Shown piece by piece: positions 1 to 64,000 of a stretch of DNA of 64,000 bases. How positions within the stretch are numbered: position 1 is the stretch's first letter; each line of letters begins with the position of its first letter. The stretch spans positions 1 to 64,000 of the forward strand of contig PAJO01000056.1 in assembly GCA_002706085.1 (NCBI GenBank), read 5' to 3'. The notes below the pieces were generated by a model. That model was not told where the DNA came from, did not search any database, and was given only the letters and a program-made list of their open reading frames with translations. The stretch is from Alcanivoracaceae bacterium. GTDB taxonomy: Bacteria > Pseudomonadota > Gammaproteobacteria > Pseudomonadales > Alcanivoracaceae. Made by a program: the position numbers and the translations under genes.

Positions 1-1
1 C

Positions 2-649
2 CGTAAGCTTTGTGAGAGCACAGACTGGTCTGTCATTGAGGACGAACGGGGCCGAGATGTCGTTCGTTACACCTGTGATTTCAAGGACATAGAAAAGAAT
101 TACAGAGATACAGCAAATGAAATGATAGAACGCGCCCAAAATGATCAAAGACCATCTGCAATCCGACAAGAAATAGAAGATATAGATTTCAAAATAGAAA
201 AAGACATCGCTTTAATCAAGAAAGTACAGAAGCGCAGAGACAGCGGAAAAGCATGTTGGGAAAAAAAACCTGACGGCAGTTACACCACGTGGTGCAGAGC
301 AAAAAAAAGCGCGGAAAAAGATGTGCACATAAATAAAAGGAAAATTAGCGACTTAAAAAACAAATTATCCATTATCAACAGAGAAAATAAAGAATCCCTC
401 GATCTTGCCCATAAAACTCTTGATAAATACAAAGGAGCAAGGGCCTTCGAAACCATTGATTGGGTGGTAATGGAGGACGGCAGCTTCATGGTGCTATCCG
501 GCAGCATGCATCACACCAACATATTCAAGGGCGTCATCGAGGAAACACCCCACGAAAATATACAGTCCGCCCTCTACCTTATCTACAACGAAAACTTCGA
601 CACGCTATTTGCTTATGAAGATGCGCTACAGCAGATAGCGGAGCTTTGA
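2..649 (+). CDS. Hypothetical protein, 5'-truncated by window edge
   Basis: The reading frame is open from base 2, so the ATG at 122 is probably internal and the gene begins before the window. The visible product is about 215 residues. The part before 122 has two Cys and aromatic residues; residues encoded by about 130-420 are very rich in Lys, Glu, Asp and Arg and look like a charged helical or coiled-coil segment. The C-terminal third is mixed and more globular. No family was recognised. Its base composition is clearly more AT-rich than the metabolic genes further right, which suggests acquired DNA. A hairpin terminator follows at 682. Confidence 0.6.
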   Translation, partial: RKLCESTDWSVIEDERGRDVVRYTCDFKDIEKNYRDTANEMIERAQNDQRPSAIRQEIEDIDFKIEKDIALIKKVQKRRDSGKACWEKKPDGSYTTWCRAKKSAEKDVHINKRKISDLKNKLSIINRENKESLDLAHKTLDKYKGARAFETIDWVVMEDGSFMVLSGSMHHTNIFKGVIEETPHENIQSALYLIYNENFDTLFAYEDALQQIAEL

Positions 650-681
650 TCATACTTCAACAAGAACCAGTCGCTGACTTG

Positions 682-708
682 AACGGGCAGCAAATCTGCC
701 CGTTTTAT
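682..708 (+). terminator. Rho-independent terminator
   Basis: A perfect 9-bp stem (AACGGGCAG / CTGCCCGTT) with loop CAAAT is followed by a short T run. It lies between the two left-end hypothetical genes and probably ends the first transcript. Confidence 0.6.
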
Positions 709-733
709 CAACTCCTCAAACAAGGAAAACTCA

Positions 734-1090
734 ATGAGCAAAGATATTGACATCGAAAAATATACCTCCGAAGACATCACTACTGAAAAGCTCTCTGAAC
801 TCATTGCCAAGAAAGCTTCCTTTCAAATTGTCGCGGTCAAGAACATCAGCTCCGTGGTAAACAAAGTCGAGGGCGCTATTGAAAAGAAAGGACTACGTTG
901 CCGCGTGTACACGGAATACAGAGCGGCCTCCTTAGCCAGCTTCGCTATCCCGACTGGCTTTACCCAGGTTACTGGCTTTGCCTCAGTGATTGGCATCGCC
1001 GCTCATAACCTCGCCACTTTCAACCCTGATTATGAGATAGGCAAGAACAAACCTGCCGGCAAAGTGACCGTCATTTACAAAAAGGACTGA
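734..1090 (+). CDS. Hypothetical protein, 118 aa
   Basis: An ATG preceded by AAGGA at good spacing supports this start. The N-terminal half is charged (MSKDIDIEKYTSEDITTEKL). The middle, about residues 65-95, is hydrophobic with Ala, Gly and Thr (SLASFAIPTGFTQVTGFASV) and could be one weak membrane segment or a buried core. The C-terminus is basic. No family was recognised. It lies behind a terminator, so it may have its own promoter; its AT-rich composition matches the preceding gene, and both may be cargo of the same acquired element. Confidence 0.6.
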   Translation: MSKDIDIEKYTSEDITTEKLSELIAKKASFQIVAVKNISSVVNKVEGAIEKKGLRCRVYTEYRAASLASFAIPTGFTQVTGFASVIGIAAHNLATFNPDYEIGKNKPAGKVTVIYKKD

Positions 1091-1219
1091 TTCTCCACAG
1101 AATCAGTTAATCGATCAGCCCACTTCAGGTTGGTGTACAAACTCTTCTTATACATATTCGGGATGGCAAAACCCCACACATCAAGAGGATTTGCGAACTC
1201 GAAACAACGGCAAAGAAGA

Positions 1220-1750
1220 TCAGTAACCCATGTCCTGATTTTGGGCTTGCTCGGCTAGGGAACGCATGGCTTCCTGACTCTGCTCATCCCGTCTTACTTC
1301 GATCAAAAGCTGATCCCAATCATCGGGAGGGTGGCCACTTTTCAACATCTTGCGGAAAACCCGGTAGGCATCATCGGAGCTATCATACGCCCGCTTGGTG
1401 CCCTCATCATTTACCCAAGCATAGACAATCACCTTGCTTGAGGCGTGATAACGAAAGAATAACCGGTATTGCTGAAAAAACTTCGCGCGGAACCAGTGCT
1501 TGTGATCAGCGCCAAGCGTACCACCCTGCCGGTACTCCGGCCTTGCAGGGTCCTGCGGGATAACCTCGAATGCTAACTTGGCAATCGCAGCCAATCGCTT
1601 GGTAGCATTTTTCTTGGTGAACCCCTCGGGATTTTTTTCTTTGAGGCTTTCGACTTGTCTTGCCAGGGTTTCAAGCTGTTCCATAAATAATGGGTGAGCA
1701 TAAACCGCCCACCCACTGATAGTTAGAGTGGTCGATTGCCTCCCACTCAT
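1220..1750 (-). CDS. yhaV: YhaV-type toxin of type II toxin-antitoxin system
   Basis: The product (176 aa) matches the YhaV family, RelE-superfamily ribonucleases that cut mRNA and are held inactive by PrlF. Visible family features are the N-terminal WAVYAHPLFMEQL stretch, the HKHWFRAKFFQQYRLFFRY core rich in Arg and aromatics, and the VIVYAWVNDEGTKRAY strand with its DD..RVF continuation. The ATG overlaps the stop of the upstream antitoxin gene (ATGA), so the pair is translationally coupled in antitoxin-toxin order. The conserved Arg and His residues are present, so it could be active. The family assignment rests on recognised motifs, not a search. Confidence 0.85.
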   Translation of the reverse strand: MSGRQSTTLTISGWAVYAHPLFMEQLETLARQVESLKEKNPEGFTKKNATKRLAAIAKLAFEVIPQDPARPEYRQGGTLGADHKHWFRAKFFQQYRLFFRYHASSKVIVYAWVNDEGTKRAYDSSDDAYRVFRKMLKSGHPPDDWDQLLIEVRRDEQSQEAMRSLAEQAQNQDMGY

Positions 1751-2070
1751 TCATCGTCTTCCTGTAAAGGCGCATCCAGATCAACCTCGACACCCTTCGT
1801 CAGCGACTGAATACGCTGCATTAACGCATCCTCAACCGCAAGGATGTGCTCCGGATGCTCGGCGATATCAATCGCCAGGAAATCCAGGAACGACCCCAGA
1901 GCCGGGTCATCGCCTTCGCTGGTAGCCCGGGTCAAGACCACTTCGCCATTCTGACGGATGACATACTGAATCTTGTCTCGCTTGTTGAGCTTGAGAGCAC
2001 GGCGAACCGTTTCCGGCACGGTGGTCTGATACCGATCTGTCAGCGTAGATTCAACTTCAAGGGTGGCCAT
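1747..2070 (-). CDS. prlF: PrlF-type antitoxin (AbrB-fold)
   Basis: A 107-residue protein with a swapped-hairpin AbrB/SpoVT DNA-binding segment near the N-terminus (STLTDRYQTTVPETVRRAL) and an acidic C-terminus typical of toxin-binding tails. PrlF neutralises YhaV and represses the operon. I start it at the ATG at 2070, which has AGGAGG five bases upstream, rather than the GTG at 2085. Two inverted repeats just upstream (2109-2147) are likely its operators. It overlaps yhaV by four bases. Confidence 0.85.
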   Translation of the reverse strand: MATLEVESTLTDRYQTTVPETVRRALKLNKRDKIQYVIRQNGEVVLTRATSEGDDPALGSFLDFLAIDIAEHPEHILAVEDALMQRIQSLTKGVEVDLDAPLQEDDE

Positions 2071-2108
2071 GGCCGCCTCCTGCACGATAGGGGGATGACA
2101 AACAGATG

Positions 2109-2147
2109 GTAATGCAACGGCATTACATGCGTCAATGCAATCGCATT
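2109..2147 (-). promoter_or_regulatory. Tandem operators upstream of prlF-yhaV
   Basis: Two inverted repeats share the same half-site: GTAATGC-AACG-GCATTAC at 2109-2126 and AATGC-AATC-GCATT at 2134-2147. Their centres are 23 bp apart, about two helical turns, so two dimers could bind the same DNA face. They lie in the gap between the AlpA-like gene and prlF; autoregulation by PrlF(-YhaV) is inferred. Confidence 0.65.
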
Positions 2148-2157
2148 ACCAAAGGCA

Positions 2158-2346
2158 TCACCCTGCCTGATCCCTATCTCCGATTCTCTCCAGAATCCAG
2201 GACTCCACCTCGTCCGAGACCCATCCCGTTGCACGGGCACCCAACGGAACCGGCTTCGGAAAGACCCCGTCCGCAATCAGCTTGTAAATGTAGGACCGTC
2301 CCAAGCCGGTGGTATCCATCACTTCTTTCAAACGCATGATTCTCAT
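2158..2346 (-). CDS. alpA: AlpA-family transcriptional regulator / excisionase-like
   Basis: A 62-residue MerR-like winged HTH protein: MRLKEVMDTTGLGRSYIYKL, then FPKPVPLG and W-SDEVESWI, the usual AlpA layout. Members activate integrase or act as recombination directionality factors in P4-like prophages and islands. The ATG at 2346 has AAGGAG seven bases upstream and is preferred over the upstream TTG. The neighbouring Gp2-like gene in the same direction is a common island partner. It marks this region as a mobile or formerly mobile element. Confidence 0.85.
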   Translation of the reverse strand: MRIMRLKEVMDTTGLGRSYIYKLIADGVFPKPVPLGARATGWVSDEVESWILERIGDRDQAG

Positions 2347-2425
2347 GAGCAATCTCCTTCATCTCATGAGATGCGGCATGTTGGTAAAATAAGACTGGGC
2401 GGACGACCACCCAGCCTCTCATCTC

Positions 2426-3139
2426 CTACCGGCTACAACGCAGATTCCGGCTTCCGTCTCCGAATTGCTTTGTCTCCTGCTTGGCAAAGTAGCTAAGACG
2501 ATTGAATAGCCCCGCTATCTGGCTATCGCACTCCATAGACCCACGCCTGACCCAGTACACTCCGCCTTCACAGAAGTGCACCAGCCCCACAGCCTGCTCC
2601 ATGCTCAAGCCCAGCGCCCTGGACCAGGCAAGTACGATTTTCTTGGCCAAACTGTCGGCTTCCCCGGCAGCAGGATCTACCGGCAAGTCAGGGTCGAAAT
2701 CCTGAGCTCCGGCCCTGCACCCCTCTGGCATCCGCCCCAATCCCCGGTAGCACTCTCCATTCAGAAAGAGACACAGGTGGTAATGGTGATGGAAGGCATC
2801 TGCCGTCTCCTTCACACAGACATAGCCAACCTTGCAAGCAGGCCCTCGGCGCCCCTCTCGTCTACGCCGATCCATATCAGCATCAATCTGTGCTTGCAGG
2901 GACTGGATAAAGAAACCAAACAGATCGCCATCACGCATGTAGCCGTGCCTTGGCAATTTCAGATCCACCCTTACGGCCATTGTCCTGGCTTGGCGGTCTG
3001 CCTCTCGCTCCATGGCCTGATGAATTCTTTCCAGATACGGAATGAACAGCGGTCCCCGCTGTAGCTGGACGTCATATCCATTCCAGGGGCCAGAGTGGTG
3101 AAGGGTAAGGTTGGTGTTCTCGGGATGACGCTTTCTCAT
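2426..3139 (-). CDS. Inovirus Gp2 / YagK-YfjJ C-terminal family protein
   Basis: A 237-residue protein resembling the inovirus-type Gp2 family (YagK/YfjJ C-terminal domain) of filamentous prophages and P4-like islands. Around residues 115-128 an HHHYHLCLFLNGE stretch gives a His-hydrophobic-His pattern, as in HUH single-strand nucleases and replication proteins; the N-terminal half has a VRVDLK.PRHGY strand typical of the group. Two CxxC-like clusters are absent. It is upstream of the AlpA-like gene in the same direction. AAGAGGT lies just before the ATG and sits inside a predicted RNA hairpin (3144-3182). A role in element replication or transfer is inference. Confidence 0.7.
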   Translation of the reverse strand: MRKRHPENTNLTLHHSGPWNGYDVQLQRGPLFIPYLERIHQAMEREADRQARTMAVRVDLKLPRHGYMRDGDLFGFFIQSLQAQIDADMDRRRREGRRGPACKVGYVCVKETADAFHHHYHLCLFLNGECYRGLGRMPEGCRAGAQDFDPDLPVDPAAGEADSLAKKIVLAWSRALGLSMEQAVGLVHFCEGGVYWVRRGSMECDSQIAGLFNRLSYFAKQETKQFGDGSRNLRCSR

Positions 3140-3143
3140 GATT

Positions 3144-3182
3144 ACCTCTTAAGAAATGAGGAGGGAATTCTCCATAAGAGGT
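3144..3182 (-). promoter_or_regulatory. Hairpin covering the ribosome-binding site of the Gp2-like gene
   Basis: On the minus-strand transcript an 8-bp perfect inverted repeat (ACCTCTTA / TAAGAGGT) encloses a smaller GGAG / CTCC stem. The downstream arm contains the Shine-Dalgarno sequence AAGAGGT, five bases from the ATG at 3139. Folding would hide the ribosome site, so this could be a translational switch or, at DNA level, an operator. Confidence 0.5.
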
Positions 3183-3364
3183 AGCTATCGAGTAATTATT
3201 AATGAAGTCATGTGCTTTGGTCATACTTATCAATGAGTTACGATATACAGTAAATATCCAAGAGGCCAACCTGCCTTATCATTACTATTACCGTTTCCAC
3301 AAAGCTGAACGAGCCGCAGCATCTCTGAGCTGTAGACTGCAGCCCACTCAAAGGTTAAACCAAA
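3183..3364. other. Intergenic stretch without a gene
   Basis: AT-rich DNA between the end of the 505-residue gene and the Gp2-like gene. It must carry the promoter of the latter if that gene is transcribed independently, but no clear -35/-10 pair was assigned. No RNA gene was recognised. Confidence 0.4.
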
Positions 3365-4882
3365 TCAATCGCCTTCAGTGGGAGGGGCTCCGGTGACCAA
3401 ATTGCTGAAACTCGCATCTTCAGCCAGGCCGGATCCATGTGATTTATTCAGAGGATATCTCTTCCCGACACCTCGCAACCCCCATAATTCGGCCTGAGCA
3501 CCTAACTCTTGCTCTTTCCCCGCATGCCTCCTGTGCGATTGCCTATATAGCCGCCTTCCCAGATCAGGCAGCATGCTCACTTTCCAGCACTCCCCCCTCA
3601 TCTCGTCAGGAATCCCTTCACCAGATAAGACAATAGGAGTAACCACGTGAGCGTCCCGCACTTCAAATAGTGGCAGTATAAGGCAACGTGCCCCTGACAT
3701 GACCACCCTCCAAATCTCCGCATCCGAAACCAAAACTTCCCATACCCTGACTGCCTCGTGTATTGAAGCACAGACAATCGCATCCACCACAGCCAAAGGT
3801 GCCTGAGCCGCCTTGGTACCCAAATGCTGCCTTATTTCGGTCCGAAGCTCTCCATTTTCATCATTACCATCCCAGCCTCCATGATGTAGGCAACTATTAA
3901 CAATCAGGCTGGCATATCGGTTGATGAGCATCTGCAGGTATCGGGAAAATCTCTCACTGGGAGTATCTCGAAAGTTCTCATGCAAGTTGCAAGGAGCCCT
4001 CAACTCCCCCCTTGCAGTAAAAGCCCTCTCAAACTCCATGGCCGTCTGGGTGCTAGGTAGTATTCCCGTATCACCTGCTCTCCACCTAGCCGATTTATTA
4101 GCCTCCCTCGCCTCTTTCTGCTGCAAACTACCAATCACTTTGGCTGCGTTGTACATACCAAAAGCCGTACGGTACCGATTCTCTTCACTACTTAGTTTGG
4201 CCTCCCTGATTAGAAAGCAGGCAGCGCCACCTATACCCATAAAGTCAGGGTGAGCGAGGTTAATGAAATATGCGCCTTTCGACATTCCCAACAAATACCT
4301 CCCGGTTACTCCTGCAACCCGGCTTCGAAGGTATCCACGCTGCATCAGCGTACTCAACTGGGATCTCAATCCGTCATCGGTCAGGCCCGCCAAGCGCTTC
4401 AGATCACTGCCCCCAACCCCATATACTGCGCCCGCTGAATTGGACCTAACCAGCAGCGCCGCCAGCACCAAACGATTGTAGGGAGTCAACCATTTCTGGC
4501 CTGGTTTGCCTGTATCATCTCCTGTCGCAGTTAACACATGTTCAGCAAGACTGCGGAGCTCAACGACCGGCTGCTCACTTTCCAGACCAGCAAGCGCTTC
4601 CTCAAGCTGAGGCTCCAGCTCCAAGCACCTCCTTCTTTTTCCCAGCCCCCCATCGACAAATCGTTTCTGTAACACCCCGCTCTCAGACAACTCCCGGATT
4701 GCTTTACTCACCACCCTGTCGTTTAGCTTAAAGCGCTCGACATAGTCCTGGACTGTAAACGCAACGCCACGCCCCTCATCGTCGCAAAGCAGCCGATACA
4801 AGAAGTAACGGGTTGGCCCTGCAATAGACGCGAGACCATTCCGCCGATCAAATTCCGCTGATGTTCCTAGCAATCCAAGCAT
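3365..4882 (-). CDS. Unrecognised 505-aa protein with winged-helix-like segments
   Basis: No family was recognised. The N-terminal third reads like a winged-helix domain: TRYFLYRLLC followed by FTVQDYVERFKLNDRVVSKA and IRELSESGVLQKRF, as in replication initiators or MarR-like regulators. A second similar unit appears near residues 130-200 (LAGLTDDGLRSQLSTLMQRG). The rest is helical with no catalytic motif I can name. It is divergent from the coiled-coil gene at 5012; the two share a regulatory region. The ATG at 4882 follows a run of ten G on the coding strand that serves as ribosome site, which may be slippage-prone. A role as plasmid- or island-borne replication/regulatory protein is only a guess. 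Confidence 0.6.
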   Translation of the reverse strand: MLGLLGTSAEFDRRNGLASIAGPTRYFLYRLLCDDEGRGVAFTVQDYVERFKLNDRVVSKAIRELSESGVLQKRFVDGGLGKRRRCLELEPQLEEALAGLESEQPVVELRSLAEHVLTATGDDTGKPGQKWLTPYNRLVLAALLVRSNSAGAVYGVGGSDLKRLAGLTDDGLRSQLSTLMQRGYLRSRVAGVTGRYLLGMSKGAYFINLAHPDFMGIGGAACFLIREAKLSSEENRYRTAFGMYNAAKVIGSLQQKEAREANKSARWRAGDTGILPSTQTAMEFERAFTARGELRAPCNLHENFRDTPSERFSRYLQMLINRYASLIVNSCLHHGGWDGNDENGELRTEIRQHLGTKAAQAPLAVVDAIVCASIHEAVRVWEVLVSDAEIWRVVMSGARCLILPLFEVRDAHVVTPIVLSGEGIPDEMRGECWKVSMLPDLGRRLYRQSHRRHAGKEQELGAQAELWGLRGVGKRYPLNKSHGSGLAEDASFSNLVTGAPPTEGD

Positions 4883-4949
4883 GCCCCCCCCCCGAAATAT
4901 GTCATCTCTTTCTATTTGTCGTAATTATACCAGATGGCATGTTTTTAGC

Positions 4950-4987
4950 AGTACGAATATACGTCTATAATACGTCTTACTCGTACT
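4950..4987 (+). promoter_or_regulatory. Promoter with overlapping operator repeats
   Basis: A perfect TATAAT -10 box lies at 4966-4971 for the rightward gene. It is embedded in two direct repeats ATACGTCT (4959-4966, 4970-4977) spaced one helical turn apart, and these are framed by an inverted repeat AGTACGA (4950-4956) / TCGTACT (4981-4987). Repressor binding here would block the promoter; the ribbon-helix-helix-like protein encoded downstream is a candidate autoregulator. Confidence 0.55.
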
Positions 4988-5011
4988 ATTTAATTTTTCG
5001 GGGTTTTCAGC

Positions 5012-5746
5012 ATGGCAAGGTCAGAAATACCTCTAGAGGATTGGCTCACGAATGATCAAGAAATGCTGACTTGGCTGGAGCAGCACTTGAGACGAAAAGG
5101 CGCGTCCATCCAGGTTTCAAACCCATATAACCCTCACCCAGAGCTCCTCGAAGCCGCTCATTATTTGATCACCAATAGCAGCAGCCAGAAGGAGCTCATG
5201 AATCTCAAGGCCGCATGGAGAAGGTACAAATCAGACAAAAAGCACGGAAACCAGGTGGTCCAAGTCAGGCTCAGTCCACGCGCGAAAAGTCAGCTTGCCT
5301 CTCTCTCCAAGAGAACAAGTGTTTCCGAAACTGTGGAGAGGCTAGTCAAAGAGGAAAGCGGCTATTTCAAAGACAGGAATGCAGCAATCCAGAACGCTAT
5401 TCAGGAGAATATTCAGCGTCACGAAGAGTCCGCCGCAGGCAAACTCGACCACCTGCAGAAGGAACGCTCGAAGCTGATATTTCATAATGAAGAGCTCCGG
5501 GCGGAGCTCTCGGAAACCCAGAAAGAGATGAGCAATATATTGTTTAGGCTGGTCGAGCTTGAGGTCGGCCTCAACATACAAGCAGAGGAAAGCCTTGAGC
5601 TAACACCAGATGAGAAACTAGAAGCCCTGCACAGGCACCAGTCTCTGCTCGACTACTTCCGCAACCGGATAAAAGCGGCGGCCTCACTTGCTCAAGCCGA
5701 GAACCACAGCAGCACCAATCAAGGGCGCAGACCAAAGAAAGCCTGA
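5012..5746 (+). CDS. Hypothetical coiled-coil protein with RHH-like segment
   Basis: A 244-residue protein, not recognised as a known family. Residues about 85-115 (VVQVRLSPRAKSQLASLSKR then TSVSETVERLVKEE) look like a ribbon-helix-helix DNA-binding motif: a short beta strand followed by two helices with hydroxylated linker. Residues about 115-185 are a strong predicted coiled coil (ENIQRHEESAAGKLDHLQKE, then repeated Glu/Leu heptads). The basic tail ends in GRRPKKA. It is transcribed divergently from the 505-residue gene across a 129-bp region with operator-like repeats, so it may repress both. Alternatives are a partition or nucleoid-associated protein of an integrated element. Confidence 0.6.
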   Translation: MARSEIPLEDWLTNDQEMLTWLEQHLRRKGASIQVSNPYNPHPELLEAAHYLITNSSSQKELMNLKAAWRRYKSDKKHGNQVVQVRLSPRAKSQLASLSKRTSVSETVERLVKEESGYFKDRNAAIQNAIQENIQRHEESAAGKLDHLQKERSKLIFHNEELRAELSETQKEMSNILFRLVELEVGLNIQAEESLELTPDEKLEALHRHQSLLDYFRNRIKAAASLAQAENHSSTNQGRRPKKA

Positions 5747-5797
5747 GAAGGGACAGCCACAGCGCCTCGCCTCAGCCCCTCTTGAGTAGAGGACAGG

Positions 5798-7075
5798 CTA
5801 GCCTCCATACCCATCCTTCAAACCAGCAAGCTGCCGGCTGATCAGCTTCGCAACGCCACCATCGACACCTAACTCTCTGGCAACAACAGAAAAATCAGCA
5901 AGAACACCCACGATTTCATCAATATCGTGCTGGGCCTGCTCCCATTTGGCGTAACCCGCCCTCGCCGCCAGCACCTGGATGGCTTTCAGCGGTGGATTCT
6001 TGCCGAAACCGGCATAGGCGGTGGCATGCTCCTGGTACGGATGGGGACTGAAGGTCACATCGTAGAAAGGGGCAGGCACCCATTCGCCGGCATCATCCTG
6101 CAGGAAAGCCCAGTTCTTGCTGTGATCATCCTGGTTGCAGGCAAACAGGTTGAACATGGCCCTGCGGAACTGCAGCTTGCCGACCACTGGTGAGCGGCAC
6201 AGGTGGCGGCTGGCCTTGATCAGATCTTCGTAGTCCAGGCTGGGCGTCCGGAAATCCGCATCCAGCAAGCCACAGGCACTGTGCATATGGAGTCGACCTG
6301 CCTTTTGGGGATGGCTTACCCAATCGAACCGCTTTACCCCAAGCCAGGCACGGGCACCACTTTGCTCTGGCGCCTCAAACAATCGCCACTCAGGCGGCTC
6401 CAGCCCCAGCTTTCCGGCCAGGTGCAGATAAACCGCCTCACAGAGCCCTTCTTCATGGCCGAGGGGCAGATTCCGGGAGGTAAACTTGACCAGCCAGGCC
6501 TCATCGCCTGGCCTCGCCACCGTGCGGCAGCGACCTGGCTCATCCGGGGAGATGTAGAGCTGCGCCTTGGGTCTGGCGCCACCGGAGCTGCCTGCTGCCA
6601 CCAGATCCGCCAGCACCTCTTCCGTCTGACCGTCAAAAAACGCCTGTGCCTCCATACCCAGCGTCGCCAGGTCGATGTCGCCGGTTGAGGCAAGCCGGTA
6701 TTCCGAGGTCGGCGAGAATGACAGGGCCCCCATCCCGGAAGCCCCGACAAACGCCAGGCGATCCATGGCGGTGATCTGGGCAGGGAGAATACCATGCTGA
6801 CGGAACACACGGTCTTGCAGCAAGGAACCCCAGCCATCAGGCAGACTATCGCCGAACAGGCCATGCAGGCCGGAATGCGGCCTTTTGGGAGCAAGCTGCA
6901 GCTCAGTGGTTGCCTTCAGGCCAAAGGGCGACAGGTTCCCGAAGCGCCCGAGATAATCGGCATCGTACTGAAAGAAGACGCCCTGCCGGTTCTGCGCCAG
7001 CACGCCAACCGTCACTGCCTGCCCCGTTGCCAGCGTGCGGGTCACCGTGAGCTTACGGACCGGCTTAAAGGTCAT
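5798..7075 (-). CDS. hipA: HipA-family serine/threonine kinase toxin
   Basis: A 425-residue protein with the full HipA layout. The N-terminal HipA_N-like domain includes HSGLHGLFGDSLPDGWG. A Gly-rich segment, GSSGGARPKA, sits near residue 165. The catalytic segment NLFACNQDDHSKNWAFL carries the Asp/Asn residues, and the metal-binding DFG-like element is in APFYDVTFSP. HipA kinases phosphorylate targets such as glutamyl-tRNA synthetase and cause persistence; the target here is unknown. It overlaps the end of the upstream hipB-like gene by 11 bases. All key residues seem present, so it is likely active. It is convergent with the coiled-coil gene ending at 5746. Confidence 0.9.
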   Translation of the reverse strand: MTFKPVRKLTVTRTLATGQAVTVGVLAQNRQGVFFQYDADYLGRFGNLSPFGLKATTELQLAPKRPHSGLHGLFGDSLPDGWGSLLQDRVFRQHGILPAQITAMDRLAFVGASGMGALSFSPTSEYRLASTGDIDLATLGMEAQAFFDGQTEEVLADLVAAGSSGGARPKAQLYISPDEPGRCRTVARPGDEAWLVKFTSRNLPLGHEEGLCEAVYLHLAGKLGLEPPEWRLFEAPEQSGARAWLGVKRFDWVSHPQKAGRLHMHSACGLLDADFRTPSLDYEDLIKASRHLCRSPVVGKLQFRRAMFNLFACNQDDHSKNWAFLQDDAGEWVPAPFYDVTFSPHPYQEHATAYAGFGKNPPLKAIQVLAARAGYAKWEQAQHDIDEIVGVLADFSVVARELGVDGGVAKLISRQLAGLKDGYGG

Positions 7076-7355
7076 CGCTCAACACCTCATCGATACTGGA
7101 TGGTATCTCCACTTGATCAAGGGAGCGACGAGTTAGCGCGTACAGGCGACGCAAATCGTCCAGACTCTGCCAGAGGAATAGCAACTGCCGGAACGAGATC
7201 TGGCCGGTGAGCTCGAATTTCTTGATGGTGGAGGCAGGCACCCCACTACGCTCAGCCAGCGCATCGCGAGACAGCTTGGCCTGCTTGCGCAAATGTCGCA
7301 GATGGGCGGCAAATGCCTGCTGGACATCGGCATCGTCAATCAGGGACGGTGTCAT
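7065..7355 (-). CDS. hipB: HipB-type HTH antitoxin
   Basis: A 96-residue protein with an Xre/Cro-type helix-turn-helix: FAAHLRHLRKQAKLSRDALA then ERSGVPASTIKKFE. It would bind HipA and repress the operon. I start it at the ATG at 7355; the longer frame upstream runs through the operators and lacks conservation features. The C-terminal tail (residues 60-96) is likely HipA-contacting and flexible. It overlaps hipA by 11 bases, giving coupled antitoxin-toxin expression. Two matching inverted repeats upstream support autoregulation. Confidence 0.88.
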   Translation of the reverse strand: MTPSLIDDADVQQAFAAHLRHLRKQAKLSRDALAERSGVPASTIKKFELTGQISFRQLLFLWQSLDDLRRLYALTRRSLDQVEIPSSIDEVLSDDL

Positions 7356-7368
7356 ATCATTCCAAATC

Positions 7369-7424
7369 AGACACAATGATGTCCAATTATTGCACAAAAA
7401 CAAAAAATAGACACTATTATGTCT
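7369..7424 (-). promoter_or_regulatory. Paired operators of the hipBA operon
   Basis: Two 16-bp inverted repeats of the form AGACA-N6-TGTCT: 7369-7384 (one mismatch, TGTCC) and 7409-7424 (perfect). They are 40 bp apart centre to centre, near four helical turns, just upstream of the hipB start. Repeated spaced operators with bending or looping are known for HipB of E. coli; binding here is inferred. Confidence 0.65.
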
Positions 7425-7610
7425 TTTCATACCCCCCCTATCCCGACTGCCAAGTATTGCTGCGACCCAGAATCTTGGAGCCATAAGCTAGCTGTAGAGG
7501 CATTACGCCCGATGAAGGCAGTGGCAAAGGGGCTGATGGGTTTTACGCAGACAACACGGACGCTGGAGGACGCTCGGCATCAAGTAACCAGAGCGCCCCA
7601 CACAAGCCAC

Positions 7611-7916
7611 TCAGGCCAGCACTTCCAGCCCCTTTTCCGCCACCAGATTCAGCAGCTTTAGCGAAGGGCCATTCGGCTTTTTCTGGCCTTGCTCCCACTT
7701 CTGCACCGTGGACACACTGGTATTCAGATAGGCAGCAAACACGCCTTGGCTGGCGCGATTTCGAGTGCGGATACGCCTGATCTGCACCGCCGTATACTCT
7801 TTCACAGGCGGCAGACAGAGCGCATCGAACTCACGGAGAGTCGCCTCTTTCATTACCCCCGCTTCGTGCAGATCTTTCGCCGATTCATGCACTGCGTCCA
7901 GTATTGACTTACTCAT
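7611..7916 (-). CDS. HTH antitoxin of HigA/Xre type
   Basis: A 101-residue protein with an Xre-family helix-turn-helix near the C-terminus: RRIRTRNRASQGVFAAYLNT then SVSTVQKWEQGQKKPNGPSL. It follows the toxin gene and overlaps it by eight bases, so the operon is toxin-first as in HigBA or similar. The N-terminal ~40 residues (ILDAVHESAKDLHEAGVMKE) likely contact the toxin. It would also repress the operon by binding the inverted repeat at 8311-8329. Subfamily naming is uncertain. Confidence 0.85.
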   Translation of the reverse strand: MSKSILDAVHESAKDLHEAGVMKEATLREFDALCLPPVKEYTAVQIRRIRTRNRASQGVFAAYLNTSVSTVQKWEQGQKKPNGPSLKLLNLVAEKGLEVLA

Positions 7917-8283
7917 CGCTCTTCACCTCAATTAACGCACCACTCTTTATCGCTTTGGCCAATGCCCTATCGCTATAGCTCAGCAGCTCTTTTGCCAAAT
8001 ATTTCAAGGCCCTCAGCTCATCAGCAGAGATATTCGCGCGTGCGCTTTTAGCGAAGCCATAAACAAAGAAGGCCTTATCACCAACCCTGTACGCCAGCAG
8101 GGTCCTCATCCCTCCGCTTTTGCCTTGGCCACCGACAGCCACACGTTTTTTCACCACATGGCCACCCAAATTCGCATCAATCAGGCCACGCTCCATTTCA
8201 TCAACCGCCGCAAGCAGCAAGGCGTCATTCAAGCCCTCTTTTGATGCCCACTTACTGAATGGCCTGTTCTTGAATATCCGCAT
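7909..8283 (-). CDS. RelE/HigB-like toxin of type II toxin-antitoxin system
   Basis: A 124-residue basic protein of the RelE-related 'addiction module toxin' group that is paired with HigA-like HTH proteins. Recognisable parts are the N-terminal FKNRPFSKWASKEGLNDALL, the KKRVAVGGQGKSGGMRTLLA loop with basic residues, and the AFFVYGFAKSARANIS strand-turn before a C-terminal helix. Such proteins are mRNA interferases or predicted ones. The ATG at 8283 has AAGGG upstream. The gene is first in its two-gene operon and has an operator overlapping its -10 region. Confidence 0.82.
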   Translation of the reverse strand: MRIFKNRPFSKWASKEGLNDALLLAAVDEMERGLIDANLGGHVVKKRVAVGGQGKSGGMRTLLAYRVGDKAFFVYGFAKSARANISADELRALKYLAKELLSYSDRALAKAIKSGALIEVKSDE

Positions 8284-8308
8284 CTCATGCCCTTGCCAGC
8301 CTCGTCAA

Positions 8309-8337
8309 AGTATAGCACCTAGTGCCATAGACAACCA
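8309..8337 (-). promoter_or_regulatory. Promoter and operator of the RelE/HigB-like module
   Basis: A 19-bp inverted repeat with half-sites TATRGCAC / GTGCYATA and a 3-bp centre lies at 8311-8329. On the minus strand a TATACT -10 box (8309-8314) overlaps its edge and a weak -35 lies about 17 bp away. The arrangement suits repression by the HTH antitoxin. Confidence 0.6.
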
Positions 8338-8598
8338 CGCCACAATCATCACTCTAGTAGCAACAGCAGGGGCAGAGAACCCTCCTCATAAACCTAAAAA
8401 ATCGGTTAAATTTTGACCAGTTGCGCGCAGACAAAAAGGCGCCGCGCATTTGCTCATTAAGCTAAATCAAGGGCTTAAAAGTGGTGGGCAGCATGGTGGG
8501 CAAAGCAAAAATCACCATGCAAATAGCACAATAAGATACTGATTTTAAAATATTTTTAATTTTTAACCAACAAGAAGATCCAGAATATCGAGTAACCC
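8330..8598. other. Intergenic boundary region with direct and inverted repeats
   Basis: AT-rich gap between the last toxin-antitoxin module and core genes. It holds two direct copies of GGTGGGCA (8483-8490 and 8495-8502) and an inverted repeat GCATGGTG (8491-8498) / CACCATGC (8513-8520). Position at the edge of the accessory block makes it a candidate recombination end, but nothing in the window proves this. Confidence 0.35.
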
Positions 8599-9102
8599 AT
8601 GCCCCGACACCCGTGGAACGAGGAGCAGCAGGCAGCCCTGAACCAGCGGCGGGCACTCTTCGCCACGCGCTATCAGCACATCACCCTGAACAAGCGCCAT
8701 CGTGTCAATCGCACGGCCTGCCCCTGTTGTGGCTACCCCACGCTCAGCGAGCGTGGCCGTTATGAGATTTGCGGCCTGTGTTTCTGGGAAGACGACGGCC
8801 AGGATGATGACGATGCCGATACCTGCTGGGGCGGGCCCAATGGTGACTATTCCCTCACCGAGGCGCGTCTCAATGTGCTGCTTCACGACAGCATGTATCA
8901 CCCGGACAACAACACCACCGTGACCGGGCCCGACACCGCTGAAATCAACGCCATCAAACAGACGCTGCGCGATCTGTACACACAATTGCCCGCACAAGCC
9001 GATGCAGATTTGCCGGCTGCCTGGAAAACGATCCTGGAACAGGAGCCCACCCTGCGCAAAGCCCGCGACAAACGCTGGAAAGCCCTCCAGGCGCCGTCCT
9101 AG
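8599..9102 (+). CDS. CPCC family cysteine-rich protein
   Basis: A 167-residue protein with the signature of the Cys-rich CPCC family: ACPCCGYPTLSERGRYEICG followed by LCFWEDDGQDDDDAD. The four Cys (CPCC plus CxxC) could bind a zinc ion. Family members are small proteins of unknown job in many bacteria. The N-terminal WNEEQQAALNQRRALF region is helical. It is convergent with the LysR gene, whose coding end overlaps its stop by four bases. Confidence 0.8.
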   Translation: MPRHPWNEEQQAALNQRRALFATRYQHITLNKRHRVNRTACPCCGYPTLSERGRYEICGLCFWEDDGQDDDDADTCWGGPNGDYSLTEARLNVLLHDSMYHPDNNTTVTGPDTAEINAIKQTLRDLYTQLPAQADADLPAAWKTILEQEPTLRKARDKRWKALQAPS

Positions 9103-10046
9103 CCCTGCAGCGCCTGAAAACGGCCGGCAATGTCTTTGAGATTCTGTTGCACATAATCCACGAACGCCGACATGGCTGGGGTCGGATACTTGCTCTTGGG
9201 GTACACCACACACCAGGAACGCCGCAACGGAAAACCTTCCACCGGCAGCTCCACCAATTGCCCCAACTGCAACTCGCTACGCAGACTCAGCCGCGGTAAC
9301 ACCGCCACCCCCAGCCCCGCCATGACCGCATGCTTGATGGCATCGTTCGCCCCCAGCTCCATATAAGAACGCACGGCCACTCTGTGCTGCTGACAGAACA
9401 ACTCCAGAGTCAGACGGCTGCCAGAGCCAGACTCGCGCAGTAACAGCTTCTCCCCCAGAAAACGCCGTGCACTGATCGTTTTGGCGTCGGCAAGCGGGTG
9501 ATCCGGGGCTGCCACCGCGATGAATTCGTTGTCCAGAAACGGCAGCACATTCAGCGGTTTATCCTCGGGCACAATACCGAGAATCATCAGGTGGTCCTCG
9601 TTGTCGTCCAGCCGCCGCAGCGCTTCGGCCCGGTTCACCACGCGCAAATTCACCGTCACATCCGGGTGGGCCGCCACAAACCCCTTGAGCAGATAGGGCA
9701 CCACATACTGGGCGGTGTTCACCGCCACCAGCTTTAGCTCACCGGCTACCCGGCCTTGCTGGGCGGCCAGATCCGTCTGCAGGTTTTTCAGGGATTCAAA
9801 GATGGCCGTGGCGGTGTCCGCCAACCGCTCACCGGCGGCAGTGCAGTACAGCTTGCGCCCCACATACTCGAAGACCGGCATGCCCAATGCGGACTCCAGC
9901 TGGCGAATCTGACTACTGACCGCGGGCTGGGTCAGCCCCAACTGCTCCCCGGCGCGGCTATAGCTACGATACTGGTGCACCATCAGGAACACCTGGAGCT
10001 GGCGGAAGGTGAGACGGCTGGTGAGCTGATGCAAAGTATGGGGCAT
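9099..10046 (-). CDS. pycR: LysR-type regulator, probable PycR
   Basis: A 315-residue LysR protein. The N-terminal winged HTH is TFRQLQVFLMVHQYRSYSRA then GEQLGLTQPAVSSQIRQLE; the effector-binding domain spans about residues 95-300. It is transcribed away from pycA-pycB, the same arrangement as pycR upstream of pyruvate carboxylase genes in Pseudomonas aeruginosa, which suggests it controls them. The CbbR-like subgroup fits the FRQLQVF motif. I start at the ATG at 10046; the upstream extension to 10100 has no family features. A candidate binding site lies at 10184-10199. Confidence 0.85.
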   Translation of the reverse strand: MPHTLHQLTSRLTFRQLQVFLMVHQYRSYSRAGEQLGLTQPAVSSQIRQLESALGMPVFEYVGRKLYCTAAGERLADTATAIFESLKNLQTDLAAQQGRVAGELKLVAVNTAQYVVPYLLKGFVAAHPDVTVNLRVVNRAEALRRLDDNEDHLMILGIVPEDKPLNVLPFLDNEFIAVAAPDHPLADAKTISARRFLGEKLLLRESGSGSRLTLELFCQQHRVAVRSYMELGANDAIKHAVMAGLGVAVLPRLSLRSELQLGQLVELPVEGFPLRRSWCVVYPKSKYPTPAMSAFVDYVQQNLKDIAGRFQALQG

Positions 10047-10183
10047 GGTGTCTCGGTGAGTTTTTGGTCGGATGTCGGACGACAAAAGCAACACGGCCAT
10101 CTTTTATGTTTAGCGCCCGTCATCAGACGTCCGACGTCAGACCGCCTTGCAGGCCCTATAAAATCTGGCCTCGGCGCCAAATC

Positions 10184-10216
10184 ATAAGCAATACCTTATA
10201 TTTACCTAACTATATT
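10184..10216 (+). promoter_or_regulatory. LysR-type operator and promoter of pycA
   Basis: ATAAG-N6-CTTAT, a perfect interrupted palindrome at 10184-10199, has the form of a LysR recognition site. A TATATT -10-like box follows at 10211-10216, about 60 bp before the pycA start. Assignment to the divergent regulator is inference. Confidence 0.5.
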
Positions 10217-10276
10217 CTGATTTCTACTTATGGATTGACCAAAATAGGCTCCTCTCCCTCGATGGAGGAGCTTTAC

Positions 10277-11692
10277 ATGCTGAAGAAAGTCCTGATTGCC
10301 AACCGGGGCGAGATCGCGGTTCGGATCATTCGTGCCTGTGCCGAGATGGGTATCCGCTCGGTGGCGATCTACACCGAGCCCGACCGCTACGGCCTGCACG
10401 TGAAACGTGCAGACGAAGCCTACTCCCTGGGCGATGACCCCATTGCCGGGTATCTGGATCCGCAGAAAATTGTCAGCCTGGCCAAACAGGTGGGCTGCGA
10501 TGCGATTCATCCGGGCTACGGGTTCCTGTCGGAGAACGCCGAGTTTGCCCGCCTGTGTGAAGAGCAGGGCGTGCGCTTTATCGGGCCCAAATCCGAGGTC
10601 ATCCACAAGATGGGTGACAAGACCCAGGCCCGCGACAGCATGCGCGCCGCCGGGGTGCCGGTGACGCCGGGCTCGGAAGGCAACCTGAAGGATCTGGACG
10701 ACGCGCTGGCACTTGCCGACGAGATCGGCTACCCGGTGATGCTGAAAGCCACCTCCGGCGGTGGCGGCCGCGGCATCCGCCGTTGCGACAGCGCCGACGA
10801 ACTGCGCACCCAGTACCCGCGGGTGATCAGCGAAGCCACCAAGGCCTTCGGCAGCGCCGAAGTGTTCCTGGAAAAGTGCATCGTCAATCCGCGCCATATC
10901 GAGGTTCAGATTCTCGCCGACAGCGACGGCAATGTGATTCATCTATACGAGCGCGACTGCTCCATCCAGCGGCGTAATCAGAAGCTGATCGAGATTGCTC
11001 CCAGCCCCCAGCTCACCCCCGAGCAGCGCAACTATATTGGTGGCCTGGCGGTAACCGCCGCCGAGGCGGTGGGCTACGAGAATGCCGGCACGGTGGAGTT
11101 TCTGCTCACTGGCAACGAAGTCTACTTCATGGAAATGAACACCCGGGTGCAGGTGGAGCACACCATCACCGAGCAGATCACCGGGGTGGACATTGTCCGC
11201 GAGCAGCTGCGTGTGGCCGCCGGCCTGCCGCTGAGCTATCGCCAGCAGGACATCAGCTATCGCGGCTTCGCCCTGCAGTTCCGTATCAATGCGGAAGACC
11301 CGAAGAACGACTTCCTGCCCAGCTTTGGCCGCGTCAGCCATTACTACGCGCCGGGCGGTCCGGGCGTGCGAGTGGATACCGCCATCTATACCGGTTACGA
11401 AATTCCGCCTTACTACGATTCCATGTGCCTGAAGCTGGTGGTGTGGGCGTTGCAGTGGGACGACGTGATCGCCCGCGGGGAGCGCGCTCTGGATGACATG
11501 CGCCTGCACGGCATCCGCACCACCGCCAGCTACTACAAACAGATTCTCCAGCACCCGGATTTTCGCGCCGCGAATTTCAACACCAGCTTCGTGCCCGAGC
11601 ATCCGGAACTGCTGCAGTACTCGGAAAAGAAACATCCCACGGAAATGGCGCTGGCCATCGCCACCGCCCTGGCCGCCCACGCCGGCTGGTAA
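10277..11692 (+). CDS. pycA: Pyruvate carboxylase subunit A (biotin carboxylase)
   Basis: A 471-residue biotin carboxylase that uses ATP and bicarbonate to carboxylate the biotin carried on PycB, feeding oxaloacetate into the TCA cycle. The start is the ATG at 10277, preceded by GGAGGAG; it opens directly with the family N-terminus MLKKVLIANRGEIAVRIIRA. Visible landmarks are HPGYGFLSENAEFA, the glycine-rich ATP-grasp loop KATSGGGGRGIR, the ERDCSIQRRNQKLIE catalytic stretch and MNTRVQVEHTITE. Length equals the Pseudomonas subunit. An acetyl-CoA carboxylase AccC is the alternative, but the adjacent pycB settles it. Likely cytoplasmic and under the divergent LysR gene. Confidence 0.96.
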   Translation: MLKKVLIANRGEIAVRIIRACAEMGIRSVAIYTEPDRYGLHVKRADEAYSLGDDPIAGYLDPQKIVSLAKQVGCDAIHPGYGFLSENAEFARLCEEQGVRFIGPKSEVIHKMGDKTQARDSMRAAGVPVTPGSEGNLKDLDDALALADEIGYPVMLKATSGGGGRGIRRCDSADELRTQYPRVISEATKAFGSAEVFLEKCIVNPRHIEVQILADSDGNVIHLYERDCSIQRRNQKLIEIAPSPQLTPEQRNYIGGLAVTAAEAVGYENAGTVEFLLTGNEVYFMEMNTRVQVEHTITEQITGVDIVREQLRVAAGLPLSYRQQDISYRGFALQFRINAEDPKNDFLPSFGRVSHYYAPGGPGVRVDTAIYTGYEIPPYYDSMCLKLVVWALQWDDVIARGERALDDMRLHGIRTTASYYKQILQHPDFRAANFNTSFVPEHPELLQYSEKKHPTEMALAIATALAAHAGW

Positions 11693-11718
11693 TCCGTCGC
11701 CGATAACAGGAATTGATC

Positions 11719-13536
11719 ATGAGCAACCGCAACGCCAAGAAAGTCGAAATTACTGATGTGATCCTGCGCGACGCCCACCAGTCGCTGATCGCCACCCGCA
11801 TGCGCACCGAAGACATGCTGCCGATCTGCGAGAAGCTGGACAAGGTCGGCTACTGGTCACTGGAAGCCTGGGGCGGCGCCACCTTTGATGCCTGCGTGCG
11901 CTTCCTCAAGGAAGATCCGTGGGAGCGCCTGCGCAAGCTGCGCGAGGCCCTGCCCAACACCCGCCTGCAGATGCTGCTGCGCGGCCAGAACCTGCTGGGC
12001 TATCGCCACTACGCCGATGATGTGGTGGAAGCGTTCGTACAGAAATCTGCCGACAACGGCATGGACGTGTTCCGGGTGTTCGACGCTCTGAACGATGTAC
12101 GCAACCTGGAAACCGCCATGAAGGCGGTAAACCAATCCGGCAAGCATGCCCAGGGCACCCTGTGCTACACCACCAGCCCGGTGCACACCCCGGAGCTGTT
12201 TGTGACCATGGCCAAGCAGCTGCGCGACATGGGCGCGCACTCCATCGCCATCAAGGACATGGCCGGCCTGCTCACCCCCTACGCCACCTACGATCTGGTC
12301 AAGGCGTTGAAGGAAGCAGTGGACTTGCCGCTGGTACTGCACAGCCACTCCACGGCGGGCCTCGCGCCGATGTGTCAGATGAAAGCCATCGAAGCGGGTG
12401 TAGATCGTATCGACACCGCCATCTCTGCCTTTGCCAGTGGCACCAGCCACCCGGCCACCGAAGCCATGGTGGCGGCTCTGGCCGGCACCGAGCATGACAC
12501 AGGTCTGGACCTGACCCTGCTCTCCGAAATCGCCGATTACTTCCGCGAAGTGCGCAAGAAGTATCACCAGTTCGAAAGCGAATTCACCCGCGAAGATGTG
12601 TCCGTGCAAATCAACCAGGTACCGGGCGGCATGATGTCCAACCTGGCCAACCAGCTGAAAGAACAGAACGCGCTGGATCGCATCCGCGAAGTGTTCGACG
12701 AGATCCCCCGCGTGCGTGCCGATCTCGGTTACCCGCCGCTGGTGACGCCGTCCTCACAGATCGTCGGCACCCAGGCGGTGTACAACGTGCTCTCTGGCGA
12801 GCGCTACAAGACCATCACCAATGAAGTGAAACGGTATTTCCAGGGTGGCTACGGCCAGGCGCCAGCACCGGTGAACCCTGACGTGCAGAAAAAGGCCATC
12901 GGTAACGAGAGCCCCATGGAAGGTCGCCCGGCGGACCTGCTGTCACCGGAGCTGAACAAGCTGCGCAGCGAGATTGGGGAGCTGGCCGGTAACGAGGAAG
13001 ACGTGCTGACCTTCGCCATGTTCCCGGAGCTGGGCCGCGAGTTCCTGCAGCAGCGTGCCGACGGCACCCTGAAGCCGGAAGCCCTGCTACCCGAGCCGGT
13101 ACCCGGCAAACAGAAAGGCAGCGAAGGCACGCCCACCGAATTTATTATTGATGTGCACGGCGAAACCTATGAAGTGGCCATCACCGGGGTGGGCGACGCC
13201 GGCAGCGGCAAGCGCAAGCTGTACCTGTCTCTCGATGGTATGCCGGAAGAAACCGTATTCGAACCCCTCAACGAATACGCCGCTGAAGGCGGTGGCAGCA
13301 AACGCCGCCGCGCCACCGACCCGGGCCATGTGACCACCGCCATGCCGGGCAACGTGGTGGATGTGCTGGTGAAGGAAGGCGACGTGGTGAAAGCCGGCCA
13401 GGGCGTCATGGTGACCGAAGCCATGAAGATGGAAAACGAAATCCAGGCCAATATCGCCGGCACCGTGAAAGCGGTGTACGTGGAAAAAGGCGACCGCGTG
13501 ACCCCAGGCGAGGTACTGATCGAAATCGAAGCCTGA
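11719..13536 (+). CDS. pycB: Pyruvate carboxylase subunit B (OadA-like carboxyltransferase/biotin carrier)
   Basis: A 605-residue protein that transfers carboxyl from biotin to pyruvate. Domain order: HMG-like TIM-barrel carboxyltransferase (TDVILRDAHQSLIATRM near the start, the metal-site HSHSTAGLAPM), PYC_OADA domain (about 310-460), a linker, then a biotinyl domain with the biotin lysine in EAMKMENEI near residue 568. It starts 26 bases after pycA ends, with AGGA before the ATG, so they form one operon. No OadB/OadG membrane partners are present, which favours pyruvate carboxylase over the sodium-pumping oxaloacetate decarboxylase. A strong terminator follows. Confidence 0.95.
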   Translation: MSNRNAKKVEITDVILRDAHQSLIATRMRTEDMLPICEKLDKVGYWSLEAWGGATFDACVRFLKEDPWERLRKLREALPNTRLQMLLRGQNLLGYRHYADDVVEAFVQKSADNGMDVFRVFDALNDVRNLETAMKAVNQSGKHAQGTLCYTTSPVHTPELFVTMAKQLRDMGAHSIAIKDMAGLLTPYATYDLVKALKEAVDLPLVLHSHSTAGLAPMCQMKAIEAGVDRIDTAISAFASGTSHPATEAMVAALAGTEHDTGLDLTLLSEIADYFREVRKKYHQFESEFTREDVSVQINQVPGGMMSNLANQLKEQNALDRIREVFDEIPRVRADLGYPPLVTPSSQIVGTQAVYNVLSGERYKTITNEVKRYFQGGYGQAPAPVNPDVQKKAIGNESPMEGRPADLLSPELNKLRSEIGELAGNEEDVLTFAMFPELGREFLQQRADGTLKPEALLPEPVPGKQKGSEGTPTEFIIDVHGETYEVAITGVGDAGSGKRKLYLSLDGMPEETVFEPLNEYAAEGGGSKRRRATDPGHVTTAMPGNVVDVLVKEGDVVKAGQGVMVTEAMKMENEIQANIAGTVKAVYVEKGDRVTPGEVLIEIEA

Positions 13537-13609
13537 TCCTGGCTCCCACCCCGGTGGGAGCTATGCCCTTATGACCCACAAGGAAGGTGCTTCGCAGATT
13601 GGTGAATCG

Positions 13610-13643
13610 GGTTGGAGGTCGGACGTCAGAAGTCTGACCAACC
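13610..13643. repeat. GTCGGAC-type intergenic hairpin
   Basis: An imperfect inverted repeat (arms GGTTGG..GTCGGAC and GTCTGACCAACC) downstream of pycB. Similar GTCGGACGTC / GTCTGA motifs occur at 10071-10138 and 33613-33676, so it belongs to a dispersed repeat family. Confidence 0.5.
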
Positions 13644-13678
13644 TGTTTTCCCGCTAATCCGCGATGAACCAAAAAAAG

Positions 13679-13709
13679 CCCGGCACCAGAAATGGTGCCG
13701 GGTTTTTTT
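13679..13709. terminator. Bidirectional rho-independent terminator
   Basis: A 9-bp perfect stem (CCCGGCACC / GGTGCCGGG) with a 6-base loop, a T7 run on its right and an A7 run on its left. It can end both the pycAB transcript (+) and the aldehyde dehydrogenase transcript (-). Confidence 0.85.
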
Positions 13710-13725
13710 GTGGTCCGGAAAAGGC

Positions 13726-15129
13726 TTACTTGATCATCTTCTTGATCATGTTGACCTTGTCCTTGTACGGGGCATAACGCATCTTGATATCGAACAGGGT
13801 GGTGGCCCGCAGAATACCGCGCTTGTGGGAGAACACGTCGAACGAGTTCTTGCCATGGTAGGCCCCCATGCCACTCTCACCCACACCACCGAACGGCAGG
13901 TTGGGGTTGGCCACATGCATCACCGTGTTGTTGATGCAGCCGCCACCAAACTGGGTGTTGGCCAGCACCTGGTTTTCCACATCGCGGCTTTCGGTGAACA
14001 GGTACAGGGCCAGCGGGTATTCCGGCAGCCTCTTGATGTTACCGATCAGCTCTTCAATGGAAGAATAGGTCACCATCGGCAGCACCGGGCCGAAGATTTC
14101 TTCCTGCATCACTTCGTCATCCATGCTCACATCCTTGAGCACGGTGGGCGGAATGAACTTGTCTTCACGATTGGACTCACCACCGACCAGCACCTTGGCC
14201 TTGTCGATCAGGCCAGAGACGCGATCAAAGTGACGCTCGTTGATCATGCGGCCCAGGTCCGGACTCTGGCTCGGGTTAGTGCCGTACCACTCTTTCAGGG
14301 TCGCAACGATTTCCTTTTCCAGATCCGCCTTGATGTCCTTGTGAACATGGATGTGATCCGGCGCCACACAGGTCTGGCCCACGTTCATCATCTTGCCGGC
14401 CAGAATACGGCGCACGGCCACTTTCAGGTTGGCATCCTTGTGCACGATGGTCGGGCTCTTGCCACCCAGCTCCAAGGTCACCTTGGTGAGGTGCTTGGCG
14501 GCAGCCGCCATGACAATCCGGCCTACCCGCGGGCTACCGGTGAAGAAGATGTGGTCAAAACGCTCTTCCAGCAGCGCATTGGTCACCTCGGTGCTGCCCT
14601 TGAAGACCGATACGAAATCTTCGCTGAAGCATTCCTTCATCATCTTCTCCACCACGTCGGCCACGGTGGGATTGAGCGAAGACGGCTTGAGCACCGCGGT
14701 GTTACCGGCGGCGATGGCACCGATCAACGGCTGCACCAGCAGCAGGAAGGGATAGTTGTATGGCCCCATCAGCAGGGTCACGCCCTGGGGCGTGGATTCG
14801 ATACGACTACGACCCGGCTGCGCCCACAGGGTGGTGCCCACTTTCTGTGGCTTCATCCAGCTCTTGAGGTGCTTGATGGTGTGCTTGAGATCTTCATAGG
14901 CGGTACTCATTTCGATGTACGCCTCGAACTCCGGACGACCGATGTCCTGCTTGAGGGCATCGCTGATCTCGGTCTGGTATTTCACCAGGGCATTCTTCAG
15001 CTTCTTGAGCTGCTGAACGCGAAATTCATAACTGCGGGTTGCACCGGATTCAAAATAGCGGCGCTGACGAGCCACCGCGTCTGCGGCCCAGCTCTGTTTC
15101 AGATTCTCGGTTTCCAGTACGGCACCCAT
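13726..15129 (-). CDS. Aldehyde dehydrogenase, ALDH3-like
   Basis: A 467-residue NAD(P)-dependent aldehyde dehydrogenase. The catalytic Cys is in MNVGQTCVAPDH and the general-base Glu in TLELGGKSP; the oxyanion Asn segment is GPYNYPFLL. The short N-terminal region and the ALDH3-like motifs PFGGVGESGMGAYHGKNSF and FTGSPRVG place it with fatty or coniferyl aldehyde dehydrogenases, which in hydrocarbon degraders oxidise alkane-derived aldehydes. The C-terminal tail is Lys-rich (KDKVNMIKKMIK) and might associate with membrane. Monocistronic: a terminator follows and the gene upstream is divergent. Substrate is inferred. Confidence 0.88.
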   Translation of the reverse strand: MGAVLETENLKQSWAADAVARQRRYFESGATRSYEFRVQQLKKLKNALVKYQTEISDALKQDIGRPEFEAYIEMSTAYEDLKHTIKHLKSWMKPQKVGTTLWAQPGRSRIESTPQGVTLLMGPYNYPFLLLVQPLIGAIAAGNTAVLKPSSLNPTVADVVEKMMKECFSEDFVSVFKGSTEVTNALLEERFDHIFFTGSPRVGRIVMAAAAKHLTKVTLELGGKSPTIVHKDANLKVAVRRILAGKMMNVGQTCVAPDHIHVHKDIKADLEKEIVATLKEWYGTNPSQSPDLGRMINERHFDRVSGLIDKAKVLVGGESNREDKFIPPTVLKDVSMDDEVMQEEIFGPVLPMVTYSSIEELIGNIKRLPEYPLALYLFTESRDVENQVLANTQFGGGCINNTVMHVANPNLPFGGVGESGMGAYHGKNSFDVFSHKRGILRATTLFDIKMRYAPYKDKVNMIKKMIK

Positions 15130-15449
15130 ATTCGGCCTCCCAGGTCAGGTGAAGTTCTCCAAGCAACGATGGAGTCTTTCACGGCGCCCACACCCTGACC
15201 ATGGGCAAACTGCTCTCCACCTGACCAAAAATATCAGCGGCCGGCCCAAACATGCCAAACCTAAACACAAGACAAAAACACGTATACCTTTCAGTCACTT
15301 ATTGCCCCCCTGCCGTCACTAAAGGTCGCCCCCCACCGCGGTGGGTGGTGTGCCCCTGTTCCTGAATCCCGGTACCGGTGGTGGCTAGGGCTCCATCCAT
15401 CCCCTAGTCTCGAACTGTCCACCTGAATGACAATCAGCAAGGGAACGCC

Positions 15450-16619
15450 ATGAAGAAGGATCTGACTAAACGCGCAACGCGGCTTGCCCGTCACTGTTTT
15501 CTCGCACTCCCGCTTGCCATCCTGATCTCCGGGTGCACCTCGCTTGGGATCAGCGGAGAAATCCCGAACACCCGTCAACACAACGCACGCACACTGGAAT
15601 CCCTGACTCAGCCCAGCGACCAGCAAGCCTGTTACGACCGGGAAAAGGAACCCTACACACCACTGGTCGATGCCCACTTTCATCCGCGCCCCTTTGGCGG
15701 ACCGGCAATCAATGCGGAAAAGCTGCATGCCATGCTTGAAGGGCAAGGGGTTCGCTTTGTGAATTACTTCGGTATTGGCCAGATCCTGGAGCTGGAGTCC
15801 GGCTGCAACTACTATCTGGATTGCCCCGGCGTCACGGCCATGCCGAGCATCAAGAACGATTTCGTCAACGGCATGGAAACCGTGGCCTACCCAAGTGACA
15901 ACCTGCACATTACGCTGTCCATGACGTTTATGGATCTGGCTCATCCGGATGACATTGTCAGCCTGATCGAGCTATACGACCGCGAATACCCTGGCATGTT
16001 CAGCTGGAGTGGGGAGCTGAATGTGGTCAAGCAAGCCCTGCTGAAAAACAACCACGAACCGGCCTCACTGGAGAACATCGATCAGTGGGGGCCATTTATG
16101 GATGTTCTGCGTAAGCGCGGTATCCCGGTCACCTTCCACTCTGACCTGGGCAACGACGCCAACCCCACCCAGTTCCTGCCCCTGATGGAACACATCCTGG
16201 AAACCTATCCGAAGAACAAGATCGTCTGGGCGCATATGGGATTATCCAAGGAACTGGGCAATATGGACCCCGCCCGCCACGTGGAGATTCTCAGCGGACT
16301 CCTGGACACCTACCCCAAGCTGATGCTGGATATCTCCTGGGACGTGCTCTACAACGAGTACCACCAATGGGGCGAGATTTACATCCCGTTCCTGAATGCT
16401 TACTCCACCCGCATTCTCCCTGGCACCGATTTTGTCGCCGCCAATTACAAGGCTGACGATCAATACGGCAAGGAGCTGGAAGTCACCAGCAGGGTGTTGC
16501 GCGCACTCGATGACGAGGCCTTCGAAAACATCGCCCTCGGCGCCAACTACTTCCGCTTGATGGATTTGGATTACCACGCCCCCAAAGTCTGCCCTGCAGA
16601 CGACAACGGCAACCGCTGA
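15450..16619 (+). CDS. Amidohydrolase-superfamily lipoprotein
   Basis: A 389-residue exported protein. The N-terminus has basic residues, a hydrophobic stretch and the lipobox LISGC, so it is probably a lipoprotein. The mature part carries VDAHFHPRPF (metal-binding HxH of the amidohydrolase TIM barrel), VTFHSDLGND, IVWAHMGLS, and LPGTDFV (final Asp). These residues suggest a metal-dependent hydrolase of the amidohydrolase_2 type; the substrate is unknown. It is followed 17 bases later by a porin-like gene, and the two probably share a transcript: a surface or periplasmic hydrolase paired with an outer-membrane channel. Confidence 0.75.
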   Translation: MKKDLTKRATRLARHCFLALPLAILISGCTSLGISGEIPNTRQHNARTLESLTQPSDQQACYDREKEPYTPLVDAHFHPRPFGGPAINAEKLHAMLEGQGVRFVNYFGIGQILELESGCNYYLDCPGVTAMPSIKNDFVNGMETVAYPSDNLHITLSMTFMDLAHPDDIVSLIELYDREYPGMFSWSGELNVVKQALLKNNHEPASLENIDQWGPFMDVLRKRGIPVTFHSDLGNDANPTQFLPLMEHILETYPKNKIVWAHMGLSKELGNMDPARHVEILSGLLDTYPKLMLDISWDVLYNEYHQWGEIYIPFLNAYSTRILPGTDFVAANYKADDQYGKELEVTSRVLRALDDEAFENIALGANYFRLMDLDYHAPKVCPADDNGNR

Positions 16620-16636
16620 CAATAAGGGATCAAGGA

Positions 16637-18064
16637 ATGCGAAATATCACCTCTATTCCGGCAGCGCTTTGCGCTGCCTTGCTTGCGCGGCCACTAATGG
16701 CCGAAACCTCTGACGAGGCAGTACAACGCCAGCTCGAAGAATTGCGCTCCATGCGTCACCACCTTGAGCAACAAAGCCAGGAATTCGATCAACGGATTCA
16801 ACAGCTGGAAACCGAACTGTATGGTGACGCGCCGCCTGTCGCCAGTCGCCCCGCAGACAATCCCGGCATCAGCCTTGGCTATCGCCCGGGCAAGGGTTTC
16901 AACCTGTTTAACTCGGATATGGGCGAGGTCAATTTCGGGGTATTCAGCTACACCCGTTATCTCAACCAGAAAGACTTTGAGCGCACATATACCGACAGTT
17001 TCGGTAACACCAGCAGCATCGATCCGCGCAACGATTTCCAATTCCAGAAAGTAAATATCAGCTTCAAGGGCTGGATCTTCGATCCCAAGCTGCACTACCT
17101 GTTTTATACATGGACATCCAATACCAGTCAGGGGGACCCGGCACAGGTCGTCGTTGCCGGTAACCTTGGCTACCATTTCAATCCGGCCTTCAAGCTCTAC
17201 GCCGGTATTGGCGCACTGCCCTCTACCCGTTCAACCAACTACACTTTCCCTAACTGGCTCAAGAATGACCACCGGACCATCGCCGATGAATTCTTCCGGG
17301 GCTCCTACACCACCGGGGTCTGGGCTGAAGGACAGATCGCCGAAGGACTGCAATACCGAGCCATGCTGGGTAACAATCTCAGCCAGTTGGGGGTCAGCGG
17401 CAACCAGCTCGATGACGGACTCAACACCGCCTCCGGCGCCCTGTGGTGGATGCCTACCACCGGCGAGTTTGGCCCAGGCGAGGGCCTGGGGGATTATGAA
17501 TTCCACGAAGCGCTGGCAACCCGCTTCGGGATTCACTTCACCTACAGCCGGGAAGACGCCCAGGCACAACCGGGCACCAACTCCTTCGAGAATTCCCAGA
17601 TTCGCTTATCCGATGGCACCCTGATCTTCCAGGCTGACCCCTTCGGCAACGGTACCTCCATTGACCAGGCGACCTACCGCATGGCCGCCGCCAATGCGGG
17701 GCTCAAGTACCGGGGCTGGTTCCTGGAAGCTGAGTTCTATCATCGTCAGGTCGACAACTTCGATGCCAACGGCCCCCTTCCCGTCGACGAGCTGGATGAC
17801 AAGGGGTATCAGGTTCAAGCCTCCATGATGGCGATCCCGAAAGTGCTGCAACCCTATGTGGCGTACTCAGAAATCCAGGGGGAGTATGGCACTCCCCACG
17901 ATTTGAGCGTGGGGGTCAACTGGTTCCCGTTCAAACGCAAGGAGTTCCGCTTCAATGTGCAGGGGCTATACCTGAAAGACTCCCCGGTGGGCTACAGCAG
18001 CGTCCCCTTCCAGGTGGGCGGCAACGGCTGGGCCTTCACCACGGACATGGTGCTGGCGTTCTAA
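16637..18064 (+). CDS. Outer-membrane porin-like protein
   Basis: A 475-residue protein with a signal peptide (cleavage near ARPLMA-ET), then a coiled coil (about residues 25-65, EELRSMRHHLEQQSQEFDQR). A long beta-barrel with alternating aromatic residues follows, ending in VLAF with a C-terminal Phe. The layout, an N-terminal coiled coil plus barrel, resembles DcaP or phosphate-selective porin O/P families. It is cotranscribed with the amidohydrolase lipoprotein. The solute is unknown; uptake of that enzyme's substrate or product is the simplest inference. Confidence 0.72.
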   Translation: MRNITSIPAALCAALLARPLMAETSDEAVQRQLEELRSMRHHLEQQSQEFDQRIQQLETELYGDAPPVASRPADNPGISLGYRPGKGFNLFNSDMGEVNFGVFSYTRYLNQKDFERTYTDSFGNTSSIDPRNDFQFQKVNISFKGWIFDPKLHYLFYTWTSNTSQGDPAQVVVAGNLGYHFNPAFKLYAGIGALPSTRSTNYTFPNWLKNDHRTIADEFFRGSYTTGVWAEGQIAEGLQYRAMLGNNLSQLGVSGNQLDDGLNTASGALWWMPTTGEFGPGEGLGDYEFHEALATRFGIHFTYSREDAQAQPGTNSFENSQIRLSDGTLIFQADPFGNGTSIDQATYRMAAANAGLKYRGWFLEAEFYHRQVDNFDANGPLPVDELDDKGYQVQASMMAIPKVLQPYVAYSEIQGEYGTPHDLSVGVNWFPFKRKEFRFNVQGLYLKDSPVGYSSVPFQVGGNGWAFTTDMVLAF

Positions 18065-18178
18065 GCCTTCATCCTGACAGGCAGGTTCTCACCGAAGGAC
18101 CTGCCTGTCGCTGCACACAACACAGTGCAACGCGCTATACTTCACGCCTCAACGCACAGCAACAACGAGACCAGCACC

Positions 18179-18664
18179 ATGCCTTCCTTTGATATCGTGT
18201 CCGAAGTGGATGAAGTCGCCCTGCGTCATGCGGTAGAGAACGCGACTCGTGAACTGGCCAGCCGGTTCGACTTTCGTGGCGTAGAGGCCAGCATCGAACA
18301 GAGCGGGCTGGCGGTCACCTTCAAGACCGAGTCGGATTTCCAGGTTCAACAACTGGAAGAGATTTTTACCAAGAATGCCGTCAAGCAAGGGATCAGCCCG
18401 GCTGGCGCCGACCGCCCTGACAAGCCAGAGCACAGTGGCAAGACGTTTTCGCTGACACTGACCTTTCGCCAGGGCATTGATCAGCCCACCGCCAAACAAT
18501 TGGTCAAGCTGATCAAGGAAGCCAAGCTCAAGGTCCAGGCGTCTATCCAGGGCGACCAGGTTCGTGTGACCGGCAAGAAACGCGACGACCTGCAGGAAGC
18601 GATTGCCGTGGTGAAGGGCTCAAAGATCGAGACGCCGCTACAGTTCAACAACTTCAGGGACTAG
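18179..18664 (+). CDS. yajQ: YajQ-family cyclic-di-GMP-binding protein
   Basis: A 161-residue protein with the YajQ N-terminus MPSFDIVSEVDEVALRHAVE and the conserved SRFDFRGVEASI and KKRDDLQEAIA-VKG segments near the end. The family folds as two RNP-like domains, binds nucleotides, and in Xanthomonas and Pseudomonas YajQ-like proteins bind cyclic di-GMP. I start at the ATG at 18179; the longer frame to 18125 lacks conservation. It stands alone before a strong terminator. In the same window there is a diguanylate cyclase (51047) that could supply the ligand, but no direct link is shown. Confidence 0.93.
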   Translation: MPSFDIVSEVDEVALRHAVENATRELASRFDFRGVEASIEQSGLAVTFKTESDFQVQQLEEIFTKNAVKQGISPAGADRPDKPEHSGKTFSLTLTFRQGIDQPTAKQLVKLIKEAKLKVQASIQGDQVRVTGKKRDDLQEAIAVVKGSKIETPLQFNNFRD

Positions 18665-18708
18665 GGCGAGCTGTGAGCCACCGCTCCCACAACTACCGTA
18701 AAGCACAA

Positions 18709-18753
18709 CGCAAGAGGCCGCGCCGGGATTCCGGGCGCGGCCTCTTGCGTTTC
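18709..18753 (+). terminator. Rho-independent terminator after yajQ
   Basis: A 16-bp perfect GC-rich stem (arms 18709-18724 and 18734-18749, CGCAAGAGGCCGCGCC) with a 9-base loop, followed by TTTC. The T run is short but the stem is very strong. Confidence 0.7.
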
Positions 18754-18780
18754 AGTACCGAGAGATCTTCACTCGCGCTC

Positions 18781-18836
18781 GTAGCTCGTAGCTCGTAGCT
18801 CGTAGCTCGTAGCTCGTAGCTCGTAGCTCGTAGCTC
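18781..18836. repeat. Eight perfect tandem copies of GTAGCTC
   Basis: The heptamer GTAGCTC is repeated exactly eight times (56 bp), just before the end of the DUF2236 gene on the opposite strand. Each unit contains the palindrome AGCT. Short, perfect and intergenic, it is prone to copy-number change. Confidence 0.95.
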
Positions 18837-18839
18837 AAA

Positions 18840-20087
18840 TTATCGAAACAGCTTTTTCACCGGTGTGAAGGTGGTATCCGCCTTGAGCTGCTTCACCTGT
18901 TTCGGGAATTGTTCCTTACGGGCTTTTTCTCCTAACCACATCAGCGCCTTATTGGCGCCGGGGGTCGCCATGCGTGCCAATTCAAGGCCCGCACGCAGGG
19001 GCGCCTGCGCCGGCCAGAAGTATTTGGCGCTAGTGCGCGGCAGGCCGAGGGTATCGCCAGCTTCATCACCGAGGATATAGCGTGTAAAACCGGCGCGCAG
19101 GGTGTACTCCAGCTTGCCCGCCTGCTTCGACAACCAGCCATCCCGGTTTTGCAGGGAGGCATTGGCCAGCGCCTCTCCCAGACGACGGGAGTCCTCATCG
19201 CTGTCACCGATAGTGGCAATCAAGTGATACAGCGCGCGCATGCTGTCCTGTTCATTGGTTGGCAGTATCCGTTCCTCCACCCCCATCAGGTAACCCACAT
19301 AACGCCACAGGTGCACCACCGCTTCCCGCTCGCGACGCGTAAACAGGTAGCCCATGGCGCGCAGCCCGGTGAGAAAAATCACCGAAAACTCCAGAATGGT
19401 TCCCATGGAACCCCACTGATTGAGGGGGTAACCCCAACGCATATCCCATTTTTCAGACTTGAGGAGCATGGCGCGCACCTGAGCATGCATCATGCGCACC
19501 CGCACTGCGCTCTTGAAGCCTTCCTGATCGCGCTCCAGCCCGCCAGGGGTGGTCACGTCCATCCAGAATTTTCCGGTTTCCACCAGACGACGGTTGGCCA
19601 TGCGGTCCAGCTGCCCGGTAAACACCAGCGGCTTGGCTGCGGCGCCAGCCAGATAACCGCCCATCAGGGACATATTGCGCAGCACCAGCTCCCCGGACAG
19701 CCCCACCCGGTAAGACACTTCGCAGCCAAGGCGCAGCAGGTCCCGATCCAGCCAGATCGGTTCATGGTCCACCTGCCGGAACAGATCCACCAATGCGGCA
19801 GGCGGGTTGTCGATGGAATCGATGCCCTGCTCAAGCGCCTGGTCCAGCAGCTTGCGGCCCTGCCCCGCAGGCAGCTCGCCTTACAGGGAGACCACCGCAT
19901 CGGCCAGCGGGTCGCCAGACAGAATGGATTCACGAATCACCGCCATTTGCCCCTCGGTGGGCTGCGGATCGGAGCGCAGGATCCACTTGAACAGGGCACG
20001 CGTGCGGCGCACACCGGCACGGTTGGGATCACCCACCCGGTTGAGCTGAAGTGGGTCCAACGGCAGTTCCTGCATCATGGCAGTCAT
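18840..20087 (-). pseudogene. DUF2236 (MpaB-type oxygenase-like) gene interrupted by one in-frame stop
   Basis: One reading frame runs from the ATG at 20087 (AAGGAG upstream) to 18840 but contains a TAA at 19881-19883. The first part gives 68 residues (MTAMMQELPLDPLQLNRVGD...) and the second continues in the same frame (GELPAGQGRKLLDQALEQGI...) for about 346 residues; together 415 codons, close to the usual size. The second part has the DUF2236 features R..MSLMGGYLAG, the conserved MMHAQVRAMLL helix and TRREREAVVHLWRYVGYLMG. The family contains haem oxygenase-like enzymes (MpaB, latex-clearing protein). Either a recent nonsense mutation, a sequencing error, or two polypeptides with internal restart. 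Confidence 0.7.
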
Positions 20088-20289
20088 GGGGAGCTCCTTG
20101 CCTGTGTCTGTGGAGATTCAAAACCCGTGAGTTTTGAGATGAGACTAACAGTGCTCCCGGCTCTCCCCCATGACAATAGCCCTCATGACGACTGTCCTTT
20201 CCTGACAGAAACAAACGTGGCAGTTTTATTCCCTCTGCATGCTATTCGCCACTTACCATTCTGCCGCCCACCAGCACATCGGAGTCGCC

Positions 20290-20370
20290 ATGGAGCAGTC
20301 GTTCTGGGAAAACAAATGGGCCCGCAACGCGGTTGAGGCACTGTTTGCACAGCATGACATGGCCCCCTGA
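20290..20370 (+). pseudogene. Short remnant resembling a methyltransferase N-terminus
   Basis: A 26-codon frame beginning MEQSFWENKWARN. The FW-x-x-KW-x-x-N pattern recalls the start of thiopurine S-methyltransferases, but the frame stops quickly and no body of the enzyme follows. The MITE-like repeat lies 115 bp downstream. It may be debris of a gene; chance similarity is quite possible. Confidence 0.25.
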
Positions 20371-20485
20371 CCACCCGTTGACCAGGTGGCACCTGTTACC
20401 AAGCGTAAACATTAACCGTGTATCAAGGCGATATCTTTGGTTCATCGCAGATTTGAGGGAATGCCTCGCAGCACGCCCCCATGCT

Positions 20486-20654
20486 GTAGGAGCGTCGCTC
20501 GCGGCGCGATTCCAGCGTTTTACGCCATCCTGTGAGAAGTCCTTGCAGAGACCACTACGTTAAAAGAATGGGTTTCCTCAGCGATCTCCGTGACCTCTGT
20601 GGTGAACATGTTTTTGATCCTGGTCTGGAATCGCGCCGCGAGCGACGCTCCTAC
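20486..20654. mobile_element. MITE-like element, copy 1 (169 bp)
   Basis: Perfect 30-bp terminal inverted repeats (20486-20515 and 20625-20654; outer sequence GTAGGAGCGTCGCTCGCGGC) enclose a 109-bp core. The right half of the core, read on the minus strand, closely matches the core of the copy at 49557 (shared ACCAGGATCAAAAAC, TCACGGAGA and CTGAGGAAA blocks). No transposase is encoded and no clear target-site duplication is visible. Confidence 0.75.
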
Positions 20655-20866
20655 GGATAGGGGGGAGGATCAAATCGGGCTTTTGCAAATCCGCGATGCC
20701 GATGAAGTCTCCGCTCACTACCGTGACCACGATCTGGAGATACGCTGCCTTTCCTCAAAGAATATCCTTGAACATGAACCCGGATTTCGGGAGAGAGGAC
20801 TCACTGCACTGGAAGAAAGTTGCTGGCAGTTGATGCCGGCAGGCTCATTGCGCTGAGCAGCCACGA
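20655..20866. other. Intergenic stretch with possible coding debris
   Basis: Between the MITE-like element and the SDR gene. A frame in the plus direction could encode a tail such as LEIRCLSSKN...GLTALEESCW, but it has no start of its own outside the repeat. It might be the 3' end of a decayed gene. Confidence 0.25.
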
Positions 20867-21532
20867 CTACCAAGGCAACACCGAGCCATCGCTGTGCCAG
20901 AAGGTGCCACTGTTTTCCAGTGTCAGCTCATCCATGCGTTTTACCAGCGCGGCCGCAGCGTCTTCTTTCGTCAGGTGACCGCTGTGGCCCGTCATATCGG
21001 TTTTCACCCAGCCGGGATGCAGAATGGCCACGGCGATGCCTCGGCCATGGAGATCCAGCGCAAGGGATTTGCCTGCGGCATTCAAGCCGGCCTTGCTGAT
21101 CCGGTAACCATACTTGTGCCCGGAGCTGTTATCCGCAATCGAGCCCATCCGTGAGGTCATCAACCCCACCTTTGCCCCCGCTTTCATGTTCGGCAAGAGC
21201 GCCAGGGTGGTGCGGATTGGCCCCAGCGTGTTGACCTCGAACTGCTCACGTATCTGGTCAAAGTCCATGTGATCCAGCGATTCGCTCAACATGATGCCGG
21301 CATTGTTGTAGAGCATATCCACCTGGGTGTCCGCTACTGCGCTGGTCAGATTGGCGATCCCGTCAGGGTGACTCACATCCACACTGTCAATCACCTCTAC
21401 CCCACTTTCCAGCAGGGCCTTGGAGGGGGTGCGGCAGGTGGCCAGCACACGTTCGCCACGGGCCTTCCACGCCTGGGCCATAGCCAGCCCAATGCCACGG
21501 CTAGCGCCGGTAATCACGATTGTTTGACTCAT
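20867..21532 (-). CDS. Short-chain dehydrogenase/reductase
   Basis: A 221-residue classical-type SDR. The nucleotide-binding motif is TGASRGIG near the N-terminus, NNAG is in LYNNAGIM, and the active-site Tyr-x-x-x-Lys is in YGYRISKAGLN, with Ser in MTSRMGSI. The C-terminal PGWVKTDMTG segment is typical. The enzyme would reduce or oxidise a carbonyl/hydroxyl group with NAD(P)(H); the substrate is unknown. GGAGTGAGCA precedes the ATG. It is divergent from the peroxiredoxin gene. Confidence 0.88.
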   Translation of the reverse strand: MSQTIVITGASRGIGLAMAQAWKARGERVLATCRTPSKALLESGVEVIDSVDVSHPDGIANLTSAVADTQVDMLYNNAGIMLSESLDHMDFDQIREQFEVNTLGPIRTTLALLPNMKAGAKVGLMTSRMGSIADNSSGHKYGYRISKAGLNAAGKSLALDLHGRGIAVAILHPGWVKTDMTGHSGHLTKEDAAAALVKRMDELTLENSGTFWHSDGSVLPW

Positions 21533-21638
21533 TGCTCACTCCGGTTCATGTTCACTTGAAGGGTGACGTTAACATCCCCACAGTGAACACATGCACCTTG
21601 TGCATTTCAACTTCCGAAACCCGGATCAAGGAGTTCCC

Positions 21639-22115
21639 ATGAGCATTTCCGTCGGCGACACCCTCCCCAATGTCACTATCAAGACCAATGGCGAAAACGG
21701 CCCTGAAGATTTTTCCACTGGCGATTTTTTCAAGGGACGTAAAGTGGTGCTGTTTGCCGTACCCGGGGCATTTACTCCCGGCTGCTCCAACACTCACATG
21801 CCGGGCTTTGTGGTGAATGCCGATTCCATTCTGGAAAAAGTCGATGCCATCGGCTGTATGGCGGTAAACGATGCCTTTGTGATGGATGCCTGGCAAAAAG
21901 ACCAGAACGCCGAACACATCACCATGCTGGCAGACGGCAACGTGGAGTTCACCAAGGCCCTCGGCCTGGAGCTGGATGTTTCTGCCGCCGGCCTCGGCAC
22001 TCGCTGCAAGCGCTTTGCGCTCATCGCCAATGATGGCGTTGTGGAATATCTTGGCGTGGATGACAAGGGTGTGGACAAAAGCAGCGCAGAGTCAGTGCTG
22101 GCCCAACTGGGCTAA
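21639..22115 (+). CDS. Peroxiredoxin, Prx5-like
   Basis: A 158-residue thiol peroxidase that reduces hydrogen peroxide or alkyl hydroperoxides. The peroxidatic Cys lies in GAFTPGCSNTHMPGF (TPxxC pattern with Gly-Cys as in the Prx5 group). Two more Cys are present (IGCMAVND, TRCKRF), one of which could act as resolving residue. VNDAFVMDAW and GLGTRCKRFALI are typical. The ATG at 21639 with AAGGAG upstream is chosen over an earlier in-frame ATG at 21591. The thiol donor (glutaredoxin or thioredoxin) is not encoded nearby. Confidence 0.92.
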   Translation: MSISVGDTLPNVTIKTNGENGPEDFSTGDFFKGRKVVLFAVPGAFTPGCSNTHMPGFVVNADSILEKVDAIGCMAVNDAFVMDAWQKDQNAEHITMLADGNVEFTKALGLELDVSAAGLGTRCKRFALIANDGVVEYLGVDDKGVDKSSAESVLAQLG

Positions 22116-22401
22116 TCACTCACAGAGCCCGGTGAAAATACTGAGGGAGCAATCGTTCGACCGCGAAGGTTCCAGGCCAACCCTTGATTCGCGGTGGAAC
22201 CACCGCTCCCACAGTTTCCGTTAGCGCTGTGGGTGCCCCTGTGGCGCCCAGCAACGCTTTCCTGTAAGGAATCCGACACCGGCAGACGCCCTCAGCAAGC
22301 AGATCCACAAAGCAGGAGCGTAGGTTATTCGCTCCGCTCACCCTTCGGGCCGCCCTGCGGGCGCTCCTTCGCTGCGCTCGGTGGCGACGCGATAAACCCT
22401 T
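22116..22401. repeat. Intergenic region with REP-like fragments
   Basis: No gene seen. Around 22160-22215 an inverted GGTGG / CCACC arrangement precedes CCGCTCCCAC, like repetitive extragenic palindromes. From about 22315 to 22395 a GGAGCGTAGGTTATTCGCT block and CTGCGCTCGGTGGCGACGCG match, in inverse orientation, the right end of the MITE-like element at 49557-49744. Confidence 0.5.
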
Positions 22402-24054
22402 TTAATTCCCCGATATTCGATTCCGCTCAACGAACCGGGTGGAGTCCGTGCCAAAAGACCCGCCATAACTTTCCCTCACCATGATCCGGTCACCGATGCC
22501 ATGCAAACGATACTGATCAAGCATGGTCAACCCGTAATTAGGCAAGTGAGTGGTATCCACTTCTTTGTTGGTCTTCTCGCTGGCCGTCACCTTGTGGTCA
22601 ACGTAATTCTGTTCGTAGGCCAATTCGAGCAAGGGAGCGTTTTCATCCACATCGGCCACCGCATGGCCATAAATGGAGCGATCTTCGTCGTCATGAAAAT
22701 CCGGCTGGTAATAGGGCCAGATATCTTCTTCAAGAAAGTTTTCACGGAACCAGTGAGGCGAGAACGAACTTTGCCCGGTGGCAAGAAAAGCACCGCGAAT
22801 ACGTGAGGAAACCTGGCGCACGGGCGACGGGTCACCGGGATTCGCCAACTCCTTTACGGCAGCATGAATCCCTGCCCCTGCTCCCAACGACGACCCGGTG
22901 ATAAAAATATCGTCAGGATTGATATTGAACACGGCTGCGTGATAACGGAAAAACTGGATCGCGTGACTCATGTCATCCCGCGACACCGGGTAACCCTGCT
23001 CATCCAGATCCTTTGCCGGGTGACGAAAATCCAGCGCCGCGACCGTCACCCCCCCTGCACCGCCACCCCCTATTTCCAGATAGGACTCAAGCGTCCCTTT
23101 CTTGGGCCCCAACAGGGTTTCCTTGTTGTTGTTGGCCGAATGGGCGTAGAGGATCAGGGTGTTGGGTTCTCCCGCATGCACCCGGCCATCAGACGTCGGA
23201 TAATACACATCAATACGCAACCCGTTTGGCTCGCTATCCGGCCCCACCAGAGGCAACCAGCTAACCGTGCTGTCGCCATAATAAATATTGCTGTAGTAGC
23301 CACATACCGGGTTGCAGCTACCGCTGGCGTGGAAATGCAGATCCATCACATCGCTGTTAAAGGGGGGCGGTACGTCTGCGCCCGCAGGCGGTGTTGATGC
23401 CACAATAGTCCTGGCACCACAGGCCTGCCCACCCTCATCCGCATTCACACAAATTTCCACATCGATTCTGTCGCCGTTTTCCAGCCCCCAGGGGTACGTG
23501 ACCGAAAACTCGTCACCATCATGGTCACCTTTACTGCGGGTCGCCAACAGGTTTCCGTCCACATAGTAGTAATGGCTTGAACTGGTCGGCTTGAGCACAT
23601 CGTAAAAAATATCGAAAGGCTGACCCGGTGGCACATGATCCTTGATGCCAACGGTATGGATTTCCACTGCCTGCTTGAGCTCAAGAACCTGGCCTGCACG
23701 CACACGAATAGCATCACAGACCAGCTCATTGCCCTCTTTCAGACAGATCCGGATATCCTTGCTCACACCCGCTGAGAAACCGCCTGGATAGGTCACAGAG
23801 AAACGCCCGGCCTCACTGCCCATTGCGCTGTTAGAGCGTGTCAGCTTGAGGCTGTTATCCACGTAGTAGTAGTGGTCCGAATTACTGTCAGCAGTGACAT
23901 CGTATTCCACAACAAAGGGCTGGTTGGGCGTGACCACATTACCGTGGTCCACAGCGAGAATACGAACCTGAAACGGCGCAGCCACCAATGTTAGCGGTAG
24001 CCATACCCACACAAGACAGATTGCATATCGCATTACCCGTAGAGAGCCTTTCAT
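22402..24054 (-). CDS. Secreted alpha/beta-hydrolase (esterase) with duplicated N-terminal domain
   Basis: A 550-residue exported protein: signal peptide over residues 1-26, then two related units of about 95 residues (about 27-120 and 128-220). Each contains HYYYVD, TRS, F-SVTYP-G and a Cys pair (ICLKEG..CDAI; ICVNAD..CGAR). The C-terminal half is an alpha/beta-hydrolase with nucleophile Ser in ITGSSLGAGAG and LILYAHSANNN before it. It also has extra Cys pairs (GSCNPVCGYY). This looks like an extracellular or surface esterase whose duplicated domains may bind substrate or the cell surface. GGAGG precedes the ATG. Substrate unknown; the duplicated domain was not recognised. Confidence 0.7.
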   Translation of the reverse strand: MKGSLRVMRYAICLVWVWLPLTLVAAPFQVRILAVDHGNVVTPNQPFVVEYDVTADSNSDHYYYVDNSLKLTRSNSAMGSEAGRFSVTYPGGFSAGVSKDIRICLKEGNELVCDAIRVRAGQVLELKQAVEIHTVGIKDHVPPGQPFDIFYDVLKPTSSSHYYYVDGNLLATRSKGDHDGDEFSVTYPWGLENGDRIDVEICVNADEGGQACGARTIVASTPPAGADVPPPFNSDVMDLHFHASGSCNPVCGYYSNIYYGDSTVSWLPLVGPDSEPNGLRIDVYYPTSDGRVHAGEPNTLILYAHSANNNKETLLGPKKGTLESYLEIGGGGAGGVTVAALDFRHPAKDLDEQGYPVSRDDMSHAIQFFRYHAAVFNINPDDIFITGSSLGAGAGIHAAVKELANPGDPSPVRQVSSRIRGAFLATGQSSFSPHWFRENFLEEDIWPYYQPDFHDDEDRSIYGHAVADVDENAPLLELAYEQNYVDHKVTASEKTNKEVDTTHLPNYGLTMLDQYRLHGIGDRIMVRESYGGSFGTDSTRFVERNRISGN

Positions 24055-24241
24055 GTCCCTCCTCCTGCGCGGTGTGCGCCAAAATCAGGGGATGGAACGA
24101 GCATAGGCTTGGGTGAATTGCTGCGCCATGGACAGGTCAGTTTTTTGATGCAGGCACAGAGAATTTTATTCCTGAGGCTAATAGCCCACAGCAGAAATCC
24201 TCTTCACCTGTCTAATCGGTAGATCAGGGGTTTGACCTAGG

Positions 24242-25414
24242 CTAGATTTCCAACGCAAGACCGAGCGTTCCGGTGAAGTCATCTTTTTCCGGGGTAATGC
24301 CGTTGCTGTCCGGCTGGGGGCTCTCGATCCGCTTCCAGGTTCCTGAAAGACGCAAATCCAGCCGCTCGGTCAGATCCACATCGAGCGCCAGATAAAAATC
24401 GTGTTTGGCCCTGCCTGCCTTGCTCTCTGTCAGGGTCACCTGGTAATCCATTTCCAGCTCGATATTGTCCGTCAGATCCTGATCATAGAAGGCCCCCAAC
24501 AACACCGCGGGCGTCGACACTGTGCGGTCTTCACCAGGGGCCACATCCACATATTCGGTACGCTGATAACCCGGACCGATGGAAACCGACCAATCCAGTT
24601 TCGGGGTATCATAAATTTGATAACCCGCACCAAAACCGACCGTCCATTCAGCCTCACGGTTCTGAAAGGGGTCACGGTAATATTCCGCTTGTACCGGCCG
24701 AAAAAACCAACGATGACTGATGCGGTAATCATGCGTCAGACTGGCGGTATGGTTGTTCGCCAGCTCTTCTGATTCCGACTCGGAGTAGTTGCCGGTATAA
24801 CTCATCCGCGTGTTGTTTTTCACGGTGCGCCGCTTCAGCACCGTCTTGGCATTGGCATCCTTCTGCTCCACATTCCCGCTACGGAAATTGAAGCCCACCG
24901 AAATATCGGCGGTCCACAGATCAAATTCCCTGGGTGACGCGGTGGCAATTCCTACCACCCGCTCGAACGCCACCGGCTCACCACCAATGAGCAGCTTGCC
25001 CTTTTCTGTGGTCAGGCGGCCAAGCACGATCTCGCCCCCATCCAGTAGAACGGACATGGTGCGGCCCGTGCGGATATAGGCGACATCCTCCCAGTCGATG
25101 GAAATCAGATCGAAGTGATCACTGTCGATCTCGATGGCCTCGTCATTGAGCACCTTGAGCCGCCCCTTGATCCATTCGCCAGTATCCAGCTGGATCCAGT
25201 CCCATTGCTGGACATCAAACGAGGGGGGCTGCCAGATTTCCGGAGGGGTGCTAGCGGTATCGAAGGTCTGATCCGCAGCCAGGGCAGCCACCGGGCAAGC
25301 AGCCACAACAAAAGAGGCAGCCTGAACGGCTGCCCTTGCAGCTCGCCCGGAACGAAAACCGGGCGAGGAATGCCGGGCGGTTTTCACCGCCCGGTTATGT
25401 ACGACTTTTTTCAT
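24242..25414 (-). CDS. DUF481 family outer-membrane protein
   Basis: A 390-residue protein with a long N-terminus (basic, then AASFVVAACPVAALAADQ) consistent with a signal peptide. Residues about 60-150 form a small beta-rich domain (WIKGRLKVLNDEAIEIDSDH). The C-terminal ~240 residues are a DUF481-type beta-barrel (YTGNYSESESEELANNHTAS and alternating aromatics) ending LGLALEI. The ATG overlaps the TAA of glsA (TAATG), so its translation is coupled to the exported glutaminase. The long, Ala/Arg-rich leader is unusual; a later start cannot be excluded. Confidence 0.75.
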   Translation of the reverse strand: MKKVVHNRAVKTARHSSPGFRSGRAARAAVQAASFVVAACPVAALAADQTFDTASTPPEIWQPPSFDVQQWDWIQLDTGEWIKGRLKVLNDEAIEIDSDHFDLISIDWEDVAYIRTGRTMSVLLDGGEIVLGRLTTEKGKLLIGGEPVAFERVVGIATASPREFDLWTADISVGFNFRSGNVEQKDANAKTVLKRRTVKNNTRMSYTGNYSESESEELANNHTASLTHDYRISHRWFFRPVQAEYYRDPFQNREAEWTVGFGAGYQIYDTPKLDWSVSIGPGYQRTEYVDVAPGEDRTVSTPAVLLGAFYDQDLTDNIELEMDYQVTLTESKAGRAKHDFYLALDVDLTERLDLRLSGTWKRIESPQPDSNGITPEKDDFTGTLGLALEI

Positions 25415-26472
25415 TACTTACCGTAAGGTTTGGCCTCGTACGGGTTACCCCCCAGTGCCGCTGAAATATCGGCAATGGCCTTCTGGGCACGTACGCTGTT
25501 ACCGGCAGCATCCAGCGGCGGAGAAATGGCCGCAATACCGAACTTGCCAGGGGAAACCGCGATGATACCACCGCCAACACCACTCTTGGCAGGCAAACCG
25601 GTCTTGTACAGCCACTTGCCCGCATCATCATACAGGCCAGCAGTCGCCATCACCGCCAGGATTTCCGGCATATCTTCCGGCTTCACCAGCTGCTTGCCGG
25701 TGACCGGGTTGGTGCCTGCATTGGCCAACGTTGCAGCCATGGTGCCCAGGTCTTTGGCGTTCACACCCACAGAACACTGACGGGTATAAATGTCGGTGGC
25801 CTGCAGCGGGTCACCTTCAATGTGGCCATAGGCATACATCAGGTGAGCGATAGCCTGGTTACGCTGGTTGGTGTCCGCTTCGGATTTGTAGATATCTTCC
25901 AGCACGGTAAGTTCCCGGCCAGCAAAATCGCTGTAGTAGCCAAGAATCTTGTTCCAGATCTCATTGTAGCTCTTGCCCGAGACCATACTGGTGGAGGTAA
26001 TCGCACCGGCGTTCACCAGCGGGTTCATTTCATGGCCCTGGTGCTGCTCGATAGCGTAGATGGAATTGAATACCTGGCCGGTGGCATCCACACCCACATT
26101 CTTCGGCAAAGCATCAATCCCCTTCTCTTCAGTCACCTTGGCCATGGTGAAGACCTTGGAGATCGACTGGATAGATACTTCTGATTCAATATCGCCTACG
26201 GTGTAGACCTTGCCATCCACCGTGACCAGGACGATGCCGAAGATATTGGAATCCACCTTGGCCAGCGCCGGGATGTAATCCGCATTGGCGCCTTCCTTCA
26301 GGCCCTTGTACTTGTCATAGGCCTTTTTCAAGGCATCGTTGATATTTTTCTCGGTCAACTTGCTGTCCACCGGCGAGGCCGCCGGTGCATCTGCTTCCGC
26401 CGAGCAGCTGGCGCTGGCCATCGCCAGCATTCCAGCGAACATCAGACTGAAAAACTTACGCGAATATTGCAT
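25414..26472 (-). CDS. glsA: Exported glutaminase A
   Basis: A 352-residue serine-dependent glutaminase that converts glutamine to glutamate and ammonia. The catalytic SxxK is in SIQSISKVF, and family motifs FNSIYAIEQH, NPLVNAGAI and GVGGGIIAVSPGKFGIAAIS are present. Unlike the usual cytoplasmic enzyme it carries an N-terminal export signal (KFFSLMFAGMLAMASASCSA), probably a lipoprotein signal with Cys near residue 23 and an Ala/Pro/Glu linker. It lies between a DcaP-like porin gene and a DUF481 gene in one direction, suggesting a periplasmic amino-acid scavenging unit. GGGAG precedes the ATG. Confidence 0.93.
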   Translation of the reverse strand: MQYSRKFFSLMFAGMLAMASASCSAEADAPAASPVDSKLTEKNINDALKKAYDKYKGLKEGANADYIPALAKVDSNIFGIVLVTVDGKVYTVGDIESEVSIQSISKVFTMAKVTEEKGIDALPKNVGVDATGQVFNSIYAIEQHQGHEMNPLVNAGAITSTSMVSGKSYNEIWNKILGYYSDFAGRELTVLEDIYKSEADTNQRNQAIAHLMYAYGHIEGDPLQATDIYTRQCSVGVNAKDLGTMAATLANAGTNPVTGKQLVKPEDMPEILAVMATAGLYDDAGKWLYKTGLPAKSGVGGGIIAVSPGKFGIAAISPPLDAAGNSVRAQKAIADISAALGGNPYEAKPYGK

Positions 26473-26504
26473 TGCTCATGCTCCCTCTGAGTGAGTCGTT
26501 GTTC

Positions 26505-27689
26505 TTACAGCAGGTTGCCGCTGGAAAAACTGTATTTGACGCTGAACTGCACACGGCGGTCATAGCCGGTGGTGCCATCATTGGCGGTACGTTTGCCGAA
26601 CAGGTACTCCATCCCCATCATCACTTTGTCGTTGGGGGTATGCAGCAAGTTCACAGAGGCATATTCACCCTTCTCAAAAGCATCCGCAGTCTGGAAATCC
26701 ATATTGTCGATTTCTGTAGAGCTGTAGCCGAACGAAGTGCTGTAGGCATCGTTCCAGTAGTGATCGTAGTAGGCGATGATGCCGGTAAGCGGCACGGCTT
26801 TGTAATCCGGATCTGCCGCATCACCATCCGGCGCCATATCGACACCGCCATCATTCATGTAATTGGAAATACCGTTACCGTGAACCACACCCAGAATGAT
26901 GCGATCTTTTTCGAACATATTGATGGTGGATGTCAGATTGACCCCCCAACCCAGTTCGCTGTCATCGGGGCTGCCATCGTTGCCACCGGGGGAGTCATAA
27001 CCGACCTGGCGCAGGATACCCGCCACCTGGAAATGGCCCCAATCACCAACCTGACGGAAGTGGGCAGTAATATCCGGGTATTCATCGTCACCTGAGGTAT
27101 TAGGATCCTGATCGGGCCCTGTCGTATCCTGGCCACTATCCACACCACTACCCGGATTCTCGATAGCCACCGCAAAGGTGGAATCACCGCTCACCGGAGT
27201 CCAGCGAATCTGGGGATTTCGCAGGAACACCATCCCGGACGGCCCCCAGTAATCGATCACGTTGGGGAAGACATCACCGTCCATAAAAACACTGTTGGTC
27301 TGCCCGGCAAGAATGGATTTCCACTCACCATAGGCATGGCGAAGACGAATCGTGGTCTGACCCTCATCCGCGCCGACACCAAACATATCGAACTCGAATT
27401 TGGTGGTCAGCTCGCTATCACCGGCCATGGTGCTGGCGTTTACGCCCAGACGGCTCTGACGAACACTCAACACGGCCTGACCATCACTGCCCACGGCGTC
27501 CTGGTCGTAAGGAATACGCCCGGGCCTCAAGGTGTCCTCCCACTCGGGAGTCACACGATCAAAACCCTGCACATAATCCACCATGCCAAAGCCATACACT
27601 TCGAAAGAGGAATCTGCCACAGCAGTCAGAGGGGCCAGCAGCAGCGCTGCACCGAGGCCACGGAGAGGAATCGTCGTACCCATAGTCAT
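26505..27689 (-). CDS. DcaP-like trimeric outer-membrane porin
   Basis: A 394-residue protein with a signal peptide ending VADSS. The start FEVYGFGMVDYVQGF and the blocks VRQSRLGVNAST and LRHAYGEWKSILAGQTNSVF are typical of DcaP-family porins of Acinetobacter and Alcanivorax, which carry dicarboxylates or other acids. An acidic loop with DSGQDTTGPDQDPNTSGDDE lies near residue 190. The C-terminus FSVKYSF..GNLL is barrel-like. It is first in a three-gene run with glsA and the DUF481 gene; the 32-bp gap to glsA suggests an operon. Confidence 0.82.
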   Translation of the reverse strand: MTMGTTIPLRGLGAALLLAPLTAVADSSFEVYGFGMVDYVQGFDRVTPEWEDTLRPGRIPYDQDAVGSDGQAVLSVRQSRLGVNASTMAGDSELTTKFEFDMFGVGADEGQTTIRLRHAYGEWKSILAGQTNSVFMDGDVFPNVIDYWGPSGMVFLRNPQIRWTPVSGDSTFAVAIENPGSGVDSGQDTTGPDQDPNTSGDDEYPDITAHFRQVGDWGHFQVAGILRQVGYDSPGGNDGSPDDSELGWGVNLTSTINMFEKDRIILGVVHGNGISNYMNDGGVDMAPDGDAADPDYKAVPLTGIIAYYDHYWNDAYSTSFGYSSTEIDNMDFQTADAFEKGEYASVNLLHTPNDKVMMGMEYLFGKRTANDGTTGYDRRVQFSVKYSFSSGNLL

Positions 27690-27980
27690 GCATCCCTGTC
27701 TGTTCTTGTTGCCGCAACGTCATCCCTGTTGCCGGAACCCGTCGCACTCCCAAGCGGTTTTTGCTAATTGGTCCGACTGTGATATGAACACATTATCAAT
27801 ATCGAGTCACGAGGCTGACACGCCTGTATCGCAATTCAATGACAACACCATCACACTACCTTCACGCGAACCTGAAAATTCTTATTGCAGGAGTGCAAAA
27901 AAACCGTCGTAAAGGTGACTCGCCATGAGGGAAAAATAGAACGATTTCGTCGTCATTACAGGAGCCTAAAAAAAAACGAC

Positions 27981-28811
27981 ATGAGTATTCTGCAGCTTCC
28001 TCACGCCCGACCGGATGCTATCCTGATGGACTGGCATGCCACCCTTGTCGACACCCACGACGCGATGTATCACGCTGTAGATGATGTCTTGCCTCACCTT
28101 GAAGAACTGGACCTCTGGGATCGACTGCTGGATCCCGATGATTCCAAAACCATAGAAGATGCAAAGCTTCTGATGTACGTCAAGGATCATCACCGGCTTC
28201 ACCCCAAGATTGTGGCTCAGCGAAAAATTTCCCGGACTGACATTTTTGAGGTGCTTTTTGGCAGCGATCAGGAAGCCAAAGCCCGCGCGCACCAGGCATT
28301 TGATTCGGCTTACAAAAAATACGTTCAGGAAGTCCACCCGCTGGAACCGGACATACGCCGACAACTCGAGCGCATTCGTGCCATCCATATTCGCACAGGC
28401 CTTATCTCCAACCGCAAACGGGATTTCCTGGAGCACGAACTGGCGCTGGTCGATGGTACTGGCTGGGAAGACCTGTTTGACACTGTGGTCTGTGGCAGCG
28501 ATGTGGCACGCCGCAAACCCGCGCCAGATATGCTGCTTGAAGCGCTGAAAAAACTTCAACTGCCTGCCGATGAACGCTGCTGGTACCTTGGCGACAGCAC
28601 CACCGACGTAATCGCTGCCAAAGAAGCAGGAATCACCTCGATTTTCTATAATGGCGCGGGCTGGCCACAACCCTGGCTGGACAAGATTTTTCCGGATACC
28701 ACCAAACACCCCCATCGACCGGATGCCGTAGTGAGCAGCATTGCCGAACTGGCGGACCTGGCCCGACACCTGCTTGCTCAACACAAGAGGGTAATCCGGG
28801 CGAAATCCTGA
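27981..28811 (+). CDS. HAD-superfamily hydrolase
   Basis: A 276-residue HAD protein. Motif I is ILMDWHATLVDT: the nucleophile Asp is present, but the second Asp of the usual DxD is His. Motif II is GLISNRK, the Lys of motif III is in RRKPAPDML, and motif IV is YLGDSTTDVIAAKEAG. An alpha-helical cap spans about residues 30-130. Phosphatase activity on small phosphates is the family expectation; the altered motif I may change chemistry. I start at the ATG at 27981; the GGAG upstream is about 16 bases away, across an A9 run, so translation may be weak or start elsewhere. Confidence 0.8.
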   Translation: MSILQLPHARPDAILMDWHATLVDTHDAMYHAVDDVLPHLEELDLWDRLLDPDDSKTIEDAKLLMYVKDHHRLHPKIVAQRKISRTDIFEVLFGSDQEAKARAHQAFDSAYKKYVQEVHPLEPDIRRQLERIRAIHIRTGLISNRKRDFLEHELALVDGTGWEDLFDTVVCGSDVARRKPAPDMLLEALKKLQLPADERCWYLGDSTTDVIAAKEAGITSIFYNGAGWPQPWLDKIFPDTTKHPHRPDAVVSSIAELADLARHLLAQHKRVIRAKS

Positions 28812-28897
28812 CCCACAGAAGGATTGGCCCAGTTGCACACGTTCTTCGGCCCCTTTAATGGTACATTCGTGCCAACGAAACGCCACAGGACCGCACA

Positions 28898-30310
28898 ATG
28901 AGCCAGCCTCGCCTTCATGTTTTTACCGACGATGCCCTGGGCACCAGCGATGCCACCGCACTCGCACAACAACTGGCGCAAGGCAGCGTCAGCGCCACGG
29001 AGGTAACCGAAGCGGCAATTGCGCGGCTTGAGCGGGCTGCACCACTGAACGGATTGACCTTGGCGGCATTCGATAACGCACGTCGGCTCGCAAAAGATAA
29101 CGCGTTCAGCGGCCGCTTTGCAGGCGTTCCCAGCCTGATCAAAGACAATATCGATATACAAGGACTTCCGACTCTCCATGGCAGTGCCGCCATGGGACGC
29201 AAGCCCATGAAGAAAACCAGCATCCTGGCCAAACAATACCTGGCCCAGGGCTTCAACTTGCTGGGCAAAAGCAGTCTGCCTGCGTTTGGGTTCACCGCCT
29301 CCACGGAAATGGCTCACACCCCTTCAACCCGCAACCCCTGGCACCTGGCCCACTCTGCCGGAGGCTCATCAGGCGGCAGCGCGGCCCTGGTGGCCGCCGG
29401 CGCCGTTCCCATCGCCCACGGCAATGATGGCGGCGGCTCAATTCGTATTCCCGCCGCCGCCTGTGGCCTGGTGGGACTCAAATGCACCCGCGGCAGACTG
29501 GTGACCCAGGAAGCCGGTAAAGCCCTGCCGATCAATATCATCAGTGATGGTGTGCTGACCCGCACCGTGCGCGACACGGCCAATTTTTTTGCCGAAGCGG
29601 AAATCAGCTATCGCAATCGAAAACTCCCGCCCATTGGTCAGATCAGTGGCCCGGGGAAACAGCGCCTGCACATCGGCTTGATGGTGGACTCCATCGCCGG
29701 CGACCCGACCTGCGCGCAAACCCGCCTTGCGGTAGAGGCCACAGCCAAACGCCTGTCGGACCTCGGGCACCATGTAGATGTGGCACAGATTGATCTGCCG
29801 CAACGCTTCGTGGACGACTTTCTTCTGTACTGGGCCATGCTGGCCTTTTTTGTCAGCAAGTTTGGTCGCGTGCTGTTCCCGCAGGGATTCGACCGGAAGC
29901 AACTGGACCCGCTGACCCTCGGCCTTGCCCGTTATTATCAGCAACGCTTCCTGAAGACCCCGGGCATGCTGCGGCAGCTCCGCAAGAGCCAGGCCCATTA
30001 CGCCGAAGTCTTCAGCCAGTTTGATGTGATGCTGACACCGGTACTCGCTCACACCACACCTGAGCTGGGTTATCTGGGCCCCGCTGTCGACTTCGACACC
30101 CAACTGGAACGCCTGCTGCGCTATACCACCTTCACCCCGGCCAACAATGCGGCAGGCAGCCCCGCCATCTCCCTGCCGCTGGGACAAGCAGAAAACGGTT
30201 TGCCCATTGGCGTTCAGCTCAATGGACGCCACGGCGACGAACGCACCCTGCTGGAACTGGCGTTTGAACTGGAAGCAGCGCAACCGTTCCGTCGCCTTGA
30301 TCAGGTTTGA
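28898..30310 (+). CDS. Amidase, amidase-signature family
   Basis: A 470-residue amidase. The catalytic Lys is in SLIKDNIDI, the cis-Ser in AGGSSGGSAA and the nucleophile Ser in GNDGGGSIRIPAA, in the usual order and spacing. These enzymes hydrolyse amide bonds to acid and ammonia; GatA of the aminoacyl-tRNA amidotransferase is in the same family, but there are no gatB/gatC neighbours and the C-terminal half is typical of stand-alone amidases. AGGACCGCACA precedes the ATG. Cytoplasmic; substrate unknown. Confidence 0.9.
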   Translation: MSQPRLHVFTDDALGTSDATALAQQLAQGSVSATEVTEAAIARLERAAPLNGLTLAAFDNARRLAKDNAFSGRFAGVPSLIKDNIDIQGLPTLHGSAAMGRKPMKKTSILAKQYLAQGFNLLGKSSLPAFGFTASTEMAHTPSTRNPWHLAHSAGGSSGGSAALVAAGAVPIAHGNDGGGSIRIPAAACGLVGLKCTRGRLVTQEAGKALPINIISDGVLTRTVRDTANFFAEAEISYRNRKLPPIGQISGPGKQRLHIGLMVDSIAGDPTCAQTRLAVEATAKRLSDLGHHVDVAQIDLPQRFVDDFLLYWAMLAFFVSKFGRVLFPQGFDRKQLDPLTLGLARYYQQRFLKTPGMLRQLRKSQAHYAEVFSQFDVMLTPVLAHTTPELGYLGPAVDFDTQLERLLRYTTFTPANNAAGSPAISLPLGQAENGLPIGVQLNGRHGDERTLLELAFELEAAQPFRRLDQV

Positions 30311-30921
30311 GGAGCCCACCCTCGTACAGGAACCGCACGGGGCTCTACACAACACGCGAGCCCCCATATCTGGCCGATCCCCTCATGCGCGGCACCGCTC
30401 GTGCGTTCGGCTTTTTTATCATCAAGGTGCTGGATTGAAGACGCCAGGAAGGCGAAAACCCATGCGGGCCCATTCAGCGAGCGCAGGAAAATCTGGTCGC
30501 CGGAAAACGTCGACCCTGCTGTTGGCCCGGCTGCCCACACCGGGAACGTACCGGCAAAGCGTAGCCGAAAAGCGGAAGCACGACCGGCCGCAAGCAGAGC
30601 GATTAGCGAACGCTTACACACCAGGCGCCAGCAAAGTGAGGGCTTTCCTGTTTTCAACGGAACGCCGCCTTCCAGACACACGCCCCTTTGCAATTCTCTT
30701 TATAATCAAGCACTTTGCTGTTATCCAACCCGGAAATTCCCGCCAGGAGCTATAAGGAAGCTTCTATATAACTCCGTGTAGGAAATTTGCCATTACTCCA
30801 TAGCCTGTTGATATGGCAGGATTTTATCGGACGGGAAGCGACTGCGGTTCCGGAGTTATATAGAACCGAGTTATATGGAACGTTCTAATTAATACGCTGT
30901 TAAAAGGTAAAGGAAGGGGCC
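30311..30921. other. Long non-coding stretch with inverted-repeat element
   Basis: No convincing gene. A weak hairpin followed by a T6 run near 30386-30418 may terminate the amidase transcript. A perfect 15-bp inverted repeat (TTCTATATAACTCCG at 30762-30776, its complement at 30851-30865) encloses 74 bp, and related AGTTATATGGAACG follows. The right part is AT-rich and leads into a set of small orphan ORFs. A second end of a small mobile unit or a recombination site is possible. Confidence 0.4.
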
Positions 30922-31134
30922 ATGGAAGTTATCGGAATTGTGGCCGTAATAGTTGTTGCGATATTCATTAATGGTCTTGTCGCAAAGGTAGAAGACGGAT
31001 CACCTGGCGGAGTTGAAAACCGCGAAGGGAGCTGGAAGAAGTCTCTTTTGAAGCCAAAGGCTCATCAAGTAGTAATTTGGTTGGCCGGGATGCTAGTGAT
31101 CGTGTGGCTGGCATACCTTTGGGACACAAAGTGA
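30922..31134 (+). CDS. Small membrane protein, hypothetical
   Basis: A 70-residue protein with two predicted membrane segments: VIGIVAVIVVAIFINGLVA at the start and VVIWLAGMLVIVWLAYLW near the end. A charged loop with KVEDGSPGGVENREGSWKKS joins them. AAGGAAGGGGCC precedes the ATG. Its stop is two bases before an attC-like sequence, as in an integron gene cassette. No family recognised. Confidence 0.6.
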   Translation: MEVIGIVAVIVVAIFINGLVAKVEDGSPGGVENREGSWKKSLLKPKAHQVVIWLAGMLVIVWLAYLWDTK

Positions 31135-31135
31135 A

Positions 31136-31188
31136 TTTTTAACAAGAAGCAGCAGGCCGACCTTCGGCGGCTGTGCTGGGCGTTAGGA
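31136..31188 (+). repeat. attC-like recombination site candidate
   Basis: TTTTTAAC at the left and GTTAGGA at the right match the outer R''/R' boxes of integron attC sites (core GTTRRRY and its complement), and the inner arms AGCAGCAGGCCG / CGGCTGTGCTGG pair imperfectly around TTCG. It lies exactly between the stop of one small ORF and the start of the next, seven bases away. No integrase is present. Support is from layout and box matches only. Confidence 0.45.
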
Positions 31189-31193
31189 GCCCT

Positions 31194-31487
31194 ATGAGCG
31201 GCGATCAAAGACATGTCTATCAAGGAAGTGATTGGCCAGAGTACGAGGATGTACTAGTGGGGAATCGCGAGGGCCTTGAAACTCTTCGTATTGCTATCGA
31301 TGAGGCGATCGAAAATGGAGATTCACGTATCCACATGGGTGAGTTTGTGGGTGTTCGTTGTCTCGAAACATCGTTTTTTGAATCGCAGAAAAATGGTAAT
31401 ACCCGAGGTTCGAGAATCGCTTTCACACTCATAGGTTTAGCGTTTATCGCTACTGTGGTTATTGTATGGTTGGCAGCGTCATCTTAA
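31194..31487 (+). CDS. Hypothetical protein with C-terminal membrane anchor
   Basis: A 97-residue protein. The first 65 residues are polar (YQGSDWPEYEDVLVGNREGL), and residues about 73-95 form a membrane segment (IAFTLIGLAFIATVVIVWLA). The ATG at 31194 is seven bases after the attC-like site; the GTTAGGAGCC stretch serves as ribosome site, as is common for cassette genes. No family recognised. Confidence 0.55.
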   Translation: MSGDQRHVYQGSDWPEYEDVLVGNREGLETLRIAIDEAIENGDSRIHMGEFVGVRCLETSFFESQKNGNTRGSRIAFTLIGLAFIATVVIVWLAASS

Positions 31488-31549
31488 GCGAAAAAATACA
31501 GTAACCATAATTAAATGATAACTTATTCAAACATGACTTCGGGGAAATC

Positions 31550-31990
31550 GTGAAGATCATCGGTTACCTGATTGGCGGAGCCTTTCTGGTCATAACTCTA
31601 CTCGGGCCAGCCATCGGCTTGTATCTGGTATCAAAGGATACCGTCGCTGCATGGCGCTATAGCGGGACCGAACAGGCCCAAATCATTGATTGCCGATCTT
31701 TTCGGGCAGGCGGCCAGAATTCACGATACAACCGTGTTCCCGTTGTGCGGCGGCCTTCTGGAAAAACACTCTCCGGAACGGTGGATGAAATACGCTACTT
31801 CTGGGAATGTGATAACCAGATCGGCACCACCGTTGAAGTGATTTACGATACCAACAACCCTGACAACGCCAAGATCAATACTTTTTTGGAGATGTGGTTT
31901 CTGCCCATCGTTATCGGGGCCGTTAACTTGATCTGGTACGCTGCAGTGATTGTCGGTTATGCCAGAAAATATCGAACCCGAAATCAATGA
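31550..31990 (+). CDS. Membrane protein, DUF3592-like
   Basis: A 146-residue protein starting at GTG with GGGGA upstream. Two membrane segments flank an extracytoplasmic domain: residues 5-27 (GYLIGGAFLVITLLGPAIGL) and 115-137 (WFLPIVIGAVNLIWYAAVIV). The middle (EQAQIIDCRSFRAGGQNSRY ... VEVIYDTNNPDNAKINTFLE) follows the DUF3592 pattern, including V-YDP/TNNP-A. Function unknown. It is the third of a run of small membrane-protein genes with unusual composition. Confidence 0.6.
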   Translation: MKIIGYLIGGAFLVITLLGPAIGLYLVSKDTVAAWRYSGTEQAQIIDCRSFRAGGQNSRYNRVPVVRRPSGKTLSGTVDEIRYFWECDNQIGTTVEVIYDTNNPDNAKINTFLEMWFLPIVIGAVNLIWYAAVIVGYARKYRTRNQ

Positions 31991-32031
31991 CATAATTGCC
32001 TGTAAGACCGGCAGCGTTAAAAGGAAACATC

Positions 32032-32487
32032 ATGAAGGGATTGCTTTCACTTTTATTGTTTTGCCTGTGTGCTGTGGCGTGGTCATCCGGTATCTACCGG
32101 TGGGTAGACGATCAGGGCAATGTCCACTTTTCTGACTCACCTTCCGAGGCGCATGCCTCGGAGAGTTTGAAGCTCAAAATCAACACCTTTGAAAGCGTCA
32201 CCTACGACAGTCTCTCCGTTGAACTGCCACCGTCTGAAAAACGCCATAGGGTTGTCATGTACTCCGCCACCTGGTGTGGCGTGTGCACAAAGGCAAGACG
32301 CTATTTCGAAGCCAATAACATTGGCTTTACCGAATACGATGTTGAAACCAGCCAAACAGGAAAAGCCGGATTTGAAAAGCTGAACGGGAAGGGCGTACCC
32401 ATCATTCTGGTCGGCGACAAGCGCATGAATGGTTTCAGCGCCGCTATTTTTGAGACGCTCTATCAAAAGCCCTCATCACATCGTTAG
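32032..32487 (+). CDS. DUF4124-glutaredoxin fusion, exported
   Basis: A 151-residue protein: signal peptide (LLSLLLFCLCAVAWSSG), a DUF4124 segment (IYRWVDDQGNVHFSDSPSE, residues 21-40) and a C-terminal glutaredoxin-like domain. The latter carries a CxxC active site (YSATWCGVCTKARRYF) and the cis-Pro region GKGVPIILVGD. It is probably a periplasmic thiol-disulfide protein; the redox partner is unknown. AAAAGGAAAC precedes the ATG at 32032. DUF4124 plus glutaredoxin fusions are known in marine gammaproteobacteria. Confidence 0.82.
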   Translation: MKGLLSLLLFCLCAVAWSSGIYRWVDDQGNVHFSDSPSEAHASESLKLKINTFESVTYDSLSVELPPSEKRHRVVMYSATWCGVCTKARRYFEANNIGFTEYDVETSQTGKAGFEKLNGKGVPIILVGDKRMNGFSAAIFETLYQKPSSHR

Positions 32488-32546
32488 CTGAATCTTTCAC
32501 CATAGCCCTTACGCTCACGTTTCCGACCCTTCTGCCAGCTGACGAT

Positions 32547-32659
32547 AGTTAACAGTGAATAGTGAACAGCGAAAACAAAAAAGGCCACCACCCGATTGGG
32601 TGCGGCCTTTATCATTCCTGCCTGAAAAGTGCTCACACACGCGCTATTCACTGTTAACT
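32547..32659. repeat. Nested inverted-repeat element containing a bidirectional terminator
   Basis: A perfect 16-16 bp inverted repeat (AGTTAACAGTGAATAG and its complement) encloses 80 bp. Inside, at 32577-32612, AAAGGCC..CCACCC-GATT-GGGTG.GGCCTTT forms a terminator-like hairpin with A and T runs on either side. It separates the glutaredoxin-like gene from the convergent mmsB. Confidence 0.65.
32577..32612. terminator. Bidirectional rho-independent terminator
   Basis: Stem AAAGGCC / GGCCTTT continued by CACCC / GGGTG with small bulges and loop GATT; A run on the left and T run on the right. It lies between two convergent genes, which it can serve on both strands. Confidence 0.65.
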
Positions 32660-32669
32660 GTCTTACGCC

Positions 32670-33557
32670 CTACTCCTTGTGGCGAAAAAAACGCTGGATG
32701 CTGGAAAAGTCTTTTTCAGCGTAGCCATGATTACCATGAGCGGCATACAGGGATTTCGCCAAATTCCCCATGGGTGTCGCCGACTGACTGCTTAGTGCAG
32801 CTTGCAGCGCTAACCCCAGATCCTTGTTCATCAGTTTGACGGCGAAGCCGCCTTCATACTCGTTTGATGCTGGCACATTTTCCATGACGCCGGGCCAGGG
32901 ATTGTACTTGTCCAGCGACCAGTTATCCCCGGAGCTGGCTTTCATGATCTCGGAAAGCACCGCAGGATCGAGACCATGATCTGCCCCCATCTGCAAGGCT
33001 TCTGCCGTACCAATCATATGGATGGCGAGGAGCATGTTGTTACAGATTTTGGCCAGCTGCCCTGCGCCATTGTCCCCGGCACGAAAGACCTGCGCGCCCA
33101 TGCACTCGAGCACGGGACGTGCCCGATCAATAGCCTCTTCCTGACCACCACAAATAAAGGTCAGCGTACCGGCTTTGGCGCCGCCCACCCCACCGGAGAC
33201 CGGCGCATCGATCATCACCCTGCCCTGCTCTTTGGCGATGGCGGCCACCTCACGGGCTGTGTCGGCATCGATGGTGGAGCAGTCGATAATCAGGGCACTG
33301 GCATCGATATGCTTCAGCACACCCGCTTCACCCAGATAGAGGCCACGCACGGCGCCCGCCGACGGCAACATGCTGATGACAACGTCAGCGCCCTGCACCG
33401 CTTGCGCGGCACTATCTGCCGCTTTGGCCCCCTGTTCCACCGCCGCGTTGAGAAGTTCGGGCACCAGATCAAAGGCAATCACCTCATGGCCGGCCTTGAC
33501 CAGGTTGGCCGCCATGGGGCCACCCATATGACCGACACCGAAGAATCCGATTTTCAT
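32670..33557 (-). CDS. mmsB: 3-hydroxyisobutyrate dehydrogenase
   Basis: A 295-residue NAD-dependent enzyme of valine breakdown that oxidises 3-hydroxyisobutyrate to methylmalonate semialdehyde. The dinucleotide motif is IGFFGVGHMGGPMA. The family stretches MIDAPVSGGVGGAKAGTLTF and GAGQLAKICNNM (catalytic Lys) and the C-terminal MNKDLGLAL (second conserved Lys) are present. GGAGAGATAACA precedes the ATG. It is downstream of the acyl-CoA dehydrogenase and mmsA genes and supplies the substrate of MmsA. Confidence 0.94.
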   Translation of the reverse strand: MKIGFFGVGHMGGPMAANLVKAGHEVIAFDLVPELLNAAVEQGAKAADSAAQAVQGADVVISMLPSAGAVRGLYLGEAGVLKHIDASALIIDCSTIDADTAREVAAIAKEQGRVMIDAPVSGGVGGAKAGTLTFICGGQEEAIDRARPVLECMGAQVFRAGDNGAGQLAKICNNMLLAIHMIGTAEALQMGADHGLDPAVLSEIMKASSGDNWSLDKYNPWPGVMENVPASNEYEGGFAVKLMNKDLGLALQAALSSQSATPMGNLAKSLYAAHGNHGYAEKDFSSIQRFFRHKE

Positions 33558-33612
33558 TGTTATCTCTCCCTGCCTCTTACACGGACGGATATTGATGCGT
33601 ATTGGGTAAAGG

Positions 33613-33676
33613 GTCTGAGGTTGTAAGCCAGACGCTTGAACCCGTTTTTTTATCGTCTGAGGTTTAACCCCAGACG
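33613..33676. repeat. Two tandem hairpin repeats of GTCTGAGGTT..CAGACG type
   Basis: Two 22-base palindromic units, 33613-33634 and 33655-33676, start 42 bp apart and differ at four central positions; both are bounded by GTCTG / CAGAC. A T7 run follows the first. Related motifs occur near 10071-10138 and 13610-13643. They sit between mmsB and the acyl-CoA dehydrogenase gene. Confidence 0.6.
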
Positions 33677-33688
33677 TCCGGCTTTTCT

Positions 33689-34840
33689 TTACAGAAACGA
33701 CAAATCCTTGAGCACATTGCGCGCAATGATCACGCGCATGATTTCGTTGGTACCTTCCAGAATCTGGTGAACGCGGGCATCACGCAGGTAGCGCTCCAAT
33801 GGATATTCGCGGATGTACCCATAGCCCCCGTGCAGCTGAAGCGCCTGGTTACAGACGTTGAAACACAGGTCCGTGGCCATGCGTTTGGCCATGGCGCAGA
33901 GCATGCTTTTGTCGCGGTGATTGTGATCCAGCTTCCAGGCGGCCAGTCGTACCATCTGCTGTGCCGCGACCAGCTCCGTTGCCATGTCTGCCAGGGAAAA
34001 CTGCACGGTCTGGAAATCGCCGATGGCCTGGCCAAATTGTTTGCGTTCCTGCACATACTGCTGCGCTTGCTTCAAGGCCGCCTGGGCCGCGCCCAGTGAG
34101 CAACTGGCAATATTGATACGCCCGCCATCAAGGCCACTCATGGCGATTTTGAAGCCCTGCCCTTCTTCACCCATCAGGCACTCGGCCGGGATACGCGCCT
34201 GTTCCAGGATCACCGCGCGGGTGGGCTGGCTTTTCCAGCCCATCTTGTCTTCATTGCGTCCGTAGGAAATCCCCGGCGTGTCTGCAGGCACGGCAAAGCA
34301 GGAAATGCCGCCAGCACCCTGCCCACCCGTACGCGCCATCAATACCAGCACATCGGTATCCCCTGCCCCGGAAATAAAGGCCTTGGCGCCATTCAGTACA
34401 TAGCTGTCACCGTCCTTTCTCGCGGTGGTTGTCAGCGACGCGGCATCAGAGCCGGCGTTAGGCTCCGTAAGACAATAGGACGCCAGTTTTTCACCCGACA
34501 TCAACGCATCAGCCCAGCGTGCACGGGTGGTATCATTGCCATAGCGCGTCAGCATCCAGGTGGCCATGTTATGAATGGTGATAAAGGCGGTGGTGGACGT
34601 GCAGCCCTGAGAGAGCTGTTCAAAAATCAATGCGGCATCCAGGCGTGACAGCCCCATGCCACCGTGTTCTTCGGCACAGTACAGCGAGCAGAAACCCAAC
34701 TCCCCCGCCTGACGAATCGCATCCTTCGGGAAAACGCTATTGGCATCCCATTCGGCTGCAAACGGTGCCAGAGCCTTTTCGGAAAACTGTCTGGCCGTTT
34801 CGCGGAAGGCCAGCTGCTCTTCAGTAAAAGAAAAATCCAC
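33689..34840 (-). CDS. Acyl-CoA dehydrogenase (probable isobutyryl-CoA dehydrogenase)
   Basis: A 383-residue flavoprotein oxidising acyl-CoA to 2-enoyl-CoA. Motifs: YCLTEPNAGSDAAS (flavin and substrate site), ERKQFGQAIGDFQTVQF, and the C-terminal catalytic Glu in QILEGTNEIMRVII. I start at the GTG at 34840, with AAAGGG upstream; the TTG at 34855 is less likely. Its position between mmsA and mmsB points to isobutyryl-CoA of valine catabolism, with electrons passed to ETF. Short branched or straight-chain substrates remain possible. Confidence 0.88.
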   Translation of the reverse strand: MDFSFTEEQLAFRETARQFSEKALAPFAAEWDANSVFPKDAIRQAGELGFCSLYCAEEHGGMGLSRLDAALIFEQLSQGCTSTTAFITIHNMATWMLTRYGNDTTRARWADALMSGEKLASYCLTEPNAGSDAASLTTTARKDGDSYVLNGAKAFISGAGDTDVLVLMARTGGQGAGGISCFAVPADTPGISYGRNEDKMGWKSQPTRAVILEQARIPAECLMGEEGQGFKIAMSGLDGGRINIASCSLGAAQAALKQAQQYVQERKQFGQAIGDFQTVQFSLADMATELVAAQQMVRLAAWKLDHNHRDKSMLCAMAKRMATDLCFNVCNQALQLHGGYGYIREYPLERYLRDARVHQILEGTNEIMRVIIARNVLKDLSFL

Positions 34841-34882
34841 GGTTGACCCTTTCAAGATCGCTGATAGTTAACCCTTCTCGCC

Positions 34883-34945
34883 GTAGGAGCGTCGCTGGCG
34901 GCGCGATTTCTGCCTCGCTTATCGCGCCGCCAGCGACGCTCCTAC
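34883..34945. repeat. Solo 25-bp hairpin of the MITE-like family
   Basis: A perfect 25-bp inverted repeat (34883-34907 / 34921-34945) with a 13-base spacer; the arm, GTAGGAGCGTCGCTGGCGGC and on, matches the terminal repeat of the elements at 20486 and 49557. The core of those elements is absent. It lies between mmsA and the acyl-CoA dehydrogenase gene and would form a strong hairpin in their common transcript. Confidence 0.85.
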
Positions 34946-35011
34946 AGTGATGTATCTCCACCATCGAACGCAGAATTCGGAGATGGGCATTCGCCCATTT
35001 CCGCCCTACGA

Positions 35012-36508
35012 TCATTTCAAATGAATACTCATATTCGGGCCGCTTGCCGGGATGTCATCGTCGAACCAGCGGCTGGTGACGGTCTTGGTTTCCGTATAAA
35101 ACCGCACCGCCTGTTTGCCGTAAGCGTGCTGGTCGCCGTAGAACGATCCTTTCCAGCCAGTGAAGCTGAAGAACGGCAGTGGCACCGGGATCGGTACGTT
35201 GATCCCCACCTGCCCCACTTCCACTTCGTGCTGGTATTTACGGGCGGCAGCACCGCTGGCGGTAAAGATGGAAGTGCCATTGCCGTAGGGGCTGTTATTC
35301 ACCAACGCCAATGCTTCTTCCAGGGAATCCACGGTGACACAGCACAACACCGGGCCGAAAATTTCTTCCCGGTAAATGGCCATGTCCGGGGTCACATCGG
35401 TGAACAGGGTCGGCCCGACCCAGTTGCCATCGGGCAGGCCTTCCACGGTGCAATCGGAGCCATCCAGCAAACAGGTTGCGCCCTCCTCCTTGCCCTGCTT
35501 GATCAGTGTCAGCACCCGTTGTTTGGCCTGGGGGCTGATCTGTGGTCCGTAGGCCGCTTGCGGATCGTTCCAGGCACCGGGACGGATGTTGGCGAACTCG
35601 TTTTTCAGTTCATCCACCCAGGCTTTTGAGTCGCCGACGAATACGGCCACGCTGATGGCCATGCAACGCTGCCCCGCCGCCCCACAGGACGCCCCCACCA
35701 GGCTGTTGATCACCTGGTTCTTGTTGGCATCAGGCATGATCACCATGTGGTTCTTGGCACCGGCGAAACACTGGGCCCGTTTCATGTGATCCGTGGCGGT
35801 GCGGTAAACGTGCTGCCCCACCGGCACCGAACCGACGAAGGACACGGCCTTGATATCCGGATGGGTGAGCAGGGTGTCCACCTGCTCCTTACCACCATGT
35901 ACCAGCTGCAGCACTCCCGGGGGCGCGCCCGCTTGAAGAAACAGTTCCACCAACCGGTTGGGGGTCATGGGGTCCTGCTCGGAGGGCTTGAGGACAAAGG
36001 TATTCCCCGCAGCAATGGCCAGCGGGAACATCCACAGCGGGATCATGGCGGGAAAGTTGAAGGGGGTAATGCCTGCGCATACGCCCAGCGGCTGGGTCCA
36101 GGAATGCGTGTCGATGCTGCGCGCCACGTTTTCCACCGTTTCCCCCATCATCAACGAGGCGATGTTAGCGGCCTGTTCGGCGACTTCGATACCGCGCCAG
36201 ACATCCCCCTTGGCATCCTCGAAGGTCTTGCCGGTTTCCTGACTAAGGATCTCGGCAATCTCTTCCTGATGCTCTTTCAGCAACGCCTGATAACGCAGCA
36301 TCAACCGTGCCCGCTCAGATACCGGCACTTCCTTCCAGCTTTCAAACGCCGTCTTGGCAGCGGCGATGGCTTGCTCCATTTCGTCTGCCGTGGCAGCAGG
36401 GGCCTCACAAAGAATTGCCTGGGTAGCCGGGTTGGTCACCGGGATCCACTCACGGGTCTGACTGGCAACGAACTCGCCGTTGATCAACAGGGGCAGGCGA
36501 TGGGGCAT
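35012..36508 (-). CDS. mmsA: Methylmalonate-semialdehyde dehydrogenase (CoA-acylating)
   Basis: A 498-residue CoA-dependent aldehyde dehydrogenase that turns methylmalonate semialdehyde into propionyl-CoA. The catalytic Cys is in [13 protein letters not shown]. Where other ALDHs have the base Glu, this enzyme has [14 protein letters not shown], typical of Mms[18 protein letters not shown] and the C-terminal [20 protein letters not shown] are diagnostic. GGAGAGTTGTT precedes the ATG. Divergent from an AraC regulator, as in Pseudomonas mmsR-mmsAB. Confidence 0.95.
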
Positions 36509-36609
36509 AACAACTCTCCAGAGGGTATCGGTTCTGGTTCCAGTTGTAGCACAGCCCCAGCCGATGGCAGATAGTCCTTTTTGCCGCCTAATGGACTATA
36601 TTGCGGTTT

Positions 36610-37518
36610 ATGAGCCTCTCAACATCCTCTTCACACGGTCACGCGGAGCCCTCCAGCTGGCCACTGTCAGAACGCGGTCAGCGGACGGTTATCCCGCCCG
36701 CGGTATTGGACAACATTGCCGGGCACCCACTGTGTGCAGGCTGCATGCCCCATGGTGTCGGCTTTTATCCACGCGCACGGGGGCATCGCATGCAGCGACG
36801 CATACCCGCGGATGACCTGTTGATCTACTGCATTGCAGGGCAAGGAATCTTGCAGGTGGATGGCCACGAACAATCCATCGACGCTGGCGATCTGGTGTTG
36901 TTGCCCAATGGGGTCGCGCATCAATACCAGGCCGACCCGGCCCAACCGTGGAGCATCTACTGGGTGCATCTGGGCGGCCATGATGTAGCACAGTTTTTTG
37001 ACGAAATTGCCGGTCAGCCCGGTGACTACAAGGTCCATATTGGCGTTCATTCACGACTGGCGGAGACCTTCCAGGCCCTGCTGGTGGCGGCTACCCGGGT
37101 TCAACCGGAACACCTGGTGTATGCCGCCAACCTGCTACGCAGCCTGCTGGCCTTTGCCGCCCTGATGCGCCATCAACATCTGGCTCGCCATGCCACGCTG
37201 GACGTGACCCGGGTCAACAGTTACCTGCAAACTGCCCTGGATCGGCGCCTGTCGCTGGACGAGTTGGTCGATGCCACCAGCACGCTGTCCCGTTATCACT
37301 TTATTCGTGAATACAAACGGCAGACCGGACAAACCCCCATGCAGGCTTTTCAGCGCATCAAGGTCAGCCATGCCTGTTATTTGCTGGATATTACCGAGGA
37401 GAGTGTAGTGCAGGTCGCCGCCCGGCTGGGCTATGACGACCCCTATTATTTTTCACGGTTATTCAAGAAACAGATGGGGGTCTCGCCACAACAATATCGG
37501 CGCGAGCGGGGGCAGTAA
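36610..37518 (+). CDS. mmsR: AraC-family regulator, probable MmsR
   Basis: A 302-residue AraC protein. The N-terminal cupin-like domain has RRIPADDLLIYCIAGQGILQ then VLLPNGVAHQYQ; the C-terminal 100 residues form two HTHs (RLSLDELVDATSTLSRYHFI; VVQVAARLGYDDPYYFSRLF and KKQMGVSPQQYRRER). Divergence from mmsA over about 100 bp matches MmsR, the activator of the mms operon in Pseudomonas aeruginosa. The start is uncertain: ATG 36610 lacks a good ribosome site and a TTG at 36601 is in frame. It is convergent with the DUF1963 gene. Confidence 0.85.
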   Translation: MSLSTSSSHGHAEPSSWPLSERGQRTVIPPAVLDNIAGHPLCAGCMPHGVGFYPRARGHRMQRRIPADDLLIYCIAGQGILQVDGHEQSIDAGDLVLLPNGVAHQYQADPAQPWSIYWVHLGGHDVAQFFDEIAGQPGDYKVHIGVHSRLAETFQALLVAATRVQPEHLVYAANLLRSLLAFAALMRHQHLARHATLDVTRVNSYLQTALDRRLSLDELVDATSTLSRYHFIREYKRQTGQTPMQAFQRIKVSHACYLLDITEESVVQVAARLGYDDPYYFSRLFKKQMGVSPQQYRRERGQ

Positions 37519-37523
37519 CCGGC

Positions 37524-38246
37524 TTACATCTCCCGGTTCTGCCAGGTAAGCGTCATGATGTCCCGGTGGGTGTCGCACTGAAATACATGGGCGCAACCAT
37601 AATAGCCAAAGCAGAAGGGCAGGGTATCCGACGAGTCCAGTTGCAGCACAAAGTTCATCGGTTGCTGGCAACAAGGACAACTGGGGTACGCCACCCCTTC
37701 CACCCAGTGAGGCCAGCCCAGCAGCTTGTCCCCTGGCCGTGGAGCGGGTCGATGGGCATGCAACAATGCCAGCGTACCCTTCGGATGACGATCATTGACC
37801 GCTTCGGTTTCTTCACTGTCCGGATAATCGGTCAGTGCAATCCAGCCTGTCAGAGCTTGTTCGGGAAACGCATTGGGCTGGTTGAATGGCAGAGCCTCAA
37901 AGCCCTGGGCCTGGTCTCGTGGGATAACGCGCACCAATGAGGCATCCGAGAAAGGCAAATGTGCCTGGCCAAGCACCTCGCAATCCTCTTCTCCGTTGGT
38001 GCAATAAAATACCTGCAGAACGCCATCCCCGAAGGGCGAGGAAGCAGGCAAGTCCCGGGAATCCAGTTGCACCATCAGTTGCATGGGCTCGTGGCAGCAG
38101 GCACAGCACGGCCAGCTTTCATCCGGCTTCAGCAGCGGCAGGCCTCCAAACTTGGACATGGCGCCTGGTACCGCCGGGCCCGCCTGGGGACGCCAGGCAG
38201 GACGGGAAAAGGAATCCAGTCTGAGTTTGATTTCTTCGGGCAGCAT
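37524..38246 (-). CDS. DUF1963-like protein
   Basis: A 240-residue protein that follows the YwqG/DUF1963 pattern: SKFGGLPLLKPDESWPCCAC near the start, MQLMVQLDS, LQVFYCTN and YPSCPCCQQPMNFVLQLDSSD in the second half. Four CxxC pairs (CCACC, CPCC and others) suggest a metal-binding elaboration compared with simpler DUF1963 proteins. Function unknown. AGAGGACGTGAC precedes the ATG. It ends five bases from the mmsR stop, convergently. Confidence 0.7.
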   Translation of the reverse strand: MLPEEIKLRLDSFSRPAWRPQAGPAVPGAMSKFGGLPLLKPDESWPCCACCHEPMQLMVQLDSRDLPASSPFGDGVLQVFYCTNGEEDCEVLGQAHLPFSDASLVRVIPRDQAQGFEALPFNQPNAFPEQALTGWIALTDYPDSEETEAVNDRHPKGTLALLHAHRPAPRPGDKLLGWPHWVEGVAYPSCPCCQQPMNFVLQLDSSDTLPFCFGYYGCAHVFQCDTHRDIMTLTWQNREM

Positions 38247-38384
38247 GTCACGTCCTCTTACGTCCGTGCCAGATTGCCTCTGTCGTTACCGGCGGTGCAA
38301 TGAATCAGTTTCAGAAGGGCGATTTTACCGCCCCAGCGGCGTGCAAATTTTGTCCAGCCCCGAGCACGACCTGCGCAAGGCCGG

Positions 38385-39836
38385 CTATCCTTTGAACTGC
38401 TCCAGCTGCCATTGGGCAAAAGCCTGTTGCGCCAACTCCAGCTGCTCGATCAGGCGCTGTCGCTTGCTTGGGTCAAAGCGGCGGCGGGCCAGTGCTTGCA
38501 AGCTCTTCTGCAGTCCGTTGCGGTCCCCACGAGACAACACGTCGAGCCAATGGCCATCACTGTCGGTGACCACCAGCACATCTCGTCCAGCGTGATTGCG
38601 CTGGCTGACCTGATACCAGTGCACCAAGGCACGCCCCAGCACCACGTAGGCAAATTGTGGGTCCTTGAGCGGGCCATAGACCGCCTCGCGGAAGCCTCCA
38701 CTGAGTGGGCCCACTTTGACCTTGTTGAGCTTGTCACTGTAGAAATAGCTGCCCGCCGCGCCCAGCAGCCCGCCCACCAAGGCACCAGTGCCCAGGGAAT
38801 GCCCAAAGGTGACCGCATCGAGCCCGGCACCGCCCACCGCCCCCGCCCCGAATCCGGCGGCGGCCAATTGCCCCTTGCTGATCCCCCATAACTGGCGGGT
38901 TCGCTCGCTGAACAGATCACTTTCGTCTGGCAGGGTCAGATCCGACTCTTCGCGCTGCAGCCGCCTGTGCAGGTAGATATCTTCTACCGCGCGGCGCTGG
39001 CGCTGCTCGCGCTCCCGCTGCCAGGCCTGCCAGCGCTGGCGCAGCTGCGGCAACAGGGGGCGACCATCCTGATGCTCCCCCAGCCGGGCCGTTTCCTGAT
39101 GGCCCAGCATGTCGATGAGAGCATCGGCGATCTGCTCCAGGGCCTGGTGGTCCCGGCCGAACTTCAACGCCTGCAGGTATTCCAGCGCCGCATCCAGGGT
39201 TTCGCGCCATTTCGGCGCCAGTTCCCCGAAACTTCGCAGCAGATCAAGGTGTTTTTCGAACGGCGCCCGCACCGCGTCAAAGCGCCGCACAATCTGGAAG
39301 TACTGCCCCAGGGCCGCTTCCCAGTCGGCACTGTAGTCGTCACTGCCGATCTGGTTGATCAGCGCCAGACTGGGCCGCCCAGTCCAGCGCAGGATATTCA
39401 TTTCCGCTTCGTGCTCGCGGTTGTAGGGCACCGACCCATCCACCACGTAGATAATTCCGGCGCCCGCCACAATGGGCCGCAGCAGCTCGCATTCGTCGTG
39501 ATAACGGGGATCATCGCTGTGCTGGTTCACAAACGCGGCCACGGTATCAGGGCGGTCGGACGCAGACAGGCTGTGCCCCTGCAGCCAGGCCAACAGCTTG
39601 CGCGGTCGCTGGAACCCCGGGGTGTCGATCAATTCATAGAGGGTGACGTCATCCACCTTCATGGGATAGCGGTGGCTGTCGCGGGTGGTGCCGGGCTCCA
39701 TGGCGATGGCAATGGAGTCATTCTGGGCGAGGGTCGCCACCACGCTGGACTTGCCTTTGTTGGGGTGACCCACCACCGCGAAGCGGGGCAGGCTGTCAGC
39801 GGCCTTGCCGGTGTCGTTAGCGTCCATGGTCTGCAT
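38385..39836 (-). CDS. GTPase with DUF3482 domain
   Basis: A 483-residue protein. The N-terminal ~230 residues are an Era/TrmE-like G domain: P-loop VVGHPNKGKSSVVATL, switch region PGTTRDSHRYPM, G3 in LIDTPGFQRP, G4-like ALINQIGSDD (N-Q-x-G-x-D instead of NKxD). The C-terminal DUF3482 region has Gly/Ala-rich hydrophobic helices (AAAGFGAGAVGGAGLDAVTF, ALVGGLLGAAGSYFY) that may insert in membrane. It overlaps the end of the DUF2868 gene; the two are often adjacent in Pseudomonas relatives. Role unknown, probably at the inner membrane. Start could be 39836 or 39827. Confidence 0.82.
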   Translation of the reverse strand: MQTMDANDTGKAADSLPRFAVVGHPNKGKSSVVATLAQNDSIAIAMEPGTTRDSHRYPMKVDDVTLYELIDTPGFQRPRKLLAWLQGHSLSASDRPDTVAAFVNQHSDDPRYHDECELLRPIVAGAGIIYVVDGSVPYNREHEAEMNILRWTGRPSLALINQIGSDDYSADWEAALGQYFQIVRRFDAVRAPFEKHLDLLRSFGELAPKWRETLDAALEYLQALKFGRDHQALEQIADALIDMLGHQETARLGEHQDGRPLLPQLRQRWQAWQREREQRQRRAVEDIYLHRRLQREESDLTLPDESDLFSERTRQLWGISKGQLAAAGFGAGAVGGAGLDAVTFGHSLGTGALVGGLLGAAGSYFYSDKLNKVKVGPLSGGFREAVYGPLKDPQFAYVVLGRALVHWYQVSQRNHAGRDVLVVTDSDGHWLDVLSRGDRNGLQKSLQALARRRFDPSKRQRLIEQLELAQQAFAQWQLEQFKG

Positions 39837-41205
39837 CAACCGGAGTATTGTCGGATTGGGCCTCAGGGGCACAGAGCAGGAGATGGGAGTCCTGCTGGCG
39901 TTCCACAAACCGTTGCCATTGGGCCTGCAAGCCGCGGTCGGTCAACGCCGCCCCCTCTTCATCAGCCAGCGGCACCAATGCCAGCAGGGTGCCTGCAGGC
40001 CACTGCTCGCGGGCATCCATAATGAAATCACTGAGTTCACCCGTGGGCGGCTCCCAGCCCCGCGCCACCAGAATCACCGGCTCCCGGCGTTGGCCCGCCT
40101 CACGCAGGGCCTCTGCATCCTGCTCGAGCGTGCTGTTGCCTCCGGCCCGTAATTGCCGGGGGCCCGGCCCACGACTCAGGGCACCTACCACGGCACCTGA
40201 GCGCATGCCGGCACCGGCCCAGTGAATCAGGGTGCTACTGGCAGGCAAGGGCGACAGGGCCACGGTGGCCTCTGCCGGGGCCCTCGGCGCCTCTTCTTCA
40301 CCGCGGGTTTCCACCCACGGAGTCTCGAACCGGTACAGCAGGGGGGCATAGCCCGGGTGCCGGGCCAGTGCCCGTCGGGCCTGCCAACGCACCTGCAGAC
40401 CCGCCAGCACCAATAACACCAGTCGAGGCAGCAGCACGTAGCTGAGCCACAGCATCAACACAAAGGGCCACCAGGTGCCCAACAAGGCGGGATCACTGAC
40501 AGCCCCCTCGCTGTTGAGACGGTAAAACTGGGAGGCGGAAACCAGCGCCTGGCTCGGCACAGCCTCTGGCCATAGCGTCTGCCAGGGTTGGGCCAACAGA
40601 CTGACCAGAGCGTGATAGCCCTCGGCAGAGGTCTGCAAGGTAGTACTCCAGCCAAAGGCCAGATCCTGTACCACCACCATGACCAGCAAGGCCAGCAAAC
40701 CACTGATAGCAAACAGCAGCCCACCGGTATGGGCGATACGGGCAGACAGGGCAGGGCGCAGCGAGGCCAGCGGGTCGTCATCCGCCTGGGCACCGAACAG
40801 GCCGCGCCAGGGTTGCCAGCCCAGCCAGGCCTGCACACTGGTCAGCACCGCCAGCAGGCATTGCAGGGCGACCAGCGCCATCAGCAGGGTCAGGTTGATC
40901 TGACGGCCACCGTCGTACACCAGCAATCCCAGCATGAAGGCGGCCCCTAGCACCGCGCCAAGACCAGCAAACACCCAACGGGCCTGCCGCCAGCGACGCA
41001 GGCGCACATCGGGGCCCGAATCACGGCGCTGGTCATTGAGCGCATGGAGGGCCTGCAACCAGGCCGGCACCGAGAGAGGCTTGCCCTGCTCCTGTTGCTG
41101 CTGGGCAAAGCGTCGGTCACGACGGTGCAGAAACGCCTGATCCTGTTTCTGATCACGCCGGTACTGGTCATCAAAATCCAGCAACCGGGTCAGGGCTCGG
41201 CTCAA
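39817..41205 (-). CDS. DUF2868 membrane protein
   Basis: A 462-residue protein starting at TTG with GGGGGAG upstream; no ATG fits near the N-terminus. Four membrane segments lie around residues 75-97, 102-125, 160-182 and 245-270 (VFAGLGAVLGAAFMLGLLVY; LLMALVALQCLLAVLTSVQA; GGLLFAISGLLALLVMVVVQ; WWPFVLMLWLSYVLLPRLVL). A cytoplasmic C-terminal domain follows (REPVILVARGWEPPTGELSD). Its stop overlaps the GTPase start, and the lipoprotein gene ends 12 bases upstream, so the three form one operon. It is probably the membrane partner of the GTPase. Function unknown. Confidence 0.8.
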   Translation of the reverse strand: MSRALTRLLDFDDQYRRDQKQDQAFLHRRDRRFAQQQQEQGKPLSVPAWLQALHALNDQRRDSGPDVRLRRWRQARWVFAGLGAVLGAAFMLGLLVYDGGRQINLTLLMALVALQCLLAVLTSVQAWLGWQPWRGLFGAQADDDPLASLRPALSARIAHTGGLLFAISGLLALLVMVVVQDLAFGWSTTLQTSAEGYHALVSLLAQPWQTLWPEAVPSQALVSASQFYRLNSEGAVSDPALLGTWWPFVLMLWLSYVLLPRLVLLVLAGLQVRWQARRALARHPGYAPLLYRFETPWVETRGEEEAPRAPAEATVALSPLPASSTLIHWAGAGMRSGAVVGALSRGPGPRQLRAGGNSTLEQDAEALREAGQRREPVILVARGWEPPTGELSDFIMDAREQWPAGTLLALVPLADEEGAALTDRGLQAQWQRFVERQQDSHLLLCAPEAQSDNTPVDADHGR

Positions 41206-41217
41206 TCGCTCCCCCGC

Positions 41218-41526
41218 TTACTGGGCGCTGGCGGGCGGGTTCTGTTGCGGCGCCGGACGCGGCATTTCCGGGTTCTGTTTCGGCGAGGTGTATTTCACCG
41301 CGTCCTGACCGCAAGCCATGCAGGCGTTGCCAAACTCCCCCAGAATGCCGCCGTTTTCATCATAGCCATAGGCCGGACGGTAATCCTGGGTGCACTGCTG
41401 CGGCGGATCTTCCGGACAGCTTTCCGTATCGGAGGGCAGCCCCATGGGGTAATCCGTGTCGTATTTGTGGGTACAGCCCGCCATCAACAACACAAGGGCA
41501 GGCAAGGCCAGTGCAGCAGCTTTCAT
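41218..41526 (-). CDS. Small lipoprotein
   Basis: A 102-residue protein with signal peptide and lipobox LMAGC (residues 15-19). The mature part has six more Cys (ESCPEDPPQQCTQDYRPAYG; GNACMACGQD) and ends in Pro/Gln-rich sequence. The GNACMACG..A pattern hints at a Kazal-like fold but is too short to call. The ATG at 41526 with AGGAGA upstream is preferred over 41547. First gene of the operon with DUF2868 and the DUF3482 GTPase. Confidence 0.7.
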   Translation of the reverse strand: MKAAALALPALVLLMAGCTHKYDTDYPMGLPSDTESCPEDPPQQCTQDYRPAYGYDENGGILGEFGNACMACGQDAVKYTSPKQNPEMPRPAPQQNPPASAQ

Positions 41527-41648
41527 CAAAGCATCTCCTGAATTCATGAGCGTTCTGCCCCAAGCATAGTCAAAGCTGACGGCAGACGCATGTATGATGA
41601 ACCGGATTTCTCGACTATTTTTCCCTTTCTGTCCGTTGTGGAGTTTTC

Positions 41649-42422
41649 ATGAACGCCTCCTCCCCTCTCGACTGGCGCACCCTGCCTGCGGCCATCTGGC
41701 GCGGGCGCACCGCGTCACTGCGCCCGGTGCAACATCCCGACCCGGTACGACTGGATGATCTGCTCGGCATCGACGAACAAAAGCGAAAGATTATCCAGAA
41801 CACCGAGCGCTTTCTGGCCGGCCAACCCTGCAACCATGTGTTGCTGTGGGGCAGCCGCGGAACCGGCAAGTCGTCCATCGTCAAGGCCCTGCTCAATGCG
41901 TATGCCCCTCGTGGCCTGCGCGTGATCGAGGTAGACAAGGATGACCTGCACGACTTGCCGGAAATCGTCGATGACATTCGCGATCGAAGCCAGCGGTTCA
42001 TCATTTATTGCGACGATCTGTCGTTCGAAGACGGCGAGAACCAATACAAACATTTGAAAAGCGTACTGGAAGGGTCACTGGAACTGCCGCCGGAAAATGT
42101 CCGTATTTACGCCACCAGCAACCGCCGACATCTGTTGCCGGAATACATGAAAGACAATGCGCAATCACAGGTGGTGGGGCGGGAAATACACCACGGTGAT
42201 GCCGTGGAAGAAAAGATTTCCCTGGCGGACCGTTTTGGGCTGGGGCTGAGCTTTTATCCAATCAGCGAGCCACAATTTTTCGAGATTGTGGATCACCTGT
42301 TCGGTGAGATTGAAGACCGCGAACAGCTCCACATTCGTGCGCGGCGCTTTTCCATTGAAAAGGGTGTGCGCTCAGGGCGCACCGCACGGCAGTTTTATAA
42401 TCAGTTTGTGGGGGAATTTTAA
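41649..42422 (+). CDS. DUF815 AAA-type ATPase
   Basis: A 257-residue ATPase of the DUF815 group. Walker A is LLWGSRGTGKSSIVKAL, Walker B IIYCDDLSFEDGE, sensor-1 region VRIYATSNRRHL and the C-terminal lid GRTARQFYNQFVG. DUF815 proteins are MoxR/DnaA-like AAA+ ATPases of unknown substrate found in most proteobacteria. GGAGTTTTC precedes the ATG. It is divergent from the lipoprotein operon. Confidence 0.88.
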   Translation: MNASSPLDWRTLPAAIWRGRTASLRPVQHPDPVRLDDLLGIDEQKRKIIQNTERFLAGQPCNHVLLWGSRGTGKSSIVKALLNAYAPRGLRVIEVDKDDLHDLPEIVDDIRDRSQRFIIYCDDLSFEDGENQYKHLKSVLEGSLELPPENVRIYATSNRRHLLPEYMKDNAQSQVVGREIHHGDAVEEKISLADRFGLGLSFYPISEPQFFEIVDHLFGEIEDREQLHIRARRFSIEKGVRSGRTARQFYNQFVGEF

Positions 42423-42432
42423 GAGCAGCTGC

Positions 42433-42521
42433 GAGCTATGAGCTTTGAGCTATGAGGAAGCCCCTGCTTTGATGAAGCCGCTTTTCCGGGCTTTTCACTC
42501 GAAGCTGTTAGCTCATAGCTC
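42433..42521. repeat. AGCTC-type inverted repeat
   Basis: GAGCTATGAGCT at 42433-42444 pairs perfectly with AGCTCATAGCTC at 42510-42521, with extra AGCT-containing copies nearby. The stretch between the DUF815 ATPase and the convergent esterase holds no gene. It resembles the AGCT-rich repeats at 18781 and 62139. Confidence 0.6.
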
Positions 42522-42532
42522 ATATCTCGTAG

Positions 42533-43561
42533 CTAGATGTGATTTGCCGTCGCGTCGCAGATCGCATCCAGGGCCGCTTTCGCCGCGGGGATCACGCCAC
42601 CCATGGTGAAAAAGCCGTGGACCAGCCCGGGGAAATCCAGACTGCTGACGGACACACCGGCCTCACGCAGTTTTTCCCCATAGGCCAACCCTTCATCGCG
42701 CAGCGGGTCGGTGGCAGTAATCAGCAACGTCGCCGGTTGACCGGCCAGATCCGGGTTACGCAGGGGCGACACGCGGTAATCCTCGACCAGCGTTTCATCC
42801 TGTATGAAGTGGCTACGAAACCAGGTCAGCAACGGTAAGTCCAGACCAAAGCCCTGCCCCAGGTTCTGAATCGAGGGATGCGCCAGAGCACCATCGGTAG
42901 TGGGATACACCAGCACTTGCAAGGCCGGCACCGGCAGCCCGGCCAATGCCGCCTGCTGGGATACGACGGCACTGAGATTGCCCCCCGCGCTGTCACCCAT
43001 TACCGCCAATCGGGCCGGGTCCAAGCCCAGCTCGGCCGTGTTGGCCAGCAACCATTGCCAGGCGGCGAGGCAATCGTCAGCCGCTACCGGTGACGGATGT
43101 TCCGGCGCCAACCGGTAGTCGACACTCAGCACCACGGCACCGGTGCGCTCTGCGATGTAGCGGCACACCCGGTCGTAGTCTTCCACGCTACCAACAGTGA
43201 ACCCGCCGCCGTGGAAGAACAGGATGGCCGGCGCCAAGCGGGGCGCCTGAGCCGGCCGATAACGCCGCACCAGCAAGCTGTGTCCCTGCGCCCCCGGTAC
43301 CTGGTGATCCACCACCACCGGCAAGGGCCGCTCCGCCACATCAAGCAGCTCAATGACCTGACGGTACAGCGCGCGCGCCTGACCTACTGTGCCACTGTTG
43401 AGGGTGGGTTTGGCACTGCTCAAGGCCAGCAAAAAACGGATACGCGAATCCAGATGAGAGCGCCCGAGAGTCTCCAGCCCGGCAGACAACCGATCCAGCA
43501 CCGGCCCCGGCAGGGCCATCAGGGCCTTCAGGGCAGCGCGCTCAAATACTGCGGAATTCAT
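42533..43561 (-). CDS. HSL-type carboxylesterase/lipase
   Basis: A 342-residue alpha/beta-hydrolase of the hormone-sensitive-lipase family. The oxyanion-hole motif HGGGFTVGS, the nucleophile in VMGDSAGGNLSA, Asp in ITATDPLRDEG and His in LVHGFFTMGG are all visible. No signal peptide, so cytoplasmic. It acts on short or medium acyl esters; the natural substrate is unknown. The ATG at 43561 has GGAGACATC upstream. A 28-bp gap to the outer-membrane protein gene in the same direction suggests cotranscription. Confidence 0.92.
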   Translation of the reverse strand: MNSAVFERAALKALMALPGPVLDRLSAGLETLGRSHLDSRIRFLLALSSAKPTLNSGTVGQARALYRQVIELLDVAERPLPVVVDHQVPGAQGHSLLVRRYRPAQAPRLAPAILFFHGGGFTVGSVEDYDRVCRYIAERTGAVVLSVDYRLAPEHPSPVAADDCLAAWQWLLANTAELGLDPARLAVMGDSAGGNLSAVVSQQAALAGLPVPALQVLVYPTTDGALAHPSIQNLGQGFGLDLPLLTWFRSHFIQDETLVEDYRVSPLRNPDLAGQPATLLITATDPLRDEGLAYGEKLREAGVSVSSLDFPGLVHGFFTMGGVIPAAKAALDAICDATANHI

Positions 43562-43589
43562 GATGTCTCCTTGGTCATGTTCAGCGGTG

Positions 43590-44189
43590 TCAGAAATACC
43601 ACTCCAGCCCACCTTCGATGGCTTTTACGGTGACCGGATCTTCATAGGTGTATTGCATGTATTGCAGACTCAGCCCCAGATTGAATTCAGTGCGAATGCC
43701 GACCCCGGCACCAAAAGCAAAACTGAAATAATCACGACGGGACACCTCATTGCTGCATTGCGCCCCCTGGCACGTCACCGTATCGGTCTTAACCCGCACA
43801 GCGGCACCGCCAGCAAAGGCTTGGGCATAGAGGGAATCCACCATAGGCAGGGCCACTGGCGGCTTGAACGGCAACCGGAAAGTGCCCAGCAAGGCGCCGA
43901 CATGATCCAGTGAATAATCCACCTTGTCTGCCGTGCCTTCCGTGCGGAACGTATCGCCGGACGGTGCTGCGCCAACACGAAGCTCGACCCCCCAGTTAGG
44001 GTCCATCATGCCACCCAGGCGCAGGTTCACACCGGTGGGCGTCATGGTGTCATCGATCTTGTCTTCCTCGACCGTGAAGTGCCCCAGGTTACCCGCAATG
44101 TAGCCATAACGCTGGTCCTGATAGTGAGCCACAGTGTCGGCCCACAGCGGAGCACTGAACAACAACCCCAAAAGCATCCAGTAACGCAT
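43590..44189 (-). CDS. Small outer-membrane beta-barrel protein
   Basis: A 199-residue protein with signal peptide (MRYWMLLGLLFSAPLWADTV) and an OmpA/OmpW-like eight-strand barrel pattern: GYIAGNLGHF, VNLRLGGMMDPNWGVELRVG, YAQAFAGGAAVRV, FSFAFGAGVGIRTEFNLGLS, ending IEGGLEWYF with a terminal Phe. The ATG at 44189 (AAGGAAGATCTCGC upstream) is the real start; a much longer frame runs through the neighbouring gene and is a shadow. Two Cys (CQGAQC) form a small loop. Function unknown. Confidence 0.8.
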   Translation of the reverse strand: MRYWMLLGLLFSAPLWADTVAHYQDQRYGYIAGNLGHFTVEEDKIDDTMTPTGVNLRLGGMMDPNWGVELRVGAAPSGDTFRTEGTADKVDYSLDHVGALLGTFRLPFKPPVALPMVDSLYAQAFAGGAAVRVKTDTVTCQGAQCSNEVSRRDYFSFAFGAGVGIRTEFNLGLSLQYMQYTYEDPVTVKAIEGGLEWYF

Positions 44190-44279
44190 GCGAGATCTTC
44201 CTTTTGTTATTGTTTGAGTACGCAATGGTTGCCTGTTATACCATTGCCGGAAGGCAGTGTCTGTTCCCAGGAAGTCGCC

Positions 44280-45197
44280 ATGTCCGTTTATACTCCGCTC
44301 TCCCGACAACAAATGTCCGCGCTGCTGGTCGACTACGGCTTCCAGCTGGTGGACTTTCGTGGCGCCAGCCATGGCATTGAGAACAGCACTTTTCTGATTG
44401 AGGCCCGTGACCCGCAGGGTCAACCCAGCCCGCTGGTGCTGACCGTATTCGAGACGCTGGAGCCAGACGCGCTCACCCCCTACCTGGAGCTGCTCGCACA
44501 ACTGGCCGACCATGAGCACCTGCCGGTCCCCGCCCCCCTGCCCGCCCCTGACGGACAATGGCAATGCCGGGTCGCCAATAAAGCCGCTGTCTTGATGCCG
44601 CGCCTGCCCGGCGACCATGATTTTGCCGTTGATGCCCACCGCTGCCGCCAGGTCGGAGCGCTGCTGGCCCGCTTGCATCAATGTCCGGTGAACACCCTGG
44701 CGCCACTGCCCGGCGAGCGCGAACGGCTGGCTGGACTGACAGAACAACTCCGCCACCTGCCCGATCAATGGCAGAACGCCGCCCGCGAGTGTCTGACGAG
44801 CTGGCAGGCAACCCCTGCCGGCCAAACCCTGATCCATGGAGACCTGTTCCGCGACAACCTGCTGTGGCAGGACGGCCAGATAAGCGCGCTACTGGATTTC
44901 TACAACGCGTGTCTGGACCACCCGGAATATGACCTGGCGGTAACGCTCAACGATTGGTGTGTGGACGAGGCAGGCAAACCTGTGGCGGCACGGCAAACCG
45001 CCTTGCTCGACGCCTACCGGGAGCAGGGCGGAACCGTTGATGACGCCCGCCTGACCCTGGCCCTGCAAGTGGCGGCCTTGCGCTTCTGGCTGTCACGACT
45101 GGCCGGACCGGTAGCGGAACAGAGTGAAGGGCAGGGCAGCAAGGACCCGGCGGAGTTTGCACGGATTTTTGCCTGGCGGACGCAAGGTCTCGATTGA
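44280..45197 (+). CDS. thrB: Homoserine kinase, type II (APH fold)
   Basis: A 305-residue kinase of the choline/aminoglycoside-kinase fold: IENSTFLIEARD near the N-terminus, HDF and RLARLH, catalytic TLIHGDLFRDNLLW and metal-binding LLDFYNACLDHPEYDLA. This matches type II homoserine kinases of Pseudomonas-like bacteria, which phosphorylate homoserine in threonine synthesis. CAGGAAG precedes the ATG at 44280. It stands apart from thrC and other threonine genes. Related aminoglycoside or methylthioribose kinases are less likely. Confidence 0.88.
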   Translation: MSVYTPLSRQQMSALLVDYGFQLVDFRGASHGIENSTFLIEARDPQGQPSPLVLTVFETLEPDALTPYLELLAQLADHEHLPVPAPLPAPDGQWQCRVANKAAVLMPRLPGDHDFAVDAHRCRQVGALLARLHQCPVNTLAPLPGERERLAGLTEQLRHLPDQWQNAARECLTSWQATPAGQTLIHGDLFRDNLLWQDGQISALLDFYNACLDHPEYDLAVTLNDWCVDEAGKPVAARQTALLDAYREQGGTVDDARLTLALQVAALRFWLSRLAGPVAEQSEGQGSKDPAEFARIFAWRTQGLD

Positions 45198-45248
45198 TTC
45201 TGCCTTCATCGAAGGCGCATCGCTTGCCGACTCTCCCTCCCGGTCAGG

Positions 45249-46340
45249 TCAGCGTGTCCCCGCCAGAATCATGTGATTCAGGTGAGCCAGATAATCCTGC
45301 TCCTGCCACAGCCAGTCATAGTCCGGTGAGGCCAGCGAGGTGGGGGTCATGGCTTCAACGCCCTGGGTCAGGGCATTGACCACCATCATTTCGTGCAGAT
45401 CCGCCCAGCCCGTCGGCATGCTGCGCAGCCCCCTTGGCTGACGGACAAAGCCGTTCCCCAATACCGGGCTAAGCCGCCGCAGACGGGTAAAGGCCATTCG
45501 CCGCTGCAATTGGTCTTCCAGCCGCCGCTGCCAGTGGTTGCCTGCCGCATCCAGCAGCACCTGTTTCACCGGGCTCGCCAGACGCCCCAACAGCCCGGAC
45601 ATGGGCATGGCCTCACCACTGGCAAGCCGATAGCGCGGGTCATCATCCAGCCACAGGCTGAAATCGAGAAAATCCAGCTCGCTGGTATCAAGCTGACGCA
45701 GCTGCTCGCTGAGCGCGGTGGTGGTGCTGAGCCCCACCGGCACAGAGGGAAACAGGGCATGCAACGCCCGTGGCACATCCAGCAGATACGCCTCCAATCG
45801 CTCGGCAGCGGTGGGCGACCAACGAGACGGCAAGCCACGCTCCGGCGAACGATTGAATACCCGGCGAGTCACGCCGTGGGCCGCCGGCAGAGACGGGAAC
45901 TGATAGCAGAAATCCACCCCTGCCACGTCGTCCAGATAACCCCATTCCTGAATCAGCGAGAGGGTATCGCTCCACACCGCCACATAATCTTCCGGGCGGC
46001 GGACAAAGGAACGGCGGGCACGGCTGTCATTAATGAAGTGGCTGCTGAACCAGAGTTTCATGCCCCGCTCATGGGTGGACTGCATCAGCTGCTGCAAGGC
46101 ATGGCGAACCTTCACTTCCACCGGCGGACCCGAATTCGGCATCAATTCGCAGCGATCCAGATGGATGCCATTTTCCGGGGTTGCGATCAGGTGGGGGCAG
46201 GGGTCCACGCGCAACGCGTTGAACCCGCGCAGCTGGGTGTCGTCGAGCACACGCTCCAACGAGGCAAAGGCACCGTCGCGCAAGTCGCGGTGCAACAGCC
46301 AGGACAAATCCCAGCATGCCATTGCCAACGGTTGAACCAT
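45249..46340 (-). CDS. Cellulase-like TIM-barrel protein
   Basis: A 363-residue protein with the look of a glycoside-hydrolase TIM barrel: ACWDLSWLLHRDLRDGAFAS then LRGFNALRVDPCPHLI, KLWFSSHFIND, VDFCYQFPSLPAAHGVTRRV, VGLSTTT, LDFLDFSLWLDDDPRY and a C-terminal LLDAAGNHW-RR. It is like sugar-binding cellulase-like proteins of gammaproteobacteria. No signal peptide. The ATG at 46340 is preferred because the frame upstream lacks conserved character. Catalytic residues cannot be assigned with confidence. Confidence 0.55.
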   Translation of the reverse strand: MVQPLAMACWDLSWLLHRDLRDGAFASLERVLDDTQLRGFNALRVDPCPHLIATPENGIHLDRCELMPNSGPPVEVKVRHALQQLMQSTHERGMKLWFSSHFINDSRARRSFVRRPEDYVAVWSDTLSLIQEWGYLDDVAGVDFCYQFPSLPAAHGVTRRVFNRSPERGLPSRWSPTAAERLEAYLLDVPRALHALFPSVPVGLSTTTALSEQLRQLDTSELDFLDFSLWLDDDPRYRLASGEAMPMSGLLGRLASPVKQVLLDAAGNHWQRRLEDQLQRRMAFTRLRRLSPVLGNGFVRQPRGLRSMPTGWADLHEMMVVNALTQGVEAMTPTSLASPDYDWLWQEQDYLAHLNHMILAGTR

Positions 46341-46477
46341 GTGTATCCCTCGTAGAAAGCGAACCAGCATACCGGTTTCCGAACCGGCCTCAATGGCTGA
46401 GCTTCCTGTTATCGGCGAAATGACCCACCTTGACATCCCGGACCGGGAAAACATTCCCCTTTCAGGGGGTGGCAGCT

Positions 46478-46843
46478 ATGATTCCGGACATGAAAAGACT
46501 AATAACAAGTTTGCTGCTGGCACCAGGCCTGAGCCTGGCCGCAGAACAATTGCCCGATACGGCGCCGCCTGATGATCAGGCCCCGCAAACCCGCGAGTCC
46601 GGCCCGGCGACCCCGCTCAATGGCGAGGAGCTGGAGTCGCTGTACCTGCAATCTCCGGTGGAGCTGGACACCAGCGATGAAAGTCAGGGGCTCAACGCCA
46701 TGAGCAACGAGGCACGTTTTCTGGAAAACGAGCAACAGGAAATGCGTCAGCGGCAAGCGGAAACGGCACGGCCACCTGCCCCCCCGCCCAGTGACACACC
46801 CCCACCGCCACCGCCAACACTGATCCCGATCCGGGATTTGTAA
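46478..46843 (+). CDS. Small exported Pro-rich hypothetical protein
   Basis: A 121-residue protein starting MIPDMKRL or at the second Met, with a signal peptide (LITSLLLAPGLSLAAEQ). The mature part is acidic with Glu/Gln-rich helix (NEARFLENEQQEMRQRQAET) and ends in Pro-rich PPAPPPSDTPPPPPPTLIPI. Low sequence complexity and no family recognised; a periplasmic or surface protein is likely. Confidence 0.55.
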   Translation: MIPDMKRLITSLLLAPGLSLAAEQLPDTAPPDDQAPQTRESGPATPLNGEELESLYLQSPVELDTSDESQGLNAMSNEARFLENEQQEMRQRQAETARPPAPPPSDTPPPPPPTLIPIRDL

Positions 46844-46883
46844 GCGCGCTCTGCAGGGTTACCCCCCCGACTGAGCGCCCCGC

Positions 46884-47759
46884 TCAGGGACCAGCTTGCA
46901 GGCAACGCTGAAAACCGTCAGCCAGGGTGTTGAGCCAGGGGAGGTAGTTGAGCGACGGCTGGTCTCGCCCCAGGGGATCCAGCGCCACCGCCTTACACTC
47001 CGGGCAGAGCCTGTGCAGCATGGCGGCACGGGCTTCCGGCTCCACGATCATGCAGTGCAGCTTACGGTCACGGATCTCCTGGGCCAGCGCCACAAAGCGG
47101 CGGCTGCCAGGCCCCGCATCCAGCTGCTGACTCACCTGCAACGGCTCGGCCAGCCCCACTACCGCGCTGAAATACCCCCAAGGCTGGTGATAACTCAGCC
47201 AGTCCGTAGACGCATAGGGCCCCAGTTGCTCACGGAGCTGCCCCAACGTCAGCTCAGCCTGCTGCCGCCATAGCCCAGGCTGCCCCTGCTGCAATCCTTC
47301 GGGCATGACGCTGGCCACCGCTTCCGCCAGCAACTGCATGTTCTTTATCGACAACCACAGATGCGGGTCCAGATTGGCATTGTGATGCGCGCCATTCTCA
47401 TCGTGGTGGTCATGATCATCATGGCCATGCCCATGATCAGCGTGCCCACCTTCCCGACGCTCCACGTTCGCCAGCTCCAGTAGCGCCACCGACACCCTGT
47501 CGCGACGCGCCACCAGCGGCGCCTCCACACCGGCACCCACCCAGACCAGCAAATCCGCGTCACGCACTTGCATGACCTGGCGCGGAGACAACGCCAGCTG
47601 ATGCGGGTTCTGGTTGGCCTGCAAGAGAGTGACCACCTCAACCTCTGGGCCATACAGACTGCGCAGCAGCTTGGCCAGCGGCTCCACACTGGCCACGATG
47701 GTCTGGCTCCAGGCGGGGGAGCAAGTCAGGAGCAGGATGGTCAGCCAGAAATGGCGCAT
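46884..47759 (-). CDS. znuA: Zinc ABC transporter substrate-binding protein
   Basis: A 291-residue periplasmic protein. After the signal peptide (LTILLLTCSPAWS) come the cluster-9 features VASVEPLAKLL and NPHQLALSPRQ (first zinc His), a His-rich loop with HADHGHGHDDHDHHDENGAH, LDPHLWLS (second His), and LSYHQPWGYF. It binds zinc and hands it to ZnuB. The ATG at 47759 has GAGGAA upstream. It is divergent from znuCB across a 248-bp region that holds a repeat element. No obvious Zur box was found. Confidence 0.94.
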   Translation of the reverse strand: MRHFWLTILLLTCSPAWSQTIVASVEPLAKLLRSLYGPEVEVVTLLQANQNPHQLALSPRQVMQVRDADLLVWVGAGVEAPLVARRDRVSVALLELANVERREGGHADHGHGHDDHDHHDENGAHHNANLDPHLWLSIKNMQLLAEAVASVMPEGLQQGQPGLWRQQAELTLGQLREQLGPYASTDWLSYHQPWGYFSAVVGLAEPLQVSQQLDAGPGSRRFVALAQEIRDRKLHCMIVEPEARAAMLHRLCPECKAVALDPLGRDQPSLNYLPWLNTLADGFQRCLQAGP

Positions 47760-47793
47760 GAAGTTCCTCAAATTCAAATGATGTTGGCAGGTG

Positions 47794-47921
47794 CAAGCTA
47801 CAAGGCGCGGGCACCATTCGCAGTCATCCGTCTGGGCCTTCTACCGCGCCACACCCCTCTTGAGCCGAAACGCGGCGACAACAAGGCCACTCGCACAGAC
47901 TTTCCCGCGCCTTGTAGCTTG
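47794..47921. repeat. AAGCTACAA-type terminal inverted repeat element, copy 1
   Basis: CAAGCTACAAGGCGCGGG at 47794-47811 is matched perfectly, in inverse, at 47904-47921. The 92-bp core shares CTACCGCGCC, CGAAACGCGG and AAGGCC with the copy at 53584. It lies in the znuA/znuC divergent region. No coding capacity. Confidence 0.7.
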
Positions 47922-48007
47922 AAGCTTGCAGCTTGTCGCTCGCCCTTCAGTGCAGACGAAAGGCGGGCAGTATATCATTGCGCCTTTGTTCTTCGGGCAG
48001 GTTTCTC

Positions 48008-48784
48008 ATGACGGAACCACTGGTCAAGGTTGAGTCGGTCTCAGTCACGCTGGGTAGCACCTCGGTGCTGTCGGAGGTAAGCCTGAATCTGGCACCCGGA
48101 CGCATTACCACCCTGATTGGTCCCAATGGGGCCGGCAAGAGCACACTTGCCCGTCTGGTACTGGGGTTGGTGAAAGCGGACACCGGTAGCGTGACCCGCC
48201 GCCGGGGACTGCGCGTTGGTTACATGCCCCAACACCTGAAGATTGATGACAGCCTGCCACTCACCGTGGACCGTTTTCTGTGGCTCGCCGCCAGTGGCCC
48301 CACCGCAGCGCGACGGGCGGCACTGGAGAGCGCCGGGGTAGCCCATCTGCGCCGCCGCGCCGTTCAGAAATTGTCCGGTGGCGAAATGCAACGAGTGTTG
48401 CTGGCCCGCGCGCTGCTGCGCAAACCAGACCTGCTGGTTCTGGACGAACCCGCCCAAGGCGTCGATGTGGCTGGCCAGAACGCGCTCTACGGACTCCTCA
48501 AGGATGTTCGGGACCAGCTAGGCTGTGCCATTCTGCTGATTTCCCACGACCTGCATCTGGTCATGGCCGCCACGGACGAAGTGATCTGTCTGCAGCGGCA
48601 TGTCTGCTGCTCAGGCAGTCCGGAGTCAGTCAGCCGTGACCCGGCTTACCACGAGCTGTTCGGCCCCGCTGCCGGCACCCCGAATCTGGCGCTCTACACC
48701 CATGATCATGACCACGACCATGATCTGCACGGCAATGCGCACCACCATCACCACGACCACGAAGGCCCCTGCACCCATGATTGA
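48008..48784 (+). CDS. znuC: Zinc ABC transporter ATP-binding protein
   Basis: A 258-residue ATPase. Walker A is [14 protein letters not shown], the signature [17 protein letters not shown], Walker [14 protein letters not shown] and the switch His ISHDLHL. It energises ZnuB. The C-terminal tail is His-rich ([14 protein letters not shown] then [14 protein letters not shown]), like the ZnuA loop, and may buffer zinc. The real start is the ATG at 48008; it overlaps znuB by eight bases. Its promoter must lie in the short stretch after the repeat element. Confidence 0.95.
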
Positions 48785-49556
48785 ACTGCTGCTGCCACCT
48801 CTGCTCGCCGGGCTGGCCGTGGCGCTGGTCTCCGGGCCTATGGGCGCCTTTGTGGTGTGGCGACGCATGGCGTTTTTTGGCGACACTCTTGCCCACGGTG
48901 CCTTGCTGGGGGCCGCCCTGGGGCTGGCGCTGGATATCAGCCTCTATGTGGCCGTGGTGGCCATGTGCCTGGGGCTGGCGGCCGCGCTGACGGCACTGCA
49001 GCACCAGCGCCAGCTGGCCAGCGACACCCTGCTTGGTATCGTGGCCCATACCACCCTGGCACTGGGGGTAATTGCCATCAGCCTGCAAACCGGCATCCAG
49101 GTAGACCTGTTTGCCTACCTGTTCGGTGATCTGTTAGCCGTAGGCTGGCAGGAAGTGATCGGACTGTGGGCCGGTGCACTGGTCATTCTGGCCATGATGC
49201 TGTGGCAATGGCGAGCCCTGTTGAGCATCACCGTGAACGAGGAGCTGGCCCAGGTTGAAGGGGTAGCGGTACAACGCACCCGTCTGTTGCTGATGCTGCT
49301 ACTGGCACTGCTGATTGCCGGCGCCATTCGTACCGTGGGGGTGCTGTTGATTACCTCGCTGTTGGTCATCCCCGCCGCCAGCGCCCGGCGTCTGACGCAC
49401 ACGCCTGCCCAAATGGCGATCGCCGCCAGCGTCCTCGGCACCCTGTCTGTGCTCGCCGGGCTGACGGTGAGCTGGTTTGCCAATACGCCCGTGGGGCCGT
49501 CAATCGTGGTCGCCGCCAGTGGCTTGTTTATGCTGACGCTGTTGCGCAAAACCTAG
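48777..49556 (+). CDS. znuB: Zinc ABC transporter permease
   Basis: A 259-residue cluster-9 permease with about eight membrane segments, starting [41 protein letters not shown] and the [20 protein letters not shown] segment are characteristic. Its ATG lies inside the end of znuC, so the two are translationally coupled. The gene ends just before the MITE-like element at 49557, which may supply or disturb termination. Confidence 0.94.
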
Positions 49557-49744
49557 TAGGAGCGTCGCTGGCGGCGCGATTCCAGACCAGGATCAAAAAC
49601 GTTTCCACCGCAGAGATCACGGAGACCACTGAGGAAAGCCATTGTTTTGACTCAGTGAACGCTATGTCCTCTGTGGTAAATCTGCCTTTAACAACGCAGG
49701 CGATCGCGCCGCCACCGAGCGTAGCGAATAACCGACGCTCCTGC
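49557..49744. mobile_element. MITE-like element, copy 2
   Basis: Left terminal repeat 49557-49586 matches the 30-bp terminal repeat of copy 1 with one change. The following about 65 bp match copy 1 in inverse orientation (ACCAGGATCAAAAAC, TCACGGAGA, CTGAGGAAA, CCATT). The right end (49700-49744; GATCGCGCCGCCACC and GACGCTCCTGCGG) is diverged and holds a CGAGCGTAGCGAATAA block also seen at 22315-22395. No transposase. It fills the gap between znuB and the MATE gene. Confidence 0.7.
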
Positions 49745-49769
49745 GGCGGGGCATTTTGCCGGAGCATGA

Positions 49770-51050
49770 ATGAGTCTGTCGCTTAACCAACGCATCTGGA
49801 TGCTGGCCTGGCCATTGCTGCTGTCGAACCTGACCGCACCGCTGCTCGGGCTGGTCGACACAGCGGTGGTCGGCCATCTGGAACACCCTCGCTATCTGGC
49901 CGCGGTGGCGCTGGGCGGCAATTTCTTCATGTTCCTGTACTTCTCGTTCAATTTCCTGCGCATGGGGACCACCGGTTTTGCGTCCCAGGCCCGTGGCGGG
50001 GGCCGGGACACCCGCGTGGTGCTGTTACGCGGGCTGGTGCTGTCCTGCGCACTGGGGCTCGCCCTGATTGCCCTGAGCCCCCTGCTACGCGAGGCCGGCC
50101 TGTGGCTGTTGGGCGGCAGTGACGAGGTGCAAGGCCTGGCGCGCGATTACATCGATATCCGTATTCTGGGTGCCCCTGCAGCACTGGCCAATTTCGCCCT
50201 GATCGGCTTTGCCATCGGCACCCATAACACCCGGGTACCACTGAAAATGACCGTGCTGATGCACAGCACCAATGCCCTGCTGGATGTGCTGCTGGTACAG
50301 GTGTGGCACTGGGATGTGCGCGGGGTTGCCACGGCCAGCGCCATCGCCGAGTACGTGGGCCTGATTGGCGGGCTATTCTGGCTACGTCATGCATTGCGTT
50401 CGCCATCGCAGCCCGAACCGGTATGGCGGCTCAGTGCGCTGCTGGCGTTGATGAGTGTGAACCGCGATATCTTCATTCGCAGCCTGGCGCTGCTGACGGC
50501 CTTCTTTTTCTTTACCGCGCAAGGCGCCCGATTGGGGGATACGGTACTGGCCGCCAACGCCGTCTTGATCACCTTTCTGCTGATCCTCAGCAACCTGCTG
50601 GACGGCTTCGCCAATGCCGCCGAGGCGCTGGTGGGGGAAGCACAGGGCAAAGGAGATCACGCCGGATTTCGTGAGGCCGTGAGCGCCACCGGGCGCTGGA
50701 CCATCGGCTGCGCGGCCCTGGGCTTGGCGAGCTTTGCGTTGGGCGGCGCCCCTCTGATTGAGTTGCTGACCGACCTGCCCGGGATCCGTGATACGGCCAC
50801 GGCATATCTGCCGTGGGTGTTGCTGTTGCCACTGACTGCCAGCGCCGGCTTCTGGCTGGACGGCATCTTCGTCGGTGCTACCTGGGGCGCCGCCATGCGC
50901 AATACCATGCTGGTCTCGGTGGCCCTCTTTTTCGCCATCTGGGCGCTGACCCAGCCCTGGGAAAACCATGGCCTGTGGCTCACCATGAACGCCTTCATGG
51001 CCGCCAGGGGGATGTGTATGGGCTGGGTGCTGTGGCGTAACCACCGCTAG
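49770..51050 (+). CDS. MATE-family multidrug/DinF-like exporter
   Basis: A 426-residue transporter with about twelve membrane segments, of the DinF branch: MLAWPLLLSNLTAPLLGLVD, VDTAVVGHL, FNFLRMGTTGFASQARGGG and the matching second-half DGFANAAEALVGEAQGKGD. MATE proteins export cationic drugs or metabolites using proton or sodium gradients; DinF-type proteins are linked to stress. The substrate is unknown. GGAGCATGA precedes the ATG. It ends four bases inside the diguanylate cyclase end (convergent). Confidence 0.88.
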   Translation: MSLSLNQRIWMLAWPLLLSNLTAPLLGLVDTAVVGHLEHPRYLAAVALGGNFFMFLYFSFNFLRMGTTGFASQARGGGRDTRVVLLRGLVLSCALGLALIALSPLLREAGLWLLGGSDEVQGLARDYIDIRILGAPAALANFALIGFAIGTHNTRVPLKMTVLMHSTNALLDVLLVQVWHWDVRGVATASAIAEYVGLIGGLFWLRHALRSPSQPEPVWRLSALLALMSVNRDIFIRSLALLTAFFFFTAQGARLGDTVLAANAVLITFLLILSNLLDGFANAAEALVGEAQGKGDHAGFREAVSATGRWTIGCAALGLASFALGGAPLIELLTDLPGIRDTATAYLPWVLLLPLTASAGFWLDGIFVGATWGAAMRNTMLVSVALFFAIWALTQPWENHGLWLTMNAFMAARGMCMGWVLWRNHR

Positions 51051-52108
51051 CCGGCGGCTACATCCTTGCTGGCAGATTTGTTCAGGTACATACGCCGGTC
51101 GGCAGACTTGAGCAGGGCATCGGCATCTTCGAAATGATCGGGCCCGGTCTGCACTACTCCCATGCTGATACTCACTTCCGGCAACCGCTCCGCCAGCAAC
51201 CGCCGAATCCGCTGGCAATAGGCGGCCTCCGCCTGCTCCTCGGTGCTGTTGGCCAGCAGCACACAGAACTCATCACCACCATAACGAACACAGGTGTCCT
51301 CGCCCCGTGCCGTTTCCAGCAAGACCTTGCCCAGCTCCGCCAGCACGCGGTCCCCATAGGCGTGGCCGCGGCGATCGTTAAGCCCCTTGAAGTCATCGAC
51401 ATCCACAAATATCAACGAAACCGGCTCGCTGCGCCGCTGCGCCGCCTTGACGGTCCGCTGCAGGGCTTCATTCAGATAACGGCGTGTTGTCAGCCCGGTC
51501 AGTGCATCAGTACGCAACTGACCATTGCGCATGGCAACCGTTTCCTCCAAGGCCCTGGCATATTCTTCCGTGCGGTTTTTCACTGCCTCGATTTCAGAAA
51601 CCAGGCTGAGAATATAGGTTTCAAACACCAGGGTGACGTCAAAATAGATCAGCTTGTCCAGTGCCACCAATGCCCGCTGCAGCTCGAGCCCAGACTCCAT
51701 GGCGTCATTAAGATTCTGCACCAGCAACCGGTGTAACAGATATACCGCTGACAGATAGAATTTGGGTTCCACACCAATGCGCTTGTGGACCAGTCCTATC
51801 CTCAAGCGGTTATTGGTGTATTCAAGGTCATAAGCGCCGGAAAAGAGATCCATGATATAACGACGCTGGGCCGTTTCCAGACGCTCAAGGGTGTCAGAAT
51901 CCCCAATCAGTGATGCAATATCCGGATTGCTGGTCTGAATGCCGTAGAAGGTTTCAACAATGTCATCCAGACGGCGTTCGATATGATCCCGGCAACGGAG
52001 CAGCGCGACCACATCCTGATCATCAAACTCCAGCAGCCGCTTTCGTGCACCGATATCCATCTCGGTGATACGCATCTGTTCCAGAAGGGTTTTCATATTG
52101 GAATGCAT
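51047..52108 (-). CDS. Globin-coupled diguanylate cyclase
   Basis: A 353-residue protein. The N-terminal ~160 residues match globin-coupled sensors: a proximal-His region RLRIGLVHKRIGVEPKFYLS, and earlier DIVETFYGIQTSNPDIASLI. A helical linker (FETYILSLVSEIEAVKNRTE) leads to a GGDEF domain with VDVDDFKGLNDRRGHAYGD, the intact GGDEF in RYGGDEFCVLL and MGVVQ. It is expected to make cyclic di-GMP in response to oxygen, as in bacterial DosC-like proteins. The ATG at 52108 has GGGAG upstream. The haem ligand call is from pattern only. Confidence 0.85.
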   Translation of the reverse strand: MHSNMKTLLEQMRITEMDIGARKRLLEFDDQDVVALLRCRDHIERRLDDIVETFYGIQTSNPDIASLIGDSDTLERLETAQRRYIMDLFSGAYDLEYTNNRLRIGLVHKRIGVEPKFYLSAVYLLHRLLVQNLNDAMESGLELQRALVALDKLIYFDVTLVFETYILSLVSEIEAVKNRTEEYARALEETVAMRNGQLRTDALTGLTTRRYLNEALQRTVKAAQRRSEPVSLIFVDVDDFKGLNDRRGHAYGDRVLAELGKVLLETARGEDTCVRYGGDEFCVLLANSTEEQAEAAYCQRIRRLLAERLPEVSISMGVVQTGPDHFEDADALLKSADRRMYLNKSASKDVAAG

Positions 52109-52336
52109 GCACGCTCCCTCGCCCCAAACAGGCCATCCTGGCCCCATACAAACATGACGGTGATGTCAGCATAGTACCCCGTTGTCCGAACATGACCATA
52201 GGACCAAGGTGAAACTTGTCCTTAAGGGGCAGAGCTGAGGATGAACAGAGTTCAGAAGCAGTGAGAGACGGGAGAATCGCAGGAACGTAAAGGGGGCAGA
52301 AAACAGGGCCAGCGACAGGCCAGCCCTGGGCGGCAC

Positions 52337-52978
52337 TTAGCGCTTGAGCGCGCCATCCTTGTCGAGCTGGCTGGCGACACTCTTGGCGTAACCTTCGGCG
52401 CCACTCTTGAGGCTGTAGGGGTTCATGCTGCGCGACTGAGCCTGCCACACCGGCTTTTCCGTTGCCGCACTGTAGAGCTGGGTCTGCAGGTAGTAGTCCG
52501 TGGCGTTCTGGTAATAGCCCGGCTGGTAGATGGCGCTATAGCTGTAGCCCACATAGGGGCCATAGCCAAGGTACATCGGCGCAGAGGTCATCGGCATATA
52601 GTCCACGGTGGGGGGAACATACTCATCCCGCTCCTGGGTTTTCAGCAGGCTGACCACCATCACCCCGTCGGCACCGCTTTCCTTGACGGCCGCTTCCACC
52701 TGCTGGCGGAAGTCACTGGCTTGCTGGCGCTCACCCGCCAGCGTCTCTGTGGAAAGACTGGTTTCGATGGCGCGCTTCTTCAGGCTTTTGCGCACCTGCT
52801 GCTCCACGGCAGCCGAGGTCACCGCGGTATCTGCCAGCACCACCACATACAGGTGCTCAAACGCCGGGCGCGGTTCGCCGGTTCGGGTCTGCCAGGTGGA
52901 TTGCGTTTCGGTGGTGGTGGCACAGGCTGCCAGCATCAGTACGGCAACGGCAACAAATACGTGTTTAACCATCTGCAT
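52337..52978 (-). CDS. Hypothetical lipoprotein, DUF4136-like
   Basis: A 213-residue lipoprotein: signal with lipobox LAAC (residues 15-18), then a globular domain with RPAFEHLYVVVLADTAVTSA, VEAAVKESGADGVMVVSLLK and a Tyr/Gly/Pro-rich stretch (MYLGYGPYVGYSYSAIYQPG). The C-terminal LQTQLYSAATEKPVWQAQSR is like DUF4136 proteins. Function unknown; probably attached to the outer membrane. AAGGACTCACC precedes the ATG at 52978. Confidence 0.65.
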   Translation of the reverse strand: MQMVKHVFVAVAVLMLAACATTTETQSTWQTRTGEPRPAFEHLYVVVLADTAVTSAAVEQQVRKSLKKRAIETSLSTETLAGERQQASDFRQQVEAAVKESGADGVMVVSLLKTQERDEYVPPTVDYMPMTSAPMYLGYGPYVGYSYSAIYQPGYYQNATDYYLQTQLYSAATEKPVWQAQSRSMNPYSLKSGAEGYAKSVASQLDKDGALKR

Positions 52979-53184
52979 GGTGAGTCCTTCGTTATGCAAG
53001 GGAGTGCCTGACAGGGTAATGGGGCAGCGGCGACGGGCCAAGCAGATTTACACTTTGTCCTGGATCTGGCACTTGGAAGGATAGGGAAGTGATACTCCGG
53101 AGCCTCTACGAAGAGAGCGCACCGGGTCCACTGAAGGGGCACAGAGGGCGTTCTTTACACCCTCTCAGGGAATTCACGAAAGCC

Positions 53185-53562
53185 TTATTTCTTGCCACCA
53201 GGCATGATGAACTTCATCAACGTCATGAACCACATCAGCTGACCCGGATCGCCTTCGATCTTGATATCACCGGACTGCATGCCTTCCATGAACGCCATCT
53301 GGTTCTTGCCGGCCTTTTGCAGGGTATCGAAGGCGTAGCCCGCATCCTTGAAGTTCAGGGTCACAGTGGGTGCCGGGTGAATCCCCCCTTTGGCCTCGAC
53401 CTTGCCCGGGGTGAATTGGAACCAGCGCGCCGGCTTACCGTTGAAGGTCCGCCATTGCATGATGACATTGCGGTTTTCCAGCTGCTTGCGGAAACCTTCG
53501 TTACGCCACGCCAACCAGCGCAAACGCCACCCGAGAACCAGCAACACCAATGCAAACTTCAT
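53185..53562 (-). CDS. SCP2-like small protein
   Basis: A 125-residue protein with an N-terminal hydrophobic segment (MKFALVLLVLGWRLRWLAW) and a C-terminal region resembling SCP2 sterol-carrier folds: WFQFTPGKVEAKGGIHPAPT, VTLNFKDAGYAFDTLQ, AFMEGMQSGDIKIEGDPGQL. Such domains bind lipids or fatty acids. It may be membrane-anchored. AAGGA precedes the ATG. It stands between the repeat element after rubB and a lipoprotein gene; a link to hydrocarbon or lipid handling is a guess. Confidence 0.6.
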   Translation of the reverse strand: MKFALVLLVLGWRLRWLAWRNEGFRKQLENRNVIMQWRTFNGKPARWFQFTPGKVEAKGGIHPAPTVTLNFKDAGYAFDTLQKAGKNQMAFMEGMQSGDIKIEGDPGQLMWFMTLMKFIMPGGKK

Positions 53563-53583
53563 GAAAATTCCTTCTTCAAGGTA

Positions 53584-53737
53584 AAAGCTTCAAGCCTTAA
53601 GCGACAAGCTGCAACACGGTGATGGGCCATGCAAACTGAATACCGCATCTACCGCGCCCGAAACGCGGGAAAGGCCTTGTCGTTTGACCTCCGATCGATC
53701 CCGCGCCTTGTAGCTCGCAGCTTGTAGCTTGTGGCGA
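53584..53737. repeat. AAGCTACAA-type terminal inverted repeat element, copy 2
   Basis: The right end (CCCGCGCCTTGTAGCTCGC, 53700 on) matches the right end of copy 1, and the core shares CTACCGCGCC, CGAAACGCGG and AAGGCC. The left end, with AAGCGACAAGCTGCAACA, is a diverged inverse of the right end. It runs up to the stop codon of rubB. Confidence 0.65.
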
Positions 53738-54886
53738 CTAAGGCATCACCGCCGGCAGTTCCTTGTTGAGCTTCATCTTTTCCTTCACCGCATCTCCGGT
53801 GAGGGCATAGCCCAGCAGGTTACCGTCCTTGCCGCGGAACAGGGCCTGGACCGTGTTGCCATCGGCTTCCACTTCCCAGTCGCCTTCGCTGCCTTCCGGA
53901 GCCGGGCACACCACCACCGGGCAGGCCGGGGTCTTGATGGTGACAGGCATCACGCCGTAGCTGACATCGGTGGGCTCACCGGCCAGAGTCTTGGCCAGAG
54001 CCCGGGCCGACGCCATCAGCGGCAGCACGTAGGGCAGCACATGGCCTTCCACTTCGGCACAGTCGCCCAGGGCAAAAATATCCTCGGCACTGGTGCGCAG
54101 CCCCTTGTCGGTGAGGATGCCACGGTTGGTGTTCAGGACCGCTTCCTTGGCCATGCCGATACGCGGGCGCAGGCCGATGGCAGACAGCACCACATCGGAT
54201 TCCAGCTTGCTGCCATCAGACAGCTCGGTCACCAGCTTGCCACCGTCACCGTGGTGCACCGCCTTGGCCAGCGGGCCAAAGTGGAACTGCACACCCAGAT
54301 CCTGCAGGCCGCGACCAACCGCTTCAGAAGCGGCTTCCGGCAGCAGCAAGGGCAGGCAGCGGCCCATCGGCTCAACCAGCTGTACCTGGAACCCACCGTT
54401 GGACAGGTCGTTGGCAAATTCACAGCCGATCAAACCACCCCCGAGAATGGTGATTGTCTTCTTGCCCTCAATGGCCGCACGGAATTTGGCGTAGTCCATC
54501 AGGTCGTTGACGGAGAACACCTCGCCAACCGCGTTGCCTTCCAGAGGCGGAGTCCAGGTATCGGCACCCAGCGCCAGCACCAGCTTGCTGTAATCCAGGT
54601 GGTCATCGGGCAACAGCACACGCTTCTTCTGCGGATCGATTCCGGCCACATGGACACCGGTGCGCACATCCACATTGAACTGCTCGGCCACCTTTTCCGG
54701 TGTCGCCATGCACAGGTCATCGGCGGTCTTTTCCTTGGTAAAACCGGCGGACAGCATGGGCTTGGAATAGTTACGGCCGTCGTCTGCAGTGAGCATGACG
54801 ATGGGCGTTTCCTTATCCAGCTTGCGGAATTCCTTGACGGTATTAAAGCCGGCGAGGCCGGTGCCGATGATGACGATGGGCTGCAT
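53738..54886 (-). CDS. rubB: Rubredoxin-NAD(+) reductase
   Basis: A 382-residue FAD flavoprotein that passes electrons from NADH to rubredoxin, which supplies alkane 1-monooxygenase. Motifs: FAD-binding PIVIIGTGLAGFNTVKEF, SKPMLSAGF, NAD-binding TITILGGGLIGCEFAND and the FAD-ribityl TSAEDIFALGDCAEV. The C-terminal domain (residues about 305-382) is rubredoxin-reductase specific. The ATG at 54886 has AAAGGA upstream. rubA lies 108 bp upstream in the same direction; they probably form one operon. Confidence 0.93.
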   Translation of the reverse strand: MQPIVIIGTGLAGFNTVKEFRKLDKETPIVMLTADDGRNYSKPMLSAGFTKEKTADDLCMATPEKVAEQFNVDVRTGVHVAGIDPQKKRVLLPDDHLDYSKLVLALGADTWTPPLEGNAVGEVFSVNDLMDYAKFRAAIEGKKTITILGGGLIGCEFANDLSNGGFQVQLVEPMGRCLPLLLPEAASEAVGRGLQDLGVQFHFGPLAKAVHHGDGGKLVTELSDGSKLESDVVLSAIGLRPRIGMAKEAVLNTNRGILTDKGLRTSAEDIFALGDCAEVEGHVLPYVLPLMASARALAKTLAGEPTDVSYGVMPVTIKTPACPVVVCPAPEGSEGDWEVEADGNTVQALFRGKDGNLLGYALTGDAVKEKMKLNKELPAVMP

Positions 54887-54994
54887 GAATGATCCTTTCA
54901 CTGTTCAATGGACGGGCGGGATGCGCGGGCGCTCAGAATGCACTGATGCCAGAAGAGATCGGGCGGCCCCTGCCGGGGCCAGACCTCAGTGGAA

Positions 54995-55159
54995 TCAGAT
55001 TTCCACCATCTCGAAGTCTTCCTTGCCCACACCACAGTCCGGGCAAACCCAGTCTTCCGGCACGTCGTCCCAGGCGGTACCCGGGGCAATACCTTCGTCC
55101 GGCAGACCTTCGGCTTCGTCATAAATGAAACCGCACACTACACATTCCCACTTCTTCAT
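54995..55159 (-). CDS. rubA: Rubredoxin
   Basis: A 54-residue rubredoxin read directly from the minus strand, too short for most ORF cut-offs. The two iron-binding pairs are [13 protein letters not shown] and [14 protein letters not shown], each CxxC(G); the middle has [22 protein letters not shown] precedes the ATG at 55159. Alcanivorax-type alkane hydroxylases use this protein as electron donor. It is the first gene of the rubA-rubB pair. Confidence 0.96.
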
Positions 55160-55386
55160 GGTGAACCTCATCGGATTGAAGTAAGCACTCGCTTACTCTG
55201 CTACATACAGGGTGTATCTCGGGGGTCGTTAACCTATCGGGGCAGCGCCCAAAAATCAATGACACTGGGCGCTGTCATATTCGGTCGGCCCGGCCGGTTT
55301 TCGCCCACCATTGCTGGTGAGCGGTCCCGCTTGCTCTCTGCACAACCATGGGCCATAGTCCGCCGGCCTGAAGCCCGGAAGATGCC

Positions 55387-55902
55387 ATGCTGCCTGCCGC
55401 CCTGCATCCTGACAGCCTTTGGCGCCCGCTGGAACAGCTGGTGCTGCCCCCGATAATCCGCGACTGGATGGCGGATCCCGACTCGCTCACTCGCCGGCTA
55501 TCCCGCTACGGCGCCTTCCGTGTCGTCCCCGGCTTCCATGCCCATGCGGTTCCGCGGGCCGATGAACGGCAACTGCTGGCTCTCCCTGCCCGGCAGGTAG
55601 CACTGATTCGCGAAGTCACCCTGATGCTGGATGACACCCCGGTGGTCGCCGCCCGCAGCGTGCTGCCGGTCACCAGCCTGACCGGCGCCAACCGCTCACT
55701 GGGGCATATGGGCAGCCGCTCACTGGGGCTTGAGCTGTACAAACGGCCCCTCTGTCAGCGCGACCAGGTATGGGCAAGGCGGGGCTCACCCGATCAGGAC
55801 CTGCCGCTGTGCTGGGGCCGCCAATCCCGCTTCATCAAGCGTGGTGCACCGCTACTGGTAGCGGAGTATTTCCTGCCGGCGTTGTGGGAGAAGGTGGGGT
55901 AG
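55387..55902 (+). CDS. ubiC: Chorismate pyruvate-lyase
   Basis: A 171-residue enzyme converting chorismate to 4-hydroxybenzoate and pyruvate, the first step of ubiquinone synthesis. Conserved residues include REVTLMLDDTPVVAARSVLP (Arg and Glu of the active site), LGLELYKRP and the SRFIKRGAPLLVAEYFLP end. It is about 190 bp upstream of ubiA in the same direction. GGAAGATGCC precedes the ATG. Confidence 0.93.
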   Translation: MLPAALHPDSLWRPLEQLVLPPIIRDWMADPDSLTRRLSRYGAFRVVPGFHAHAVPRADERQLLALPARQVALIREVTLMLDDTPVVAARSVLPVTSLTGANRSLGHMGSRSLGLELYKRPLCQRDQVWARRGSPDQDLPLCWGRQSRFIKRGAPLLVAEYFLPALWEKVG

Positions 55903-56091
55903 CGCGTTGCCGAACAGCCCCGTACTCGTCTGCCATTAGACTCTCTGGGCCTGTTTCCTCTGCGTCGCGCGGCGCAAACGATACTCGTCTGGCGCCACAA
56001 CCCGCTCGCGCGTTTCCACTTTGAACTTTCAACTTGCAACTCAACCCCACCCGTCCGGACAATACCTCCACGCCTGACAACCGGATGTCCC

Positions 56092-56964
56092 ATGTTTGCC
56101 TTTGTTGAAAACCGCTATCCCGCCCTGTGGCCCTACCTTCAGCTGATGCGCCTGGACCGGCCCATCGGCACCCTGCTGCTGCTGTGGCCGACCCTTTGGG
56201 CGGTGTGGATTGCCGGGGCAGGCACCCCGAGCCTGACCACCATCGTGATCTTCTTTCTGGGGGTGGTGATCATGCGCGCGGCAGGCTGCGTGATTAACGA
56301 TTTTGCCGACCGGGATTTCGACGGCGATGTGGAGCGCACCCAGGGCCGGCCGCTGGCCACTGGCGCCATCAGCAGCAAAAAGGCGCTGGCGCTGTTCGCC
56401 GGGCTGGGGCTGCTAGCCTTCGTGCTGGTGCTGTTCCTCAATGAACTGACCTTCTGGCTGTCCTTCGGCGGCCTTGGGCTGGCCGTGCTTTACCCGTTCA
56501 CCAAACGCTTCACCTTTATGCCGCAGCTGTTTCTGGGGGCCGCCTTCAGCTGGGCCATCCCCATGGCTTTTGCCGCAGAAACCGGCGAGGTCCCGGAAAT
56601 CGCCTGGCTGCTGTATCTGGCCAACGTGGTATGGACGGTGGCCTACGATACCCAGTACGCCATGTGTGACCGTGAAGACGACCTGAAACTGGGCATCAAG
56701 AGCACCGCCATCCTGTTTGGCGATGCAGACCGGCTAATGATCGGTGCCCTCCAGGGCCTGACACTGCTGGCTCTGGTCATGGTCGGCCACCGCCTGGGCT
56801 TCAGCTGGCCCTGGTACGCCGGCCTCATCGCTATGGCCACCACCTTCCTCTATCAACACTCTCTGATCCGCTATCGCGAACGCTGGCCCAGCTTCCATGC
56901 CTTCCTGAACAATCACTGGAGCGGGGCGTGTGTGTTTGTGGGGTTGTATTTCCAGTACTTTTGA
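56092..56964 (+). CDS. ubiA: 4-hydroxybenzoate octaprenyltransferase
   Basis: A 290-residue membrane enzyme that prenylates 4-hydroxybenzoate. The first Asp-rich motif is [18 protein letters not shown], the second is [40 protein letters not shown] opens the protein. Eight or nine membrane segments are visible. It follows ubiC and precedes the repeat element and phoB. Confidence 0.96.
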
Positions 56965-56974
56965 GTGACAGGCT

Positions 56975-57166
56975 CCAAGCTGCAAGCTACAACGCGGGTC
57001 AGGGTTTCAGGTTCTGCCATGCCGTGCCCGCGCTGAAAACGTCAGGCGATGCAAACGCCGGCAATACAAACCGGTTACCTGTTCTTTCCCGCCCTGAATC
57101 GCGGCGCCCTGGTCAAATAGGTGGCTCCTCCATAAATCCGCGTTGTCGCTTGTAGCTTGCGGCTTG
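56975..57166. repeat. AAGCTACAA-type terminal inverted repeat element, copy 3
   Basis: Left end CAAGCTGCAAGCTACAACGC and the inverse right end (CCGCGTTGTCGCTTGTAGC, 57138 on) are related to those of the copies at 47794 and 53584. The core is different, so only the ends are shared. It lies between ubiA and the Pho box of phoB and is about 192 bp long. Confidence 0.6.
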
Positions 57167-57190
57167 CATTTCCCCCACATCCGGCTCAAC

Positions 57191-57224
57191 TTGTCATACG
57201 CATGTCATAAAAGAGCAATCTAAT
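57191..57224 (+). promoter_or_regulatory. Pho box and -10 of phoB
   Basis: Two direct repeats, TTGTCAT (57191-57197) and ATGTCAT (57202-57208), are spaced by 11 bp start to start, as in the Pho box. TCTAAT at 57219-57224 is a suitable -10. PhoB would therefore activate its own operon in phosphate limitation. The phoB start is 41 bp further. Confidence 0.85.
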
Positions 57225-57264
57225 AGGGCACCAACAAAAGACAGACAGGCGAAGGAAGGAAGCC

Positions 57265-57969
57265 ATGTCCCGTAACCGAATTTTGATTGTTGATGACGAG
57301 CCGGCCATTCGTGAAATGGTCGCTGTCGCTCTGGAACTGGCGGATTTCGATGTACTGGAAGCCGAAAATGCCCAGCGCGGCCACGAGATCATTGTCGACG
57401 AGCGCCCGGATCTGGTACTGCTGGACTGGATGCTGCCCTCCGTGACCGGTATTGAGCTGGCCCGCCGCCTGAAGCGTGATGAGACCACCAATGAAGTGCC
57501 GATCATCATGCTTACCGCCAAGAGTGAAGAAGACAACAAGGTGCAGGGCCTGGATGTAGGCGCCGACGACTACATCACCAAGCCGTTTTCCACTCGCGAG
57601 CTGATTTCCCGCATCAAGGCGGTGCTGCGTCGCTCCTCCAGCGCTGCCGCCGAAAAGGCCATCGAAGTGGAAGGATTGTGCCTGGATCCGGTCAGCCACC
57701 GCATCAGCGCCAACGACGAGCCGGTGGATATGGGGCCAACCGAATACCGCCTGCTGGAGTTCTTCATGAGCCATCAGGAACGGGCCTACTCTCGCACCCA
57801 GCTGCTCGATCAGGTGTGGGGTGCCAATGTGTACGTGGAAGACCGCACCATCGACGTGCATATCCGTCGTTTGCGCAAGGCGCTTGCCCCCTACGGATTT
57901 GACCGCTTTATCCAGACCGTTCGCGGTACCGGCTATCGCTTCTCGGTCAAGGCCGCCAAGGCGAGCTGA
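57265..57969 (+). CDS. phoB: Phosphate regulon response regulator
   Basis: A 234-residue OmpR-type regulator. The receiver domain has [14 protein letters not shown], the phospho-acceptor Asp in [16 protein letters not shown], and Thr/Lys in [10 protein letters not shown] and [14 protein letters not shown]. The C-terminal winged helix includes [20 protein letters not shown] and [12 protein letters not shown]-type sequence. It activates phosphate-starvation genes when phosphorylated by PhoR. AAGGAAGGAAGCC precedes the ATG, and a Pho box lies upstream. Confidence 0.96.
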
Positions 57970-58024
57970 CACCAATAATGTGTTAGGGTGCGTTAGCACT
58001 CAGTCTGACCCCACAAGGGCAATC

Positions 58025-59335
58025 ATGAAAGCCAGCCTGGCCAAAGAAGTTAATCGTATTGCCGGCCTGATCGCTCTCGCCGCTCTAGCCGCCTTCGCCG
58101 TTGGCCATATCTGGCCACTGCTGGTGGGCCTGGTGGGTTACATCTTCTGGAGCACCCGGCAGCTCTTCGCCCTCTACAGCTGGCTGGTCCGCGATGACCA
58201 CACCGAACCGCCCGATAGCATCGGCCTGTGGGGCGAGTTCTATACCCGACTCGAGCACCTGTTCCAGAAAGAACGGCGCGCCCAGGAAGACCTGCAAAGC
58301 ATCATTCACCGGGCCCAGCAATCTGTGAACGCCCTGGAAGAAGTGGTGATCCTGATTGACCAACATGGCTACCTGGAATACTGGAATGCCGCCGCAGAGC
58401 GTTACATGGGCTTCAACGCCAGCCAGGATTTGGGGCAGCCACTGACCAATCTGATCCGCCACCCCAGATTTACCGAGTACCTTCACCTTGCTGATTTCCG
58501 TGAGCCTCTGGAAATTCCGTCGCCGGTAAACGACAACCGTATTCTGCAATTCAGGGTGACGGAGTTCGGCGTCGGCGAACAGCTTCTCATGGCACGTGAT
58601 GTCACTCGGCTCCATCACCTTGAACAGATGCGCAAGGACTTCGTTGCCAATGTCAGTCATGAGTTGAAAACGCCACTGACTGTTCTTAAAGGCTATCTGG
58701 AAACCCTGCTCGACACCGTGCCCGAAGAACAAAACCGGTTACGCCGTGCGTTATCGCAAATGGAAAGCCAGTCCGATCGCATGGAAGCCTTGGTCACGGA
58801 TTTGCTGCTGCTGTCGAGACTGGAAAACACCGATGCCGATAACGATCGTCAGGCCGTCGCGGTGCATGGCATGCTGAATCGCATGCGCGAAAACGCCCTG
58901 GCATTAAGCGCCGATAAAAAGCACCAGATTGAACTGGATGTCCCCACTGAGGCCCGGCTGGTCGCTAACCCGGCCGAACTGGAAAGCGCCTTTGGCAACC
59001 TGATCACCAATGCCGTGAAATACACCCCCTCGGGCGGGCTGATCCAGATTCGCTGGTGGCAGGACGAAAAAGGCGCCCACCTGTCTGTTACCGACAACGG
59101 GCTGGGTATCGACCCCGCGCATATCCCCCGGCTAACGGAACGCTTTTATCGTCCCGACAACAGCCGGGTTACCCAGACCGGCGGCACCGGCCTGGGCCTT
59201 GCTATTGTCAAACACGTGATGATTCGCCATAACGGTAAACTCGACATCGAAAGCGAGCTCGGCAAAGGCAGCACCTTCACCTGTCATTTTCCAACGGAAA
59301 GGCTGGTAAACCGGCCCACTGCGGTAGCAGGATAA
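58025..59335 (+). CDS. phoR: Phosphate regulon sensor histidine kinase
   Basis: A 436-residue kinase: an N-terminal hydrophobic region (AALAAFAVGHIWPLLVGLVG), a PAS domain (about residues 100-190, VVILIDQHGYLEYWNAAAER), HisKA with phospho-His in FVANVSHELKTPLTVLKGYL, and HATPase with N box NLITNAVKYT, G1 DNGLGID and G2 GGTGLGLAIVKHV. It starts 55 bp after phoB and completes the two-component pair. No pstSCAB-phoU genes are in the window. Confidence 0.95.
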   Translation: MKASLAKEVNRIAGLIALAALAAFAVGHIWPLLVGLVGYIFWSTRQLFALYSWLVRDDHTEPPDSIGLWGEFYTRLEHLFQKERRAQEDLQSIIHRAQQSVNALEEVVILIDQHGYLEYWNAAAERYMGFNASQDLGQPLTNLIRHPRFTEYLHLADFREPLEIPSPVNDNRILQFRVTEFGVGEQLLMARDVTRLHHLEQMRKDFVANVSHELKTPLTVLKGYLETLLDTVPEEQNRLRRALSQMESQSDRMEALVTDLLLLSRLENTDADNDRQAVAVHGMLNRMRENALALSADKKHQIELDVPTEARLVANPAELESAFGNLITNAVKYTPSGGLIQIRWWQDEKGAHLSVTDNGLGIDPAHIPRLTERFYRPDNSRVTQTGGTGLGLAIVKHVMIRHNGKLDIESELGKGSTFTCHFPTERLVNRPTAVAG

Positions 59336-59403
59336 CGCCGTTGCCTTCTGCCTCATCTGCCGCCGCAACATCGACAAAACAAAAGACGCCAGCAGGGAAC
59401 AAG

Positions 59404-59988
59404 ATGAAAAAAATCTGCGTTTATTGCGCATCCAGCACCGGTAACGATCCTGCTTTTGGCGCTGCAGCGCAAAGACTCGCCGAGGCACTGGTCAACCACG
59501 ATCTGGGGCTGGTCTATGGTGGTGCCAGCGTCGGCATCATGGGCGCCCTGGCCAACGCAGTCATGCAGAAAGGCGGCGAGGTGACAGGCATCATCCCCCA
59601 CGCCCTGTTACGCCGCGAAATTGGCAATCATCATCTGACAGAATTGCAAATCGTTGACTCCATGCACGAACGCAAAGCGGCGATGGCGGATCAAGCCGAT
59701 GCTTTTATTGCTTTACCCGGAGGCATGGGCACACTGGAAGAACTGTTTGAAATTCTCACCTGGGCGCAACTCGGCTTTCATCACAAGCCGGTTGGCCTGC
59801 TGAACGTCAATGGTTACTACGATCACCTGGTGGCATTCCTTGCCCACAGTGTCGACAAGGGCCTGCTCAAGCCAGAGCACCGGGAGCTACTACTGGTCGA
59901 CGACAATGCGGACGCTCTACTGGAACGCTTTGTTGACTGGAAATCTCCCCCATTGGAAGCCTGGCTGGAGGCAAGTCATCAGCTGTAA
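59404..59988 (+). CDS. LOG-family protein (TIGR00730 Rossmann fold)
   Basis: A 194-residue protein with the LOG/TIGR00730 signature: IALPGGMGTLEELFEILTWA (PGGxGTxxE) and VYGGASVGIMGALANAV. These proteins are cytokinin-riboside monophosphate phosphoribohydrolases or AMP-type nucleosidases in many bacteria. The ATG at 59404 is chosen; the extension to 59341 is not conserved. It lies 68 bp downstream of phoR and may be in its transcript, though no functional link is known. Confidence 0.92.
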   Translation: MKKICVYCASSTGNDPAFGAAAQRLAEALVNHDLGLVYGGASVGIMGALANAVMQKGGEVTGIIPHALLRREIGNHHLTELQIVDSMHERKAAMADQADAFIALPGGMGTLEELFEILTWAQLGFHHKPVGLLNVNGYYDHLVAFLAHSVDKGLLKPEHRELLLVDDNADALLERFVDWKSPPLEAWLEASHQL

Positions 59989-60156
59989 GAACCTTTAGCG
60001 AGCCCTGACCATGCTTAGGGTAGTGGCCACCCCAAATAACAGCGTGCTGTCCAAATCGCAAAATATAAAAACTCGTTAAAGCACTAACTGTTCCACGGAA
60101 GTGTCAACACATAAGCGTCAATCTGGTACCACATTCATTACGGTGAGGATGTTCTC

Positions 60157-60333
60157 ATGCTTGGATGGGCACTGACGTTTTTTATTGTTGCCATTATCGC
60201 TGGCGTACTCGGGTTTGGAGGCATTGCCTCTGGCGCCGCCTCTATCGCGAAAATTATCTTTTTCCTTTTCCTGATACTGCTGGTGATCAGCCTGGTCGCC
60301 AACGCCTTGCGGGGTCGAGGCCCCAAAGTCTGA
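60157..60333 (+). CDS. DUF1328 small membrane protein
   Basis: A 58-residue protein read directly, below usual ORF length limits. It is highly hydrophobic with two membrane segments: [20 protein letters not shown] (then GGIASGAAS) and [20 protein letters not shown]. This matches the DUF1328 (YtjA) family, often linked with envelope stress. GAGGA precedes the ATG. It stands convergent to the FMN reductase gene. Confidence 0.9.
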
Positions 60334-60337
60334 CGGC

Positions 60338-60883
60338 TCACGAAAAATGGGCTGACCATGCCTGCAACGCCACCAACTGATCGGCGATCAGGGATTGTGT
60401 CTTGTCGTCGATCAGGTTGCCTTGCTCGTCACATTTTTCGTGTGCGCTCGAGACAAAGACTTCGGGCTTGTTAAGCAGGTAGGCATCCAACCCCACCAGT
60501 ATCTGCCGCAGATGGTATTGGCTTCGGCTGCTACCCATTCCGCCCATGGACGCCCCCATGATAGCGGCGGGTTTACCCGCGAAGACTTTGCCCGGCACCC
60601 GGGACAGCCAGTCCAGCGTATTCTTCAACACGCCGGGAACGGAGTAATTATATTCCGGTGTGGCAATCAGCAGGGCATCGGCCTTCTGCAGTTTTTCTGC
60701 CAGCGCCAACACTTCGGCAGGGCGTTCCTTGTCATTATCGACATCGCCGTTGTACAAGGGGATGCTAGAGATATCGACGATCTCGATATCCATACCTTTC
60801 GGGGCACAATCAACGGCAGCACGCACCAGGCCTTGATTGAAAGATTGCTGTCTGAGACTGCCTGCAATGGCGATAACTTTCAT
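60338..60883 (-). CDS. NAD(P)H-dependent FMN reductase (quinone reductase-like)
   Basis: A 181-residue flavodoxin-like reductase: IAIAGSLRQQSFNQGLVRAA (FMN phosphate loop), IATPEYNYSVPGVLKNTLDW and GASMGGMGSSRSQYHLRQIL are typical of ChrR/YieF-type enzymes, which reduce quinones, chromate and azo dyes by two electrons. The ATG at 60883 has AAGGA nine bases upstream and is preferred over 60892. Part of the quinone-defence group at this end of the window. Confidence 0.9.
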   Translation of the reverse strand: MKVIAIAGSLRQQSFNQGLVRAAVDCAPKGMDIEIVDISSIPLYNGDVDNDKERPAEVLALAEKLQKADALLIATPEYNYSVPGVLKNTLDWLSRVPGKVFAGKPAAIMGASMGGMGSSRSQYHLRQILVGLDAYLLNKPEVFVSSAHEKCDEQGNLIDDKTQSLIADQLVALQAWSAHFS

Positions 60884-61030
60884 GGCTGACATTCCTTTGA
60901 ACGCGAGAAAGTGAATGGGTTGATGCTCTTTGACAAACCTTGAGGAGTCAACCCGATTTCCGTGAAGATTCAGCATGGGATGGCCGTCGTTTATCCCGTG
61001 CCTTAACGACGATCCAAGAGGAGAATCCGT

Positions 61031-61189
61031 ATGGACCTTTTACGCATATTGATTGCCATTCTACTCCCGCCCCTTGGCGTTTTTCTTCAAGAGGGCTTGG
61101 GTAAGCATTTCTGGATCAACATTGTCCTGACACTATTAGGCTATATTCCCGGGATCGTTCACGCGGTATGGGTGATTGCATCACGCTAA
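61031..61189 (+). CDS. YqaE/Pmp3-family membrane protein
   Basis: A 52-residue protein read directly, below usual ORF length limits. It follows the Pmp3/YqaE pattern: LLRILIAILLPPLGVFLQEG then FWINIVLTLLGYIPGIVHAV. Two membrane segments are visible. These proteins are linked to salt and membrane stress. GGAG lies seven bases before the ATG. Confidence 0.93.
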   Translation: MDLLRILIAILLPPLGVFLQEGLGKHFWINIVLTLLGYIPGIVHAVWVIASR

Positions 61190-61261
61190 GGAAACGTGGG
61201 TAAGGCCGTTCCCGGTGGCTCGGCACGAGCCTCGCCAGCGGGAAAGCCTTTCCTTTGATGG

Positions 61262-62122
61262 CTAGAGTTGTGACGGTTCAGCAGTCAGGGTGCCATTGCG
61301 ATAATCACTCAGGGCCTGGTTGATTTCTTCCTGGGTGTTCATCACAAAGGGGCCGTACTGGGCAATGGGTTCTCCCAAGGGGCGACCTGCCAGTAGCAGC
61401 AGCCTTGCACCCTCACGGCCCGCCTCGACCGTGAGTTGATCACCGTCAGTGAGCGTCGCCAGGTGATCCTGCTGTACCGTTTCTCCTGCCACGGTTATCA
61501 GGCCTTCAAACACATAGAAAAAGCTGTTGTAGCCCTGAGTGACCGGTACAGTCAGCGCTTCTCCCGGACGCAGTTTCACATCCAGATACAACGGATCGGT
61601 GCTACCGCCTTTCATCGGCGCGGTCAGTAATTCACCCGCCACCGTAACTTCACCGGCAATTGCCTTGATCTGCCCACCGCTGGCCAGGTCCAGGCGTGGC
61701 ATCTCTGTATCGGCCACATCCCGGTACCCTGCCGCGGTCATTTTTTCTGCAGCAGGCAGATTGATCCACAGCTGAAAGCCACGCAACAGACCGTCTTTTT
61801 GTTGAGGCATTTCTTCATGAATGATGCCCCGGCCTGCCGTCATCCATTGCACACCACCCTGCGTCAGATCCCCCTCGTTACCAAGGTGATCCCGGTGGCG
61901 CATATGTCCTTCCACCAGGTACGTTACCGTTTCAAAACCACGGTGGGGGTGCGGTGGGAAACCGGCAATATAATCATCCGGATTCTCCGAAGAAAAGGCA
62001 TCCAGCATCAGAAACGGATCCAGACGCACCATGGGGTTATAACCCAGCGCCCGTTTCAGGCGAACCCCTGCGCCATCGGATGTATCCAGTGCGCGAATCG
62101 TGTTGAGAAGGGTGCGTTCCAT
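61262..62122 (-). CDS. Pirin family protein
   Basis: A 286-residue bicupin. The N-terminal metal site is in PPHPHRGFETVTYLVEGHM (H-x-H), RHRDHLGNEG and the Glu in TAGRGIIHEEMP; the second cupin (about residues 180-260) lacks the metal ligands, as in other pirins. Bacterial pirins can have quercetin dioxygenase activity or act as redox sensors. AGGAGG precedes the ATG. It is in the same direction as the glutathionyl-hydroquinone reductase and azoreductase genes. Confidence 0.93.
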   Translation of the reverse strand: MERTLLNTIRALDTSDGAGVRLKRALGYNPMVRLDPFLMLDAFSSENPDDYIAGFPPHPHRGFETVTYLVEGHMRHRDHLGNEGDLTQGGVQWMTAGRGIIHEEMPQQKDGLLRGFQLWINLPAAEKMTAAGYRDVADTEMPRLDLASGGQIKAIAGEVTVAGELLTAPMKGGSTDPLYLDVKLRPGEALTVPVTQGYNSFFYVFEGLITVAGETVQQDHLATLTDGDQLTVEAGREGARLLLLAGRPLGEPIAQYGPFVMNTQEEINQALSDYRNGTLTAEPSQL

Positions 62123-62138
62123 GGGAACCTCCTGTGCA

Positions 62139-62212
62139 AAGAAGCTACGAGCTATCAGCTTCGAGTTAACATCAAAATCTCTTCCTCATAGCTGATCGCT
62201 CACCGCTCACAG
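62139..62212. repeat. AGCT-rich intergenic repeat
   Basis: GAAGCTACGAGCTATCAGC and, further on, CTCATAGCTGATCGCTCACC with AGCTAGTC form imperfect inverted copies of AGCT-containing words between the pirin and yqjG genes. Similar to the repeats at 42433 and 18781. Confidence 0.4.
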
Positions 62213-63214
62213 CTAGTCGCTGATCTTTCTCTCCCCCAATCGCTCACGGTCATGGGGAGTTTGCCAATCCAGTTGCGGTCCGATGGAGATGATCCCGTGG
62301 GGGTTCACCGTCGGATGGCTGCAGAAGTAGTGATGGCGGATGTGCGCCAGGTTCACGGTTTCTTCCACGCCGGGCAGCTGGTAAATATCTTTTAAAAAAC
62401 CCTGCAAATTCGGGTAATCGCTAATGCGTTTTCGGTCACACTTGAAGTGGGTGACGTATACCGGATCGAATCTCACCAGAGTGGTCCACAAACGAATGTC
62501 GGCTTCTGTGAGGGTGTTACCCACCAGATAGCGCTGCTCGCTTAACCTTTGTTCCAGCTCATCAAGCCTGTCGAACAGCGTCGTGACAGCTTCGTCATAG
62601 GCGTCTTGACTGGTGGCAAAACCACTCTTGTACACGCCATTATTCACATCGTGATACACGCGCTCGTTAATGGCATCGATGTCGGCCTGGAGTGCATCCG
62701 GATAGTAATTCCCCGGCGTGGCACCCAATGCATCAAAGCTGCTGTTGAGCATGCGAATAATGTCTGCAGACTCATTGCTGACAATCGTTTCGCGTTGCGT
62801 ATCCCACAACACGGGCACTGTGACACGGCCGCTGTAGCGATCATCGGCTTTCAAGTAAAGCTCATACAGTTTGCTGAAGCCGTGCAACGCATCGCCAGTC
62901 GCACCGGCAAAGTCATCGCGCAACTCCCAACCGTTTTCCAGCATGTGGGGGTGGACCACCGAGACACCGATGTGGTCTTGCAACCCTTTCAGTGCACGCA
63001 CGACCAGGGTGCGATGCGCCCAGGGACAGGCATAGGACACATACAGGTGGTAACGCCCACTTTCCGCCGGGAAACTCTTGTCCCCACTGGGGCCCGCACT
63101 GCCGTCCGCCGTCACCCAGTGACGGAACTGACTCTCAGAGCGCTTGAAGCGGCCACCCGTGCTTTTGGTGTCGTACCATTTGTCCTGCCACTCTCCATCC
63201 ACTAACAGTCCCAT
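62213..63214 (-). CDS. yqjG: Glutathionyl-hydroquinone reductase
   Basis: A 333-residue Xi-class glutathione transferase. The catalytic Cys is in VSYACPWAHRTLVVRALKGL (CPWAHR); SNESADIIRMLN binds glutathione and the C-terminal helical domain has YLVGNTLTEADIRLWTTLVR. It reduces glutathionyl-hydroquinones and recycles quinone adducts. AGGAGGCATC precedes the ATG. Azoreductase lies upstream, 51 bp away in the same direction, suggesting an operon. Confidence 0.94.
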   Translation of the reverse strand: MGLLVDGEWQDKWYDTKSTGGRFKRSESQFRHWVTADGSAGPSGDKSFPAESGRYHLYVSYACPWAHRTLVVRALKGLQDHIGVSVVHPHMLENGWELRDDFAGATGDALHGFSKLYELYLKADDRYSGRVTVPVLWDTQRETIVSNESADIIRMLNSSFDALGATPGNYYPDALQADIDAINERVYHDVNNGVYKSGFATSQDAYDEAVTTLFDRLDELEQRLSEQRYLVGNTLTEADIRLWTTLVRFDPVYVTHFKCDRKRISDYPNLQGFLKDIYQLPGVEETVNLAHIRHHYFCSHPTVNPHGIISIGPQLDWQTPHDRERLGERKISD

Positions 63215-63265
63215 GATGCCTCCTGATCGTTGCCCATGACGTTTTCGGTGTAGAAACCTCGAGCC

Positions 63266-63856
63266 TTATCCTGCAATCACGGACTTCGCTTCCTTCATCG
63301 CGTTTTCTTTGGCCTCATCACCCATATTCAGGCCTTCCGCATACACCAGCTCTACAGACGTGATGCCAACAAAACCGAAGAACAATTTGATGTAGGGGGT
63401 CACGGTATCGTTATCGGTTCCCGCATACAGCCCCCCTCGGGCCGCCAGCACCGTTACCGGCTTGTCTTCCAGCAAACCCTGAGGGCCATTCTCGGTATAA
63501 CGGAAGGTAATACCGGCACGGGCCACGTGATCAATCCAGCTTTTCAGCTGGCTGGGAATGCCAAAGTTGTACATCGGCAAGCCAAGCACGACATGATCCG
63601 CGGCTTTCAATTCTTCAATCAGCGTCAGGGAAAAATCGTCCACCTGTTGCTGCTCGGCAGTACGCTCTTCGGCCGGGGTGAAAAAGGCACCGACACGCTC
63701 TCCATCCAAGTGTGGAATCGGCTGTGCAGACAGGTCACGCACCACCACGGTTGCTCCCGGATTGGCTGCCTTGAGCTGCTCCACCTTGGTATTGACCAAC
63801 GCAGAAGAATTGCCGTTATCACCGAATACACTGCTTTTAATAACCAGAATGTTCAT
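63266..63856 (-). CDS. azoR: FMN-dependent NADH-azoreductase
   Basis: A 196-residue flavodoxin-fold enzyme: ILVIKSSVFGDNGNSSALV (FMN site), GLPMYNFGIPSQLKSWIDHV and VLAARGGLYAG are typical of AzoR. It reduces azo dyes and quinones with NADH. The ATG at 63856 with AAGGAG eight bases upstream is chosen over the GTG at 63865. It is first of a probable operon with yqjG and pirin, and is divergent from a partial LysR-like gene. Confidence 0.94.
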   Translation of the reverse strand: MNILVIKSSVFGDNGNSSALVNTKVEQLKAANPGATVVVRDLSAQPIPHLDGERVGAFFTPAEERTAEQQQVDDFSLTLIEELKAADHVVLGLPMYNFGIPSQLKSWIDHVARAGITFRYTENGPQGLLEDKPVTVLAARGGLYAGTDNDTVTPYIKLFFGFVGITSVELVYAEGLNMGDEAKENAMKEAKSVIAG

Positions 63857-63978
63857 GTCTGCCACTCCTTGTGAAATTTGGGTACGACCCGGTGTCGAAT
63901 CGTTATGGGGCTATTGTGATTTCAGCTGATCCGATATAAAACGGGACAAATTCGCACGTTTAGCTCAGGATTTTTGAT

Positions 63979-64000
63979 ATGTCAGCCAAAATCACGCTGG
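63979..64000 (+). CDS. Start of a probable LysR-type regulator, truncated by window edge
   Basis: An ATG with CAGGA upstream opens a frame reading MSAKITL before the window ends. Many LysR proteins that control quinone reductases or porins begin with such an xITLEQW start, and divergent placement next to azoR fits. Only seven codons are visible, so this is tentative. Confidence 0.4.

Follow-up and report, generated by a model that had tools for sequence, protein, structure and literature searches.

The locus and its neighborhood

The window analyzed here is a stretch of 64,000 nucleotides on contig C56 of the 67-contig, 3.78-Mb genome of an Alcanivoracaceae bacterium (G000). Between a gene for an MpaB-type oxygenase on one side and a gene for a short-chain dehydrogenase (SDR) on the other lies an element of 169 bp, which could encode at most 56 residues and is overlapped by no Rfam match. 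The features of this locus and the related elements elsewhere in the window are listed below, with the evidence for each.

20290..20841, plus strand: relic of a TPMT-type methyltransferase gene (tblastn with the homologue from genome G015)
20486..20654, no strand: REP-A REPIN of the long class, 169 bp (inverted ends, pairing, fold, 96%-identical twin)
20486..20509, plus strand: left REP-A with its GTAG head outside (exact 24-mer)
20510..20630, no strand: spacer between the REPs (alignment of copies)
20576..20603, minus strand: arm of the CACAGAG-type core, with a recognizable right side and a left half that differs in this copy (sequence and family consensus)
20610..20630, minus strand: sub-terminal segment of type II (ATCAAAAGC / GACCAGG words), common to other long copies (alignment and consensus)
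20631..20654, minus strand: right REP-A, inverted (exact 24-mer)
22312..22393, plus strand: one REP-A-like unit whose long loop holds nested hairpins (read from the sequence; outside the list of 24-mers)
34883..34945, no strand: 63-bp short doublet of REP-A that lacks the CACAGAG core (within the intergenic slot 34842-35013)
49556..49744, no strand: second long REP-A REPIN, in opposite orientation (right REP at about 49704-49744, with an enlarged loop)

The outermost 30 bp of the element (bases 1-30 against 140-169) form inverted repeats of 100% identity, so that the sequence-only reading, which had proposed perfect 30-bp ends at 20486-20654, was right about both the ends and the coordinates. 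With mismatches allowed, the arms extend to 40 nt at 90%. Folded as a single strand, the element has an energy of -49.8 kcal/mol, with z = -9.19 relative to 200 dinucleotide shuffles. It is made of two inverted REPs with their GTAG heads facing outward, as in a REPIN, and the unit is bounded by GTAG and CTAC. A lone REP-A folds no better than its shuffles (z 0.17), which counts against the REPIN reading.

A gene relic around the element

A homologue of a TPMT-type methyltransferase stands uninterrupted beside the SDR gene, over 214-225 aligned residues, in 12 of 15 relatives' loci (a TPMT match is absent in L110, L111, and L115), and another is present in G015, the nearest genome used, whose aligned pieces share 76-99% identity with the window. 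In the window, a weak start-like piece lies at 20290-20334 (15 residues, E 0.006), a middle match at 20412-20441 (10 residues, E 0.13), and a piece at about 20692-20841 that corresponds to the last 50 residues or so of the protein. The long tblastn alignment (E 1.5e-11) crosses the element with a stop and is meaningful at the end of the relic only. The element is positioned between these pieces, so this copy sits within a decayed gene that is uninterrupted and without the element in relatives. It may have broken the TPMT gene or may have arrived later. In the same 15 relatives (the three loci with no TPMT match included), the spacer between TPMT and SDR is occupied by a REP doublet from another family in six cases, by an unclassified inverted repeat in one, and by nothing recognized in eight; a scan of these loci found no REP-A.

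Copies of REP-A in the genome

The 24-bp unit that starts each end of the element, here called REP-A, has 115 matches at up to three mismatches in the 3.78-Mb genome, 59 forward and 56 reverse, while the reversed-pattern control has 0 in either direction. At up to six mismatches, 116 matches in loci fetched from G000 form 40 convergent pairs, and a further 36 units stand singly, among them some members of other REP families. Eleven pairs measure 62-65 bp, with about 16 bp between the REPs; seven measure 138-156 bp, five of them with a ACGAGTTTCGAAA-type palindrome; 21 measure 158-172 bp, most of these having a CACAGAG palindrome; and a last pair, of 292 bp, was omitted from the alignment. Across the pairs, the REPs are near-constant and the spacers variable. 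The REPs of doublets carry 0.79 mismatches and single REPs 0.83 (80 and 29 units), so no difference was seen; better conservation in doublets is an expectation taken from SBW25 rather than a defining trait of REPINs.

The element at 20486 has a twin at C61:7738-7906 that is 96.4% identical over all 169 bp, while the 60-bp flanks are 38% and 22% identical. Within the window, the copy that the sequence-only reading placed at 49557, with about 65 bp of shared core, matches bases 68-169 in the opposite orientation at 87%. Two further positions given there as fragments can now be specified: the one at 34883 is the 63-bp REP doublet, and the one at 22315 is the REP-A-like unit at about 22312-22393. 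The enlarged loops of the REP-A variants at 22312-22393 and 49704-49744 contain further nested inverted repeats, GTTATTCGCT...CGGTG.

The copies at 34883 and 49556 have orthologous counterparts in G015 (98% and 97% identity); the copy at 20486 is not at an orthologous position. Mobility was said to be unlikely if all copies were at orthologous positions with no empty sites; of these three copies, two are so placed. Empty sites in relatives, a proposed check, were not found with exact nucleotide junctions for any REP-A element, which counts against the REPIN reading. Length differences between G000 and G015 at 13583-13647, 22108-22418, and 47717-47945 are likewise without exact junctions, and partial loss of an element is seen when L201 is compared with L188 and L127 with L125. 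A CAAGCTACAAGG...CCTTGTAGCTTGAAGCTTG palindrome at 47795-47940 of the window has no counterpart at that position in G015.

A transposase gene linked to REP-A

The PF01797 profile has seven matches in the genome. The gene of interest here lies on another contig.

G000:C34:112092-112535: RAYT, 147 aa (NF047646, PF01797, PDB 4er8)

Its product scores 130.7 bits against NF047646, the NCBIfam model for 'REP-associated tyrosine transposase' (cut-off 80, E 3.8e-38), 35 bits against PF01797 (cut-off 23), and matches the TnpArep of PDB 4er8 with E 2.2e-7. A REP-A doublet adjoins the 3' end of the gene, a 167-bp REP-A REPIN lies upstream of the 5' end, and the TAG in the GTAG of a REP serves as the stop codon. 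A transposase with matching ends, which the sequence-only reading had suggested seeking, is therefore present with REP-A on both sides. In the translation, we take HIH in PDHIHW to be the HUH motif and Y in ARYLVANP to be the catalytic tyrosine. Four other RAYT-like genes of the genome (L031, L034, L036, and L037) have other REPs nearby. A second RAYT, L070:1711-2154 on contig C9, adjoins REPs of the GTAGGAGCCATGCTCGCATGGCGA type.

RAYT-like matches number 74 in 37 genomes, and 31 loci were tested. All nine loci with at least 73% identity (from eight genomes, with G000's own locus included and two from one genome) have REP-A with at most one mismatch within 500 bp. Among the other 22, REP-A at up to two mismatches occurs in none, two have related REPs at three mismatches, and in 19 a different sequence with a GT[AG]GGAG head lies nearby. 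REP-A at up to two mismatches is found in 17 of the 37 genomes, all of one genus, and in 0 of the 20 outside it. In a collection of named genomes, exact matches cover 85 stretches, of which 84 have Alcanivorax in the title and the remaining one has 'Pseudomonadales bacterium.' The host is probably an Alcanivorax.

The eight genomes with a close RAYT have 106, 69, 103, 15, 70, 132, 30, and 38 matches of REP-A, and the nine genomes of the genus without one have 37, 44, 4, 5, 5, 34, 10, 60, and 1. The count is thus higher with a close RAYT (15-132) than without (1-60) in 62 of 72 pairings. The absence of a close RAYT from nine genomes of the genus that hold REP-A, including A. jadensis (44) and G015 (60), counts against the REPIN reading. 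At the RAYT locus, its identity being judged from flanking sequence, A. jadensis has a REP-A doublet alone and G015 has a single REP, as if these genomes had lost RAYT or had never acquired it.

The sequence-only reading had called the element MITE-like. This term fits loosely only: no target-site duplication of 2, 3, 4, 5, or 8 bp was found in any of 116 elements drawn from G000 and related genomes, and since, in addition, the ends are REPs, REPIN is the better name. A classical MITE would derive from a DDE transposon by internal deletion and be mobilized by a DDE transposase that is encoded at an unlinked site and recognizes the 30-bp inverted ends. Perfect inverted ends, dispersed copies, and a broken host gene would all be expected of it; however, there is the lack of target duplication, the REP-A ends flank a RAYT gene, and the constant part of the element stops at the 24-bp REP with an interior that varies by class. 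We consider such an origin very improbable, the transposase search having covered the Y1 family alone.

The element at 20486 is, with high probability, a REPIN, a mobile non-autonomous repeat whose cognate transposase is the RAYT at G000:C34:112092-112535. Most likely, a transposase that acts on single strands, with its gene elsewhere in the genome, copied the 169 bp. In the proposed mechanism, the single strand of the REPIN would form a long hairpin whose foot is GTAG, and RAYT, as an HUH/tyrosine transposase, would recognize the GTAG-tagged REP hairpin. The cut may fall at the pyrimidine pair just outside the REP, where the flank consensus of 115 elements, CCTTNC[CT] outside GTAG on both sides, has C and then C or T; the unit would then be copied to a new site without target duplication. 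We infer both this cutting chemistry and present-day activity. The copy at 20486 would have entered, or stayed in, a TPMT gene that has since decayed.

A hairpin target was considered and rejected. Complementarity is only slightly higher between the flanks of the same element than between flanks of different elements, with 3.83 against 3.61 matches over 8 positions (sd 0.11). The complementary run is 1.84 for flanks of the same element and 1.38 for flanks of different elements (sd 0.13), a mean raised by two perfect 20-bp cases among 115. The CCTTNC[CT] consensus, and not a palindromic target, therefore accounts for most of the appearance of the flanks.

The core of the long copies

The core of the long-class REPIN is a separate palindromic repeat, with ACCACAGAGNNCACAGAG arms, that also stands alone. 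In A. jadensis (G003), 100 core matches form 57 clusters, of which 12 are within 150 bp of a REP-A. Sixty-eight free arms give the consensus AAA-N4-TTTTtACCACAGAGGgCACAGAGttCACtGAGgAAAAcc, and their flanks are flat; in 78 arms near REP-A the similarity continues into the REP. In a sample of the phylum, an exact core match occurs in 32 of 398 genomes, in 18 of the 338 good-quality genomes, and in 10 of 213 genera, some single matches resembling coding sequence (for example, L254 and L266). One genome, which belongs to family f52 and not to this class, contains 104. The resemblance of the core words to scattered intergenic repeats, which the sequence-only reading had pointed out, is borne out by free-standing copies in A. 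jadensis and in this distant family. Literature on the words CACAGAGG, ACCACAGAG, and CTCTGTGG included no paper on a bacterial repeat among the titles listed (for one word, the best 15 of 62).

Several observations concern the palindrome itself. Copies in A. jadensis (L309-L328) and other genomes (L265-L293) consist of three motifs spaced by about 9 bp, a center that is mostly unique, and the motifs again inverted. In the distant proteobacterial family, some of them have the variant CACGAAG. Nesting also occurs in reverse, with a doublet of another REP inside a CACAGAG palindrome at L243 and, less clearly, at L108.

If the CACAGAG palindrome were the true mobile unit and the REP-A ends were its passengers, then the 45 of 57 clusters in A. 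jadensis without REP-A within 150 bp, and the copies in a distant family, would be readily explained. Short REP-A doublets without the core would not, nor would the covariation of RAYT with the REP. CACAGAG is present in 51 of 100 REP-A doublets in the fetched loci and in 0 of 31 doublets of six other REP families; REP-A was the main criterion for choosing the loci, and the informative part is the contrast alone. Mobilization of the palindrome by a Y1 transposase was tried and rejected, its arms being absent from the flanks that were fetched for 18 Y1-transposase loci of four genomes. Taken as the mobile unit, the palindrome has hardly any probability.

Under the REPIN reading, the palindrome may have been captured once by an ancestral long REPIN and then multiplied with it, a single uptake being suggested by the sub-terminal segments that the long copies share. 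In 61 copies of 150-180 bp, the two sub-terminal arms are of types I and II in 27, unclassified and II in 18, neither in nine, both II in five, and both I in two. No compensatory pairing was found between the arms of the spacer, which counts against the REPIN reading; scores within elements are lower than scores between elements, since the two sub-terminal arms of a long copy often differ. When the 27 copies with types I and II were oriented, 982 of 5000 shuffles reached the observed pairing score.

Palindromes in intergenic slots

Five intergenic places of A. jadensis were compared with 11 other genomes wherever both flanks aligned. These slots were picked where A. jadensis has an element or where the alignment broke, which means that the entry for G003 is not an independent observation, and relatives share some occupants by descent. 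The slot at 34842-35013 is occupied in 12 of 12 genomes, all with an inverted-repeat z of at least 5, by REP-A in seven, another REP doublet in one, and CACAGAG in four. In the second slot (12 genomes), CACAGAG is found in three and a GACGTC-type palindrome in nine, most of the nine being too short for the z test. The third slot (12 genomes) has the CACAGAG motif in nine, including G002 with a AATTGATAA middle, while G005 has AATTGATAA alone by motif and G011 and G014 have neither. The fourth, aligned in five genomes, has CACAGAG in three and another REP in two. In the fifth (five genomes), GTGCACTGAG occurs in two, a REP in one, and AGTTTAAAG in one, with an 8-bp remainder in G014; G006 (1256 bp, with genes) was dropped by the length limit. 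Besides 34842-35013, orthologous places with palindromes of different families in different Alcanivorax species include the following.

L348:7737-7952
L347:1935-2135
L347:3440-3630

In spacers of 100-600 bp, an inverted repeat with z of at least 5 was found in 8 of 32 in the window, in 1 of 6 and 1 of 7 in two stretches of G015, and in 0 of 64 coding controls; this survey used crude gene calls and did not flag the 20486 spacer. A further palindrome, AATTGATAATTGAGAATGGATAATTGATA, lies at L348:4086-4245 and has many more copies in G010 and G005.

Constant occupation of a slot by palindromes of any family, as at 34842-35013, would suit a static structural repeat, that is, a terminator, an mRNA 3'-end or a gyrase-type hairpin held by selection and spread by gene conversion. 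The orthology of two window copies in G015 is in keeping with this, as are the positions of 217 element ends relative to mechanically called ORFs: an ORF of at least 150 codons ends between -300 and +40 in 170, and in 48 of these 170 the stop is within 20 bp before the REP. Where ORFs end within the first 40 bp, eight of nine use the TAG of GTAG, but the other two frames of the REP have no stop, so this use is no evidence of selection. Against a static repeat are the 96%-identical pair with exact ends and unrelated flanks, the copy inside the TPMT relic, and the covariation of RAYT with REP, all of which call for a dispersal mechanism. A static repeat is a very improbable account of the element; function and mobility do not exclude each other.

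A tentative and rather doubtful reading is that Alcanivorax has intergenic slots, located behind or between genes, that keep a strong hairpin in most species while its family changes among REP-A REPINs, other REPs, and palindromes of the CACAGAG, GACGTC, AATTGATAA, AGTTTAAAG, and GTGCACTGAG types. The host would gain from the hairpin and not from any one sequence, the replicating families would compete for the place, and at least CACAGAG would have a separate mobilizer. Unrelated palindromes nest in one another's middle, as they do in the long REP-A class. The spacer between TPMT and SDR has no occupant in about half of the relatives, which weighs against the idea. Slot exchange is a lead and no proof; if true, slots with swapped palindromes would be a natural experiment on whether REPs serve the host by structure rather than sequence.

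Relation to known systems

This analysis places a REPIN-RAYT system in Alcanivorax. A literature search for Alcanivorax with REP and RAYT found none, and papers found for Alcanivorax with 'repetitive extragenic palindromic' are, by title, on other subjects. The CACAGAG palindrome recurs in a distant proteobacterial family, and the search found no mobilizer for it.

The REPINs described for P. fluorescens SBW25 (PMC3116915) likewise consist of two inverted REPs with a diverse spacer, form a long hairpin, have a cognate RAYT, and occur in many copies. In Alcanivorax, however, the spacer reaches up to about 120 bp and the long class includes an independent palindromic repeat; the REPs of doublets are better conserved in SBW25, and no such difference was seen here. 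The TnpAREP proteins of E. coli, S. maltophilia, and Marinomonas (PMC8266576) are also HUH tyrosine transposases associated with a GTAG head, and are described as cutting beside the REP between C and T, or in Marinomonas also at CA. REP-A differs from their REPs in sequence and has a T-G pair in its predicted stem.

The GTAG-tagged REPs and REPtrons of PMC3733652, the main text of which does not mention Alcanivorax, share with REP-A the GTAG head, HH dimers, repeat-specific RAYT loci, and several spacer types per family. In A. variabilis, GTAG dimers are reported there to be inserted within other palindromes, whereas in Alcanivorax the nesting is reversed and the other palindrome lies inside the REP dimer. 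The REPIN-RAYT system is thus of a known kind, and its new part is the composite core: the long-class members of this REPIN family carry in their spacer a second, independently dispersed palindrome.
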